The notes under the pieces are model-generated. The model saw only the letters and a program-made list of their open reading frames with translations, was not told where the DNA came from and did not search any database. The translations under genes and the position numbers were made by a program. Of a DNA stretch of 50,133 nucleotides, positions 1-50,133 are shown in pieces (position 1 is the stretch's first letter; each line of letters begins with the position of its first letter). The stretch comes from Candidatus Moraniibacteriota bacterium (GTDB lineage: Bacteria; Patescibacteriota; Minisyncoccia; Moranbacterales; UBA1568): NCBI GenBank assembly GCA_013334245.1, contig JAAXXZ010000009.1, positions 1-50,133 on the forward strand. Direction: 5' to 3'.

Positions 1-1
1 C

Positions 2-124
2 GTCTCCACAAGAGCGTTGAAACGGGCGCAGCGTTCCCTGAACGGAAGACCGAGAAAAGTCTTGAAATTCGCAACGCCACAAGAGGCCTTAAATCAATTC
101 GTTGCGTTAGATTTTAGGAAGTAA
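2..124 (+). pseudogene. IS30-like transposase, C-terminal fragment (cut by window edge)
   Basis: An open frame enters from the left edge and stops at a TAA. The visible 40 residues contain the pattern LNGRPRKVL followed by ATPQEAL. That matches the conserved C-terminal end of the DDE integrase core in IS30-family transposases (LNxRPRKxLxxxTPxE). The rest lies outside the window, so I cannot say whether the gene is intact. No inverted repeat marking the element end is recognisable in the following 90 bp. Confidence 0.6.
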
Positions 125-212
125 GTTAATAAAAAGAGCGGGAAATCCGCCCTCCCGGTACTACGAGACGGAATCTAGCAGGAAACGGCCACCCACGCAA
201 GCGACATGACAT
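125..212. other. Intergenic stretch with no recognised feature
   Basis: Between the transposase stop and the terminator of the first minus-strand gene I see no convincing ORF, promoter or repeat. The transposon end presumably lies here but cannot be delimited without a second copy. Confidence 0.3.
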
Positions 213-241
213 AAAAAAGAGGGCTCCCGGATCGGAGCCCT
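213..241 (-). terminator. Rho-independent terminator of the 257-958 gene
   Basis: Inverted repeat GGGCTCC / GGAGCCC (221-227 and 234-240, 6-nt loop). On the minus strand it is followed by TCTTTTTT. It sits directly downstream of the minus-strand stop at 257. Confidence 0.85.
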
Positions 242-256
242 GTATGGTCGGCACAT

Positions 257-958
257 TCATTTTTTTCTTTTTTTCCTGCAGGTCGCTACCAGGTGCTCCC
301 ACGAGGACGGATCGAGGAAATCCTCGACGACTTCGGTGTCCATGCCGGCTGAGGCGACCCGAAACCGACTTATCTCGGGAGACAGGACCGAGACGATCGG
401 AATGCCGTCAAGGTCGGTCCGAAGCGGAAAAGTGTCGTTCACCGCACAGCCTATGCCGATAACCCTGCCGCCGAGCTTCCGCACGGAGCGGATCGCCGTC
501 TCGAGTTCCGGGATATCCGTTTCCGAGATCATCCCTGCCAGGACGAGCACCCGCTCCTTCTCGCCGACACATGTCCGGAAACGGATAATCCGTCCCGCCA
601 CCTTGTCATCATACCCACCGGGAACGGTCTGCAGGAGCCCGCATCGGCACCGCATCGCGACCGGATACCCGAACGCGTCCTCACCCGGAAGCGGCAGGAT
701 TGCCGTCGGCTCGAGTTTTCCTTTCTTCAGGTCCTTCACAAGCAGTTCCGAGAAAAAGTCCAGGATCCCGGGCCACTGCGCGGCCCACCAGAAATGTATA
801 ATCTCGGAACGGAGACCCGTTTCATCGACAAACCGGCGCGCGTCATTCTTTGCGAATGCAAGCCACGCATCGACATTCTGGAGCGTCTTCTTCGGATCAC
901 GCTTCGTATGAGCGTCGCGGGCGATATAACCCGTCCCGGAATTTCCCTTGTGCTGCAT
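257..958 (-). CDS. Phosphoribosyltransferase-like protein of unknown function
   Basis: A 233-residue protein starting at an ATG with an ideal ribosome-binding site (AAGGAGG at 964-970, 5-nt spacer). The middle (AILPLPGEDAFGYPVAMRC) and the strand-loop-helix RVLVLAGMISETDIPELETA, followed by a hydrophobic strand GGRVIGIGC, resemble the fold of type I phosphoribosyltransferases such as PyrE. The diagnostic acidic pair of the PRPP loop (DDVxTTG) is replaced by LAGMISE, so PRPP binding is doubtful. It has its own promoter and terminator and so is monocistronic. The PRTase link is an inference from pattern only; it may be a fold relative with a different role. Confidence 0.6.
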   Translation of the reverse strand: MQHKGNSGTGYIARDAHTKRDPKKTLQNVDAWLAFAKNDARRFVDETGLRSEIIHFWWAAQWPGILDFFSELLVKDLKKGKLEPTAILPLPGEDAFGYPVAMRCRCGLLQTVPGGYDDKVAGRIIRFRTCVGEKERVLVLAGMISETDIPELETAIRSVRKLGGRVIGIGCAVNDTFPLRTDLDGIPIVSVLSPEISRFRVASAGMDTEVVEDFLDPSSWEHLVATCRKKRKK

Positions 959-1006
959 CTCTTCCTCCTTCGTTTTGTGGATTTATCGTTTTCAAAAGAA
1001 CGCGAT

Positions 1007-1035
1007 ATCCTAGCAGGAAAGCGGAAAGAATGCAA
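1007..1035 (-). promoter_or_regulatory. Promoter of the 257-958 gene
   Basis: Minus-strand -35 TTGCAT (1030-1035), 17-nt spacer, extended -10 TGC-TAGGAT (TAGGAT at 1007-1012). Transcription would start about 35 nt upstream of the good Shine-Dalgarno site. Confidence 0.5.
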
Positions 1036-1055
1036 CGGTCACCCGGATCGAAGCC

Positions 1056-3791
1056 CTACCGACCGGTTCCGAGCGCCTCTGACAGCCTTCGTTTTCGCAC
1101 CTCCTCGAAAACGAAGACGAGCGCGGTGAAGCACCAGGCGACGGCCCAATCGATGCGCTCGATCGGAGCCATGCCAAGGACACGATGGAAGAACGGTAAA
1201 TTTGTAAAGGCGAAGAGCATCGCGATTGAGACGCCAAAACCAACGAATATCATCGGGTTCGAAAAGAACGGCATCCGAAAGAACGAGCGCGTCTCACTCC
1301 GAGATTGGAAGAGGTTTGCCATCTGCGTCAAAGCAAGCGTGACATAGGTGGCGGTCGTCGCGTGCCGATATGCAAAGCTCTCGGAATCAAGCGCCATACC
1401 ATGCGACCAGCCCTCGCGGATAAGCGCAAGCACAAACGCGGTTGCGCCGCCGATTGCCATGATTGCGCCAATCGAAAGGATGCGACGGACCCCGCGCCAA
1501 TCCATGACCGTACGTCCCTTGGCCGATGACACATGTGCGGTCGATTCGGGTTCTTCGGGTTCGACACCGAGTGCGAAGGACGGGAAGACGTCCGTCGCCA
1601 GATCGATTGAAAGGATCTGTACCGCCGTAATCGGGGACGGGATATGCAACAGGAATCCGAGCAGCACGGAGAACAGTTCGCTCGCGTTCGAGGTGAACAC
1701 GTAGTGCGTGAACTTGCGCAGGTTTTCAAAGATGCGACGGCCTTCACGAACGGCACGTACGATCGATGCGAAGTGATCGTCCAGCAGGATCATGTCCGCC
1801 GCGTCCTTGGAAACGTCGGTTCCCGTGATGCCCATCGCGACACCGATATCGGCTTTCTTGAGCGCCAACGCGTCGTTCACGCCGTCACCCGTCATCGCGA
1901 CTACCTCCCCCGCCGCCTGAAGGACGGTCGCTAAACGGAGTTTCTGTTCCGGCGCGATCCGGGAAAACACGGCTCCACTTTTCGCCGCCGTCACGATCGC
2001 CTCGTCGGAAAGGGTGTCGAAAATCGTCCCGTTCACCGAAATCGGTGCCGTTCCTTCAGGGAAAAAACCGGCCTTCGACGCGATAGCCTTGGCCGTCGCC
2101 TCATAGTCCCCCGTCACCATGACTACCGAAACGCCGAGATTGCGACATTCGGAAATCGCCTCACGGATTCCTTCCCGCGGAGGATCGATCATAGCCACCA
2201 TACCGGTCCACACGAGATTTCTCTCCGCTTCCTCCGGATACGCGTTTTCCGACGCACCGTCGAGATCGCGGTAGCCGAGCCCAAGGACACGCAGCGCCTG
2301 GGAGGAAAGGTCGTCATATATGGCTCGCACACGTGTCTTGTCCTCCGCGGTAAACGGCCTCCTTTCGCCCCCGTCGATCCATTCGGTCGACAGCTCCAGA
2401 AGGACTTCGGGAGAACCCTTCACGTACGATCTCGTTTCTGCATTCGCGTAGATGACGCTCATCCGTCGCCTCTCGGACTCGAACGGATTCTCGGCGATCT
2501 TCCGGAAACCGACCTCGAAGAAATCAGGCCGGGAGTTGTATTTCCGCGCCGCTACGATAAGCGCGCCCTCGGTCGGATCGCCGGTCACGACATACCGTCC
2601 ATCCGTCATCGAAAGGGACGCATCATTACAAAGCGTACAGATACGGAACAGCATCTCGGCGCCGGGAACGTCGGCAGGATTCACGAGTTTGCCGTTTCGC
2701 GAGAAATCACCTTTCGGCTCATATCCGACCCCGGAAACATCATATCGTTCGGTACCGAGCACGATACCGGTCACCGACAGCTCGTTCTTGGTCACGGTGC
2801 CCGTCTTGTCGGTACAGATGAACGATACGGAACCGAGCGTCTCTACCGCGGACAGTTTCTTGGCCAGAACGTTCTTTGTGAGCAGACGCTTCATACCGAG
2901 CGCGAACGCGACGGAGAGTGCCGCCGGCAATCCTTCCGGAACCACCGAGACGGAAAGCGCCAGCCCGAGCAGCAGCGACTGGTACAGCGGGATGTGCTGA
3001 TAGTGGCCGATCATGATAACGACGCCTCCGATGGATATCGAGAGAAGCGCCACGCCGCGGCCAAACCGTTCCATTTTTTTCTGCAGCGGCGTCGCCACCT
3101 GCTTTATCCCGTGCGTCAGTTCCGCCATTCGTCCAAGCTCCGTAGCGGCTCCGGTCGCGATAATGACGACACGCGCCTCGCCGGACACCACGGATTCGCC
3201 CATGAAGACGAGATTTTCGATGTCACTCCGCGCAACTATTCCCTTCATTGCACCGGAAACCCGTTTTTCTGGGACGGACTCCCCCGTAAAAATGAAGCTG
3301 TTGACCTTGAAATTGTAGGCTTCGAGAACATACGCGTCGGCAGGAACACTCGATCCCGCATCAAGAAAAACGACGTCGCCGGGAACGAGTTCCGACACCG
3401 GGATATCGCGTTTTTCGCCATCGCGGATGACCGTGGCCGTATCGGCGACGAACGTGGCGAGTTTCTCGATGATCCGTTCCGCCTTGAATTCCTGGAAAAA
3501 ACCGATCGCCGCGTTCGAAAGGATTATAATAGCGATGATATTCGAATCGCGCGTCTCACCGAGCGCGAGTGCCGCGATGCCGGCAACCGCAAGGATCCAG
3601 ACGAATACGTCGTTGAACTGCTTCACGAACAGTTTCAACGCGACGAAACGGCGTTTCGACTCAATCACGTTCCTGCCATGCGTCTTCAGACGCGAAGCGG
3701 CCTCCACACCGGAAAGTCCGTTCATTGAAGTTCGTAACCGTGTCAGCGTCTCGACCGCGGACAACTGATAGAAGTTTTTTTCAATATCCAT
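1056..3791 (-). CDS. P-type cation-transporting ATPase (P2-type)
   Basis: A 911-residue membrane pump. It has a cation_ATPase_N region at the start, TGES (about 169-172) in the actuator, PEGLP (about 285-289) in the fourth membrane helix, the phosphorylation motif ICTDKTGT with aspartate near 328, and the hinge motif TGDGVNDALALKKADIG. The C-terminal block has four or more helices. The motif set is that of Ca2+ or Na+/K+-type P2 ATPases. The sixth-helix sequence DLATDVFPSFALG differs from the Ca2+-pump DGLPA pattern, so the ion is unresolved. The frame is open for 72 more codons upstream, but those run antisense-frame into tgt; ATG 3791 precedes the N-terminal domain and is chosen. No clear Shine-Dalgarno site. 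It lies 65 bp downstream of tgt on the same strand. Confidence 0.9.
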   Translation of the reverse strand: MDIEKNFYQLSAVETLTRLRTSMNGLSGVEAASRLKTHGRNVIESKRRFVALKLFVKQFNDVFVWILAVAGIAALALGETRDSNIIAIIILSNAAIGFFQEFKAERIIEKLATFVADTATVIRDGEKRDIPVSELVPGDVVFLDAGSSVPADAYVLEAYNFKVNSFIFTGESVPEKRVSGAMKGIVARSDIENLVFMGESVVSGEARVVIIATGAATELGRMAELTHGIKQVATPLQKKMERFGRGVALLSISIGGVVIMIGHYQHIPLYQSLLLGLALSVSVVPEGLPAALSVAFALGMKRLLTKNVLAKKLSAVETLGSVSFICTDKTGTVTKNELSVTGIVLGTERYDVSGVGYEPKGDFSRNGKLVNPADVPGAEMLFRICTLCNDASLSMTDGRYVVTGDPTEGALIVAARKYNSRPDFFEVGFRKIAENPFESERRRMSVIYANAETRSYVKGSPEVLLELSTEWIDGGERRPFTAEDKTRVRAIYDDLSSQALRVLGLGYRDLDGASENAYPEEAERNLVWTGMVAMIDPPREGIREAISECRNLGVSVVMVTGDYEATAKAIASKAGFFPEGTAPISVNGTIFDTLSDEAIVTAAKSGAVFSRIAPEQKLRLATVLQAAGEVVAMTGDGVNDALALKKADIGVAMGITGTDVSKDAADMILLDDHFASIVRAVREGRRIFENLRKFTHYVFTSNASELFSVLLGFLLHIPSPITAVQILSIDLATDVFPSFALGVEPEEPESTAHVSSAKGRTVMDWRGVRRILSIGAIMAIGGATAFVLALIREGWSHGMALDSESFAYRHATTATYVTLALTQMANLFQSRSETRSFFRMPFFSNPMIFVGFGVSIAMLFAFTNLPFFHRVLGMAPIERIDWAVAWCFTALVFVFEEVRKRRLSEALGTGR

Positions 3792-3856
3792 ATGGATTGA
3801 AGTCAGGGAATCGAAAGTCCGAATCGAAAATTTGCCTGTTACCGACCCCGAAAAGA

Positions 3857-5011
3857 TCAGCTCCTCTTCCCGTGCAAGGTCTCCATCAGCTTCCCGTAGA
3901 AACGAAGGTTGTGCATCGATGCGAGTCGGCTCCCGAGCGGATCCTCCACGCGAAAAAGATGCCGGAGATACGCCCTGGTATGATTCGTACAAAGCGGACA
4001 ATCGCAAGCGGGATCGACGGGAGTGAAATCCTCCACGAATCGTTCGTTATTAATATTGATCGTCTCGTAAAAATCCCCTCGTAGAGACGGGGCATGCCCC
4101 GTCTCTATCATTTCGACTTGCGACTGACTCTTCCACAAGAAGAGTCTCCCATGCCTCCCTTCTCTCGTCGGAATCACACAGTCGAACATGTCCCATCCGA
4201 GCGCATGGCAACGGACGATGTCTTCCGGTGTCCCGATACCGAGAGCGAACCGGACGCTCTCTTCGGGAATGACGGACGCGGTGTGCCGCACGATTTCCTG
4301 GAGGAATACCCCGTCCGAATCCACGTGGCGTCCACCGAACCCGTACCCGTCGAAATCGAATTCCCGCAGCCCTTCGGCACAGCGGGTCCGAAGCTCCGGG
4401 TACATCCCGCCCTGCACGACACCGAACAGGAGCGGGCGGCGATCTTCCGAAATCCCGCGGTCGACGATCTGCCGGTCGTATTCCTCGCGACACCGTTTCG
4501 CCCATCGGATCGTCCGCTCGACCGCATCCGATATCTCACTCTCTGACGCATCGTTCGGTCGCGGGTCATCGAGAACGACCATCATGTCGACACCGAGGTC
4601 GAATTGGATCGCAATTGCCCGTTCGGGCGTAAGCATTCGTTTCGATCCGTCGAGTACCGACTTGAATTCGGCACCCTCTTCCGTTATCTTTCCCATTTTC
4701 GCATCGCGGTGTATAAGCGAGTACACCTGATATCCGCCGGAATCCGAAAGGATGGGTCCGCCCCAATCCATGAACCGATGTACACCGCCCGCCTTCCGGA
4801 TCAGCTCCTCGCCCGGCTGTAACATGAGATGATACGTGTTCACGACCAATGCTCCGATACCGGCATCACGGATCTCGGCAACCGTCGTCCCCCGTACCGC
4901 GGCACGCGTCGCGTCCGGCATGAAGAACGGGGTAGGGATACTCCCCGCCGCCGTCCGAAGTAAACCCCTCCGTCCGCAGACTGAACTGTCTTCCCGAAGA
5001 AATGCGTTCAT
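3857..5011 (-). CDS. tgt: Queuine/preQ1 tRNA-ribosyltransferase
   Basis: 384 residues, full family length. The enzyme exchanges guanine-34 of GUN-anticodon tRNAs for a queuosine precursor. Visible signatures are VVNTYHL, GGVHRFMDWGGPILSDSGGYQ (catalytic-pocket Asp near 90), GWDMFDCVIPTREGRHGRLF with the nucleophilic Asp, and a zinc site CDCPLC (336, 338, 341) with a histidine near 367. The usual DSGGFQ is DSGGYQ and the spacing around LDDPRPNDAS is slightly atypical, as in CPR-type Tgt. Start ATG 5011. It begins 5 bp after the stop of the upstream DUF11 gene, suggesting co-transcription. No queuosine biosynthesis gene is visible in the window, so the base would be salvaged or made elsewhere. 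Confidence 0.93.
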   Translation of the reverse strand: MNAFLREDSSVCGRRGLLRTAAGSIPTPFFMPDATRAAVRGTTVAEIRDAGIGALVVNTYHLMLQPGEELIRKAGGVHRFMDWGGPILSDSGGYQVYSLIHRDAKMGKITEEGAEFKSVLDGSKRMLTPERAIAIQFDLGVDMMVVLDDPRPNDASESEISDAVERTIRWAKRCREEYDRQIVDRGISEDRRPLLFGVVQGGMYPELRTRCAEGLREFDFDGYGFGGRHVDSDGVFLQEIVRHTASVIPEESVRFALGIGTPEDIVRCHALGWDMFDCVIPTREGRHGRLFLWKSQSQVEMIETGHAPSLRGDFYETININNERFVEDFTPVDPACDCPLCTNHTRAYLRHLFRVEDPLGSRLASMHNLRFYGKLMETLHGKRS

Positions 5012-5015
5012 GCGT

Positions 5016-6917
5016 TTATGGTACGACGGTATCCTTGCCGTCGGGCACGCCCGACCCCTCCGCCGAGTCCGAAAGCATCTTCTCGCCCGTATGCACGCTT
5101 ACCGGGTTCTTCGTGAACGTATCAACGCCTTCGAGCACGGAATCTTGCAGCAGGATCGGCTGTTTTTCGATCAGGTCCGGTCCCGGCACGGAAGAAACCT
5201 GGATGACAAGCTCGCGAGTCGATTTCCCACCGCCGAGCATGGTCCCGATATCCCACACAAGCTGTCCGGTCCGGTCGTTAAACGAGACCGCTTCCGCATC
5301 CGGCGATTTCTTGCCGGCGTATTTCACTCCCGTCGGAATCGTCGCGGTCATCTTAACCCCGGAGAGATCGTTTAGATAATTCGTCACACTGAAACGGATC
5401 GCATATCCCGTCTCCTGCCCGACTTTCGGGGGAATAGGGCCGTACCCGGGGAAAACAGCGTCGGCATACGATATGGAGGCCTCGACTTTCGCGCCGGCAC
5501 CGATCCGGACATCGAGCGCGTTGCTCGCGATCACCTTGTTCGCCTTGGATGCCAGTGGCACGTCCGGACTGTCGATCTTCGCGACCGTCCGAACTGTCAA
5601 TCCTTTTCCGGAATCTATGTCTCGACGAATCGGTACGGCGAACCTGATCTCTCCACCCTGATGCGGCTCGAGCCGGGCGAGTCCGGGAATATCGGACGCC
5701 TTCCAGGTGATGATGCCCTTCTGCACGTCATACGAACCGGTCGTGCCCCCGAACGTCAGCTGGGTCATGTCGAGCAGGTTCGCGTTCACCTCCATGGTGA
5801 CGATCACGTCCCGCAATCCTATATCGCCGGTATTCGTGTAATCAAGCTGGTACGAGAGCTTCTCTCCGGGACTTGCGGACAGGTCCGTCTTCCCTCCGAC
5901 CTGCTGCGTTATGGTCAACGGCGAGGCGATGATACGGGTCAATCGTTCCTTCCGGTCATACGCAAGAAACGAACCATCCCCTTGCAAAGTGCCTATTTCC
6001 ACGATGGCCGTCTTCGCCTGATTGTTCCCGCCGATAAGGATTCCCTTCACGCGGATCTGACCTCCGGAGTTCGGCAGAAGCGCGCCGATCTTCCAGACCG
6101 AGTTTCCCTCGGACGGAACCGGCTCCGCCTGATTGAAACGGAATCCTTCGGGATAGGTGACCCGGACCCGAAGGTTCTGAAACGCGACATCGCCATCATT
6201 GTGATAGGAAATGACGTATTCCGCCTCGTTTCCGGAAGCCGCCTCCTGTGGAACGACCATATCGAACGAAAGCGGAGACGATACGATCGTGACTCCGAAA
6301 CGCGATTCGGTTTCGTATCGGCCGGATATACCCGCCGGCGTAAAGCGCGCTACGGAACGGAAATACGTCAGCGAACCGCGCGACCCGTAGAATTTTCCTG
6401 AAAACCTCACCTCACCGGAAGCCCGCCCCTTCACGTCGCCGACCGAAACGGTCGCCGTGTTTCCGGAAATCGTCATACCCGGTAGGGCATCGGGTCGGAA
6501 TTCCGTCGGATACACCAACGAGACTTCCAGATTCTTGGCCCCGAGGATATTATCATTCACCCAATGAACGGTATAGTTCACCGACTCCGCACTGGCGACG
6601 TCCGTCGGTCCGGTCATTTCGGTCTTGACGCGCTCGTTCGCGAACAGTGTAGAACGGAAAAAGGAGAAGCTTAAAATCCCCGCGATCACGATGATGCCGA
6701 CGACGATGACACTCGCCACTTTCCAGTGACGTTTGATGAACATCCACGCCTTCGTGCGATAGGTAGTCCTGTCCGGCACCTGCGACACACTCCATCCCCC
6801 CTGCCCGAACGTGATCTTTCCCTGCTCGGGAACGTTCCCGGGATCGAACGGGGTCCGAAAACTCTCCCCTTCGAAATCGCGACGATTCACGTCTTCATTG
6901 TGATCCTGTAAGCCCAT
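5016..6917 (-). CDS. Membrane-anchored surface protein with DUF11-like repeats
   Basis: 633 residues. A hydrophilic N-terminus of about 65 residues precedes a single transmembrane helix (about 66-88, VASVIVVGIIVIAGILSFSF). A large extracytoplasmic part follows, built of at least four Ig-like beta repeats of about 110-130 residues. Each repeat carries a pattern such as YVISYHNDGDVAFQNLRVRVTYP or LSYQLDYTNTGDIGLRDVIV, typical of DUF11/CARDB-like modules. No cysteines or catalytic motif are evident. The likely role is a cell-surface adhesin or structural protein, common in CPR genomes. Start ATG 6917; the upstream region is purine-rich but lacks a clear SD. It is followed after 4 bp by tgt. Confidence 0.75.
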   Translation of the reverse strand: MGLQDHNEDVNRRDFEGESFRTPFDPGNVPEQGKITFGQGGWSVSQVPDRTTYRTKAWMFIKRHWKVASVIVVGIIVIAGILSFSFFRSTLFANERVKTEMTGPTDVASAESVNYTVHWVNDNILGAKNLEVSLVYPTEFRPDALPGMTISGNTATVSVGDVKGRASGEVRFSGKFYGSRGSLTYFRSVARFTPAGISGRYETESRFGVTIVSSPLSFDMVVPQEAASGNEAEYVISYHNDGDVAFQNLRVRVTYPEGFRFNQAEPVPSEGNSVWKIGALLPNSGGQIRVKGILIGGNNQAKTAIVEIGTLQGDGSFLAYDRKERLTRIIASPLTITQQVGGKTDLSASPGEKLSYQLDYTNTGDIGLRDVIVTMEVNANLLDMTQLTFGGTTGSYDVQKGIITWKASDIPGLARLEPHQGGEIRFAVPIRRDIDSGKGLTVRTVAKIDSPDVPLASKANKVIASNALDVRIGAGAKVEASISYADAVFPGYGPIPPKVGQETGYAIRFSVTNYLNDLSGVKMTATIPTGVKYAGKKSPDAEAVSFNDRTGQLVWDIGTMLGGGKSTRELVIQVSSVPGPDLIEKQPILLQDSVLEGVDTFTKNPVSVHTGEKMLSDSAEGSGVPDGKDTVVP

Positions 6918-6977
6918 AAGCGTTGTTTCTTTCTTTTCATTGTATCAAATGCGTGAAGTCGCGGAAAGCGGGTCTCT

Positions 6978-7691
6978 TCACCTTCCAAGCACGTATCCGA
7001 GGAACAGTTTCCGTATCCTGCCGACTTCGGCGAGGTCGGCGGCGCCGACCCGAAGCTTGAGCACGGAACCGAGCCGGTTTCCCAGGAAAAGACGGATAAG
7101 TTTCACCGCATTCTCGCCGACGACAACCGATTCCCTTCCCGCATGCTCTTCCGAAACGATGCCGCCCGCGGCCGGACTGAAAAAGCACCGACTTCCGCGA
7201 CCGAGCGTGTTTCCGGAAACCGCGCATGTATCCGCCTCGATCCGGTATCCGAGCTCATCAAGAAACTTCACGAAAAACGCCTCGGTCAGAAGTGTCGTCG
7301 CAGCGCCGCCTCCGGCCACACCGTCGAGAAGCGTCAGATATTCGTGAAGGAGCGAAAATAACGCCGGATCCGGTTGTTCGAGCCCGACAATCGAATCGAA
7401 TTCCGCGACCGTAGCGAGCGCGAGGGACAACGTCGCATACTCTGATCGGATACGCTGAAACGATTCCTCGGCGATCGCGCCGGCGACCCGCCCGTTTCCT
7501 TTCCCGCGAACGATGGTCACGTCCGAGAGGGTCAGGGTTTCAAGCGCCGCGGCAAGCTTCGCCTGCGATTTACGCACCCCGATCGCCTTGGCCTGCACTT
7601 TTCCCAGTTCCTTGGTATAGAACGTGTAAAGCCGGTCGGTCTCACCGACCTCCCGTTTCCGAAGCGTGATGGCGGTCAGGCGGAGTTCCAT
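6978..7691 (-). CDS. recO: DNA repair protein RecO
   Basis: 237 residues. It begins MELRLTAITLRKREVGETDRLYTFYT, the OB-fold start typical of RecO, with the helical C-terminal half following. The RecFOR mediator loads RecA at single-strand gaps. Only two cysteines occur where many RecO proteins carry a four-cysteine zinc finger (ADTCAVSG and GSRCFFSP), so zinc binding is probably lost or incomplete. The open frame extends 67 codons upstream, but that part covers a heptad repeat and the end of the NUDIX gene; ATG 7691 is the natural start. Confidence 0.88.
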   Translation of the reverse strand: MELRLTAITLRKREVGETDRLYTFYTKELGKVQAKAIGVRKSQAKLAAALETLTLSDVTIVRGKGNGRVAGAIAEESFQRIRSEYATLSLALATVAEFDSIVGLEQPDPALFSLLHEYLTLLDGVAGGGAATTLLTEAFFVKFLDELGYRIEADTCAVSGNTLGRGSRCFFSPAAGGIVSEEHAGRESVVVGENAVKLIRLFLGNRLGSVLKLRVGAADLAEVGRIRKLFLGYVLGR

Positions 7692-7696
7692 TTCGG

Positions 7697-7724
7697 GAAG
7701 AATGAGGAATAATGAATGAGAAAG
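7697..7724. repeat. Heptad tract (4 units)
   Basis: Four consecutive 7-nt units, GAAGAAT, GAGGAAT, AATGAAT, GAGAAAG, lie between the NUDIX stop and the recO start. They belong to the period-7 tracts found throughout the window. Confidence 0.5.
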
Positions 7725-7735
7725 GCCCGACCAGG

Positions 7736-8275
7736 TCAAAGCAATCCGAGGAAATCGAGCGCAAGGTACCCCATTTCGACATCGGTCAGCCTTCCCGAAC
7801 GGAGATGCTCCCGGAATTCCGGAATCGACATGAGTACGACCTCGAGTTCTTCGCCGTTGTCTTCGGGCTTCGGGTCGGCAACCTTCACACAATCAGTCGC
7901 AACGAATACCCGTTTCCGATACGTCGAATACGCGCTCGGGAACACCTCGCCGACGAACTCGACCACTCCCCGATACCCCGTCTCCTCCAGGAGTTCCCGC
8001 ACCATGCCCTCTTCGCAGCTCTCCCCGTCCGCGACTCCTCCTCCCGGCATTTCCAGCAGCACTTCCCCAGGACCCGGACGGAACTGCCGAACCAGGACGA
8101 CTTTCTTCGATTCGGTCAGCGCAAGACAACAGACCGGGTCGTTGCCGGTACTTAGGTAGAAATCCGTTTCAGTCCCGTTCGGAAGCCGGTACGTCCGTCG
8201 CTCGATACCGCGGCCGTATTTCCGGAACACCTCTTCCCGGGAGAGCTCCTCCCAGGGTTGGATAACGTCTTGCAT
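7736..8275 (-). CDS. NUDIX hydrolase, ADP-ribose pyrophosphatase-like
   Basis: 179 residues from ATG 8275 (a GTG at 8299 would add eight). The complete NUDIX box is GGGVADGE, seven residues, then RELLEETGY, with the flanking strand LVRQFRPGPGEVLLEMPGG. Such enzymes hydrolyse nucleoside diphosphates linked to another moiety; the proline and position after the box resemble ADP-ribose or sugar-nucleotide pyrophosphatases, but the substrate cannot be fixed from sequence. Its 3' end is 44 bp from recO on the same strand. No clear SD precedes either start. Confidence 0.82.
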   Translation of the reverse strand: MQDVIQPWEELSREEVFRKYGRGIERRTYRLPNGTETDFYLSTGNDPVCCLALTESKKVVLVRQFRPGPGEVLLEMPGGGVADGESCEEGMVRELLEETGYRGVVEFVGEVFPSAYSTYRKRVFVATDCVKVADPKPEDNGEELEVVLMSIPEFREHLRSGRLTDVEMGYLALDFLGLL

Positions 8276-8335
8276 ATATTCAATCGTTAGCCGGTCCACG
8301 ATTTAAATCGTCTTTCGCCACATACGTAAACGAGT

Positions 8336-8442
8336 TGTCATCCCGAGCGTAGCCGAGGGATCTGCAAACGTTTACCGCAGATTCCTCGACTCGACACGGT
8401 CGTTCGCGAACGACGCGCCTCGAAGACTCGCTCGGAATGACA
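8336..8442. repeat. TIR element, family E, copy 1
   Basis: 107 bp bounded by terminal inverted repeats TGTCATCCCGAGCG (8336-8349) and CGCTCGGAATGACA (8429-8442), with one mismatch. Related copies are at 27645-27750 and 31550-31625. The interior has no ORF. It resembles a small non-autonomous or REP-like element. Confidence 0.75.
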
Positions 8443-8458
8443 ACATGAACGGATTCTT

Positions 8459-11400
8459 CTATCGGTTCTTCTTGAGCGAGAACGCGAACGGTTCACCTTC
8501 GATGTCTGTCGTGTCGCGATAGTCGACATCCGCGATATCGCCGCGGACAATCTCCGTCGCGAGCGTCTCGCGCGCGATCTCGTCGCCGAAGCCGGAGAGA
8601 TTCTCCGCCGTATCGCCGTCGAACACCCTCTCCTTGCCGAGGATACCGAGCGTAATCCGATCGCTCACCTCGAACCCCGCCTTCTTGCGACCCTCCTGGA
8701 TCGCCCGGATAATCTCCCGCGCCTCGCCTTCGAGTGCGAGCTGTGGGGTGATTTCAAAATCAATTTCAATATCAACATCCTTATTCATTTTGTGTAATTC
8801 ATAGTCCATGTCGTACTCAACAACCTTAACATTCAATTCATCTTGAATGATCTCAACAAAATCATTTCCCAAATTTATTCGAATGTATGCATGTGATAGC
8901 GGCTGCCGTATCTTAACGCCCTCCTCGGCCCTCCGCTTTAGTCCTTGAGCAACTATTTCCCGCGTTATGAGCATGTCTTCACGAAGACTTCGATCAATTT
9001 GACTCACATCCGCCTCCGGCCATTCGGCGAGATGCACGGACTCAGGAACATCCTTAGATTCCGGGTCAACTGCGCATTCGCCGGTCGAGAGTCCGGAATG
9101 ACAATTCATAAGGTTCCGATAGATCTCTTCAGCGAGAAACGGCGTGAACGGCGCCATGAGTTTCGAAAGCGTTACGAGCACCTCGTACAAAGTCGCGTAG
9201 GCGTCATCTTTATCGCCGTCGTTCTCATTTTTCCAGAAGCGTTTCCGGTTCCGGCGGATATACCAGTTCGACAGATTGTCGATGAACGATTCGATTTTGG
9301 CCGTCGGTGTATACATATCGTATACCGAAAGCGATTCATCGACCTCGCGAATCAGCACCTGTAACTCGGACAATATCCATCGGTCAAGCAGATTCTCAGA
9401 CGGTTTCGAATCCTCTTTAAATTTCCACCCATCAATCGCCGCATAGGTCGTGAAGAACGAATACGAATTCCACAACATGCGGAAAACACGGTTCATCACA
9501 TCGCGCATTCCTTTCTCATCGAAGCGCTTCGGCAGTCCCGGCTGATTGATGGAATAGAGGTACCAACGAAGCGCGTCCGCACCGTACTTGCCGAACATCT
9601 CGAACGGCTCGACGACGTTGCCCTTGGACTTGGACATTTTCTTCCCTTTCGAATCAAGTATGTGTCCCAGACAAACGACGTTGCGATACGCGTTCCCTGC
9701 GTTAACCACACCCGCCTTATGGAGCAGGGTCGATATCGCATGGAGCGTATAGAACCACCCCCTGGTCTGATCGATCGCCTCACTGATATAGTCGGCCGGA
9801 AAATATTTACCTTCGCCGATCTTTTCCTTCTCCTCGCCGCTCGAACCTTCCGGATATCCGAACTGTGCCAAGGGCATCGCTCCGGAGTCGAACCACACGT
9901 CGAGCACCTCAGGCGTCCGTTTCATCGTCCCCTTTCCACATGCGCACTCCCACGTGACATCGTCGATATACGGCTTATGCAGATCCTCTGATTTCTTTCC
10001 AGAGAGTTTCTCAAGTTCAGCTTTCGACTCGATAACGACCCTTTCTCCGCATTCCGAACATTCCCACACCGGAATCGGCGTGCCCCAGTACCGCTCGCGC
10101 GAAATCGCCCAATCTTTGGCTCCACGGAGCCATTCCCCGAAACGCCCTTCCTTGATATGTTCCGGTACCCACGATATCGCCTCGGCATTCTTCACGAGCT
10201 CTTCACGGATTTTGGAAACGGCGATGAACCACGACGGCTTCGCATAATAGATGAGCGGCGTATCGCACCGCCAACAATACGGGTACTCATGTTCGTATAG
10301 TTCTTCCTTGAGAAGCAGTCCCCGCTCACACAAGTTTGCGATGATAAGATCGTCCACCGCGCCGCGATTCTTGTCATTGAGTTTTTTGACTGGGATTCCT
10401 GCACCCGGAAAGCCTTCCGTCATCTTTCCTTCAAGATCGACCGTATGCAATGTCAAAAGTCCGTTTTCCCGCGCGACATTCGCATCGTCCTCACCAAACG
10501 CCGGCGCGATATGAACAATGCCAGTTCCCGTATCGGTCGTAATGAAATGTTGGCCACTCACCTGATCCGAAACAACTCGATGGGTGATATCACCACCACC
10601 ACTTACTCCTTCGTAAAGTGCATGATAAGTTATCCCGACAATATCAACCCCATCAAACTCATTTTCAATTCCATGAGATCCTTCTAACCCTCCATAATGA
10701 AGGTCATATAAATCCTTAGCAATAATGTGACGTTCCAATTCTTCTTCCCCAAGGACGGGCGGCTCGTCATGTTCAGTTAATTCTTTGACGTTGTTTGTAT
10801 TATTATCAAAACATATCGAAACATATTTAACATCATTCCGCACTGCCAAAGCCACGTTCCCCGGAAGCGTCCACGGCGTCGTCGTCCATGCGACAAGATA
10901 CGTTTTCTCGTCCGCGACGAAATCACCGATCTTCTGTCCCGGCTTCACCTTGAACTTCACGTACACCGAGTTATCCTTCACTTCCTTGTACCCCTGTGCG
11001 ACCTCGTGTGAGGAAAGCGCCGTCCCACATCGATAACAATACGGCACGACCTTATGTCCCGTATAGAGAAGCGAATCCCCCTTCGCATCCTTGAGTCCCG
11101 CGATCTGCGCGAATTGCCACCAGACCGATTCGATATAGCTGTCCTCATAGGTGACATATGGGTGTTCCATATCCACCCAATATCCCATCCGTTTCGTAAG
11201 CTTCTCCCACAGGTCGCGATATTCCCACACGGATTCCTTGCACTTCTTGTTGAACTCGATGACGCTCGCCCGCGCATCGCCCGGGATGATATTCTCGATA
11301 TCCTGCTTGTTGCGGAGTCCGAGCGCCTTCTCCACCTGCAGCTCGACCGGGAGTCCGTGCGTATCCCATCCGGCCTTGCGGTTCACCCGATATCCCTTCA

Positions 11401-11626
11401 TCGTCTTGTACCGCGGGATGGCATCCTTGAACGACCGGGCGAGCACATGGTGCAGTCCCGGCTTGCCGTTCGCCGTCGGCGGTCCCTCATAGAACACGAA
11501 GTCCCCTTTTGGCGCGTCCTTGTTCACGGACTTCCTAAAGATATCGTTCGCGTCCCAATACGCGAGGATCTCTTCCTCCATCTTCGGGAAATCGGATTTG
11601 GGGTCGATTTTTATTAATGGGGTCAT
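8459..11626 (-). CDS. ileS: Isoleucyl-tRNA synthetase
   Basis: 1055 residues. Class I synthetase with the HIGH-type motif GLHH (about 57-60) after PPTANGKP, the CP1 editing domain (about 190-400), KGKKMSKSKGN, and the anticodon-binding C-terminus. Zinc-type cysteines are present (YCYRCG, YCWRCD). It charges tRNA-Ile and hydrolyses misactivated valine. Start ATG 11626 gives MTPLIKIDP; upstream residues in frame come from an octad repeat. Two internal patches, near 8740-8960 and 10560-10850, are visibly richer in A and T than the rest of the gene. A T-box leader of isoleucine type and a four-helix protein gene precede it on the same strand, so transcription is likely controlled by uncharged tRNA-Ile. 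Confidence 0.97.
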   Translation of the reverse strand: MTPLIKIDPKSDFPKMEEEILAYWDANDIFRKSVNKDAPKGDFVFYEGPPTANGKPGLHHVLARSFKDAIPRYKTMKGYRVNRKAGWDTHGLPVELQVEKALGLRNKQDIENIIPGDARASVIEFNKKCKESVWEYRDLWEKLTKRMGYWVDMEHPYVTYEDSYIESVWWQFAQIAGLKDAKGDSLLYTGHKVVPYCYRCGTALSSHEVAQGYKEVKDNSVYVKFKVKPGQKIGDFVADEKTYLVAWTTTPWTLPGNVALAVRNDVKYVSICFDNNTNNVKELTEHDEPPVLGEEELERHIIAKDLYDLHYGGLEGSHGIENEFDGVDIVGITYHALYEGVSGGGDITHRVVSDQVSGQHFITTDTGTGIVHIAPAFGEDDANVARENGLLTLHTVDLEGKMTEGFPGAGIPVKKLNDKNRGAVDDLIIANLCERGLLLKEELYEHEYPYCWRCDTPLIYYAKPSWFIAVSKIREELVKNAEAISWVPEHIKEGRFGEWLRGAKDWAISRERYWGTPIPVWECSECGERVVIESKAELEKLSGKKSEDLHKPYIDDVTWECACGKGTMKRTPEVLDVWFDSGAMPLAQFGYPEGSSGEEKEKIGEGKYFPADYISEAIDQTRGWFYTLHAISTLLHKAGVVNAGNAYRNVVCLGHILDSKGKKMSKSKGNVVEPFEMFGKYGADALRWYLYSINQPGLPKRFDEKGMRDVMNRVFRMLWNSYSFFTTYAAIDGWKFKEDSKPSENLLDRWILSELQVLIREVDESLSVYDMYTPTAKIESFIDNLSNWYIRRNRKRFWKNENDGDKDDAYATLYEVLVTLSKLMAPFTPFLAEEIYRNLMNCHSGLSTGECAVDPESKDVPESVHLAEWPEADVSQIDRSLREDMLITREIVAQGLKRRAEEGVKIRQPLSHAYIRINLGNDFVEIIQDELNVKVVEYDMDYELHKMNKDVDIEIDFEITPQLALEGEAREIIRAIQEGRKKAGFEVSDRITLGILGKERVFDGDTAENLSGFGDEIARETLATEIVRGDIADVDYRDTTDIEGEPFAFSLKKNR

Positions 11627-11706
11627 ATGGATATATGGATATATTGTTGAATGGTTGAATGGAGAAACCGCCGAATGGCTACATTGCTCAACGGTCAATT
11701 GTCAAT
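11627..11706. repeat. Octad tract (10 units)
   Basis: Ten consecutive 8-nt units beginning ATGGATAT, ATGGATAT, ATTGTTGA, ATGGTTGA, ATGGAGAA and ending TTGTCAAT. Positions 1, 3 and 8 of the unit are the most constant. It fills the whole gap between the stop of the four-helix gene and the ileS start codon. Confidence 0.6.
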
Positions 11707-12083
11707 CAGACCTTCAGACGATCATTCGCATATTTTATCAGACTGTTGATTTCCTTCGGGAAAGAACTGAGGGCCATAAATGTCCGATCATAATCTTTTT
11801 GCTCAATCAGCTTCCTTCTCTTCGATTTCTCCAACCAATCCAATGACTCATATGAGGAAGCCCTCGCTATCCGATAAAAGAAGACTTTGTCTTTCTTCCC
11901 ATATCGACCGAATCCCTCCGCAATATTGGCGGATATCGAATCAATAGCCCTCACGAACTGCGATCCAACCGTTTTTCGAGGAAAATCATCCCACTTTACG
12001 ACGATATCCCAAACTTCGTTCGAAAGTGAAAACGCGAGCCGATATGCGTTGATTTTGTTCAATGTCAGATATTCATCTCCCAT
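11706..12083 (-). CDS. Four-helix bundle protein (S23 / rRNA-intervening-sequence type)
   Basis: 125 residues with the family hallmarks of TIGR02436/S23-like proteins: an N-terminal AYRLAFSLSNEVWDIV helix, FPRKTVGSQFVRAIDSISANIAEGFGRYGKKDKVFFYRIARASSYESLDWL, and a final helix ending in IKYANDRL. Such genes often sit inside 23S rRNA intervening sequences or as mobile-like solitary genes; their biochemical role is unknown. Start ATG 12083, preceded by a purine-rich GGGGAGAAGAG. It lies between the T-box terminator and ileS, so it would be transcribed with ileS. Confidence 0.85.
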   Translation of the reverse strand: MGDEYLTLNKINAYRLAFSLSNEVWDIVVKWDDFPRKTVGSQFVRAIDSISANIAEGFGRYGKKDKVFFYRIARASSYESLDWLEKSKRRKLIEQKDYDRTFMALSSFPKEINSLIKYANDRLKV

Positions 12084-12130
12084 AACTCTTCTCCCCTAAC
12101 AATACAGCAATTCAACGGTATGACCATTAA

Positions 12131-12440
12131 ATACAAAAATCCCTCCCTGAAAAACAGGGAAGGACGGAAAGACCGTGGTACCACCTTCGCTTCGCAAAAC
12201 ACGATCCCCAATACACAGAAACCAAACGAGGATGCGCTCTGCCTTCATTCATGGCTATTACGGGCCTACCCGTCGGATTCTACCGCGCCAAGCCGAAGCG
12301 CTTCGCGAAGGCTGGCCACCTTCTCACGCATGACTGACGTTTCTTTCCGAGGCGCGTCCCGACCGTTCGGGACTCCGGAGTGATATCCAGCCTGCATCGC
12401 TAGCGAAAGCATTACGGGCAGGGCTCCGTCGGCGCCTGTT
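12131..12440 (-). ncRNA. T-box riboswitch, isoleucine type, upstream of ileS
   Basis: Read on the minus strand. A basal helix AGGCGC/GCGCCT closes Stem I, with inner helices CGGAG/CTCCG and CTGC/GCAG. The 3' side of the internal loop between them holds GGATATCA, with the isoleucine codon ATC at 12382-12384. A hairpin ACGGG-TAGG-CCCGT matches the Stem III position. The T-box itself (12171-12187) reads AAGG-TGGTACC-ACGG and pairs with CCGT and CCTT downstream to form the antiterminator with its 7-nt bulge. TGGT can pair with an A73CCA tRNA end. The competing terminator is at 12135-12163. I infer the pairings by eye. Confidence 0.85.
12135..12163 (-). terminator. Regulated terminator of the T-box leader
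   Basis: Stem CCTTCCCTG / CAGGGAGGG with a TTTTT loop, followed by ATTTTTG on the minus strand. The CCTT of its 5' arm is the same segment used by the antiterminator, as expected for a T-box switch. Confidence 0.85.
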
Positions 12441-12442
12441 AC

Positions 12443-12922
12443 CTATTGTAAGAGAATGTCGCTGTTTCGGGAATAAAACTCCCATCCCGTGCGGATATCA
12501 TCCCGTAAACCGGGGATGAAGTCAAATCCCGAAAGCTCATCGATCGGCTGCCACCGACACTCGGAATGTTCACGGCCGTCTATAAATGGCTCTGACCCAT
12601 CGCCTGCACACTTACACAGGAAACTGACGAACACGATTCCGGGAATCCTCTTCTGCGAAAGATCCGGTACCGCGATCTCGTAGGTCTTGAACGGAAACGC
12701 CCGGTCCACAGAAATACCGAATTCCTCGCGAATCTGCCGGATGATCGCCTCGTCGAAATTCTCACCGGCATTCACCTGACCGCCCCCACATTCCCACAGA
12801 CCCGGATAAAGCGACCGCTCCGCGCCCCGTTTCGCGATGAGCACCGAAACCCGGCCTTCCGACTCGCGAAAACAGATGCCCGCGACATGCACCTCGATCA
12901 ATTCGCGGTGATCTTCCCTCAT
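12443..12922 (-). CDS. NUDIX hydrolase (MutT-like)
   Basis: 159 residues. The NUDIX box runs GGQVNAGENFDEAIIRQIREEFGI-like, with Q instead of E in the REUxEE segment (RQIREE), while the two metal-binding glutamates remain. The N-terminal strand HVAGICFRESEGRVSVLIAKR and the LWECGGGQV context resemble MutT/8-oxo-dGTP or dihydroneopterin-type NUDIX proteins; the substrate is undetermined. Start ATG 12922. Its TAG stop overlaps the -10 hexamer (TACAAT, 12445-12450) proposed for the T-box transcript. Confidence 0.82.
   Translation of the reverse strand: MREDHRELIEVHVAGICFRESEGRVSVLIAKRGAERSLYPGLWECGGGQVNAGENFDEAIIRQIREEFGISVDRAFPFKTYEIAVPDLSQKRIPGIVFVSFLCKCAGDGSEPFIDGREHSECRWQPIDELSGFDFIPGLRDDIRTGWEFYSRNSDILLQ
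12445..12450 (-). promoter_or_regulatory. -10 element for the T-box/ileS transcript
   Basis: TACAAT on the minus strand, one helical turn upstream of the first paired base of Stem I. The -35 region at the standard distance (TTCCCG) is weak. It overlaps the stop of the upstream NUDIX gene. Confidence 0.4.
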
Positions 12923-12968
12923 AACAAGTACGAAAAACGACGGTTCGAAAGAGAATAGGCGACCGGCA

Positions 12969-13118
12969 TCAGAACATCGTGCTGAAAACCGATTCGGTCC
13001 AATGAGCGAGAGAGAAGATGTCCGCGACCGCAGCTATAAGAAACGCGGCAAGAATCGGAGTGACGAAATGGATCGCGAATACCGTCGCCTGTTCATCCTT
13101 CTTCAGTTCTCTGGCCAT
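12969..13118 (-). CDS. Small hydrophobic protein, 49 residues
   Basis: Encodes a charged start (MARELKKDEQ) followed by a membrane helix (ATVFAIHFVTPILAAFLIAAVADIF split by one proline) and a short polar tail. It lies in an otherwise empty 290-bp gap between argS and the NUDIX gene and reads in the same direction. There is no Shine-Dalgarno site, which is common here. I do not recognise the family. The amphipathic start plus helix layout supports a real membrane mini-protein, but chance cannot be excluded. Confidence 0.5.
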   Translation of the reverse strand: MARELKKDEQATVFAIHFVTPILAAFLIAAVADIFSLAHWTESVFSTMF

Positions 13119-13212
13119 ACGTTTTTGTTTTGTTCCGACTTATGGATATTACGAAACGAGACAAAGAAAAACGGCGAACCCCCTCCCGTCCGGCGCTGAC
13201 TCCGGGATTCTA

Positions 13213-14826
13213 CTACATTTTTTCCGGAGCGGAAACCCCCACCAGTCGCAAGGTCTCGGCAAGCACGATCCGGACCGCTGAAACAAGCGAAAGTCTCGCC
13301 TTCGAAAGCTCCGGATTCACCTCGTCCATCACCCGGCAATCGGCATAGAAGGAATGCAGTCGGTCCGAAAGCCGGATCGCGTACTGTGGCAAACGATGGA
13401 CCGCTCCCGTTTCCGCGACTTCCTCACACAGTTCCGGAAAAGTCAGCAGCTCGCGAAACAGTATCCTCTCTTTCGGATGCGTCAGAAGCGAAAGATCCGC
13501 ATCTTCAAAAGACATCCCAGCCTCTTCGGCCTTTCTCAGGATGCTCGAGAGTCTCGCGTGCGCGTACTGGACATAGAACACCGGGTTCTTCTCGGAGCGC
13601 TCCTCCGCCAATCCGAGATCGAAGTTCATGTGCGTATCGAGCGACAGCATCAGGAAGAAGAACCGCGCCACGTCATGCCCGACCAGATCGACGAGCTCGT
13701 CGATTGTGACCACGTTGCCCGCGCGTTTCGACATGCGGACCTCTTGACCATCCTTCACGAGCCGCACCAACTGGACGATGAAGACATCGAACCGCCCGGA
13801 AAATCCGAGTGCCTGTAATGCCGCCTTGAGCCGCGCCACATATCCGTGATGATCGGCACCGAGCGTGAGGATGATCCTGTCCGCCCCGCGCTCGATCTTC
13901 GAAAGGAAATAGCCGCAATCCGTCGCGAAGTACGCACGGCTCCCATCAGATTTCACCAAGACGCGATCCTTGTCGTCACCGAAGTCCGTCGTGCGAAGCC
14001 AAAGCGCTCCATCCTGTTCGTATGTCATCCCCTTTTCCCGGAGCACGTCGATCGCTTTCTCTACCAGTCCTTTCTCGACGACGTCTTTCCGTTCGGATAC
14101 GTACGCATCGAACGCGATGCGCATCTTCTCGTCCACCGTCTTCTTGATATATTGCTTCAAAACGAAATCCGCGGCGGCGATTCCGACCTCGCGAACACGC
14201 CCGTCATCCGCGGACGGATCATCACCGACTGCCAATGCGGCGCGTATCTCATCGATGTATTCACCGCCGTAGACGGACTGTTCATCCCGAAGGACGCTGT
14301 GTCCGAGCTTCATCACCTGACCGCCTGCATCGTTCACGTAGTATTCGTTCGTCACGGAATACCCGGCCTTGCGCAGGATGTTCGCGAACGTATCCCCGAA
14401 AAATCCTCCCCGTCCGTTGCCAAGGTGCATCGGCCCCGTCGGATTCGCCGAGATGAATTCGTTGTTCACCGTAGTGCCTGTGCCGATCCGGCTGTCACCG
14501 TAATGACCGTCCTTCGCAATGATATCGGCGACGACGGACGCGAGCGCGGATTGGGGAAGCGTAATGTTGATATAGCCCGGTGCCGCGATCTCTATCTTGC
14601 CATCCGCCGCGATTTCAAGACGTCCCGCTATGAGTTCCGCCAATTCCATCGGCGGTTTTTTCGCGAGTCTGGACAGTACAAGCGCGATATTCGTCGCATA
14701 CTCGCCATGCCGCTCGTCGCGTGTCCAATCGACACGGATTTCCGGTACATCAAAAGAGGGAAGGATGCCTTCCCCCTGCAGTTCCGCGATAGCATCGTGG
14801 AGCTTTCGTTCCCATTGGATCTTCAT
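13213..14826 (-). CDS. argS: Arginyl-tRNA synthetase
   Basis: 537 residues, class I synthetase. It has the Arg-tRNA synthetase N-terminal domain, FISANPTGPMHLGNGRGG carrying the HIGH motif (HLGN), ADHHGYVARLKAAL, the KMSKS equivalent RMSKRAGN, and the DALR anticodon-binding domain at the C-terminus (YVQYAHARLSSILRK). It attaches arginine to tRNA-Arg. Start ATG 14826 reads MKIQWERKLHDAI. A divergent plus-strand promoter starts 39 bp upstream. Confidence 0.97.
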   Translation of the reverse strand: MKIQWERKLHDAIAELQGEGILPSFDVPEIRVDWTRDERHGEYATNIALVLSRLAKKPPMELAELIAGRLEIAADGKIEIAAPGYINITLPQSALASVVADIIAKDGHYGDSRIGTGTTVNNEFISANPTGPMHLGNGRGGFFGDTFANILRKAGYSVTNEYYVNDAGGQVMKLGHSVLRDEQSVYGGEYIDEIRAALAVGDDPSADDGRVREVGIAAADFVLKQYIKKTVDEKMRIAFDAYVSERKDVVEKGLVEKAIDVLREKGMTYEQDGALWLRTTDFGDDKDRVLVKSDGSRAYFATDCGYFLSKIERGADRIILTLGADHHGYVARLKAALQALGFSGRFDVFIVQLVRLVKDGQEVRMSKRAGNVVTIDELVDLVGHDVARFFFLMLSLDTHMNFDLGLAEERSEKNPVFYVQYAHARLSSILRKAEEAGMSFEDADLSLLTHPKERILFRELLTFPELCEEVAETGAVHRLPQYAIRLSDRLHSFYADCRVMDEVNPELSKARLSLVSAVRIVLAETLRLVGVSAPEKM

Positions 14827-14864
14827 GCCCTCATAGTACGGGAAAACCGCTTCGTCGTGAAGAC

Positions 14865-14893
14865 TTGCTATTTTCCAATATTAGTGCTATAAT
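14865..14893 (+). promoter_or_regulatory. Strong promoter of the small membrane protein gene
   Basis: -35 TTGCTA (14865-14870), exact 17-nt spacer, extended -10 TGC-TATAAT (14888-14893, perfect consensus hexamer). Confidence 0.7.
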
Positions 14894-14918
14894 ATATTCT
14901 GTATCTTAAAATGAAACT

Positions 14919-14945
14919 CCTCGCGGCAAGCGGCAAGCCGCGAGG
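14919..14945 (+). promoter_or_regulatory. Perfect leader hairpin
   Basis: CCTCGCGGC and GCCGCGAGG form a 9-bp GC-rich stem with a 9-nt loop (AAGCGGCAA) about 20 nt after the expected transcription start. There is no U-tract, so it is not a terminator. It may stabilise the mRNA or regulate the gene. Confidence 0.55.
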
Positions 14946-14985
14946 TATTAGACCCGGAGAAGAGAATACCAACTCAAAAGGAGGA

Positions 14986-15207
14986 ATGATGCCTTTGCAT
15001 ATAGTAGTACTGGCAATCATCGTCGGAGATTCCGCCCTCTCATTCCTCCGACTTGCATTTCCAGTTATGATTAAAAAATGGTGGAAATACCTGCCACTTT
15101 CAATCATTACGGTTATTTCTATTCCCTTCTCGCCAATTCCAGGAATCCCGCTCATGTTCCTGGAAATGCTCAGACGGGATATCGAAAAAAGGAAAAGCGC
15201 GCCATGA
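14986..15207 (+). CDS. Small two-helix membrane protein
   Basis: 73 residues from the first of two adjacent ATGs (14986 or 14989). The best Shine-Dalgarno site in the neighbourhood (AAAAGGAGG, ending 14984) favours the second. Two hydrophobic helices (LHIVVLAIIVGDSALSFLRLAF and YLPLSIITVISIPFSP) are separated by KKWWK, and the tail RRDIEKRK is basic, suggesting both termini face the cytoplasm. Strong promoter, leader hairpin and terminator make it a self-contained transcription unit. Family not recognised. Confidence 0.7.
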   Translation: MMPLHIVVLAIIVGDSALSFLRLAFPVMIKKWWKYLPLSIITVISIPFSPIPGIPLMFLEMLRRDIEKRKSAP

Positions 15208-15227
15208 AAATGACCGCTTTTTTCTTT
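15193..15227 (+). terminator. Terminator of the small membrane protein gene
   Basis: AAAAGCG (15193-15199) pairs with CGCTTTT (15215-15221) followed by TTCTTTTT. It overlaps the end of the coding sequence. Confidence 0.6.
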
Positions 15228-15269
15228 TTCCAGCTTGTCTTAGGCTCTATAACGCGGTAGAGTGAAGCC

Positions 15270-15716
15270 ATGAAAACACTCGCCATAAACAGACGCGCCG
15301 GATTCGATTACGAGCTCATGGACCGCTATGAGGCCGGTTTGGAATTGACCGGAGCGGAGGTGAAATCGGTGAAAACGGGACATATAAGCCTCAAGGGAAG
15401 CTTCGTGACCGCCCATGGCGAGGAGCTCTTCCTTACGAACTCGCTTATCCCACCGTACCCGCAGGCCCACAAGGAAACCAGGCACGAGGATACCAGGTCG
15501 CGGAAGCTCCTGCTTCGACGGTCGGAAATCCGCTCCCTGATTGGAAAATCACGCGTCGAGGGCTTGACGTTGGTGCCAATCAGGGTGTACACTAAGAACC
15601 GACTCGTGAAGCTTGAATTCGCCGTCGGAAAGGGAAAAAGGCGCATCGATAAGCGCGAGACGATAAAGAAGCGCGAGGCACGGAAAGACATAGGTCGTGC
15701 GATGCGATCGAAATGA
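15270..15716 (+). CDS. smpB: SsrA-binding protein SmpB
   Basis: 148 residues, standard length. Contains INRRAGFDYELMDRYEAGLELTGAEVKSV and the basic C-terminal tail KRETIKKREARKDIGRAM, which enters the mRNA channel of stalled ribosomes. It binds tmRNA for trans-translation. The tmRNA gene follows about 155 bp downstream on the same strand. Start ATG 15270, stop TGA with no read-through extension. Confidence 0.97.
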   Translation: MKTLAINRRAGFDYELMDRYEAGLELTGAEVKSVKTGHISLKGSFVTAHGEELFLTNSLIPPYPQAHKETRHEDTRSRKLLLRRSEIRSLIGKSRVEGLTLVPIRVYTKNRLVKLEFAVGKGKRRIDKRETIKKREARKDIGRAMRSK

Positions 15717-15808
15717 AGTTCCCATGACCAAGCATCCGATTCCCATCCGGGAATCCGCGGCTTGGCACTTGGAATTTCAGTTCCGGACGTTTTCAAAATC
15801 CATTTTCG

Positions 15809-15857
15809 ATTTTGAGATTTGTTTGGATATTGGAGTTTGTGTTTTGGTCATTCCATC
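15809..15857. repeat. Heptad tract (about 6 units) before the tmRNA
   Basis: Units GATTTGT, TTGGATA, TTGGAGT, TTGTGTT, TTGGTCA, TTCCATC keep a 7-nt register. A perfect small hairpin CCATCGC-TTC-GCGATGG follows immediately upstream of the tmRNA 5' end. Confidence 0.5.
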
Positions 15858-15872
15858 GCTTCGCGATGGCAT

Positions 15873-16271
15873 GGGGTTGTCTAGTTTCGACAGCGTGCTC
15901 TTTCAGAACCGGCAAGCCGATGCGGGGAGTCATCGAAAAAAATCCCCACATATGATATCTGCCAACATCACACAGAAAGTGAAGGCAGCGTTCGCCTCGG
16001 CGTTCGCCCCGTCCTTCGCTTCCGTTCTCGCCTAACTTCGGTTTGCGGAACCATCGGAACCCCGACGCCTGATACGGGAATTCCGGTGCCATACCATCAG
16101 GCGGACCGACAAGGGTCTTTCTTCCCTTCACTCTGTTGGCCCGGCATGAAAGGAAGCCCTGGAAAGATTTTTGTCGATCTTTCCGCTTTTCAGGGAACCA
16201 AAGGTCGACTACGCTTGTAGAAGGTTTTGGAAGGATTCGTCTGGACATGGGTGCGATTCCCATCAACTCCA
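15873..16271 (+). ncRNA. ssrA: tmRNA (10Sa RNA)
   Basis: The 5' end GGGGTTGTCTAGTTTCGACA and 3' end pair as an acceptor stem (GGGGTTG with CAACTCC at 16264-16270, one G-U). A T-arm ATGGG-TGCGATT-CCCAT is present; its loop has G at the second position instead of U. The discriminator is A at 16271 and CCA is not encoded. The tag frame starts GCC AAC at 15961 and ends TAA at 16035. It encodes 24 residues beginning ANITQKVK and ending FASVLA. smpB lies just upstream. Confidence 0.93.
15961..16035 (+). other. tmRNA proteolysis-tag reading frame
   Basis: Resume codon GCC followed by AAC, 24 codons, stop TAA. The encoded tag is rich in Ala, Phe and Ser and ends in Val-Leu-Ala rather than the common Leu-Ala-Ala. 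The 5' boundary is inferred from the usual Ala-Asn start. Confidence 0.7.
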
Positions 16272-16280
16272 CAGGAAGCT

Positions 16281-16442
16281 GCCGAAGCTTCGAAAGCTTC
16301 TGAAGCTGCAATAGCTTTCGGAGCCAAAGAAGACTATACGGCGTGATTTTTTTTAATTTTTCATGACGCCATTGCGGTTCATGGAAATCCGAATGTAAGC
16401 TAAAGAAGCTTCAAAAGCTTCAGAAGCTCCCGAAGCTTGAAC
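16281..16442 (+). repeat. AAGCTT-rich direct repeats in the infC leader
   Basis: Two related blocks, about 16281-16318 and 16405-16442, contain GAAGCTTC-type units spaced about 10 nt. Between them is a T-rich stretch near 16345-16365 that could end the tmRNA transcript. The second block ends 3 nt before the infC start codon. Confidence 0.6.
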
Positions 16443-16444
16443 AT

Positions 16445-16993
16445 ATGAGACGACGAAGACACAACCGACCGAAGCCGAAACCGCAGGCCGTACAGCGGTT
16501 CCGCGCGAACGAGAAGATCCTCTCCCCCACCGTCTACCTCATCGGCAGCGACGGGAAGCCGCTCGGCGAGATGCCGACGGAACAGGCGCTCGAGATCGCG
16601 CGCTCGGAAGACCTCGATCTTATCGAGGTATCGCCGCAGGCGAACCCGCCGGTCTGCAAGATCCTCGAATACGGGAAGTTCCAGTATCAGCAGACCAAGA
16701 AGGAGCAGCAGGCGAAGAGCAACCAGAAGAAAGTCGACATCAAGGGCATCCGCATCGGACTCCGTGTCGACACCCACGATCTTCTCTTCAAGAAAGACCA
16801 GGCCGAGAAGTTCCTCAAGAAGGGACAGAAGGTCCGGATCGAACTTCTCCTCCGTGGTCGTGAGAAGGCCATGCGAGACCGGGCCAGGGAGGCCATGAAG
16901 GAATTCCTCACGCTCCTCGCGATCCCGTACAAGGTCGAAGAAGAGATGAAGAACATACAGAACGGCATCAGCATCCTGATCGTTCCGGAATAA
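16445..16993 (+). CDS. infC: Translation initiation factor IF-3
   Basis: 182 residues. N-terminal domain with RANEKILSPTVYLIGSDGKPLGEMPTEQAL, a lysine-rich linker, and the C-terminal domain with KGIRIGLRVDTHDLLFKKDQAEKFLKKGQKVRI. IF-3 binds the 30S subunit and proofreads start codons. It starts with a plain ATG instead of the rare ATT used for autocontrol in enterics. First gene of infC-rpmI-rplT. An open frame on the opposite strand is an antisense shadow. Confidence 0.97.
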   Translation: MRRRRHNRPKPKPQAVQRFRANEKILSPTVYLIGSDGKPLGEMPTEQALEIARSEDLDLIEVSPQANPPVCKILEYGKFQYQQTKKEQQAKSNQKKVDIKGIRIGLRVDTHDLLFKKDQAEKFLKKGQKVRIELLLRGREKAMRDRAREAMKEFLTLLAIPYKVEEEMKNIQNGISILIVPE

Positions 16994-17024
16994 ACGACTA
17001 AGACACCCGATTAAGCCCATCGAT

Positions 17025-17222
17025 ATGAAGCAGAAGACGAAGAAGTCGGTCAGCAAGAAGATCAAAGTCACCGGAAGCGGCAAGCTCATGCGCCGTTCGT
17101 CCGGACAGAACCACTACAATTCCCGCGACACGGGAGCACAGACCCGCGCGAAACGGATCGACAAGGGATTCGTGGTCGCGAAGGAAGAGCAGAACGTGAA
17201 GAACGCCCTCCCCTACGCGTAG
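17025..17222 (+). CDS. rpmI: Ribosomal protein bL35
   Basis: 65 residues: [30 protein letters not shown], the highly basic family pattern. It binds 23S rRNA in the large subunit. It follows infC by 31 bp and precedes rplT by 77 bp, the conserved bacterial order. Confidence 0.95.
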
Positions 17223-17299
17223 AACGCGAAACATACCTTGACTTTCAAAGGGATTTTCCGTACCATTGTCGAATACTCATCCGTAAACCAGGAAACGTT

Positions 17300-17650
17300 A
17301 TGACCCGTGTGAAGCGCGGCGTGGCCGCAAGCAAACGACGCAACAACCTTCTCGAGGCGGCAAAGGGATACCGCTGGGGCCGCAGCCGACAGTATGCCGC
17401 CGCCAAGCAGGCCGTCATGAAAGCCGGTTCCTACGCCTATCGTGACCGACGGAATAAGAAACGTACCTTCCGTTCCCTCTGGATCATCAGACTCGGCAAC
17501 GCACTCCGCGGATTCGACACGAGCTACAGCTCGTTCATCGGAGTCCTGAAGACCAAGCAAGTAGAGCTCGACCGCAAGGTTCTCTCCCAGCTTGCGGTCC
17601 GCGACAACGACGCCTTCAAGGCACTCGTCGAAAAGATCAAGGGCATCTAG
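17300..17650 (+). CDS. rplT: Ribosomal protein bL20
   Basis: 116 residues, full length: [61 protein letters not shown]. Needed for early large-subunit assembly and an autoregulator of this operon in other bacteria. It ends 25 bp before a strong terminator. Confidence 0.97.
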
Positions 17651-17674
17651 TCCGAATCTTCCGTTTCATACGAA

Positions 17675-17703
17675 AAACTCCCGATTGCCCGGGAGTTTTT
17701 TCT
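17675..17703 (+). terminator. Terminator of infC-rpmI-rplT (bidirectional)
   Basis: AAACTCCCG / CGGGAGTTT stem with a 6-nt loop (ATTGCC) and T-tract TTTTTTCTTT. The A-rich 5' flank means it could also serve the converging VanZ-like gene. Confidence 0.9.
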
Positions 17704-17726
17704 TTGGACGGAGTAGCGGATCGCTT

Positions 17727-18179
17727 TCAGACGTTCGAAGTGTTTGCTCTTCCGGATTTTTTCGGCGGCAACGGGGATGATGTTCGATTTTTCCTCCCGG
17801 CCAGGGCATGAGCGACGACCATCCCTATCACGATGCCGATCAGGTCGATGCCGACATCGGTCAGCTTCCCTTCGCGACCGGGAACGAACAACTGGTGTGT
17901 CTCATCGGAAAACGCGTAAAGTAGGGAAAGAGCGATGGCAAGCGATACGTGAAACCCGGACCGTTCCTTCGGATAGGCAAGCCGGAACGCATTGAACGCC
18001 AGCAGCGACAAGACGAGATACTCGAACACGTGCGCTCCTTTCCTCTCCAGAAGAAATCTGAGCGTCATCCCCGAACCCGAGTTCGCCCCAGGCATGGAGG
18101 AAAAAAAGAAAATGACCGCCATCCAGACGATGAGCGCGGAAAAGGCACGCGAACGTGAATCGAGCAGCATCATATTCAT
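17727..18179 (-). CDS. VanZ-like integral membrane protein
   Basis: 150 residues from ATG 18179. Several hydrophobic helices plus the family motif SDETHQLFVPGREGKLTDVGIDLIGIVIG, which places it in the VanZ superfamily; most members have no known activity. The start is chosen because its ATG overlaps the TGA of the upstream 42-residue gene (ATGA), indicating translational coupling. A longer frame upstream is in the wrong phase for that gene. The C-terminal tail is short and basic. Confidence 0.8.
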   Translation of the reverse strand: MNMMLLDSRSRAFSALIVWMAVIFFFSSMPGANSGSGMTLRFLLERKGAHVFEYLVLSLLAFNAFRLAYPKERSGFHVSLAIALSLLYAFSDETHQLFVPGREGKLTDVGIDLIGIVIGMVVAHALAGRKNRTSSPLPPKKSGRANTSNV

Positions 18180-18304
18180 TTTTCGGAACGTTGCCGAAAG
18201 CGTTCCTGAACCTGCTTGAAGAGAATCGGGAGGACGTAAAACGGCAACCATACCCACAACGTCATCAGGAGAAATTCGTCGAGAATGTCGTTGAATGTCT
18301 TCAT
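18176..18304 (-). CDS. 42-residue membrane protein coupled to the VanZ-like gene
   Basis: MKTFNDILDEF followed by a membrane helix (LLMTLWVWLPFYVLPILF) and a basic tail (KQVQERFRQRSEK). Its TGA overlaps the VanZ-like start as ATGA, which supports a real gene despite its size. Family not recognised; an accessory subunit of the VanZ-like protein is plausible. Confidence 0.6.
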   Translation of the reverse strand: MKTFNDILDEFLLMTLWVWLPFYVLPILFKQVQERFRQRSEK

Positions 18305-18338
18305 ACGTAATACGTTAGAATGGACCGATTCTCCCCTT

Positions 18339-19079
18339 TCAGTCCATCAAGTCATCAGGGCTTCCGCTGCCGCCTGTTGCCGCGCATCGCGTCAGATCGT
18401 AGACGACGTCCTTCTTCTCCACCACGATGCGCCAGCCCGCCTTCTCCGCGGCTTCCTTCAGGTTCTTGTTCGGATTGAACGCGATCGGATGTTCCACGAT
18501 CCGGAAGATACCGATGTCCGATTCCGTATCCCCGATTCCGTACGAATCGGCCAGGTCGATTCCATTCTCCTCCGCATACCGACTCACGACCGCGTCTTTC
18601 GCCTTTGTCGGCTCGAAGGTGGCCCGCCCGGTATACAGTCCGTTCTCATCCTTCTCGTATACGCTTCCGAACACCTTGTCGAATCCCAGATACTCGTCAT
18701 TGTACTCCTCGACGACCTCAATCGGGGAACCGGAAACCGCGATCATATGTCTCCCTTCTTCCCGGAACTTTCTGATGAGCGCTTCCGAGAACAGATAGGT
18801 TCGCTTCATGTGAAACGGGATGACGATTTTGCTCGCCTCGCGGACTTTCTCTTCCGAAACTCCGCGGATATGCTCGGCATACAGAGCGACGAGCGCACTG
18901 CGATAATCCTCGTACGTCCCCTCGTGTTCCAACCAGTTGGAATAGACTTCCGTCAGCCGTCTCCGTATCGACGTCGGGAACGTCCCCAGCCAGGAAAGTT
19001 CGTTGATCAGCTCAAAATGCAGGTTCTTGCGGAATATCGTCCCGTCGATGTCGAATACGACCAGTTTTTTCTTGTCCAT
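18339..19079 (-). CDS. HAD-superfamily (IB-type) phosphatase
   Basis: 246 residues. Motif I DIDGT with the nucleophile Asp10 and acid Asp12, motif II in AVSGSP, motif III lysine before DAVVSRYA, and motif IV GIGDTESDIGIF. A long helical cap lies between motifs I and II. The pattern is that of SerB-like/IB phosphatases; the substrate is not determinable. Start ATG 19079, 10 bp downstream of the SpoU methylase stop, so likely in one transcript with it. Confidence 0.85.
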   Translation of the reverse strand: MDKKKLVVFDIDGTIFRKNLHFELINELSWLGTFPTSIRRRLTEVYSNWLEHEGTYEDYRSALVALYAEHIRGVSEEKVREASKIVIPFHMKRTYLFSEALIRKFREEGRHMIAVSGSPIEVVEEYNDEYLGFDKVFGSVYEKDENGLYTGRATFEPTKAKDAVVSRYAEENGIDLADSYGIGDTESDIGIFRIVEHPIAFNPNKNLKEAAEKAGWRIVVEKKDVVYDLTRCAATGGSGSPDDLMD

Positions 19080-19089
19080 GTGGCGTCCG

Positions 19090-19596
19090 TTACTTGGTTC
19101 CTCTCCCCTCCATTGTACTCATGAGCGAAAAAAGGGCAATTCCCGTCGCTACCGAGACGTTCAATGACCGTTTGACACCCCGCATCGGTAGACTGATGAC
19201 GGCATCGCATGACCGGAGTATTGCCGGATCGACACCCTCGGTCTCGTTTCCCACGAAAATGGCCGCACGTTCCGCCGGAACGAACGAACGGTAGTCGATA
19301 CTCGATTCTCCCGTCTCGAGCGCGACGATGGATATCCCCTCACTCCGAAGTCGCCCGACCAGCTCATGAATGTCGGATACCCGTTCCCAGGGAACGGCGT
19401 GTTCCGCGCCGAGAGCCGTTTTCGCCAGGGATTTCTCCGCATCCGTCATCCACCGCTTCCCCTCTTCCGCGGGAACCTGCGTATATCCTGACACGAAGAT
19501 TCGCCCAACTCCTGCCCCGTCGGCCGTACGGAACATCGCGCCCACGTTATGAGCGCTCCTGATATCGTGAAGGATGAGGAAGAGTTCGTGAGACAT
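19090..19596 (-). CDS. SpoU/TrmH-family RNA 2'-O-methyltransferase
   Basis: 168 residues. SPOUT trefoil-knot enzyme with the three motifs: DIRSAHNVGAMFRTADG (Asn and Arg), AIFVGNETEGV, and LPMRGVKRSLNVSVATGIALF. It methylates a ribose in tRNA or rRNA; the target cannot be assigned because the N-terminal extension that would distinguish TrmH or RlmB types is absent. Start ATG 19596, followed upstream by a heptad tract. Confidence 0.88.
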   Translation of the reverse strand: MSHELFLILHDIRSAHNVGAMFRTADGAGVGRIFVSGYTQVPAEEGKRWMTDAEKSLAKTALGAEHAVPWERVSDIHELVGRLRSEGISIVALETGESSIDYRSFVPAERAAIFVGNETEGVDPAILRSCDAVISLPMRGVKRSLNVSVATGIALFSLMSTMEGRGTK

Positions 19597-19601
19597 AAAG
19601 T

Positions 19602-19657
19602 CAGATGACAGACATCAGTTAACAGATAACTAATGGCAGATAACGAATGTCAATACA
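19602..19657. repeat. Heptad tract (8 units)
   Basis: Units CAGATGA, CAGACAT, CAGTTAA, CAGATAA, CTAATGG, CAGATAA, CGAATGT, CAATACA in unbroken 7-nt phase. Confidence 0.7.
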
Positions 19658-19721
19658 CGGAGATCGACGGATGAAGAAGATTTTGCAGTCTAACCCTGTC
19701 GAGCACTGTACGGACCTTGCT

Positions 19722-19847
19722 CCACGTCCAATGTTCCATGTCCAATGCTCTATGCTCTATCTTAACCGTTATCTGTTTCATGTTCTCCGTTCCCTGTTCA
19801 CTATTCCCTGTTCAATGATCAATGTTAACTGTTCTCTGTTAACTGCC
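19722..19847. repeat. Heptad tract (18 units, unbroken register)
   Basis: 126 nt that divide exactly into 18 units of 7 nt, most ending in GTT, GCT or ATT: CAATGTT, CCATGTC, CAATGCT, CTATGCT, CTATCTT, AACCGTT, ATCTGTT and so on to AACTGCC. The first base is usually C and positions 4-7 approach TGTT. The TAA stop of the glycosidase gene lies inside it. Confidence 0.8.
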
Positions 19848-20861
19848 TTGGAACAGTTCCTTCGCGGTATTCCAAACCGCCGGTTCCCCCTTCGTCACCT
19901 TGAGCCAATACCACCATTCCACGCCCCACAGGTACGACTCGGAAAATCCTACGCGCCTCGAATAATCGACATACTCGCGAAGCAGATCGGGATTCATGGT
20001 CTCGTACTGTTCCGCGACCGACGCGTCCGCGACCCAGCCTTTCGCCCACGGCTCCGCCTGCAGTTCCGCGACGATGAATCGGCTGCGGCCCATGAACAAC
20101 CGCAGCATCTCCGACTTGAAACGATAGTAATTCGGCCCGATAGGATACGTGACATACCCATACGCGGGATTGTTCACTTTTCTGTACATGGTCGTCCCGA
20201 GAATATCGCCACGGGAAGCGGCGGCCGTCCATGCGGAGAATTCACCGCTGTCGGTGACGAGTATGGGACGGGATGGATCAAGCGACCGTACGTACGCGAT
20301 TTCGGCATCGAAAAATTCGCGGGAAAAAGCCGGGCATTCACCGAAAAATTCGACGAACGGTTCATTTTCGACTTGCCAGACCGAAACCTCCGGACGCTCG
20401 CGATACCGCGATACCGCGGCTCCGATGAAGTCCGTCAGGCGTGCCTGTCGATACGCATCGCTCCCTTCGTCCTTCACCCAATCCGGAATATGACATTCGG
20501 GCCATCTCGGCTCACGCTGGCCGACGACAAGAATCACGTCCACCCTCCGACTCGCCGCCTCGTCAAGCATCCAATCGGTATCAGAAAAGTCATACACCCC
20601 CTTCTCACGCTCCACAAGATCCCAATACACCGGGATGCGAAGTTTCCGGGCGCCGAGATCATCAAGGGTGGCAAGGTATGCCTCCCGCCAATCGAGTCCG
20701 AGGTCACGGGCATACGGTACCGAAAACGTGACCCCGAGCGCGACGTCCTCCCGCGGGGCCGGGCCGGGAAGATTGAAGTACGTGAAAAATCCTCCCGCGA
20801 TCAGAAGCGTGATTCCTACCGCGAGTCCGATGATTTTGAGCACGAACAGTTTCCGTTTCAT
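19839..20861 (-). CDS. Membrane-anchored clan-A glycoside hydrolase-like protein
   Basis: 340 residues. Residues about 9-28 form a signal anchor. A TIM-barrel follows, typical of clan GH-A (GH5/GH39/GH42-like): RKLRIPVYWDLVEREKGVYDF, the acid/base Glu167 in VWQVENEPF, and a candidate nucleophile Glu266 in FIVAELQAEPW. It is predicted to act on glycans outside the cytoplasmic membrane; the substrate is unknown. Start ATG 20861, 14 bp after the DMT transporter gene. Its stop codon is contributed by a heptad tract. Confidence 0.78.
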   Translation of the reverse strand: MKRKLFVLKIIGLAVGITLLIAGGFFTYFNLPGPAPREDVALGVTFSVPYARDLGLDWREAYLATLDDLGARKLRIPVYWDLVEREKGVYDFSDTDWMLDEAASRRVDVILVVGQREPRWPECHIPDWVKDEGSDAYRQARLTDFIGAAVSRYRERPEVSVWQVENEPFVEFFGECPAFSREFFDAEIAYVRSLDPSRPILVTDSGEFSAWTAAASRGDILGTTMYRKVNNPAYGYVTYPIGPNYYRFKSEMLRLFMGRSRFIVAELQAEPWAKGWVADASVAEQYETMNPDLLREYVDYSRRVGFSESYLWGVEWWYWLKVTKGEPAVWNTAKELFQGS

Positions 20862-20877
20862 TCCGTTTCCCGGTTAT

Positions 20878-21822
20878 TCACAAGATGGACTCGAGGCCGG
20901 TGCCTACCGACGCAAGCCAGATACCGAGCGCCAACAGCACTATCGCGATCACCTTCCGCACCGTCTCCCGATGACTGATATGCTCACGAAATACGTGGGG
21001 ATACCGGGCGGAGAGGACCGTTGCGAACACGAACACGAGTCCGTACTGGATACCGTTCATTCCCTGCACGAACGTCGCGGAACCGAGCGACACCGCATAC
21101 GACACCAGGATCGTCCCGATTCCCCCGAATATCTGCGTGAGCAGGAAATAACCGACCGTCATCAGATTCCGTTTCTTTTTCGGCGTTGCAAACCGGTCAT
21201 GACTCGAAAGGATCGCTTCACGAAAAGACGGTACCGCAAACAAAGAAATTCCGGCCAGGAACATTCCGACTTTCGACCAGACGAAACCGGTCACGAAATT
21301 CGACGAGAGGTACGCCGCCTTCAGCAAGACCAACGCGAGGGCGGTAAGCGCGCCGGAAAGCAGTATGGAGCGAACAAAGCCCGGACCGCTGACCCCTTTT
21401 CCGCCGGTCGCGAGGATGATGGCGCCGCCGACCAAGAGTCCGAGGGCGAGCAGGCTTGAAAACGAAACGCTCCCGCCGGAAAGAAAAAGAGAAAATAAAG
21501 AAACGACAAAAAGAAATCCGACCGATGTCACCCCTATGAGCGGTACCGCGCGCGAGACCTCGCTGCGTTTGATCGCCATGTATGACGTAAGCAATCCGTA
21601 TAGGAAGACGAATCCGGAAGCGATTCCGAGTGCGATCGCGGCAGGAACGAAGAGCACGAATCCGAACGGGATAAGCGCTATGAATGGCAGATTCATCAAA
21701 GACATGAAAAACGCGTACAGGGCCGGGGCTCCGATACGTTTTTCAGAAAGCAAAAACTTGTCGAAAACCGACGCGATAGCGTTCAATCCGTATCCCGCCA
21801 ATGCCACCGAAATCCAATTCAT
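20878..21822 (-). CDS. DMT-superfamily (EamA-like) transporter
   Basis: 314 residues with about ten hydrophobic helices in two repeats, as in the drug/metabolite transporter fold. Recognisable segments include LGIASGFVFLYGLLTSYMAIKRSEVSRAVPLIGVTSVGFLF at the end of the first repeat. It exports or imports a small metabolite of unknown identity. Upstream of the glycosidase gene in the same direction, so probably co-transcribed. Confidence 0.78.
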   Translation of the reverse strand: MNWISVALAGYGLNAIASVFDKFLLSEKRIGAPALYAFFMSLMNLPFIALIPFGFVLFVPAAIALGIASGFVFLYGLLTSYMAIKRSEVSRAVPLIGVTSVGFLFVVSLFSLFLSGGSVSFSSLLALGLLVGGAIILATGGKGVSGPGFVRSILLSGALTALALVLLKAAYLSSNFVTGFVWSKVGMFLAGISLFAVPSFREAILSSHDRFATPKKKRNLMTVGYFLLTQIFGGIGTILVSYAVSLGSATFVQGMNGIQYGLVFVFATVLSARYPHVFREHISHRETVRKVIAIVLLALGIWLASVGTGLESIL

Positions 21823-21871
21823 AGAATAGCTTCTTTTCCTCCAGTATACCGCGCCCGACCGATTAACGAAA

Positions 21872-21899
21872 CCGCCCCGTACCGTACGGTACGGGGCGG
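21872..21899 (-). terminator. 28-bp perfect palindrome, probable terminator
   Basis: CCGCCCCGTACC GTAC GGTACGGGGCGG, perfectly self-complementary, 18 bp after the stop of the 21917 gene. On the minus strand it is followed by TTTCGTT, a weak U-tract. It could alternatively be a protein-binding site. Confidence 0.55.
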
Positions 21900-21916
21900 A
21901 TCGTGAAATCCGTCTC

Positions 21917-22705
21917 TCAAAGTTTCACTATACGATCGTAGTAGACGCGGACACCGGAAATCCAACTCCGGACGCTCTCGGGACTGTGTCCCGCGCACGT
22001 GTTCCCACATTTCCACACGATCAATTTCTCCGGACTGCTTGCCTGTCGTTTGGCGACAAGTTCCGCGATTCGATCCCCGACGATTTGCGCAGCTTCTTCG
22101 GGAGACCCGAAGCAGGCATAGCCCATCGCCGTTCCGCGCGCGCCGGATCCCTTGTAGCCCCAATAATTGAAACAGTCTCCCGCACCGTCGCTCGGTGCGT
22201 GTCTGCCCCAATCGGATTCTTTCTTCGCGATTCCGACGATAAGACCCGCGATCTCGCGGTCATACGTCGCTATCGTCGGCACCATCGTCTCGATGGGGTA
22301 TCCCCTCACGAGTCCGGTGATTTCCGACTCAAGCTCGCTTGTCGTCTCACTTCGGAAGAACCGTTCTTCCGAAACGACATCCTTGCACAAGTCGAGCTCG
22401 CTGGACATGGCCACATCGTCCGGTACACCCGCCCCGAACGATTCCCAGAGCTCCCGCTCCAGATAGAGGACACAGAGCCCCTTACCCGCCTCAGCATCAC
22501 TCGCGTTCGAGATCAGGTTCGGAACCGTTTCCGAGGGGCCCGATTCGCGAGGCGCGAGCGCATACACCGACATCGACGAGAAGAGACATATCCCGGAAAC
22601 GAAAAGCGCCTGCTTCAGGCGTCGTCCCGAAAATGTACCGACTCGTCCCGAACGTAAATCATCTTCTTCCCCTCCCGGAATACCGTCTCCGGTTATCCGT
22701 AACAT
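21917..22705 (-). CDS. Exported muramidase-like protein, paralogue 1
   Basis: 262 residues. A basic N-terminus precedes a signal or anchor helix (about 31-50, ALFVSGICLFSSMSVYALA). The C-terminal 110 residues hold GLIVGIAKKESDWGRHAP, GAGDCFNYWGYKG and IVWKCGNTCAGHSPESVRSWI. The KKES-x-WG segment resembles the catalytic glutamate region of lytic transglycosylase or glucosaminidase folds, suggesting peptidoglycan cleavage; this is inference. Four cysteines in the domain could form disulfides. The same domain occurs in the gene immediately upstream, so the two arose by duplication. It has a strong promoter, and a hairpin separates its Shine-Dalgarno site from the start. Confidence 0.7.
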   Translation of the reverse strand: MLRITGDGIPGGEEDDLRSGRVGTFSGRRLKQALFVSGICLFSSMSVYALAPRESGPSETVPNLISNASDAEAGKGLCVLYLERELWESFGAGVPDDVAMSSELDLCKDVVSEERFFRSETTSELESEITGLVRGYPIETMVPTIATYDREIAGLIVGIAKKESDWGRHAPSDGAGDCFNYWGYKGSGARGTAMGYACFGSPEEAAQIVGDRIAELVAKRQASSPEKLIVWKCGNTCAGHSPESVRSWISGVRVYYDRIVKL

Positions 22706-22735
22706 AGGTTACCCTTACAAGGTTAACCCTCCTTT
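22706..22735 (-). promoter_or_regulatory. Shine-Dalgarno site separated from ATG by a hairpin
   Basis: On the minus strand, AAGGAG (22734-22729) abuts an inverted repeat GGTTA...TAACC (22728-22707) with inner CCT/AGG pairing. One nucleotide and then ATG 22705 follow. The linear SD-to-start distance is about 23 nt, too long unless the hairpin folds. Confidence 0.5.
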
Positions 22736-22767
22736 TTTTGCGATTTCCCCTCCGGAACGCATTTGAG

Positions 22768-22796
22768 ATTGTAGCAAGATTTTGGCGAACGGTCAA
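22768..22796 (-). promoter_or_regulatory. Promoter of the 21917-22705 gene
   Basis: -35 TTGACC, 17-nt spacer, extended -10 TGC-TACAAT on the minus strand. Confidence 0.7.
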
Positions 22797-22847
22797 AAAG
22801 ATTTTAAACTAATTTGCTTATACAAGCTATTTTTGAAAGCTTTACAA

Positions 22848-22872
22848 CAAAAAACCGGAGCTCATGCCCCGG
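22848..22872 (-). terminator. Terminator of the 22895-23983 gene
   Basis: CCGGGGC-ATGA-GCTCCGG (one G-U pair) followed on the minus strand by TTTTTTG. Confidence 0.85.
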
Positions 22873-22894
22873 CCGCTCCCAAACCCTTTTCCCG

Positions 22895-23983
22895 TTATCC
22901 ATTCCCCTCTTCCGGGACGTTCAGTTTCTCGTAGTACATGTCAACGTCGGAAATCCATTTTTTCACGCTGTACGGATCATGCCCCGCGCACGAGGAACCG
23001 CACTTCCATACGATAAGATCCTCCGGCGTGCTCAGGTTTTTCTCATAAATGAGCGTATGAAGCCGTTTTGCGACGGTCTCCACCGCGTCCTTGCGGCTGT
23101 TGAAACACGTGTGCCCGCCCGTCCCCATCATCAGCCGGATACCGCGATATCCCCAGTAATTGAAACAATCCTGCCCGTCAAGCACCGGAACGTGTGTACC
23201 CCACCCGGATTCCTTCTTCGCAATCGCGACGAGATATATCGCCACGGTACGATCCTGCTCGACGATATACGGAACCATGTCCTCGATCGGATAGCCCTTC
23301 ACCATCTCCCTGACACGGTTCTCAAAAGCCTTCTCCGCGGGATCTTCTACCGACAATTCGGAAAGCAACTTTGCCATGTCCGCATCGGCCTCGGTATTCG
23401 CACCCAACACCCTCGCATCGATCGGCTGCTCGACCTGGACATACTGCACCTGGTCATCGGCTTTCGCTCCGGATCCGAACGAATGCTCGAGGAACAAGGC
23501 GGACACCATGCCGAGCGCCATCGCGCCGACGAGCGGCACATATGCCGTCCGTCCCGAAGTTATGCCGAGACGGAAGCCGGAAATGCCCGCAGACAGGTCC
23601 TCTCCGAATGAGCGCATCTTTTCCTCGAAATCCTGTACGGAACCGAGATTGGGAATCGGAAGCGATATCGCGAACGGACGGCGTCGCATCGGCGTGACGC
23701 CCAAAAATCCCGCCGGTCGAAGACCGTCGACCGTGCGAATCGGATTCAGATGAAGCGGCTTCTGACCGAGCGTATCCACCGCATATCGCGAATACAGGAT
23801 CGAATCATCAGCAAAAGAAACGACCGAAACGCGACGGCCTCGAGATATGACTTCGGAACGGATTGGTCCGACGGCGCGTTTCGGAACTGAAATACCGACA
23901 CACGACCCGGCATTCGCCGAGGAGGAAATACCGTCAATAAAGGGGGTTTTTTTCGTTTTCAGGGGGAAGACCCTCGAACTCAT
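22895..23983 (-). CDS. Exported muramidase-like protein, paralogue 2
   Basis: 362 residues. A long, basic N-terminal region of about 145 residues precedes one membrane helix (about 148-166, VPLVGAMALGMVSALFL). The C-terminal domain matches the 21917 gene: REMVKGYPIEDMVPYIV, YLVAIAKKESGWGTHVP, GQDCFNYWGYRG, IVWKCGSSCAGHDPYSVKKWI. The glutamate of KKES is the candidate catalytic residue. The N-terminal part has no recognised domain and may be cytoplasmic. Start ATG 23983 is the most upstream; internal methionines (for example before EKMRSFG) are alternatives. Followed by a good terminator. Confidence 0.7.
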   Translation of the reverse strand: MSSRVFPLKTKKTPFIDGISSSANAGSCVGISVPKRAVGPIRSEVISRGRRVSVVSFADDSILYSRYAVDTLGQKPLHLNPIRTVDGLRPAGFLGVTPMRRRPFAISLPIPNLGSVQDFEEKMRSFGEDLSAGISGFRLGITSGRTAYVPLVGAMALGMVSALFLEHSFGSGAKADDQVQYVQVEQPIDARVLGANTEADADMAKLLSELSVEDPAEKAFENRVREMVKGYPIEDMVPYIVEQDRTVAIYLVAIAKKESGWGTHVPVLDGQDCFNYWGYRGIRLMMGTGGHTCFNSRKDAVETVAKRLHTLIYEKNLSTPEDLIVWKCGSSCAGHDPYSVKKWISDVDMYYEKLNVPEEGNG

Positions 23984-24039
23984 ACACTGTTGATAGTATT
24001 TTTTCTCGGCCCGGAATCCGTTTCACGCAATGTATCGGT

Positions 24040-24426
24040 CTAGATGCCGGCCTTCTCGCGGAAATATTTCTCGACATCCGGCGTACCGACGTAACACTTC
24101 CCTTCCGCGAACAGGAATGGCACACCGACCTCTTTTTCCGGAATCCCGCAGATCTTTGCGCGGTTTTTCAATTCGTTCGCGTTCGCCGCATTATGCCACG
24201 TCTCTTTTTTCACGAACGGCACTTTCTCCCCCATTTTGTTATCGTCAAGGAATTTCTCTACGTCCTTGCAATGCGGGCATTCTTCGCCGTAGTAGAAAAC
24301 GACGTCCGAAGAAGATTCTCCGGATGACTGTCCCGTCGGATTCTGTGCCGTATTCCTGAAGAAGAATCCACCGACGAATACTGCCACTACCACTACCGCG
24401 ACTATGATGATGCCTTTCTTGTCCAT
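24040..24426 (-). CDS. Membrane-anchored thioredoxin/glutaredoxin-like protein
   Basis: 128 residues from ATG 24426 (MDKKG). N-terminal anchor helix about 5-24, a Ser/Gly-rich linker, then a small thioredoxin fold with the redox motif CPHC (Cys50, Cys53) in VVFYYGEECPHCKDV and a cis-proline in GVPFLF. It probably faces the cell exterior and handles thiol-disulfide exchange. The frame continues 34 codons upstream without a matching domain. It sits just after the lgt terminator and may have its own promoter. Confidence 0.82.
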   Translation of the reverse strand: MDKKGIIIVAVVVVAVFVGGFFFRNTAQNPTGQSSGESSSDVVFYYGEECPHCKDVEKFLDDNKMGEKVPFVKKETWHNAANANELKNRAKICGIPEKEVGVPFLFAEGKCYVGTPDVEKYFREKAGI

Positions 24427-24481
24427 TCCACGGGTCGTTAATCGGAAACTTGCCGTTTCATAATAGCACTTTTTTACGGAT

Positions 24482-24507
24482 AAAAAAAGCACGGGACTTT
24501 TCCGTGC
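24482..24507 (-). terminator. Terminator of lgt
   Basis: GCACGG / CCGTGC stem with a 7-nt loop, followed on the minus strand by TTTTTTT. Confidence 0.85.
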
Positions 24508-24528
24508 CGTCAACATGGGGTTTTCCAT

Positions 24529-25371
24529 TCATCCGATTTCACGCACCCCCCGGTTCCGCTTCAGAAGCAGAATATGTGAAACGAATGCAGACACGAGCAG
24601 AATCAGGGAGAGCGCCTGCCCGAAAGTCATCCAGCCAAAAAATCGGACGGATCCCGGATCCGGTTCGCGGAAAAACTCGGAAAGAAATCTCGCAACCGCG
24701 TATCCTGAGAGAAACACGACCGAAAGGGTGCCTTCCTGCAGGCGGCGCTTTTGAAGCGCGTTCAGCACGACAAACAGTACCACTCCCTCCAAGAACGCCT
24801 CATAGAGTTGGGACGGGTGTCTGAGCGCCCACCCCGGGTCGGTCGTGCTCGGAAAATACACGCCCCAAGATACCGTCGTGAGCCGTCCAGGCAGTTCCAG
24901 ATTCAGGAAATTTCCTATTCTCCCGAAAAAGAGCGCCAGAGGCACGCTCGGGACGACAAAATCCGTAAATCGGAAGAAGGATATTTTTTTCCATCCAGTG
25001 AATATGATGCACGCGATTATCGATCCGATAAGCGCTCCAAAGAAGCTCATGCCACGTATGCCGGAAAAGGACCCGGCCGTAGGATCAGTCTGCCAGACAA
25101 GGGAGACGGGGTGCACGAACAGCGTCGGTTCGTACAACAGGGCGAATCCAAGTCTTCCCCCGACAAGCACCCCGGCAAAGACCACTACTGAGGCGTCCCA
25201 GACGGTATCCGCATCGATCGGCGGTACCAACCGTTTCAAGCGTCGAAAGAGCGACGCGACAAGCGCGGCATATCCCCCGATAAAACAGACAGCATACCAC
25301 CGGACCGACAAAGACCCGACCGCGAACGCGACCGGGTCGATATTCTGTGGAAAGTGCTGCCAGAAGCCCAT
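24529..25371 (-). CDS. lgt: Prolipoprotein diacylglyceryl transferase
   Basis: 280 residues with about seven membrane helices. Family landmarks: IRGMSFFGALIGSI, the signature-like GRIGNFLNLELPG, HPSQLYEAFLEG, and FFREPDP near the end. It transfers diacylglycerol from phospholipid to the lipobox cysteine of prelipoproteins. Its presence implies the cell makes lipoproteins; lspA is not in the window. Start ATG 25371. It begins 11 bp after the PerM-like gene stop, suggesting one transcript. Confidence 0.9.
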   Translation of the reverse strand: MGFWQHFPQNIDPVAFAVGSLSVRWYAVCFIGGYAALVASLFRRLKRLVPPIDADTVWDASVVVFAGVLVGGRLGFALLYEPTLFVHPVSLVWQTDPTAGSFSGIRGMSFFGALIGSIIACIIFTGWKKISFFRFTDFVVPSVPLALFFGRIGNFLNLELPGRLTTVSWGVYFPSTTDPGWALRHPSQLYEAFLEGVVLFVVLNALQKRRLQEGTLSVVFLSGYAVARFLSEFFREPDPGSVRFFGWMTFGQALSLILLVSAFVSHILLLKRNRGVREIG

Positions 25372-25382
25372 AGGGGAAAATA

Positions 25383-26444
25383 TCAGTCAGGAGTGGAAGG
25401 GTTGCCGTCGCCCTTACCTTCTGAACCGAATTCGTGCGCGTATATTTCAGCGAATACCAGGAAAAGCGAGACGATAATCGGTCCGATAAGCAGGCCGGAG
25501 AACCCGAAGAGAGAGATACCTCCGAGTGTGGCGAAGAAGACGAGCATGGGATGCATCTCCGTATCGTGCCCGACCAGTTTCGGACGGAGCAGGTTGTCGA
25601 TCAGCGAGATAACGAGCGCTCCGAAGGAAAGAACGAAGATGCCTTGCCACAGATTTCCCGTCAAAAGCAGGAAGAGTCCCGTCGGAAACCAGACCAAACC
25701 CGCCCCGAGCATCGGAACGAGCGAGGCGACCGACATGACGATTCCCCAAATGACCGGCGAAGCCACCCCGGCGATGCCGAATGCTATGCCGCCGAGAGTT
25801 CCCTGCACCAGCGCGACGACGAGCGATCCCTTGATCATTGCGCGGCTGATAGACGCGAAGCGACGGAATATAATCCGGTCCTGCTCCTCATGAAACGGGG
25901 AAAACCGGGACCATTCCGCAAGAAGCCGCCTCCCGTCGATCAGAAAATAGAAAAGGGAGAAGAAGAGCGTGAAAAGCCAGATGACCGTCCCCGTTACACC
26001 TTCGTACGCCGCCCCGAGCACTCCGATCGCTCCCGAACGGACCTGCGACAGCGAATCGGTCGCGACGGAAGAAGTCGACTCACCGAGACTCCAGGCGGAA
26101 CTGAGAAACGGCACGCCTGACAGGAAACCGCCGATGCTCTTGACCAACTCGGCACTCTGTTCGGAATGCAAGAACGAGTTCGCCTCACTCACCGCGAAGC
26201 TGAGAACGAGAGATAGGGGTGCAACGATGACGATTGCCGCGAACAGACACACCAAAAGGGCGCTCCAGCCCCTGCTCCCGAAAAGCACCCCCTGAAGTTT
26301 ACGATGCACGCCGGACAAAAGGGAAGCGAGCACTCCGGCCACAACCACGGCAGTCAGAAAGGGCTGGAACAGAAGAAAAACCCCTACACCGGAGATGATG
26401 AGGAGAAACAGGAAAAAATAGGAGTTCGCGGAGCTTGTATTCAT
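25383..26444 (-). CDS. AI-2E/PerM-family transporter
   Basis: 353 residues with paired N-terminal helices, a soluble central segment and four C-terminal helices. Typical features are FLIDGRRLLAEWSRFSPF, ALVQGTLGGIAFGIAGVASPVIWGIVMSVASLVPMLGAGLVW, LIDNLLRPKLVG and FFATLGGISLFGFSGLLIGPIIV. Some relatives export autoinducer-2 or act as Na+/H+ antiporters; the substrate here is unknown. Start ATG 26444. Confidence 0.88.
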   Translation of the reverse strand: MNTSSANSYFFLFLLIISGVGVFLLFQPFLTAVVVAGVLASLLSGVHRKLQGVLFGSRGWSALLVCLFAAIVIVAPLSLVLSFAVSEANSFLHSEQSAELVKSIGGFLSGVPFLSSAWSLGESTSSVATDSLSQVRSGAIGVLGAAYEGVTGTVIWLFTLFFSLFYFLIDGRRLLAEWSRFSPFHEEQDRIIFRRFASISRAMIKGSLVVALVQGTLGGIAFGIAGVASPVIWGIVMSVASLVPMLGAGLVWFPTGLFLLLTGNLWQGIFVLSFGALVISLIDNLLRPKLVGHDTEMHPMLVFFATLGGISLFGFSGLLIGPIIVSLFLVFAEIYAHEFGSEGKGDGNPSTPD

Positions 26445-26512
26445 GCGATTTTTAACCTTTTATGAAGCCATTATATCAGAAAAACAGTACAAACGCAAGG
26501 AATCGGAAGAGC

Positions 26513-27625
26513 TCAGGCCTTCGGAAGTGTGCTCACAAATATCCGGTATGCCGCATCGTCGCTAGTAGCAAACGTCGGTGTCCCGAGGAGTATCTGCGCA
26601 TTGACCAGTAATGTCGGCTTACCGTTCAGACTCAATTTCCGGTATGGAGGCCGAACGGCGAGTTCGAGTCCGTATCGGTTCCGAAACCAGTCCTTGATAC
26701 CGGCCCGGGTATTGTGTGACGCCGGAACGACGAAAGGCGCATATCCCTTCTTCCGTGAGGAATAGTATTTCCTGTGTCCCTCGTGCAGGAATAGCATCAC
26801 CTGGGCATCCTTAAAACTTAATTTCGAAATGCGAAATGCGAAATGCGAATTCGTCTCTGTTTTTGTTTTCTTCGTTCCTGCTCCATCTCTCCCTTTCATA
26901 AAGGGTGTACCGAGTCTCCGAGGGGTGGGATTTGATCTTATTTCCGTTTCTAATGCGTCTTTCACATTTCGCATTTCATCTTTTCCGTGATTCCTAAAAT
27001 ATTTGCATCTGTCTCGAAGCGGGCATGCGCCACACTTCGGCCGGGCGACGCAGATCGCGCTCCCGAAATCCATCAATGCCCCGTTCAGGTCTTTCGCCGG
27101 CATGCGAAACGCGCCTTCGAATTCCGTGAACGGGATATCGGCGCGTTTCGATCCGAAGAAGAACCTCCCGACGACACGCCGAAGGTTCGTATCCCACGCG
27201 ACCGTGTTTTTGCCGTACGCGAAACTCGCGATCGCCGCGGCCGTGTACGGACCGACTCCGGGCAACGATACGAGTTTATCAGTATCCTTCGGAAACTTTC
27301 CTCCGTATTCCCCGACTACGACGCTTGCAGCCTTCAGCATGTTCCTTCCGCGGGCATAGTACCCGAGTCCCGCATAATACGGCAGGAATTCCTCCCACGT
27401 CGTGGCAGCAAGTCTTTCGACCGTCGGGAACCGATTCAGGAACCGGTCATAGTATCCGATCACGCGCGACACCTGCGTCTGCTGCAGCATGATTTCCGAC
27501 ACCCACACCTCGTAGGCGGTGACACCTGGTTTTCTCCATGGCAAATGTTCCCGCCCCGCCCGACGGAAAAAGTCGTGAAGTCGTCCTTCAAAGAATTTCA
27601 GTTTTTCTTTCTTCTCTTTTCGCAT
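26513..27625 (-). CDS. mutY: A/G-specific adenine glycosylase MutY with an internal repeat insertion
   Basis: 370 residues from ATG 27625; a second ATG at 27649 would include the edge of a repeat element. It removes adenine mispaired with 8-oxoguanine. Catalytic Glu in SEIMLQQTQV, helix-hairpin-helix LPGVGPYTAAAI, catalytic Asp in VAWDTNLRRVVGRFF, and an iron-sulfur site C-VARPK-C-GA-C-PLRDR-C. The first cysteine gap is 5 rather than the usual 6. A C-terminal MutT-like recognition domain begins near DAQVMLFLHEG. Between the cluster and that domain, about 50 low-complexity residues are encoded by repeat DNA (26825-26978). Confidence 0.88.
   Translation of the reverse strand: MRKEKKEKLKFFEGRLHDFFRRAGREHLPWRKPGVTAYEVWVSEIMLQQTQVSRVIGYYDRFLNRFPTVERLAATTWEEFLPYYAGLGYYARGRNMLKAASVVVGEYGGKFPKDTDKLVSLPGVGPYTAAAIASFAYGKNTVAWDTNLRRVVGRFFFGSKRADIPFTEFEGAFRMPAKDLNGALMDFGSAICVARPKCGACPLRDRCKYFRNHGKDEMRNVKDALETEIRSNPTPRRLGTPFMKGRDGAGTKKTKTETNSHFAFRISKLSFKDAQVMLFLHEGHRKYYSSRKKGYAPFVVPASHNTRAGIKDWFRNRYGLELAVRPPYRKLSLNGKPTLLVNAQILLGTPTFATSDDAAYRIFVSTLPKA
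26825..26978. repeat. Repeat insertion within mutY
   Basis: Three perfect CGAAATG heptads (26825-26845) face inverted copies CATTTCG-CATTTCA (26965-26978). Between them is a half copy of the C-rich element family (about 26882-26936, ending GGGGTGGGATTT). The reading frame of mutY stays open through it. Confidence 0.7.
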
Positions 27626-27644
27626 ATTTTGAACAAAATTTTCA

Positions 27645-27750
27645 GTCATCCCGAGCGAGTCTTCGAGTCGAGAGATCTGCTTCGAATATTGTGGATTCCT
27701 CCACTCCGTGTGCTCCTCCCACATATGCAGGACGTCGGGTCGGAATGACA
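27645..27750. repeat. TIR element, family E, copy 2
   Basis: 106 bp, GTCATCCCGAGCG at the left and TCGGAATGAC at the right. The interior shares GATCTGC and ATTCCTC with copy 1 at 8336-8442. It overlaps the extreme 5' end of the mutY open frame. Confidence 0.72.
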
Positions 27751-27754
27751 GCGT

Positions 27755-27871
27755 GTTGTCAGTTGTTTGTTGTCAGTTGTTTGTTCCCCGTTGTCAGTTG
27801 TAAGTTGTGAGTTGTAAGTTCGTAATCGTCAGTCATTCTTCCGTTGTAAGTTGTCAGTTGTTTGTTATCAG
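27755..27871. repeat. Heptad tract (GTTGTNN, about 16 units)
   Basis: Runs of GTTGTCA, GTTGTTT, GTTGTAA and GTTGTGA in 7-nt phase, interrupted once near 27820-27840. The TGA stop of mnmA (27868-27870) lies at its end. Confidence 0.75.
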
Positions 27872-28947
27872 TTTTCCGAGATAATCCCCGAACCGAGGCA
27901 CTCGTCCCCACGATAAAACGCTGCGATCTGCCCGGCCGCGATGCCGGTATCACCATTCGCGATCGTAACGTGTCCGCAACGTTCCCGAAGGGACCCCATT
28001 GGGGCCGACTGGATCGAAAGCGTGCATGGATATTCCTGCACTCCGTGACGGAGTTTCACCGTCAGTCGATCGTCCACGTCCGGTGCGTCCGAGATCCATG
28101 AAAGACCGTCGACATCGAATTTCGATCGCGCCGTTTCCGAGCTGCGATATGCGTTCGATACGTACACGATATTTTTTTCCGCATCCTTCGAAACGACGTA
28201 CCATGGGCCGCCCGAAAGTCCGATGCCGCGCCGCTGGCCAATCGTATAGAACCAGTATCCATCGTGCTTCGCGAGCACCGCTCCGGTCTTCGCATCCACG
28301 ATATCCCCCTCTTTCGTGCCAAGCGTCTCCTTGAGAAACTCATCAAATGGGATAGTACCGAGGAAACAGATACCCTGACTATCCTTCCGTTCCGCGTTTG
28401 AAAGTCCGTATGTTCGCGCGAGTTCCCGCACCTCGTCTTTGCGATACTCACCGATCGGGAACATCGCCTTCACCAACTGATCCTGCCGAAGCCGGGAGAG
28501 AAAGTAGGTCTGGTCTTTATGTTCGTCGGCGGAGCGCAACAGTCGCGCTTTTCCGTCGCGGATTTCCGTTTTCGCGTAGTGCCCCGTCGCCACATGGTCG
28601 AACTCGGCCCCGTATGCCTCAACGAACGCCCCGAATTTGATGAGCGTATTACAAAACACGTCCGGATTCGGCGTCCGTCCCGCCTTCGCCTCGGCGATCA
28701 CGTACGACACGATACGCTCGTGGTATTCCTTCTGGAACGGAACGATCTCGAGTGGTACCCCCGCCCCCTCGCATACCGAGCGGACATATTTCAGATCTTC
28801 CTCCCACGGGCATTCACCCAGGAACGACAACTCGTCCTCAAGCCATATCTTGAGGTAGAACGCAGTAACATCGTGCCCCGCGTCCTTGAGCAATCGGAGC
28901 GACACCGAGCTGTCCACCCCACCGGATATAAGCATCGCTATCTTCAT
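27868..28947 (-). CDS. mnmA: tRNA-specific 2-thiouridylase
   Basis: 359 residues. ATP-binding P-loop-like SGGVDSS (8-14), NPDVFCN with the first catalytic cysteine, HVATGHYAK, and DSQGICFLG with the second (persulfide) cysteine; a C-terminal beta-barrel follows. It thiolates U34 of Lys, Glu and Gln tRNAs. The sulfur donor would come from a cysteine desulfurase, and sufS in this window is a candidate. Start ATG 28947 with a good promoter 23 bp upstream. The stop codon is formed inside a heptad tract. Confidence 0.95.
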   Translation of the reverse strand: MKIAMLISGGVDSSVSLRLLKDAGHDVTAFYLKIWLEDELSFLGECPWEEDLKYVRSVCEGAGVPLEIVPFQKEYHERIVSYVIAEAKAGRTPNPDVFCNTLIKFGAFVEAYGAEFDHVATGHYAKTEIRDGKARLLRSADEHKDQTYFLSRLRQDQLVKAMFPIGEYRKDEVRELARTYGLSNAERKDSQGICFLGTIPFDEFLKETLGTKEGDIVDAKTGAVLAKHDGYWFYTIGQRRGIGLSGGPWYVVSKDAEKNIVYVSNAYRSSETARSKFDVDGLSWISDAPDVDDRLTVKLRHGVQEYPCTLSIQSAPMGSLRERCGHVTIANGDTGIAAGQIAAFYRGDECLGSGIISEN

Positions 28948-28969
28948 GAGATCCCGTTATTGAAAGAGA

Positions 28970-28998
28970 ATCGTAACACGGTAAACGGGACTTGTCAC
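28970..28998 (-). promoter_or_regulatory. Promoter of mnmA
   Basis: Minus-strand -35 GTGACA, 17-nt spacer, extended -10 TGT-TACGAT. Confidence 0.55.
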
Positions 28999-29043
28999 CC
29001 GTCCGACTGTCGGGCGGCAAGAAATGACACCAGTCGCCGGAGA

Positions 29044-30045
29044 TTATCCCACTCTCGCTCTCGCGATCTCAGTCCCGACGGATACGAGGAATTCGGAAAC
29101 AATCCGCTCCGTGTCGGCGGCGTTTTTTGAATTCATGAGGGCGATACGGAGGTCCTTCGCATGATCGAAACCTCCGACATACGCCTTGGCAAACTTTCGC
29201 ATCACGTCGAACCGGTGGCCCTCCCCATAGAACCGTTCAAAAAGCTTGGCGTGCTCGACGAGTGCCGTTAGCTTCTCCTCGACGGTGATATCCCTTTTGT
29301 GTGAATTGAATACCCATGGATTGCCAAGCGCGGCCCGGCCCAGCATGATGCCGTCCACTCCGGTTTCTTTCGCTTTCGCCCGACCATCAGCAAGATCGGT
29401 CACATCACCATTCCCGATGATAAGTACCCCGGTTCCTTTGGCAATCTCGACCGAGCGGGCTATGCGATCCCAGCGTGCCGGCACGAGCGACATCTCCTTG
29501 CGCGTCCGTGCATGCACGGTAATAGCAGCAGGCGTTACGGAAAGAAGTTCAGGGATCCAGGTCTCGAGCTCGTCACGATTCCAGCCGATCCGCGTTTTCA
29601 CTGAAACCGGAATCGGATGATGATGGGAGGCCACGCCTTCCTTCGCCGCAATGATGATTTCTTTGGCAAGTGTCGGATCCTGAATAAGAGCCGCGCCGGC
29701 ACCCTGCTTGTTGATCGCCTTGTCGGGACACCCCATATTGATATCAACCCCGTCGAATCCGAGATCAGCGACGAGGTACGCAGCCTGGCGCATCTTCTCG
29801 GGTGAAGCGGAAAAGAGCTGCGCTACAATCGGTCGCTCGGTCTCCCCGTCATATTCGAGCTTCGGCAAAAGCGCCCCGAGGCCGTCCGGATGCATCAATC
29901 CGTCCGCGGACACGAACTCGGTCCACATGATGTCCGGCTTCCCATGCCGCGTAAGCATCGTCCGGAACGGGAAATCGGTCACGTCGTCCATCGGCGCGAT
30001 GGCAAAAAAAGGCCTTTTCAATTGTTTCCAGAAGTTCTCTTCCAT
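29044..30045 (-). CDS. dus: tRNA-dihydrouridine synthase
   Basis: 333 residues, FMN-dependent TIM-barrel. Motifs: APMDDVTDFPFR, FDGVDINMGCPDKAINKQGAGAALI with the catalytic cysteine, VSVKTRIGW, ITVHARTRKEMS, IIGNGDV and GIMLGRAALGNPW. It reduces specific uridines in tRNA. The subtype (DusA, B or C) cannot be decided; CPR genomes often carry one. Start ATG 30045. Confidence 0.93.
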   Translation of the reverse strand: MEENFWKQLKRPFFAIAPMDDVTDFPFRTMLTRHGKPDIMWTEFVSADGLMHPDGLGALLPKLEYDGETERPIVAQLFSASPEKMRQAAYLVADLGFDGVDINMGCPDKAINKQGAGAALIQDPTLAKEIIIAAKEGVASHHHPIPVSVKTRIGWNRDELETWIPELLSVTPAAITVHARTRKEMSLVPARWDRIARSVEIAKGTGVLIIGNGDVTDLADGRAKAKETGVDGIMLGRAALGNPWVFNSHKRDITVEEKLTALVEHAKLFERFYGEGHRFDVMRKFAKAYVGGFDHAKDLRIALMNSKNAADTERIVSEFLVSVGTEIARARVG

Positions 30046-30148
30046 GAGGGAATGTTAACAGGACATGGAAAAACATAAAAGAGAGAGACTAAAATCGAGG
30101 CGCGCCGTTTGAAGACATGCCCCGATTCATACTAGCTTACACAAACGC

Positions 30149-30256
30149 CTACTTCTCGTTTTTCTGAGAAATATCAAGCGGGTTCGACTGTGGAAGCGGG
30201 TCCGACGATGAATCAGGCGAACTTGCTTCATTTTGATCATGGGAATCTTCCGGCAT
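30149..30256 (-). CDS. Short acidic/polar ORF, possible displaced C-terminus
   Basis: 35 residues, starting MPEDSHDQNEASSPDSSS, low-complexity and disordered. Its ATG overlaps the end of the second frame of the upstream membrane protein. It may be the original C-terminal tail lost by a second frameshift, or a separate tiny gene. Confidence 0.3.
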   Translation of the reverse strand: MPEDSHDQNEASSPDSSSDPLPQSNPLDISQKNEK

Positions 30257-30891
30257 ATGTTTGATGATTACTGATGATTCTCTGTATAGAAGTCGCGTCC
30301 TTTACTAGGATTTCCCGCGCAATCGTCCTGAGGTTGACTTGATTTCCAACGGATAGGCTTCGACTCTTGTCCGATACATCTTCGAACAGCAGTCGGAACG
30401 ACGACCCTTTCAACGCCTTTACCACAGAACACTGACATAGCAAGAAACAAGGCGCCCAAGAGCAATAATACCACGGAAATCCTGTGTATCAAGGATTTCC
30501 GCTCCGAGACTCGCTTATTCAGTCTGATACTCTTTTGAATATCACTTAAAGCCTGCTTGATGGTCTCAACTTCGCTTCTCTGGAACAAGTCCTTGCTGAT
30601 ATACGCGTCAATCAAAGGAAAAGAAAAGCCTTTCGGCCAAATAACATAAGTCAACATGCCAATCGAGAAAATCATCGACAAGATACCGATAACACTAAAT
30701 ACCGAACCGGCGCCATAAAAACCATCGGCCGATAATGAGAGATAGCCCAATACTATGGTAACCTGAAATCCCAAAAGCACTCCGGACTTCTGATCCAGCA
30801 TATCATCGGCTGAAACGACGCTTTGCAGGCGTTCCTTTGCCAAATCGAGTATTAGCCTCAATGTGCCGACATCTTCGACGTCTTTTTCCAT
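30237..30891 (-). pseudogene. Three-helix membrane protein, probably frameshifted
   Basis: Frame one (30268-30891) encodes a helix with DQKSGVLLGF leading into TM1, a second TM (VFSVIGILSMIFSIGMLTYVI), a long charged helix with SIRLNKRVSERKS, and a third TM. After AMSVFCG, frame one turns Cys/Arg/Pro-rich. The +1 frame instead continues with plausible protein (VKALKGSSFRLLFEDV to YAGRFP, stop at 30237). A 1-nt insertion near 30425 is the simplest reading. The TM layout recalls SLATT/Pycsar-type effector membrane modules, an inference only. The region is more A+T-rich than its neighbours, suggesting acquisition. Confidence 0.5.
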
Positions 30892-30972
30892 ATCAAATGG
30901 TAATCCTTTAGCTACTTCTATGTAAGTTCTTTTTGTTCGTAGATTCCATTAGAATTGTCCCACTGAAACAAC

Positions 30973-30991
30973 GGCCTTGCAAGGCCTTTTT
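30973..30991 (+). terminator. Orphan terminator-like palindrome
   Basis: GGCCTTGCAAGGCC (perfect) followed on the plus strand by TTTTT. No plus-strand gene lies upstream, so it may end a short unrecognised RNA or be a relic. Confidence 0.5.
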
Positions 30992-31033
30992 ATGTTTTTC
31001 ATAATTCACCGCATGTTTATTTTCCTGCCACAC

Positions 31034-31062
31034 TTTACATTTTTCAGCCAATCTGTTTAAAT
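31034..31062 (+). promoter_or_regulatory. Promoter of the SUF operon
   Basis: -35 TTTACA (31034-31039), 17-nt spacer, extended -10 TGT-TTAAAT (31057-31062). Confidence 0.55.
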
Positions 31063-31064
31063 AG

Positions 31065-31077
31065 GACTAAATTAGTC
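31065..31077 (+). promoter_or_regulatory. IscR/Rrf2-type operator
   Basis: Perfect palindrome GACTAA-A-TTAGTC immediately downstream of the -10, covering the expected start site. The half sites GACTA...TAGTC match the known IscR type 1 core. The regulator gene begins 8 bp later, so autoregulation is likely. Confidence 0.7.
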
Positions 31078-31085
31078 TTACTTTG

Positions 31086-31541
31086 ATGAAGATATCAAAA
31101 AGGGCATATTACGGCCTCAGGGCGGCAGTCAGTCTCGCGGAAGCGGACGGACCGGTTTCGGCGCGTGAGCTCGCGGAGCGTGAACATATCCCCGAGGACT
31201 TCCTCGAAAAGATCCTACAGAAACTTCGCAAAACCGGCATCGTCGAATCGACCAAGGGCGTCGAGGGCGGGTATACGTTCGCAAACAAGGCTGCTTCCGT
31301 CTGGGACATTCTCAAATCGCTCGATGGGCCCGTGCGAACCTTCTCCTCCCCGGGCGGTAAAGGCACCCTCCCCTGCGATTTCCCTTCCCACTGCCGGACA
31401 AACGACGTACTACGAAGGCTTGAGATTGAAATCGAGAAGACGCTCTCGGGAATGACGATCGGACACCTTAACGAACAACTAACAACTCACAACAAACAAC
31501 GGGAAGATAAAGACGAAAACCGCATCAAGAGCTGTGAATGA
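31086..31541 (+). CDS. Rrf2-family transcriptional regulator (IscR/SufR-like)
   Basis: 151 residues from ATG 31086. Winged-helix start KISKRAYYGLRAAVSLAEADGPVSARELAEREHIPEDFLEKILQKL, wing STKGVEGGY, then a cluster-binding loop with only two clear cysteines (LPCDFPSHC). IscR uses three cysteines and a histidine, so cluster ligation may differ. Its position and the palindromic operator argue that it senses Fe-S status and represses the suf genes. The final 20 or so residues (EQLTTHNKQRED...) are translated heptad repeat, so the native end was probably near GMTIGHLN. Confidence 0.9.
   Translation: MKISKRAYYGLRAAVSLAEADGPVSARELAEREHIPEDFLEKILQKLRKTGIVESTKGVEGGYTFANKAASVWDILKSLDGPVRTFSSPGGKGTLPCDFPSHCRTNDVLRRLEIEIEKTLSGMTIGHLNEQLTTHNKQREDKDENRIKSCE
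31470..31504. repeat. Heptad tract inside the rrf2 3' end
   Basis: AACGAAC, AACTAAC, AACTCAC, AACAAAC, AACGGGA: the reverse-strand form of the GTTGTNN family. Confidence 0.7.
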
Positions 31542-31549
31542 AAAAGACG

Positions 31550-31625
31550 GTCATCGCGAGCGAAGCGAAGCGATCCAGAGCTACTGGATTGCCACGGATT
31601 TCGAATACGAAGTCCTCGCAATGAC
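31550..31625. repeat. TIR element, family E, short copy
   Basis: 76 bp, GTCATCGCGAG at the left and CTCGCAATGAC at the right, in the style of copies at 8336 and 27645 but with a different interior and end variant. Confidence 0.65.
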
Positions 31626-31633
31626 GAGTATTT

Positions 31634-31675
31634 GTTGTTGGTTATCAGTTGTTAGTTGTAAGTTGTTAGTTATAC
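31634..31675. repeat. Heptad tract (6 units)
   Basis: GTTGTTG, GTTATCA, GTTGTTA, GTTGTAA, GTTGTTA, GTTATAC, ending 3 bp before the sufC ATG. Confidence 0.75.
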
Positions 31676-31678
31676 CCT

Positions 31679-32410
31679 ATGCTTTCAATAAATCATCTCA
31701 CTTCCTCAATCGGCGACAAGGAAATACTCCATGACCTCACGCTCTCGTTCGAACCTGGAAAAACGTATGTCGTCCTCGGACCGAACGGTTCAGGGAAATC
31801 AACCCTGGCAGCGACAATCATGGGACGGCCGGACATTGCTCTCTCCGAAGACTCTGAACTCGCATCGAATGATGAGGATCTGAAGTCGTTATCCGCAGAC
31901 AAGCGCGCGAAGCTCGGAATCTTCCTTTCCTTCCAGTCCCCGCTTCCGATTCCGGGCGTCTCGGTCGAAGAGCTGCTTCGTGTCGCGCTCGACGGAAAGA
32001 AGGATCCCGTCACCCTTCATCATGAACTGCGCGTGCTCGCCAAAGAGATCGGTCTTGTCGAGGAATTCCTCTCCCGCTCGATACACGACGGATTCTCCGG
32101 CGGTGAACGTAAGAAGATCGAGGCGATCCAGGCCGCGATCCTCGCACCCTCGCTCGCGATCTTCGATGAAATCGACACCGGAACCGATACGGACGCCGTG
32201 AAGCGCATCGCGGAATTCCTGAAGGCACATCTTCCGCAGGACGCGACAAAAATCTATATCACGCATTCCCCGAAATTGATCGAGCTCTTGCATCCCGATT
32301 TGGTCATCATTCTCAAGGACGGCCGTGTAGCGGCGGAGGGCGGTCACGATTTGGCGACCAAGACGATCGAGGAAGGATTCGGAGGGATAGGAGTGAGAAG
32401 TGAGAAGTGA
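31679..32410 (+). CDS. sufC: SUF cluster ATPase SufC
   Basis: 243 residues, ABC ATPase. Walker A GPNGSGKST (34-42), signature FSGGERKKIE, Walker B LAIFDEIDTGTD (SufC-type D-E-x-D), and H-switch ITHSP. It powers the SufB-SufD scaffold on which Fe-S clusters are built. Start ATG 31679. The last residues (VRSEK) and the TGA stop come from three perfect GTGAGAA heptads, so the native C-terminus is slightly altered. Confidence 0.96.
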   Translation: MLSINHLTSSIGDKEILHDLTLSFEPGKTYVVLGPNGSGKSTLAATIMGRPDIALSEDSELASNDEDLKSLSADKRAKLGIFLSFQSPLPIPGVSVEELLRVALDGKKDPVTLHHELRVLAKEIGLVEEFLSRSIHDGFSGGERKKIEAIQAAILAPSLAIFDEIDTGTDTDAVKRIAEFLKAHLPQDATKIYITHSPKLIELLHPDLVIILKDGRVAAEGGHDLATKTIEEGFGGIGVRSEK

Positions 32411-32413
32411 GAA
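32393..32413. repeat. Three perfect GTGAGAA heptads
   Basis: Exact triplicate GTGAGAA across the sufC stop codon (TGA at 32408-32410). Confidence 0.85.
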
Positions 32414-32415
32414 AA

Positions 32416-32530
32416 TCCCCCTCTTATCCCCCTTTTTCAAAGGGGGAGGTGTAATAACTAAGACTCGCGTTAAAAGAAGCTTTCTCCCTTTTGAAAAAGG
32501 GAGTACCGAGTCTTCGAAGGGAGGGATTTG
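32416..32530. repeat. C-rich TIR element, family C, full copy 1
   Basis: About 115 bp. Left end AATCCCCCTC, right end GGGAGGGATTT. It contains hairpins CCCCCTTTTT/AAAGGGGG and CTCCCTTTT/AAAAAGGGAG. A second full copy is at 34720-34828. Confidence 0.75.
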
Positions 32531-32576
32531 TTCCAACAGCTATTCAACCTGCTCATAATATCTCAGTGGATCTTCG

Positions 32577-34007
32577 ATGGAATTGACTTTCGACTTTTCG
32601 GAACTTATGGATGATAAGAAAGACGATCTCGATTTCGATTATAAATACGGCTTCTCAATGCCGGAGCGGGCGGTCCAAGGAACCGGACGCGGTCTTTCGG
32701 CGTCCGTCGTACGACAAATTTCCGAGATAAAAGGAGAGCCCGAATGGATGCTCGACTTCCGACTCAAGTCCTACGACCTTTTCAATAAATCCTCACGACC
32801 GAAGTGGGGGCCGGACCTCTCGGCGCTCGATTACGACGCTATCACGTATTACAAGAAATCGACCGAGTCGGCCGTGAAGAGCTGGGACGACCTCCCGCCG
32901 GAAATCCGCGATACCTATGATCGGATCGGCGTTCCCGAAGCCGAGCGTGATTTCCTGGCCGGCGTCTCCGCACAGTATGAAAGCGAGGTCGTATACGAAA
33001 GCGTTCAGAAGGAACTGACCAAGCAGGGAGTCGTCTTCTGCGACATGGATACCGCGGTCAGGAAATATCCGGATATCGTACGCGAATATTTCGGCACGCT
33101 TGTCCCAGCCGCGGACAACTTCTCCGCCGCGCTCAACTCCGCGACCTGGTCCGGTGGCTCGTTCGTGTACGTCCCGAAGGGCGTCCATGTCACGCTCCCG
33201 CTACAGGCGTATTTCCGCATCAATTCCGAATCGTTCGGACAGTTTGAACGGACGCTCATCGTCGCCGACGAGGGCAGTTTCGTTCACTATCTCGAAGGGT
33301 GCACCGCCCCGATCTACCGCACCGATTCGCTCCATTCCGCAGTGGTCGAAATCTTCGTTAAGAATGGTGCCCGCGTCCGGTATACCACCGTCCAGAACTG
33401 GAGCGGCAATATCTACAATCTCGTCACCAAACGTGCCAAGGCCGAAGAGGACGCCGTCATGGAATGGGTCGACTGCAACCTTGGATCCAAGGTCACGATG
33501 AAATACCCGGCCGTCATTCTCGCCGGTCGCGGTGCGCGTGGCGAAATGCTCTCTTTGGCACTCGCAGGCAAAGACCAACACCAGGACACCGGTGCGCGCA
33601 TGATCCACCTCGCACCCGACACGCACTCGCGCATCGTCTCGAAATCGATTTCCAAAGACGGCGGGCGGTCATCCTTCCGCGGTGACATCCGCGTCGCCAA
33701 GAACGCCTCCGGTTGTTCGTCTTCAAGCGTCTGTGACGCGCTTATCCTCGATCCCGAGTCGCGCTCCGACACGTATCCCTCGCTTCGGACCGATGCGTCC
33801 GATGCCCGGCTCGCGCACGAGGCGACCGTCGAGAAGATCGGCGAGGAAAAGCTCTTCTATCTTGCCTCGCGCGGACTCTCGCCTCAGGAAGCGGGCGGGC
33901 TCCTGGTAAACGGCTTCATCGAACCGGTCGTGAAGGAGATCCCGATGGAGTATTCCCTCGAGCTCAACCGACTGATCAACCTCGAGATGGAAGGAAGTGT
34001 GGGATAA
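32577..34007 (+). CDS. sufB: SUF scaffold protein SufB
   Basis: 476 residues, the usual length. Landmarks: YKYGFSMPERAVQGTGRGLSA, KSYDLFNKSSRPKWGPDLS, SGGSFVYVPKGVHVTLPLQAYFRINSESFGQFERTLI, YLEGCTAPIY with a conserved cysteine, and DARLAHEATVEKIGEEKLFYLASRGL near the end. SufB with SufC and SufD forms the cluster assembly scaffold. Start ATG 32577 lies 47 bp after the C-rich element. Followed directly by a heptad tract. Confidence 0.97.
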   Translation: MELTFDFSELMDDKKDDLDFDYKYGFSMPERAVQGTGRGLSASVVRQISEIKGEPEWMLDFRLKSYDLFNKSSRPKWGPDLSALDYDAITYYKKSTESAVKSWDDLPPEIRDTYDRIGVPEAERDFLAGVSAQYESEVVYESVQKELTKQGVVFCDMDTAVRKYPDIVREYFGTLVPAADNFSAALNSATWSGGSFVYVPKGVHVTLPLQAYFRINSESFGQFERTLIVADEGSFVHYLEGCTAPIYRTDSLHSAVVEIFVKNGARVRYTTVQNWSGNIYNLVTKRAKAEEDAVMEWVDCNLGSKVTMKYPAVILAGRGARGEMLSLALAGKDQHQDTGARMIHLAPDTHSRIVSKSISKDGGRSSFRGDIRVAKNASGCSSSSVCDALILDPESRSDTYPSLRTDASDARLAHEATVEKIGEEKLFYLASRGLSPQEAGGLLVNGFIEPVVKEIPMEYSLELNRLINLEMEGSVG

Positions 34008-34010
34008 GAG

Positions 34011-34042
34011 AACCGACAACACACGACGAACAACTTACAACC
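34011..34042. repeat. Heptad tract after sufB
   Basis: AACCGAC, AACACAC, GACGAAC, AACTTAC, AACC in 7-nt phase, 4 nt after the sufB stop. Confidence 0.65.
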
Positions 34043-34057
34043 AGAAAGTGGAGCATC

Positions 34058-34110
34058 CTGCTCCCCTTACAGAGGGGAGCTCCTGAGTCTTCGAGGGTGA
34101 GGGGTGGGAG
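34058..34110. repeat. Family C element, right-half copy
   Basis: CTCCCCTTACAGAGGGGAGC hairpin, then CCTGAGTCTTCGAGGGTG and GGGGTGGGA. It aligns with the right half of the full copy at 32416-32530, including GAGTCTTCGA. Confidence 0.6.
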
Positions 34111-34129
34111 AAAAACACTGATATTACAT

Positions 34130-34684
34130 ATGAAAGTCATCGATATCACGAACGATAAAGAAGCATTGTACCGGCTCGGTGAAAACGAGCAGGTCGTGTT
34201 TCTGATGGAAAATCGAGACGGTGAGGTAACCTTTGAACTCGCCGGGCCAGGTGCCGAGGTGCATATCTTCGCGTTGTATACTGGAACAGGCGATGAACAC
34301 TTCGCCCCGCGCATCATTCAGAGGCACCTCGCTCCGGGCACGGTCTCGTCCTCGACGGTTCGTGCCCGGCTCGACGGATCATCCTCGCTCCGGTTCCGCG
34401 GGCTCGTGGAAATCGACCGGGGCGCGACCCGCTCCGACGCGCGACAAAACATCCGTGTGCTCCTGCTCTCCCCCGACTCGTCTGCCTCGGCCGTGCCGGA
34501 GCTCGAGATCGATACCGACGAAGTTTCCTGCACACATGCCGCCGCCATAGCCCCGCCGGATGTCGAACAACTTTCATACCTCGCCACGCGCGGCATCTCC
34601 CCGGACCAAGCTACCGCGCTCATCGCCGAAGGTTTTTTCAAAGATACATTGGAAAAGATTGAAATACTTAGACATATGCAATGA
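34130..34684 (+). CDS. sufD: Short SufD-like scaffold protein
   Basis: 184 residues from ATG 34130, less than half the usual 400 or so. The C-terminal signature is intact: EIDTDEVSCTHAAAIAPPDVEQLSYLATRGISPDQATALIAEGF. The first half is a reduced beta-helix segment (VTFELAGPGAEVHIFALYTG, SLRFRGLVEIDRGATRSDARQNIRVLLLS). Probably pairs with SufB. A remnant N-terminal domain is not visible in the other frames, so it looks like a natural minimal form rather than a recent truncation. Confidence 0.87.
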   Translation: MKVIDITNDKEALYRLGENEQVVFLMENRDGEVTFELAGPGAEVHIFALYTGTGDEHFAPRIIQRHLAPGTVSSSTVRARLDGSSSLRFRGLVEIDRGATRSDARQNIRVLLLSPDSSASAVPELEIDTDEVSCTHAAAIAPPDVEQLSYLATRGISPDQATALIAEGFFKDTLEKIEILRHMQ

Positions 34685-34719
34685 TTATGAACAAAGTATC
34701 TCATCCTATTAAAAAGGAA

Positions 34720-34828
34720 AATCCCCCTCAATCCCCCTTTTTCAAAGGGGGAAGCCGGAAATAACCACGCGCGCTACAAGTACGGTTTCTCCCTTTTCTA
34801 AAAGGAGTACCCAAAGGGGAGGGATTTT
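34720..34828. repeat. C-rich TIR element, family C, full copy 2
   Basis: About 109 bp, AAATCCCCCTC at the left, GGGAGGGATTTT at the right, with two internal hairpins matching copy 1. The centre has diverged. Confidence 0.75.
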
Positions 34829-34833
34829 GTCTC

Positions 34834-34868
34834 CATATTCTTAATTCCAAATTCTTCATTCCTGATCC
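34834..34868. repeat. Heptad tract abutting sufS (5 units)
   Basis: CATATTC, TTAATTC, CAAATTC, TTCATTC, CTGATCC, then T and the sufS ATG. Confidence 0.7.
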
Positions 34869-34869
34869 T

Positions 34870-36078
34870 ATGATCGATATACGAAAACACTTCTCCATCT
34901 TCGATGCCAGACCAGGACTCGTCTATCTCGACTCCGGCGCGACGGCACTCAAGCCGACGTCAGTCATAGATGCCGTGTCCGGTTACTATCGCGACCTGTC
35001 CGCCAATGTCGGTCGCGGACTCTATGCGACCGCCGAAGAAACGACAGCTCGTTTCGAGGCGATTCGCGAACGGACGGCCCGGTTTCTCAACGTACGGGCC
35101 GATGAGATCATATTCACGCGAAGCACGACCGAAGGCATCAACCTCCTCGCCTACATTCTCGAAGGCCGCATCGAACCAGGCGACAACATCGTCGTAACCG
35201 CACTCGAACACCATTCAAATTTCCTTCCCTGGAAACGACTCGCGAAGCGATGCGGGGCAGAACTCCGTGTCGTTCCCTTCGAGGAGAACGGGTCGATACG
35301 CCCGGATACGGCAAGATCCTTCGTCGACTCAAGAACAAAAATCTTCGCTTTTTCCGCCATATCCAACGTATTCGGAACACCGAATGATGTCTCGACTATC
35401 GTACGAACTGCAAAAGCCCTCAATCCCGATATCCTGACCGTCGTCGATGCGGCGCAGGCCATAGGCCATACGGCTGTCGACGTCCGAGAGTTGGATTGTG
35501 ATTTTTTGGCCTTCTCGGGGCACAAGATGTTCGGCCCGACCGGTGTCGGCATCCTCTACGGGAAATCCACACTGCTCGCCGCGCTGCCGCCGTATCAGGT
35601 CGGTGGCGGCATGGTGTTCGATTCCATGGCGGACGATCCGACCTATATGGACGCCCCGCATCGCTTCGAGGCCGGCACGCCGGATATCGCGGCCGTCCTC
35701 GGGCTCGGATCGGCAATCACCTTCATCGAAAGTATCGGCATCGACCGAATCCACGCACACGAGGTCGGACTCGCAACCCGCGCGGTCGCCAAACTCCGTG
35801 AAACATTCGATGACACTCTCCGAATCCTCGGCCCGACGGACGAACGGGAGAGCGGCATTGTCTCCTTCACGCTCGACGGCATCCACCCGCACGATATCGC
35901 CGCCATACTCGGCGAACGGGACGTCTGTATCCGTGCTGGCGAGCACTGCGCCGCGCCGCTCCACCGCGCCCTTTCGCTTCCCGCCACGGCCAGAATCAGC
36001 TTCTCGGTATATAATACGAAAGCGGACATCGACCGCCTCATCGAGAAATTGTGGGAAGTGAAGGTGATGTTCACGTAA
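34870..36078 (+). CDS. sufS: Cysteine desulfurase SufS
   Basis: 402 residues, PLP-dependent class V aminotransferase fold. Motifs: YLDSGATALKP, TRSTTEGINLLAY, ALEHHSNFLPW, VVDAAQAIGH, SGHKMFGPTG with the PLP lysine, and the active-site cysteine Cys360 in RAGEHCAAPLH (usual form RAGHHCAQPLM). It takes sulfur from cysteine and passes it to SufU. Start ATG 34870. Confidence 0.96.
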   Translation: MIDIRKHFSIFDARPGLVYLDSGATALKPTSVIDAVSGYYRDLSANVGRGLYATAEETTARFEAIRERTARFLNVRADEIIFTRSTTEGINLLAYILEGRIEPGDNIVVTALEHHSNFLPWKRLAKRCGAELRVVPFEENGSIRPDTARSFVDSRTKIFAFSAISNVFGTPNDVSTIVRTAKALNPDILTVVDAAQAIGHTAVDVRELDCDFLAFSGHKMFGPTGVGILYGKSTLLAALPPYQVGGGMVFDSMADDPTYMDAPHRFEAGTPDIAAVLGLGSAITFIESIGIDRIHAHEVGLATRAVAKLRETFDDTLRILGPTDERESGIVSFTLDGIHPHDIAAILGERDVCIRAGEHCAAPLHRALSLPATARISFSVYNTKADIDRLIEKLWEVKVMFT

Positions 36079-36091
36079 ATCCAATGTTATA

Positions 36092-36120
36092 TTGTTGAAT
36101 TGTTCTGTTGCTCCCCTAAT
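36092..36120. repeat. Octad-like tract after sufS
   Basis: TTATATTG, TTGAATTG, TTCTGTTG, CTCCCC: 8-nt phase in the style of the tracts at 11627 and 42308. Confidence 0.4.
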
Positions 36121-36144
36121 TAATTGTTTATATTTTTATTCTTC

Positions 36145-36175
36145 GTTATAAGTTGTCAGTTGTAAGTTGTAAGTT
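36145..36175. repeat. Heptad tract before sufU
   Basis: GTTATAA, GTTGTCA, GTTGTAA, GTTGTAA, GTT, ending 6 bp before the sufU ATG. Confidence 0.75.
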
Positions 36176-36181
36176 TTTCCT

Positions 36182-36562
36182 ATGTCCTCCCTCTACCAGG
36201 CGATTATCCTCGACCATTCCAAGCATCCGCGAAACTGCGGCGAACTTGAACATGCCAATCATCACGGGGAAGCGAAGAATCCGACCTGCGGAGACTCGCT
36301 CTCGATGGATGTCCTCACCGAAAACGGGCTCATATCCGATATTCGGTTTCAGGGACAGGGCTGCGCCATCTCACAAGCCTCCGCCTCGCTCCTGACGGAA
36401 TCCGTAAAAGGCAAGCGCATCAAGGCCGCACTCGGCCTTGGGACGGACGATATCCTTGCCCTACTCGGCGTCGAACTTTCCCCGAATAGGCTCAAGTGCG
36501 CCCTTTTGTCGCTTGAGACCCTGAAAAAGACGCTTGCTCAAGATTCGACCGATACGGTATGA
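36182..36562 (+). CDS. sufU: Sulfur acceptor SufU (IscU-like)
   Basis: 126 residues. Three conserved cysteines in NPTCGD (Cys36 with Asp38), GQGCAIS (Cys61) and LKCALL (Cys106), the zinc/sulfur-transfer set of SufU. The 18-residue insertion typical of SufU is indicated by the region before LSPNRLKC. It accepts persulfide from SufS. Start ATG 36182; ferredoxin follows 31 bp later. Confidence 0.94.
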   Translation: MSSLYQAIILDHSKHPRNCGELEHANHHGEAKNPTCGDSLSMDVLTENGLISDIRFQGQGCAISQASASLLTESVKGKRIKAALGLGTDDILALLGVELSPNRLKCALLSLETLKKTLAQDSTDTV

Positions 36563-36593
36563 TAAGGGGGTCGTAAGTCATAAGCAGAAACAT

Positions 36594-36836
36594 ATGGCAT
36601 TCAAGGACGAATCGAAGCCGAGCGGACCGGTCACACTCGCGAACGGAGCGACGGTAGCGGTCGATCGCGATCTCTGCATCGGCTGCGGCGCATGCACCGC
36701 CGTCGCCCCGAAGACGTTCGGGCTCGACAGTGAAGGCAAGTCGACAATTCTCGCGTCCGCGGACGAGGACGCGAAGGAGACTATCGTGAGCGCCAAAAAC
36801 GGCTGCCCTGTCGGCGCTATCAGCGCGAGCGAGTAA
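36594..36836 (+). CDS. Single-cluster 4Fe-4S ferredoxin
   Basis: 80 residues from ATG 36594. Cysteines 28, 31, 34 (DLCIGCGACTAVAP) and 71 (NGCPVGAI) bind one cluster. It is the likely electron partner of the 2-oxoacid:ferredoxin oxidoreductase encoded nearby on the other strand. Last gene before a strong terminator, hence co-transcribed with the suf genes. Confidence 0.92.
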   Translation: MAFKDESKPSGPVTLANGATVAVDRDLCIGCGACTAVAPKTFGLDSEGKSTILASADEDAKETIVSAKNGCPVGAISASE

Positions 36837-36852
36837 CCTCGCAGTCGGAAGA

Positions 36853-36877
36853 ACGGACCCGTCGCGGTCCGTTTTTC
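36853..36877 (+). terminator. Terminator of the SUF operon
   Basis: ACGGACC / GGTCCGT stem with a 6-nt loop, then TTTTTCTTT. Confidence 0.88.
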
Positions 36878-36957
36878 TTTGCCAGATATGCCATATTTGA
36901 TGTACGATATCCATCCATAGAGCTGCCTCCGGTATTGGCCCGGAAGAACGAAATTGA

Positions 36958-37305
36958 ATGGATTCAAAGGCAAGCCCGAATCATATGACGTTTATGACCA
37001 AAGATACCCTTCACGAATCCGCGATAAAAAAGATCGGCGAAGTGCTCGATCCGGAGCTCGGCGTCTCCGTGGTCGACCTCGGCCTCATCTACGGAATCAC
37101 GGTCGATAAGGAAGGCATCGCGCGTGTCTCGATGACGCTCACCACCATGGGCTGCCCCCTCTTCCCGGTGATGCAGAAGGATATCGAGGACCGGCTCCTC
37201 GAACTCCCGGGGGTCGAGGACGTAAAAATAGAACTCACCTTCGACCCGCCCTGGACCCCAGACCGAATGACTGAGGAGACGAAGATTCGCCTCGGCTTCG
37301 TGTGA
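36958..37305 (+). CDS. sufT: MIP18/DUF59-family protein, SufT-like
   Basis: 115 residues from ATG 36958; ATGs at 36985 and 36994 are equally possible starts. Contains IKKIGEVLDPELGVSVVDLGLIYGI, the DPE of the family, and MTLTTMGCPLFPVM with a conserved cysteine. Such proteins help mature or deliver Fe-S clusters. Next to the suf genes but after their terminator. Its TGA overlaps a GTG that may start the next gene. Confidence 0.87.
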   Translation: MDSKASPNHMTFMTKDTLHESAIKKIGEVLDPELGVSVVDLGLIYGITVDKEGIARVSMTLTTMGCPLFPVMQKDIEDRLLELPGVEDVKIELTFDPPWTPDRMTEETKIRLGFV

Positions 37306-37709
37306 GCGGAACCGCCGTGAAAGCATCGTTGAATGAAAAGAATATGAGCGAAAAACATCCGATCGATTTCCCACATCCTCAGGAAAAGCCCGCGTCCCTC
37401 GACAGCCTTCGGGAACAGATAGACATTTTGGACCGCGAGCTTGTACAAATCCTTGCGGAACGCTCACGGCTCATTCCAAAAGTCGTCGAAGCGAAACTGG
37501 AACAACATCTGCCCATATTCCAGCCGAAGCGCGAGGCGCAACAATACGAGAAATTTGCCGCGATAGCCGCGGAATTCGGCATCGACCCGCTTCTTGTTCA
37601 AAAGATATTCGAGCTCGTTATCGAACAATCAAAAGACGTTCAAAATAGGATTCTCGCGGAGAAAGGCATAGTCTCGTCGAGCGAATCCGGACCTGCGGAG
37701 ACGGAATGA
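37302..37709 (+). CDS. AroQ-type chorismate mutase
   Basis: 135 residues from a GTG overlapping the sufT stop, or 121 from ATG 37344. All-helical AroQ pattern: SLREQIDILDRELVQILAERSRLIPKVVEAK, FQPKREAQQYEKF, and IIEQSK-like ending FELVIEQSKDVQ. The arginines, the lysine, the RE pair and the terminal glutamine needed for binding chorismate are present. It converts chorismate to prephenate. No other aromatic pathway gene is in the window. Confidence 0.85.
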   Translation: MSGTAVKASLNEKNMSEKHPIDFPHPQEKPASLDSLREQIDILDRELVQILAERSRLIPKVVEAKLEQHLPIFQPKREAQQYEKFAAIAAEFGIDPLLVQKIFELVIEQSKDVQNRILAEKGIVSSSESGPAETE

Positions 37710-37730
37710 GCGGCAACGGATCGGTTTCAA

Positions 37731-37756
37731 AAAGCCTCCTAAGCGGAGGCTTTTTT
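37731..37756 (+). terminator. Bidirectional terminator between aroQ-like and korB genes
   Basis: GCCTCC / GGAGGC stem flanked by AAA and TTTTTT, usable in both directions. Confidence 0.85.
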
Positions 37757-37768
37757 CTGCTGATAATT

Positions 37769-38617
37769 TTACCGATACCCCGCCAGGACTTCCTGAAAGG
37801 CCTGTTCATTGAATTTCCGTTCGTAAAGCGGAGCGTCGGTGATGCCGAGACGGTCCTCGTACAGCTCGCGGGAATCGTTGCGATATAAGACACCGAGCGG
37901 CATACGATCGGTCTCGAGCGCAAGCCGGAACGCCGCAACACGATCCATCGGATCGTGCGTCTCCGGGACGGGATACGTGTGGTCCTTGTACCACTGGTAG
38001 GTGTTCGTCTTGTTGAAAACGACGCACGGCACGAACAGATCGACGACCGAGAATCCCTTGAAAGATATGGCGGCCTTGATAATCTCTTTGGCATGCGACG
38101 GATCGCCGACATTGGCACGTGCGACGAACGGTGCATCGACGGACACTGCCACCGCGATCGGGTTGAACGGTTCGACGATGACCCCGTCCGGCTGGATCGG
38201 ATTCTTCATCCCCTCCTGCGACGTCGGTGACGCCTGGCCCTTCGTGAGGCCGTAGACCATGTTGTTGTGCACGAGGACGGTGATGTCAGGATTGCGGCGC
38301 GCGACATGCAGGAGGTGGTTTCCGCCCTCGCCATAGATGTCCCCATCACCTGATTCGGCTATGACCGTCAGGTTCCGATTCGCGAGCTTGATACCCATGG
38401 CGGCAGGGATGGAACGCCCGTGCAGCCCGTTGAACATGTGTGCATCCACGTACTGCGGCATCTTGGCCGCCTGGCCGATTCCGGAAGCGATGACGGTCTC
38501 TTGCGGGGTTTTTCCAAGCTCGCGAAGCGCCATCTTAAGGATGTTCAGGAGCGGGAAGTTTCCGCATCCGGGGCACCACGCGATATCGGTGTCCTGTGAC
38601 ATATCGAAGGGAAGCAT
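37769..38617 (-). CDS. korB: 2-oxoacid:ferredoxin oxidoreductase, beta subunit
   Basis: 282 residues from ATG 38617. TPP-binding subunit: AWCPGCGNFPLLNIL, HGRSIPAAMGIKLANRNLTVIAESGDGDIYGEGGNHLLHVARRN, VHNNMVYGLTKGQASPTS. Decarboxylates a 2-oxoacid to the acyl-CoA and reduces ferredoxin. KorB versus PorB specificity cannot be decided. Downstream partner of the alpha/gamma gene. Confidence 0.9.
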   Translation of the reverse strand: MLPFDMSQDTDIAWCPGCGNFPLLNILKMALRELGKTPQETVIASGIGQAAKMPQYVDAHMFNGLHGRSIPAAMGIKLANRNLTVIAESGDGDIYGEGGNHLLHVARRNPDITVLVHNNMVYGLTKGQASPTSQEGMKNPIQPDGVIVEPFNPIAVAVSVDAPFVARANVGDPSHAKEIIKAAISFKGFSVVDLFVPCVVFNKTNTYQWYKDHTYPVPETHDPMDRVAAFRLALETDRMPLGVLYRNDSRELYEDRLGITDAPLYERKFNEQAFQEVLAGYR

Positions 38618-38625
38618 ACTCTTTT

Positions 38626-38758
38626 TACTTACAACTGACAACTCATAACTGACAACATTTTTCCAAAAAATTCTTTATCCCGATCCTTTGTTGTAAGTTG
38701 TTCGTTGTTCGTTGTGAGGCAGTTATTGGTAGTAAGTTGTTAGTTGTTCGTTGTGAGT
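38626..38758. repeat. Heptad tracts between korA and korB
   Basis: AACTGAC, AACTCAT, AACTGAC (38626-38656) and GTTGTAA, GTTGTTC, GTTGTTC, GTTGTGA, then GTTGTTA, GTTGTTC, GTTGTGA (38690-38758). The korA stop TAA (38740-38742) is within the second block. Confidence 0.75.
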
Positions 38759-40464
38759 TCGGACTTCAGTTCCTCAATCAGTTCCTCGACCGCGAACGGC
38801 TCTCCGGTCGATTTCAGGACGCGTCGCGAAACTTTCACTCCGAGTTCCCTGACAAGAAGATCGGCAAACTGCCCCGAGTGGTTATTCTCCACGACGACGA
38901 TTCGCTTTCCTTTCAAAAGTTTCTTCACATCCGGATTGATCGGAAATACCTGAGCGAAATGGAGTCCGCCGAGCGTCTTGCTCCCCAGCTTCCCGATTAC
39001 CTCTTCGAGCACTCCCTTGTTCGATCCCCAGGAAATGACGGCCGTTTCCGATTCCTCAAAATTATCGAAGGATTTCGGCATCATCGCATCGTCGCGAAGC
39101 GCATCCAGGCGGCGGAACCTCTTTTCCATCATCGCCTTACGGACGTCGAAACTCTCCGTTATATGCCCGCTCTCATCATGTTCGTCAGAGTCGACGCAGA
39201 CCAGTCCATCCCCGTGCCCCGGTACCGCCCGCGGCGACAGACCATCCTTGGAAAGCGCATAGCGGTGATAGCTGTTTTCAGACTTGACGACATGTTTCGT
39301 GATCTGCATTCGGGGAACGTCTCCCGCATCGAGCGGCGAAACCGCATCCAGGAAATACTGGTCGGAAAGGACGAACACCGGAATCTGATACGCATCCGCC
39401 GTATCGAAGGCCTTCTGCATGGTTTCGATCGCTTCGGCCGGGGTGCCAGGCGCATATATCGCTCTGACAAACTCCCCGTGTCCCGCGTAGAGGGCAAGGT
39501 TGAGATCGCCCTGCTCGGTCCGAGTCGGAAGGCCGGTTGCCGGTCCGGGTCGCTGTCCGATATGGATCACGATCGGCGTCTCGATCATACCCGAAAGACT
39601 CACGCCCTCCTGCATAAGGTCGAATCCGCCGCCGGATGTGGTCACCAAGGCCCGTGCACCAGCGTATGAGGCACCGAGGCCCGCGTTGATGGCCGAGATC
39701 TCATCCTCCGCCTGATCGACGACTACGCCGCATCTTTTCGCATGCTGCGCGAGAAACGCGAGTACGCCCGTCCCCGGAGACATCGGGTAGGACGAAATGA
39801 AATCACATCCACCCGCAAGCGCGCCGATACCGAGTGCCGTCGTCCCGTCCAAAAGCAGGTCGTCTTTCTTTTCCTCGTCCGGAGTAAGCGGCACCTCGAT
39901 GCCCTCCGCATACGCGGTATGTCGGCCGAAATCATACCCTTTTCGCAACGCTGCGACGTTTTTTTCGACGACATCCTCCCCTTTTCTGGAAAAAGTTTTC
40001 CGAAGAAACGCTTCCGCCCCCTCGGACGAAACCCCGAGCACTCCGAGAACGACGCCGAGCGCGACGGAGTTCGCATAGAGAGGGCTTCCGCCCGCCTCGT
40101 TCGCGAACCGTACGATCGGCGTATCGATAAAACGACGGATACCGTCCGAATCCGCACCGGCCTTTTCGGCAAACACCGTCGTTCCCTCGCCGATCCTCCA
40201 TTTCAAATGGCACAATGCCGGCGCATCGAGCGCGAACAGGAAGTCGATACGGCGTACGTATGCCCGCCGCGGAGCCTTCGTGGAAGAAAGTCGTATCTCG
40301 ACCGAGTTGCTTCCGCCCCGCACGCGCGACATGTATTCCTTGCAGGCAAAAACGCCGTATCCGGCATCCTTCAGGATCCGCATGAGCGCGGCCTCGACCG
40401 TCTGTATCCCCTGTCCCGCCGCTCCCCCGACTACGATGGAAATATCCTTCGAAAAATGTGACAT
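38740..40464 (-). CDS. korA: 2-oxoacid:ferredoxin oxidoreductase, fused gamma-alpha subunit
   Basis: 574 residues from ATG 40464. The first 190 or so residues are the gamma domain (ISIVVGGAAGQGIQTVEAALMRIL, KEYMSRVRGGSNSVEIRLS). The alpha domain follows with FISSYPMSPGTGVLAFLAQ, AGLGASYAGARALVTTSGGGFDLMQEGVSLSGM and a C-terminal part with ISWGSNKGVLEEV. This gamma-alpha fusion is the KorA architecture. It works with KorB and a ferredoxin. The last residues, LTTNN, and the TAA are read from a heptad tract. Confidence 0.92.
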   Translation of the reverse strand: MSHFSKDISIVVGGAAGQGIQTVEAALMRILKDAGYGVFACKEYMSRVRGGSNSVEIRLSSTKAPRRAYVRRIDFLFALDAPALCHLKWRIGEGTTVFAEKAGADSDGIRRFIDTPIVRFANEAGGSPLYANSVALGVVLGVLGVSSEGAEAFLRKTFSRKGEDVVEKNVAALRKGYDFGRHTAYAEGIEVPLTPDEEKKDDLLLDGTTALGIGALAGGCDFISSYPMSPGTGVLAFLAQHAKRCGVVVDQAEDEISAINAGLGASYAGARALVTTSGGGFDLMQEGVSLSGMIETPIVIHIGQRPGPATGLPTRTEQGDLNLALYAGHGEFVRAIYAPGTPAEAIETMQKAFDTADAYQIPVFVLSDQYFLDAVSPLDAGDVPRMQITKHVVKSENSYHRYALSKDGLSPRAVPGHGDGLVCVDSDEHDESGHITESFDVRKAMMEKRFRRLDALRDDAMMPKSFDNFEESETAVISWGSNKGVLEEVIGKLGSKTLGGLHFAQVFPINPDVKKLLKGKRIVVVENNHSGQFADLLVRELGVKVSRRVLKSTGEPFAVEELIEELKSELTTNN

Positions 40465-40520
40465 ATCTTTTTTCTTTCGGTGTTTCTTCCAGTATACCAC
40501 GCTGAGGAAAGGGATCAGGA

Positions 40521-40580
40521 GAAAGTAGTGAGGAGTTGGAAGTTAGAAGTAGTACGTAGCAAGGAGAAAGAAGTGAGGAA
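40521..40580. repeat. Purine-rich heptad-like tract upstream of korA
   Basis: AGTAGTG, AGGAGTT, GGAAGTT, AGAAGTA, GTACGTA, GCAAGGA, GAAAGAA, GTGAGGA. The remaining 140 bp up to 40720 shows no gene. Confidence 0.5.
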
Positions 40581-40720
40581 TATATGAGACAGGGTCAACG
40601 ATCAGAAACCATTAGGTCCTGAGTCCACATAAGAAAGTCAATGAAGCACAAAGAATCCTGCCCTAGTCCGAAGAGACTATGCAAGATCATCATCCTTCGT
40701 GATCCGGCCCCTTTGCGTGG

Positions 40721-42052
40721 CTATGCTGCCAATCTCTCTGATTCGAATTCATCGGAAACGTATCGCTCCTTTTCCTCATCCGACAATGCGCCGGAAACCT
40801 TGTCGAACACCCGCATGACCGCCTTTCTTCGCTCTCCTTCGTCCGTATGCCGCCGATAGATACCGGGCATGGATACCATCGCGTCCGGCGCAATGACCGG
40901 GGTCACCTTGAATGTCCGCCTATCAAAATCGATATCATAAACGAGTCGCGCGGTATTGTTCCCGCGATCCAATACGAAAAGGGGGGCGCTGCCGCTTTCG
41001 AACGTCGCTATCGTATCCCACCACGAATCGTACCTCACACCGTTCCCGTTCTGAAGCGATATCTCGGCATTATCCGCAAGTTCCCCTTGCATACCGTTGC
41101 CGACCTCCCACTTGAAATATATCCCCGCAACCTCGGAATCCTGGACGATCAATTCGTTATAAGAGGTGTTCTCGTCCCGATATCTCGGACCCTCCACGTC
41201 ATCGAACGTCTTGGAGATCGCGTCACTGATGTTCTTCGTACTCTGGACATCGTCACGGTTCACCACCCTTTCGCGAAGAGACACTCCGACGGACCCCATA
41301 TCGAGAGGTCTTCCCGCCTGCACGCGTCCGCCGGAAAGAAAGCAGCCAAACCCGCTTCCCCGCTTCGAAAACTCGTCATTGAACATCCGCTCACGCGTCC
41401 CCGGATGGATCGTCGAAACGGCGATAGACGGCGCGAGCGCGATTACGATATCCGCCTGTTCGTCCAAAGTAAGCCTGTCCGTCTCGACCGCATGGTTCAC
41501 GTTGCTCGGCTTGTTTTCGCTGGTGATAAAATCGTGCGTGAAATACGCTCCATGCTCCTTCGCGAGTTCGGTTACGTCCCGCTTCCGCTCTTCCTCGAGC
41601 GCTTTTTCCTGTTCATCCCGATCGAAGGCCTCATTATCGGCGAAGGCCTCATCTACTATCGTGTCGAACCGCTTCCGATCCTCGATCAGGGTATCGACGT
41701 GGGTGATGAGTAGCTCCATCTCTTCCTTTTCCTTCGCGTGCCTATCGGCACCCCTTTGCTGAAAACCCATTTCAGCCCGGATTTCCCGGATGCGTTTGAA
41801 TTCGAGAATGCGCCGAAGAATACCGTTCTTCTTTTCCTCCATTTCCTCCCGAAGCCGGTCGATCTGATCGAGCGCCTGTTGGAATAGGCGCTCAGCCGAC
41901 TCCTTCCGACCCACAGCCGAATCCCTCCAGGAGTTCAACTCATCGATCGTCTCCTGAGGAGGACTGGAAAATTCCCTTTCCTCGTCAGCCTTTTCGCCCG
42001 TCTTCACGAGATTGTGTTCCGAAAATGCCATATATTTCGATAGTGCGCGCAT
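40721..42052 (-). CDS. Coiled-coil protein of unknown function
   Basis: 443 residues, soluble, no signal peptide. Residues about 35-160 are strongly charged and helical (QALDQIDRLREEMEEKKNGILRRILEFKRIREIRAEM, EEERKRDVTELAKEHG), probably a coiled coil. The C-terminal 280 residues are a mixed globular domain with GTRERMFNDEFSKRGSGFGCFLSGG and YDSWWDTIATFESGSAPLFVLDRGNN. No catalytic motif recognised. Two starts are possible (ATG 42052 or 42031). Follows xseB on the same strand after 35 bp. Confidence 0.75.
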   Translation of the reverse strand: MRALSKYMAFSEHNLVKTGEKADEEREFSSPPQETIDELNSWRDSAVGRKESAERLFQQALDQIDRLREEMEEKKNGILRRILEFKRIREIRAEMGFQQRGADRHAKEKEEMELLITHVDTLIEDRKRFDTIVDEAFADNEAFDRDEQEKALEEERKRDVTELAKEHGAYFTHDFITSENKPSNVNHAVETDRLTLDEQADIVIALAPSIAVSTIHPGTRERMFNDEFSKRGSGFGCFLSGGRVQAGRPLDMGSVGVSLRERVVNRDDVQSTKNISDAISKTFDDVEGPRYRDENTSYNELIVQDSEVAGIYFKWEVGNGMQGELADNAEISLQNGNGVRYDSWWDTIATFESGSAPLFVLDRGNNTARLVYDIDFDRRTFKVTPVIAPDAMVSMPGIYRRHTDEGERRKAVMRVFDKVSGALSDEEKERYVSDEFESERLAA

Positions 42053-42087
42053 GTCAGACAGTTCCCGAAGCCCGAGATACTTTACAG

Positions 42088-42300
42088 CTATTCTTCCCCC
42101 TCAAGCTCCTTCTTCACGATCTCGAACTCGTTCTCGGCCTCCTTGAGCTTCTCGCGGCTTTCCTTCACGAGTACCGCACCTGCTTTCACCTTCGCAAGCC
42201 CCTCTTCGACATCTACCTCCTCTTGACTCTCGAACCAGGCGACGATCTCCTCGAGTTTCTTGAGCGACTCACCAAGCGACTGCTTCTTTTCCTGTGTCAT
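42088..42300 (-). CDS. xseB: Exodeoxyribonuclease VII small subunit
   Basis: 70 residues. SLGESLKKLEEIVAWFESQEEVDVEEGLAKVKAG is the XseB helical hairpin pattern. It assembles with XseA to degrade single-stranded DNA. Lies 72 bp downstream of xseA, separated by an octad tract. Confidence 0.93.
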   Translation of the reverse strand: MTQEKKQSLGESLKKLEEIVAWFESQEEVDVEEGLAKVKAGAVLVKESREKLKEAENEFEIVKKELEGEE

Positions 42301-42307
42301 ACGGTTG

Positions 42308-42347
42308 TATGGTTACATGGTTATATTGATGAATTGTTTCATTGTCT
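42308..42347. repeat. Octad tract between xseA and xseB
   Basis: ATGGTTAC, ATGGTTAT, ATTGATGA, ATTGTTTC, ATTGTCTC: five units in 8-nt phase, followed by GTTAACTG-type sequence up to the xseA stop. Confidence 0.65.
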
Positions 42348-42372
42348 CCTGTTCCAGGATAACTGTTAACTG

Positions 42373-43929
42373 CTATCTATTCACTGACTTCACTTCCGCC
42401 GTAACGTTCCCGTCCGACAGCCGGATATCCAATTCCTCCCCTACCGATACATCACTCACTTTCGAAAGCACTCTTCCCTGAGCCCGGACGATGGCGTATC
42501 CGAGCGACAAGACACGGTTCGGGTCGTACTGACGAAGCGCTCCTTCGGCTCGAGCCAGCCGTTCCCGGACGTCCTTATCAGCATTCTTCCAACCCTCACC
42601 GATCCTTCGGGTCATGCCTTCAAGTTGGGTCGAAGATTCTCGTAACCGATATTCAAGCATCGAGAGTTTCGAACCAAGCGCGGACTTCGCCCGTTCGAAC
42701 CGATCGGAAACGCCTTCAAGAAAGCCAAGAAAAGTCCCAACACTTTTTTCGAGCCGATCGGACGATTCGGAAAGTGCACCTTCGAAAGAGGAAACGATGG
42801 TTCGTTCGCTTTGGATGAGCGTCTGCCGCGCCCTGTCCCACGGCTCCCGGATGGTACGTGCGACCGCGGTCGGAGTCGAGACCATCCGGTCGGCAACAAG
42901 CGCGGCCAAGGTCACGTCCTTCTCGTGTCCGATACCGGCGATGACCGGAATCTCGCTCTCGTGTATTGCCCGGACCAACGCCTCGGTATTGAATGCCTGC
43001 AGGCTTTCGATGCTTCCGCCGCCACGGATCACGACCAGAATGTCATACAAGTCAGCCTTCGTTCGGAAATACTTCACGGCCCGCAAGAGTTCGAGTACGG
43101 CCCGCTTTCCCTCCACGCTCGATGGATAGAGGTCGACCTTGACCCCGAGTCTGCCGAGGTTCGTCAGGAAGTCGCCGATCGCAGCACCCTGTTCGGACGT
43201 TATAAGCGCGATGCGCTCGGGAAATTCGGGAAGCGGCCGCTTGCGTTCCGGCGCGAAGGCGCCTTCGGACTCGAGCTTCCGATACAGTTCGTCGTACGCC
43301 TTCTTGAGCGCGCCTTCGCCCGCCACCTCGATAGTGCCCACTTTGAACGAAAGCTTGCCCATGGGCTTCCATATTTCCGGCACTCCCTCGACGATGATCT
43401 CGTCCCCTTCCCGCAAACGCACGCCGGACACGTCGTACTGCCACCGGAAGATGAGACAGTTCAACATGCTGTCATCGGCGGCGTCCTTGATGGAAAAATA
43501 GACGACCCGGTCACGCTCATCGACGGACGAAACCTCGCCGCGGACCCGCGCCGCCATGCCGGAAAGTTCCGTGTTGAGCCCATCAAGGAAGCGGGAGACA
43601 GAGAGTGTGTCATCGACCGCCTCCTTCGGAGTATCCTCAGGTTCATCCGGATAATCGGCGGGTGCCGACCCGGCACGTGCGACACCGGGGAAAGAAAGGT
43701 GCCCCGACCCCGCCCCGGATCGGCCGACGATCTCAAGGATTTCCTTGCCGTACTGGCGGCACTTCGCATCCTTGATACCCTTCACTTCCATGAGCTCATC
43801 GGCCGTCAAAGGCTTCCGCTCGGCGATTCCGTCGAGCGCGGCGTTGGTCAACACGCGATACGGTTCGACGCCCTCCTGCGAGGCGCGTTTCGCCCGCCAC
43901 ATTCGCAATAAAGAGGAAAGGTCGGCCAT
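42373..43929 (-). CDS. xseA: Exodeoxyribonuclease VII large subunit with N-terminal HRDC domain
   Basis: 518 residues from ATG 43929. Residues about 1-70 (LLRMWRAKRASQEGVEPYRVLTNAAL, PLTADELMEVKGIKDAKCRQYGKEIL) form an HRDC domain, the nucleic-acid-binding module of RecQ helicases. After a Pro/Glu linker come the XseA OB fold (VRGEVSSVDERDRVVYFSIKD) and the catalytic part (IALITSEQGAAIGDFLTNL, VVIRGGGSIESLQAFN, PVIAGIGHEKDVTLAALVADRMVSTPTA, then a coiled coil). Standard XseA lacks HRDC, so this is a fusion. A heptad tract follows the start codon upstream. Confidence 0.93.
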   Translation of the reverse strand: MADLSSLLRMWRAKRASQEGVEPYRVLTNAALDGIAERKPLTADELMEVKGIKDAKCRQYGKEILEIVGRSGAGSGHLSFPGVARAGSAPADYPDEPEDTPKEAVDDTLSVSRFLDGLNTELSGMAARVRGEVSSVDERDRVVYFSIKDAADDSMLNCLIFRWQYDVSGVRLREGDEIIVEGVPEIWKPMGKLSFKVGTIEVAGEGALKKAYDELYRKLESEGAFAPERKRPLPEFPERIALITSEQGAAIGDFLTNLGRLGVKVDLYPSSVEGKRAVLELLRAVKYFRTKADLYDILVVIRGGGSIESLQAFNTEALVRAIHESEIPVIAGIGHEKDVTLAALVADRMVSTPTAVARTIREPWDRARQTLIQSERTIVSSFEGALSESSDRLEKSVGTFLGFLEGVSDRFERAKSALGSKLSMLEYRLRESSTQLEGMTRRIGEGWKNADKDVRERLARAEGALRQYDPNRVLSLGYAIVRAQGRVLSKVSDVSVGEELDIRLSDGNVTAEVKSVNR

Positions 43930-43933
43930 AATC

Positions 43934-43975
43934 AGATAACAGCGAGCAGATAACAATTAGCAGGGAACAAGAATC
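43934..43975. repeat. Heptad tract (6 units) upstream of xseA
   Basis: AGATAAC, AGCGAGC, AGATAAC, AATTAGC, AGGGAAC, AAGAATC in unbroken 7-nt phase. Confidence 0.75.
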
Positions 43976-44155
43976 AAAAAGGCAAGGCGTCGGACTGCTG
44001 TTTTACGAAGAAATATTTTGATGTATTTTTTTATTTTCCGTTATCCGCTTATCGTTCCCTGCTTCGCCGCGCCGGAGCCTTGACATAGGCTTGCATCGCC
44101 ACGCTACACCCTCAGCGAAGGTTGGCTCCCCGTTCAATGTTGTCTGTTATCTGAT
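43976..44155. other. Intergenic repeat-like sequence
   Basis: Contains more period-7 material (TTATCCG, CTTATCG, TTCCCTG around 44042-44062 and GTTGTCT, GTTATCT near 44139-44152). Also a segment with CTTCGCCGCGCCGGAGCC and CCCTCAGCGAAGG that could be an interspersed element, but no second copy is in the window. Confidence 0.35.
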
Positions 44156-45376
44156 TCAGAACGTCAAGCTGTCCGGACGGACGATGAGGAGAAGTCCGAG
44201 CAGGACCATAAGGATCCCGCCGAACAGATTGCACCACTTCACGTACGCCTGGGTTGACTGCAGCCTCTGCGCCCCCCAGATGGCAAGCCCGAACACGACA
44301 AGATCGTCTATCATGTAGAAAAACATGTAGAGGAGCATAAGCCCCTGCGACTTCAGGAACCCGAGCTGATTCATCTCGATGATTTTCGTAAACGTCTGCG
44401 GAATGCCGATGGAACACGCGAACTCGATGACGTTCACGGACAGCGCCAAAGAGACCACTCCGACCGCCGTAACCCACGTGAACGGTTCGGTTGCGAGTTT
44501 CCGTATCTGGCCGGATATCTTCGCCCGTTTGTGCACGTCCGTCACCAGGCAGGTACCGTCCCCACGATACCATTCATAGATAAAAAAGCCGCCGCCGCCG
44601 ATCGCGATCAGTCCGACGAGCGGCGTGACGATCTGGTCGAGTCCGATGAAATCCCATGCCGTAAACCATACATTCAGGATGAGATAATACATGATCGTCT
44701 CGGCCAACAGGAACAATCCCGCCACAAACATGATTTTCCGACGATCGCCGAATTGGATCAGCACCAGAAGGAACGTCACGAGTACCCACAGCGCGCAGGG
44801 GTTGAAACCATCCACAAATCCGAGAATGGACGCGAGCGCCGGAAGCGAGTACCCCGAAACGTCTTTCGGACCGAAAAACGGGATCGACACATAGAGCGGC
44901 TCCTGCGCGGGAGTGACACAGATGGTACCGTCGCTACACGTACTCCCGGCATCCGCTTCGATATGGGCATTCTTATTCGAAAGAATCGCGTCGAACCCCG
45001 ACGGGCCGCCTTCGGCGATTCCCTTGTCGACGAGTTCCTCGATGCGCTTCCCGGTCGTATCAGCGATATCGAATCCCTGCAAGATAGTTCCTCCGACTGC
45101 CGTTATCGGCGTCGACTTCGAAAGCCCTTCAGCCGAAGTCGTCCGGTCAAACAAAGCTTTTCCTTCCGCGCTTCCGATATCGATGAACCGCACGTCCACG
45201 TCCCCACGCCGGCTGACCAAGGCGTTCAGAAAAATTTTCTCTTCCTCGCAATGCCTGCAGTCCTGCCGTTCGAGCACCTCGATGCTTGCTTTCCCGGCGG
45301 CAAAGACACCTCGGACGGAAAAGGCCGTGCCTAAAAGTATCAGGAAAAGAAACACAATGGATTTCCGGTTTCTCAT
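44156..45376 (-). CDS. Glutaredoxin-like domain fused to CcdA/DsbD-type membrane protein
   Basis: 406 residues. Signal peptide about 1-26 (IVFLFLILLGTAFSVRGVFA), an exported glutaredoxin-like domain with CRHC (Cys40, Cys43), then six or so membrane helices. The first of these carries DGFNPCALWVLVTF, the redox-active NPC motif of CcdA-like transporters, and a second cysteine lies in NVIEFACSIGIPQTF. It probably moves reducing equivalents across the membrane to outside thiol proteins such as the CPHC protein at 24040. Start ATG 45376. Confidence 0.87.
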   Translation of the reverse strand: MRNRKSIVFLFLILLGTAFSVRGVFAAGKASIEVLERQDCRHCEEEKIFLNALVSRRGDVDVRFIDIGSAEGKALFDRTTSAEGLSKSTPITAVGGTILQGFDIADTTGKRIEELVDKGIAEGGPSGFDAILSNKNAHIEADAGSTCSDGTICVTPAQEPLYVSIPFFGPKDVSGYSLPALASILGFVDGFNPCALWVLVTFLLVLIQFGDRRKIMFVAGLFLLAETIMYYLILNVWFTAWDFIGLDQIVTPLVGLIAIGGGGFFIYEWYRGDGTCLVTDVHKRAKISGQIRKLATEPFTWVTAVGVVSLALSVNVIEFACSIGIPQTFTKIIEMNQLGFLKSQGLMLLYMFFYMIDDLVVFGLAIWGAQRLQSTQAYVKWCNLFGGILMVLLGLLLIVRPDSLTF

Positions 45377-45431
45377 AAATGGGTAATCACTGTTGATTCA
45401 TTGTACCCCGAAAGGAAAAACCGTAAAAGTA

Positions 45432-45440
45432 TGCTATGAT
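45432..45440 (+). promoter_or_regulatory. Extended -10 promoter of the MacB-like pair
   Basis: TGC-TATGAT, about 30 nt before the ATG at 45471. No good -35 at 17 nt. Confidence 0.4.
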
Positions 45441-45470
45441 ACGGGGGAAAACAGACGTCCGTCAACGAAC

Positions 45471-46778
45471 ATGGAACCGATCATCTCCATCGATAAGCTC
45501 AGGGTCATCTACAACCAGGGCAAATCGAACGAGTCCCGAGCACTGGAGGAAACCAACCTCCAGATTTTTCCGAAGGAGTACGTCATCATCTACGGGCCGT
45601 CCGGATGCGGAAAATCGACCCTTCTCTACTCCATCGCAGGACTGCAGAAGCCTACCTACGGGGATATCACCATCAGCGGAAAGGCGTTCTCCAAAATGAC
45701 GAAGCGCGAAAAGCTGGAACTTCACCAGACCGGGATCGGCCTCATCTTTCAGGCATTCTACCTCATCCCTTCCCTCACCATCCTCGACAACGTGTGTCTC
45801 CCGAAGGCATTCAGGGGAGAAAGACGCACCGACCGCGAGAAAGACGGGATCCAATCCCTCCGCCGCTTCGGAATCGTGGAACAGGCCGACAAGTACCCTA
45901 GTCAGCTCTCGGGCGGCCAGAAACAGCGTGTCGCGATCGCACGAGCCCTCGTGAACAGGCCGCAGATCGTCCTTGCCGACGAACCGGTCGGGAACCTCGA
46001 CAGCGAATCGGCCCGGAACGTGCTCCAGATCCTCAAGGAGCTCAACGAGGTGGACCAGCAGACCATCATCATGGTAACGCACAATCCCGAACATCTGGCC
46101 TATGCCGATCGCGTCATCCATATGCGTGACGGCCGGGTCATCAAGGAGGAGGTGAACCGTGAAAAACGTCCGATCGACGATACGAAGAAAGTGGAGACGA
46201 TACGGGAAGAAGATCCGGAGACACGAGAACTCAGCCTCCTCATGTCCTCGTTCAGAAGCCTGCTCCCGCAGCAGGTCAACATGCTTCTCGTTCCCTATAA
46301 GGCGAAGCAGCTCCTCAGCCACCTCTTGTCCGATCTCAGCGAGGAGCAGATCTCCATGGCCGAGACGCTCGTCCGGGAAGTACTCTTCCATAACATAGAA
46401 AGCAAGGCGCTCATGGAGCGACTCGACCTCGACTATGACAAGGGCGGCGGCGGCTGGAACCGGACTCGGGCGGAAAACTTCGCCTTACGGCTGGATCAGA
46501 TTCTGGAACAGGTCGAATCACTCAAGAAATCAAACGAAGAGGCGGCATCGGGATTCGCCGATTATCTCATCGCACATTTCCACATCACCCTCGATGCGAC
46601 ACAGATGCTGCGGCTCAGGAACGTCCTCGCCCTGCGCATCGGGAGCAAGATCGGCCAGACCGAACTGAAAAAACGGCTCGACATGTCGCAAAAGCTCGGA
46701 GGGATCGGTCTCCATACGCAGACCGCGGAAAAGGTCGCCCGTGAGACGGAAATGATAATGCTTCTCAAGTATTCCTGA
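45471..46778 (+). CDS. MacB/LolD-type ABC ATPase with long C-terminal extension
   Basis: 435 residues from ATG 45471. Walker [10 protein letters not shown] (42-50), Q-loop [19 protein letters not shown], signature [15 protein letters not shown], Walker [14 protein letters not shown]-loop VTHNPEH: a MacB-type ATPase in the first 230 residues. The remaining 200 are mostly helical ([64 protein letters not shown]) and absent from ordinary LolD/MacB ATPases. The permease gene starts 6 bp after it. Confidence 0.9.
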
Positions 46779-46784
46779 TAGGAT

Positions 46785-47969
46785 ATGCTGTTCACCGACC
46801 TCCTGAAACTTTCGCTCCGTATGTTCAAGGCCCGGGCCCTCCGGACCTTCCTTACGGTACTCGGCATGGGTGTCGGCATAGCGGCCATCGTTTTTCTCGT
46901 TTCCTTCGGGTACGGGCTACAGGAAACGCTCCTGAAAAAAATAACGACGTCCGACGCCCTTTCGACGCTCGACGTCGCTGCGGAAGGAGCTGACGCACCG
47001 AAACTCGACGGCTCAATCGTCACGAAGCTCACCTCTTTTCCGGAAGTCGAGGCCGTCGTCCCCGTAAACGAGCTTCGTGGACAGCTGAAGATTTCCGGTA
47101 TAACGCTCGACTCCGGCATCATCGTGGCCGCACCGAAATATTTCGGCCTCGAAGGCATCAAAACCGCCTCCGGAAGAATCAATACCGATACCGGCTCCGA
47201 GATAGTGATCACCTCAGGCGTAGCGAAGGCGTTCGGCAAGGAGCCGAGCCAACTCATCGGACAAGGCGTCTCACTCTCCATGTTCATACCGAAAACATCC
47301 GGCTCCGGCGAAACGACCGTTTCTCCGACGAACACGTTCACGATCGTCGGGATAGCCGAGAGCGACGAGAACCTGTTTTATCTTTCGCCGGGCGCCTTCA
47401 GCGGCATCAACCTCCCGCCGGCGACAAAGATTAAAGTAAAAGGCTCTTCCACCGCCGCCCTTCCGGAACTTCGCGACCGGGTACAGGTGCTCGGACTCAC
47501 CGCCTCCTCGATTTCGGAAACGATAGACCAGGCGAACAAGGTCTTTCAGGCGATCCAACTCCTCCTCATGTCGTTCGGTGTGATAGCCCTGATCGTTTCC
47601 GCGATCGGCATGTTCAACACGATGACCATCACCCTGCTCGAACGCACGGAAGAGATCGGCATCATGAAATCGATCGGCGCCTCGCCGGGTTCCATCTCGA
47701 TCATGTTCATGATGGAGTCCACTCTCATGGGCCTCCTCGGCAGTCTCATGGGCATTCTCATCGGCCTCGTCGGAGGAGAAACCGTCAACATGATATTCAA
47801 CGTCGTCGCCACCAACTTCGGAGGACAGAAGGCGGATCTCTTTCTTAGTCCCATCTGGTTCCTACTCGCAATCATCTTCTTCGGCGCCTTCGTCGGTTTC
47901 CTGACCGGTATCATCCCTGCCCGCAAGGCCGCCAAGACCGACGCCCTCGAGGCCTTACGATACAAGTAG
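46785..47969 (+). CDS. MacB/FtsX-type ABC permease
   Basis: 394 residues with four membrane helices: one N-terminal (FLTVLGMGVGIAAIVFLVSFGYG), a periplasmic-type domain of about 220 residues, and three at the C-terminus (LLLMSFGVIALIVSAIGMFNTM, ESTLMGLLGSLMGILIGLVGG, IWFLLAIIFFGAFVGFLTG). The loop LERTEEIGIMKSIGASPGSI is the FtsX-domain coupling motif. With the upstream ATPase it likely forms a mechanotransmission-type ABC exporter. Confidence 0.92.
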   Translation: MLFTDLLKLSLRMFKARALRTFLTVLGMGVGIAAIVFLVSFGYGLQETLLKKITTSDALSTLDVAAEGADAPKLDGSIVTKLTSFPEVEAVVPVNELRGQLKISGITLDSGIIVAAPKYFGLEGIKTASGRINTDTGSEIVITSGVAKAFGKEPSQLIGQGVSLSMFIPKTSGSGETTVSPTNTFTIVGIAESDENLFYLSPGAFSGINLPPATKIKVKGSSTAALPELRDRVQVLGLTASSISETIDQANKVFQAIQLLLMSFGVIALIVSAIGMFNTMTITLLERTEEIGIMKSIGASPGSISIMFMMESTLMGLLGSLMGILIGLVGGETVNMIFNVVATNFGGQKADLFLSPIWFLLAIIFFGAFVGFLTGIIPARKAAKTDALEALRYK

Positions 47970-47991
47970 CCTCTTCTCCTTGCCTGTCATA

Positions 47992-48024
47992 CGATAAAAG
48001 CGGCCTCGGCCGCTTTTATCGTTT
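47992..48024 (+). terminator. Terminator of the MacB-like pair
   Basis: CGATAAAAGCGG / CCGCTTTTATCG stem, about 12 bp, followed by TTTTG. Symmetric enough to serve the converging typA as well. Confidence 0.85.
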
Positions 48025-48084
48025 TGAACAATCGCCCACAAAGTCCTCGAAGCTCGTGCAACCCAAGAAGCTTTCGTGACTTCG

Positions 48085-49872
48085 TTACTTCTTCCGGCTG
48101 GCACGGACGCGATCGGTCTCGTTCAGTACCTGCTTACGGAGCCTCACATTCGTCGGCGTCACCTCGAGATATTCGTCGTTCGACATGATTTCGAGACCGC
48201 GCTCGATGGACAGCTCCCATGGCGGAGACAGTTTCAACGCCTCATCCGCTCCGGAGGAACGCATGTTCGTAAGGTTCTTTCCCTTCACCGGGTTGACGGC
48301 CATATCCGAGCCCTTGGAAGTGTTCCCGACGACCATCCCCTCGTAGACCTCGACCGCCGGACCGATATACAGCGTCCCGCGTGTCTGCAGGTTGTCGAGC
48401 GCGAAAGCGGCCGTCTTGCCCGCGATCATCGAAATCATCGAGCCGACATCGCGATGGTCGATTTCTCCGACGAACGGCCGGAAACCGACGAACCGGCTCG
48501 AGAAGATCCCCTCCCCGCGCGTATCGATGATGAATTCGTTCCGATATCCGAGGAGACCGCGGGTCGGCGCCTCGAACACGAGCCGCTGATATCCGCCGCT
48601 CCCCTCCTTCATCTCGGTCATGAATCCCTTGCGACGCCCGAGCTTCTCGATGACCGTCCCGGAGGATTCCATCGGACATTCGATCGTCACTTCCTCGAAC
48701 GGTTCCTGTTTCACGCCGTCCACCTCCTTGATGATGACCTGCGGCTGCGAAACCTGCGTCTCATACCCTTCGCGTCGCATGTTTTCCAAGAGAATCGCGA
48801 TATGAAGCTCTCCACGTCCGTACACCTTATACCGGTCCGTCTCCGAGAAATCAATCTTGAGTCCCACGTTTATCTCGAGCTCCTTTTCCAAACGCTCGCG
48901 AAGCTGCTGATTCGTCACGTATTTCCCCTCACGTCCCGCGAACGGACTGTCGTTCACCAGGAAGAAGAGCGAAATGGTCGGCTCGTCGATATCGATGGCC
49001 GGCAGAATCTCCTGTTCCGCCGTCGTTGAAATGGTATCGCCGATCTCGACATTCGGAAGTCCGGCGAGAAGGACGATATCTCCCGCTTCCGCCACAGGAA
49101 TCTCTTCACGGTCGAGGCCCTTGAACGTGAAAATTTTCACGATACGTCCATTCTCGGACTTTCCCTTCACGTTGCGCACGAGCACCTGGTCTCCGGTCTT
49201 CACCTTGCCCTCATACACGCGGGCGACGGCAATGCGACCCAGGAAGTTGTCGTATCCGAGATTGAACGGCTGCGCGCGCAAAGGCGCCGACGAATCATGC
49301 AACGCCTCGGGAACGCGCTCCAGGATCGTATCGAGAATCGGGGAAAGGTCTATACCCGTCTCATCGAGCGAGCGTTTCGCGATTCCCTCGCGGGCGATCG
49401 CATAGAGTACCGGGAAGTCGAGCTGTTCATCGGTGGCGCCGAGATCCAGAAAGAGCTCGTATACCAATTCGGCGACGATTTCCGGGCGCGCCGCCGGCTT
49501 GTCGATCTTGTTCAGGACGACGATCGGACGAAGACCGAGTTCGAGTGATTTCTTCAGCACGAAACGCGTCTGCGGCATCGGACCTTCCTGCGCGTCCACG
49601 ACGAGCACGACATCGTCGATCGAACGGAGCACGCGCTCCACTTCGCTTCCGAAGTCGGCATGTCCCGGCGTATCCACGATGTTGATCTTGGTATCCTTGT
49701 AATAGAGCGAGGCGTTTTTGGCATAGATGGTGATGCCCCGTTCCTTCTCGAGCGCGTTCGTATCCATGGAAAATCCTTCCTGGGCGTAGCCGGTCTGCTT
49801 GAGAAGCCCGTCGGTCAGGGTCGTTTTGCCATGATCGACGTGCGCGATGATGGCGATATTCCGTATATGCAT
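48085..49872 (-). CDS. typA: Translational GTPase TypA/BipA
   Basis: 595 residues from ATG 49872 ([19 protein letters not shown]). G1 AHVDHGKT, G3 [10 protein letters not shown]4 NKIDKP; then domain II, the EF-G-like domains, and the BipA C-terminal part ([34 protein letters not shown]). A ribosome-associated GTPase linked to large-subunit assembly and stress. A longer frame from TTG 49911 adds 13 residues outside the family and is rejected. Confidence 0.96.
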
Positions 49873-49919
49873 AGGTATTTCCGCTAAAAGTATGTGATGA
49901 AATCCGGTCAAAAAGGGTC

Positions 49920-49947
49920 TAAAAACAAAAAGGCGCCATCGCCCTTT
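49920..49947 (-). terminator. Terminator of the right-edge transposase
   Basis: AAAGGGCG-ATGG-CGCCTTT (one bulge) followed on the minus strand by TTGTTTTT. It lies between the transposase stop and typA. Confidence 0.6.
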
Positions 49948-50017
49948 CTTCGCGTAGCCATTATGTGCCGAAAGACGGATTCTGTCAAAGAGACGCCATA
50001 AATCATGCGTTTCCTAG

Positions 50018-50131
50018 TCAATACCTTTGCATCACTTCTTCGGGTGTTTGGTACCCGATTCCCATATGGATCCGTTCCCCGTTGTAATACGGGAGATATT
50101 CCAGAATCGCTTTTCTCAAACGTGCGACAGA
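50018..50131 (-). pseudogene. Integrase-core transposase, C-terminal fragment (cut by window edge)
   Basis: 37 residues visible, stop TGA at 50018-50020. LRKAILEYLPYYNGERIHMGIGYQTPEEVM matches the rve_3 end of IS3/IS481-type transposases (YYNxxRxHxxLGYxTPxE). The remainder lies beyond the window. It differs from the IS30-like fragment at the left edge, so two separate elements flank the region. Confidence 0.65.
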
Positions 50132-50133
50132 CC

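Follow-up and report, generated by a model that had tools for sequence, protein, structure and literature searches.

Heptanucleotide repeats in cyanobacterial genomes are known as STRRs. It is a long-standing question why units of seven nucleotides are favoured among the long simple sequence repeats of bacteria; according to Mrazek 2007, as cited in two later studies, in most prokaryotic genomes long simple sequence repeats most often have this unit length, and polymerase slippage has been proposed for heptanucleotide and long simple sequence repeats (PMC4679880, PMC4692102). Published heptamer families come from Xanthomonas, Nostoc, Cyanobacteria and Beggiatoaceae (PMC4692102, PMC4679880). 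The GGGAATC heptamers of Xanthomonas form convergent pairs, always with one array per strand; two xanthomonads have 70 and 75 such pairs, and the counterpart word in Nostoc PCC 7120 is GGGGAYT (PMC4692102). TAACTGA heptamers occur as direct repeats in Beggiatoaceae, Cyanobacteria and Bacteroidetes, and a translational role has been proposed for those of Beggiatoaceae (PMC4679880).

Here we analysed a 50,133-nt stretch of DNA (the window), contig C21 of a 1.117 Mb metagenome-assembled genome (MAG, labelled G000) of a Candidatus Moraniibacteriota bacterium, which carries a degenerate heptad array at 19722–19847. Arrays in this genome are dispersed in many copies, mostly intergenic and mostly of the word AACTNAC, at times AACAGNN. 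They belong to the already known bacterial heptamer kind, and what is unusual is their position at gene edges and their near-constant outward reading.

Degenerate 7-nt units in many dispersed intergenic arrays are a feature shared with the Xanthomonas and Nostoc repeats. With Xanthomonas GGGAATC there is further agreement in the convergent pairs, in a fixed orientation to the neighbouring ORFs with matching geometry, and in arrays that differ in sequence between the same genes across species (PMC4692102). The differences lie in the host, here Patescibacteria, and in the words, AACTNAC and AACAGNN, which, unlike the proposed G-quadruplex formers, are not rich in G; beyond both systems, the outward rule is seen here to be independent of the word across lineages. 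The TAACTGA repeats have a similar word (AACTGAT versus AACTGAC), are likewise intergenic, near starts and patchy in phylogeny, and show 7-nt-step indels between Cyanothece strains (PMC4679880). However, the exact TAACTGA word is not the unit here, the dominant units being AACTGAC and AACTTAC (the commonest), AACTAAC, AACTCAC and AACAGAT, with AACTGAT a minor variant. In Maribeggiatoa, TAACTGA also faces forward immediately upstream of starts (PMC4679880), whereas the sense strand upstream of starts here reads GTNAGTT, the opposite.

Structure of the array and its gap

The array is 126 nt long and consists of 18 in-phase heptads with zero slip. The preliminary description had reported this division, with TGTT at positions 4–7 and C at position 1, and our recount agrees: C occupies position 1 in 13 of the 18 units, and T, G, T and T occupy positions 4 to 7 in 15, 16, 14 and 15 of them. 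Self-identity at lags 7, 14 and 21 was 0.639, 0.652 and 0.590, respectively; in 2000 dinucleotide shuffles of the array, lag-7 identity was 0.288 ± 0.041 (maximum 0.445). Only lag 7 and its multiples were strongly raised, both in the array and in the intergenic DNA of the window, where the lag-7 z-score was 8 to 9. The recurrence of the unit over the window, also reported earlier, is borne out by six further arrays flagged by windowed lag-7 matching, near 27750, 31470, 31618, 36117, 38717 and 40509. On the minus strand the array is of class AACANNG (NNNTGTT on the plus strand), and it belongs to a second word class, AACAGNN.

The array lies at the 3′ edge of a glycoside-hydrolase-like TIM-barrel gene (19839–20861, minus strand), running into this gene and including its stop codon, which falls within the first heptads. 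On the other flank of the gap is a SpoU-family RNA methylase gene (19090–19596, minus strand; PF00588, E = 1.8e-30). A partner array in inverted orientation (19599–19655, plus strand; AACAGAT, AACTAAT, GGCAGAT, AACGAAT) sits at the opposite gap edge just before the start codon of this SpoU/TrmH-type methylase, and is shorter and weaker than the array at 19722–19847. Both the partner and the contact with the hydrolase stop codon had been overlooked in the preliminary description. A core at 19656–19721 separates the two arrays; intergenic cores of the genus are not mutual copies. The inverted arms (19598–19624 and 19823–19849) are 81% complementary.

The adjacency of the hydrolase and methylase genes is conserved around the array, and the gap between them measures 243 nt here, 17 nt in the relative G001 (L005), 15 nt in L004 and 657 nt in G005. 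No array is present in the gap of G001 or L004, and that of G005 holds an AACTNAC array. In L004 the hydrolase stop and methylase start overlap as ATGA, judged by eye. In G005 (L002, L003), tandem palindromic repeats of ~31 nt (CCAGCCTACGCCAAGGCTACGGCGTGGCGATG) come after the heptad array. Two records labelled as Acinetobacter phage (CAKLQH020000046.1 and CAKLQF020000034.1) match 92–96 nt of the query, its heptad part, at 75%.

Distribution of heptad arrays

Further arrays in the window, all given here on the plus strand, occur singly and in pairs. GTTGTNA heptad arrays at 27754–27873 lie at the stop end of a minus-strand gene (27868–28947), an AAC array at 34011–34048 directly follows the stop of a plus-strand gene (32607–34007), and a GTT array at 36138–36175 directly precedes a start at 36182. 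Three pairs have an AAC array on the left and a GTT array on the right (the order we call AG, the reverse being GA): 31470–31500 with 31634–31671, the latter ending 7 nt before a start at 31679; 38626–38656 with arrays at 38690–38766, an AG pair also present in G001 and G004; and 43931–43975, of class AACAGNN, with 44125–44155. The window also contains a purine-rich, heptad-like array of another word at 40509–40584 (GAGGAGT, TGGAAGT, TAGAAGT and so on), and a tmRNA gene at 15873–16274. Between 31541 and 36182, several gap flanks are 80–84% identical to the sister sequence L115 (of the MAG G003), most other orthologous gaps being 92–100% identical, and this alignment suggests that the segment may have undergone recombination or replacement.

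The genome was examined by sampled stretches, and the sample was enriched for arrays of the first class. Three consecutive GTTGTNA units, allowing up to two mismatches, matched 80 + 59 times on the two strands of G000, and the reversed control 0 + 0 times; for the second class, AACAGNN, there were 10 + 10 matches and 3 + 3 in the control. With one mismatch, GTTGTNA ×3 gave 28–170 matches in five of six genus genomes and one in G002. Of the five congeners compared (28, 66, 47, 170 and 1 matches), four are thus array-rich and the fifth, G002, is almost without arrays, and the remainder of the family beyond the genus had 0–8 matches. Among 380 Patescibacteria searched with one mismatch, the first class was found in 34 and the second in 50. 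In 13 other Patescibacteria genomes, selected because heptads were present, lag 7 was the commonest or joint-commonest among lags 4–13 around such matches, with many words.

Intergenic regions of G000 other than this gap also show a lag-7 excess. It is strong in the window and weak in unselected stretches of G000 (z 2.7 to 3.3), because the arrays are regionally clustered: a manual count gave ~11 arrays in 19.5 kb of contig C5 and ~3 in 240 kb of C31 and C33, and 192 kb of unselected long-contig sequence had arrays in two of 122 gaps. The array-poor G002 gave z 3.2 in a larger sample, similar to G000, and 0.2 in a smaller one. Contamination of the MAG bin was rejected, as an independent MAG (G003, the same record as L001) has these arrays too, and its contig C52 carries orthologues of two array-rich pieces together.

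Sequence change within arrays

The sister G003 is 95% identical to G000, and substitutions between the two amount to 3.2% in arrays, 4.2% in other intergenic DNA and 4.7% in ORFs. The preliminary description held that the phase survives while bases turn over. This is not supported on either count: array substitutions are no faster than those of intergenic DNA or ORFs and thus give no hint that bases turn over quickly while the phase is protected, and the array at 19722–19847 has two 1-nt indels in the sister that ignore the phase and leave the unit number unchanged, an outcome that the preliminary description had itself named as refuting. Selection on spacing, suggested at the same time, is not supported either, since plain intergenic DNA of the two genomes has 503 substitutions against 65 indels (~8 to 1), a background under which a largely intact phase needs no such selection.

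The expectation that units would change in multiples of seven in sister genomes held for clean tandem AACTNAC arrays elsewhere, with indels of −7, −7, −7 and −14; no unit change was seen at 19722–19847. The tally is small and comprises ten in-array indels outside the latter array, of which ~4 are clean unit changes and the remainder edge or poorly aligned cases. An apparent one-unit difference was also seen in the orthologous arm of G004 and G005. Other arrays of the genome thus do change by whole units, and 19722–19847 has no protected phase. Some species carry an array at a gap where others have none; related gaps are either short and empty (13–21 nt) or hold a different word, and the word class switches at orthologous gaps (L083:8297, L094:6046).

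Taken with their distribution, this pattern of change leads us to regard 19722–19847 as probably one copy of a genus-wide set of degenerate intergenic heptamer simple-sequence arrays, changed by slippage and tolerated in gaps. Such arrays would be seeded in the short intergenic gaps that tolerate them, would gain or lose units by 7-nt slippage and would then be blurred by ordinary substitution, presumably with no maintenance for a sequence-specific function. A special templating or spacing-selection mechanism is not required for them. Pure slippage leaves unexplained the outward polarity and the one word common to dispersed loci, and the sister indels at 19722–19847 are single-base only, so that slippage by 7 nt was not seen at this array.

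Orientation of arrays relative to genes

Gaps with arrays in both orientations were AG in 33 cases and GA in none across five genus genomes, and by nearest gene edge 142 arrays read AAC-outward (82 at stops, 60 at starts) against 21 inward, counts which include the near-identical sisters G000 and G003 and so are not independent. Arrays lying no more than 35 nt from a gene edge were also tested word-blind. The outward-frame score, counted as same minus opposite, was 336 for 352 linked pairs in G000 and 330 for 338 in G005, with a flip-permutation p of 0.0005 in each; the permutation assumes independent arrays, linked pairs are not independent counts and stop codons within arrays bias the called gene ends, hence these figures are indicative. 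In G000 the transcription frame scored 18 and the plus-strand frame 0, and placement oriented by transcription or strand was rejected. Array orientation, as these indicative figures have it, follows the direction outward from the gene and not transcription or chromosome strand.

Two unrelated genomes with other words showed the same rule, G086 with a score of 30 for 38 pairs (p 0.003) and G119 with 20 for 32 (p 0.005). In G119 (L227–L231) the outward word is GTT (GTTGTAA/GTTATAA), not AAC, and all four paired gaps were GTT-left and AAC-right. The tendency was outward and not significant in G170 and G296 (p 0.12 and 0.06), the transcription frame scoring equally in the latter, and the word-blind test gave no outward signal in G097. 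In Patescibacteria the outward geometry is thus shared by several unrelated words that are not G-rich. Common causes tied to one word, such as a G-quadruplex or a TAACTGA-binding regulator, become less likely, and the G-quadruplex explanation is weakened by such words following the rule. The rule is a quantitative constraint for any mechanism, checkable over public genomes.

Within a gap there is one heptad word, which reads outward at starts and stops alike. Arrays less than 60 nt from a gene edge mostly begin 7–10 nt from the start codon at starts and are spread around the stop codon at stops, where the home-made gene caller is biased towards contact by stop codons that the arrays themselves supply. 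By inspection, the two arms of a pair were always of the same word class (three pairs of the second class and 25 of the first, none mixed), and the arms showed no pairing-specific match (0.612 for own against 0.596 for swapped pairs, with 45 of 200 swaps reaching the former). Stop codons in the outward word were rejected as the cause of the polarity; they might help at gene ends and not at starts, and the Xanthomonas word is seemingly stop-free.

If the arrays are slippage products tolerated in gaps, the polarity would arise at the seeding step or by growth away from gene ends. A templated process is a minority explanation of it, in which a break between genes would leave two free 3′ ends, each extended by an error-prone enzyme recopying a 7-nt template before the ends are joined. 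This would account for a transcription-independent outward polarity in true singles as well as pairs, and would fit the word concordance per gap, the lack of a pairing-specific arm match or common core, and a constant seven with lineage-specific words. We nevertheless think it unlikely, as no enzyme, template or event of this kind was seen, and the conserved hydrolase–methylase adjacency leaves no rearrangement that would mark a break. It is similarly doubtful that all bacterial heptamer arrays, whatever their word, grow outward from gene ends regardless of transcription or replication strand, which would imply an undescribed process adding 7-nt units to DNA ends or intergenic edges.

The exclusive AG order and the empty gaps of relatives would also be expected if AAC array, core and GTT array had been inserted as a unit, in the manner of a miniature inverted-repeat element, and a groES-like gap (L090:4196–4355), with a pair that lies after a CIRCE-like promoter region and before the start codon, fits this as well. 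Such an origin is improbable, given that array-masked cores are not mutual copies, their cross-matches being other palindromic families, and that most arrays are single; of 39 singles tested, only 13 had a weak partner oriented as expected, and three had one oriented the opposite way. G001 and G004 bear arrays and lack the transposase domain Y1_Tnp, which the array-poor G002 has; the distribution of this domain does not track the arrays, and mobilisation of the RAYT/IS200 type was rejected. A transposase-mobilised REP or MITE was likewise rejected, the masked gaps having no conserved core or terminal sequence common to copies.

Binding sites in RNA or DNA, where a protein or an RNA hairpin acting in translation control or as a terminator would put the 7-nt spacing under selection, are very improbable. 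Start-side arrays do peak 7–10 nt before the called start codon, one AG pair (window 38617–38740) is kept in three species, and translational control was proposed by MacGregor for the Beggiatoaceae TAACTGA repeats (PMC4679880). However, orientation ignores transcription, the arms have no match specific to their pairing, a given gap can differ between species in its word and in whether it has an array, and the array has no Rfam match. The strand fold of 19590–19860 was unexceptional with DNA parameters (z −1.5), and, with no excess complementarity within pairs, an RNA hairpin or inverted duplication of the arms was rejected. A known non-coding RNA was also rejected, the sole Rfam match being the tmRNA. 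Integron attC sites have the form RYYYAAC...GTTRRRY and were considered as an analogy only; the heptads do not fit GTTRRRY.

Other elements share gaps with the arrays. Dispersed palindromic intergenic elements, such as TTGTCATCCCGAGCGAGTCTTCGAGTCGAGGGATCTGC and CCGTAGAGACGCCCCGTCGGGGCGTCTCTACGG, were observed in gaps with or without heptad arrays (L081–L100, L159–L190). The pair at L090:4196–4355 would, by eye, fall in the 5′ leader of the next gene. In the L163 gap near 19014–19261 an 8-nt phasing is apparent by eye (ATTGTTGA ATTGTTAA ATGGCTAA and so on), adjoining heptad arrays.
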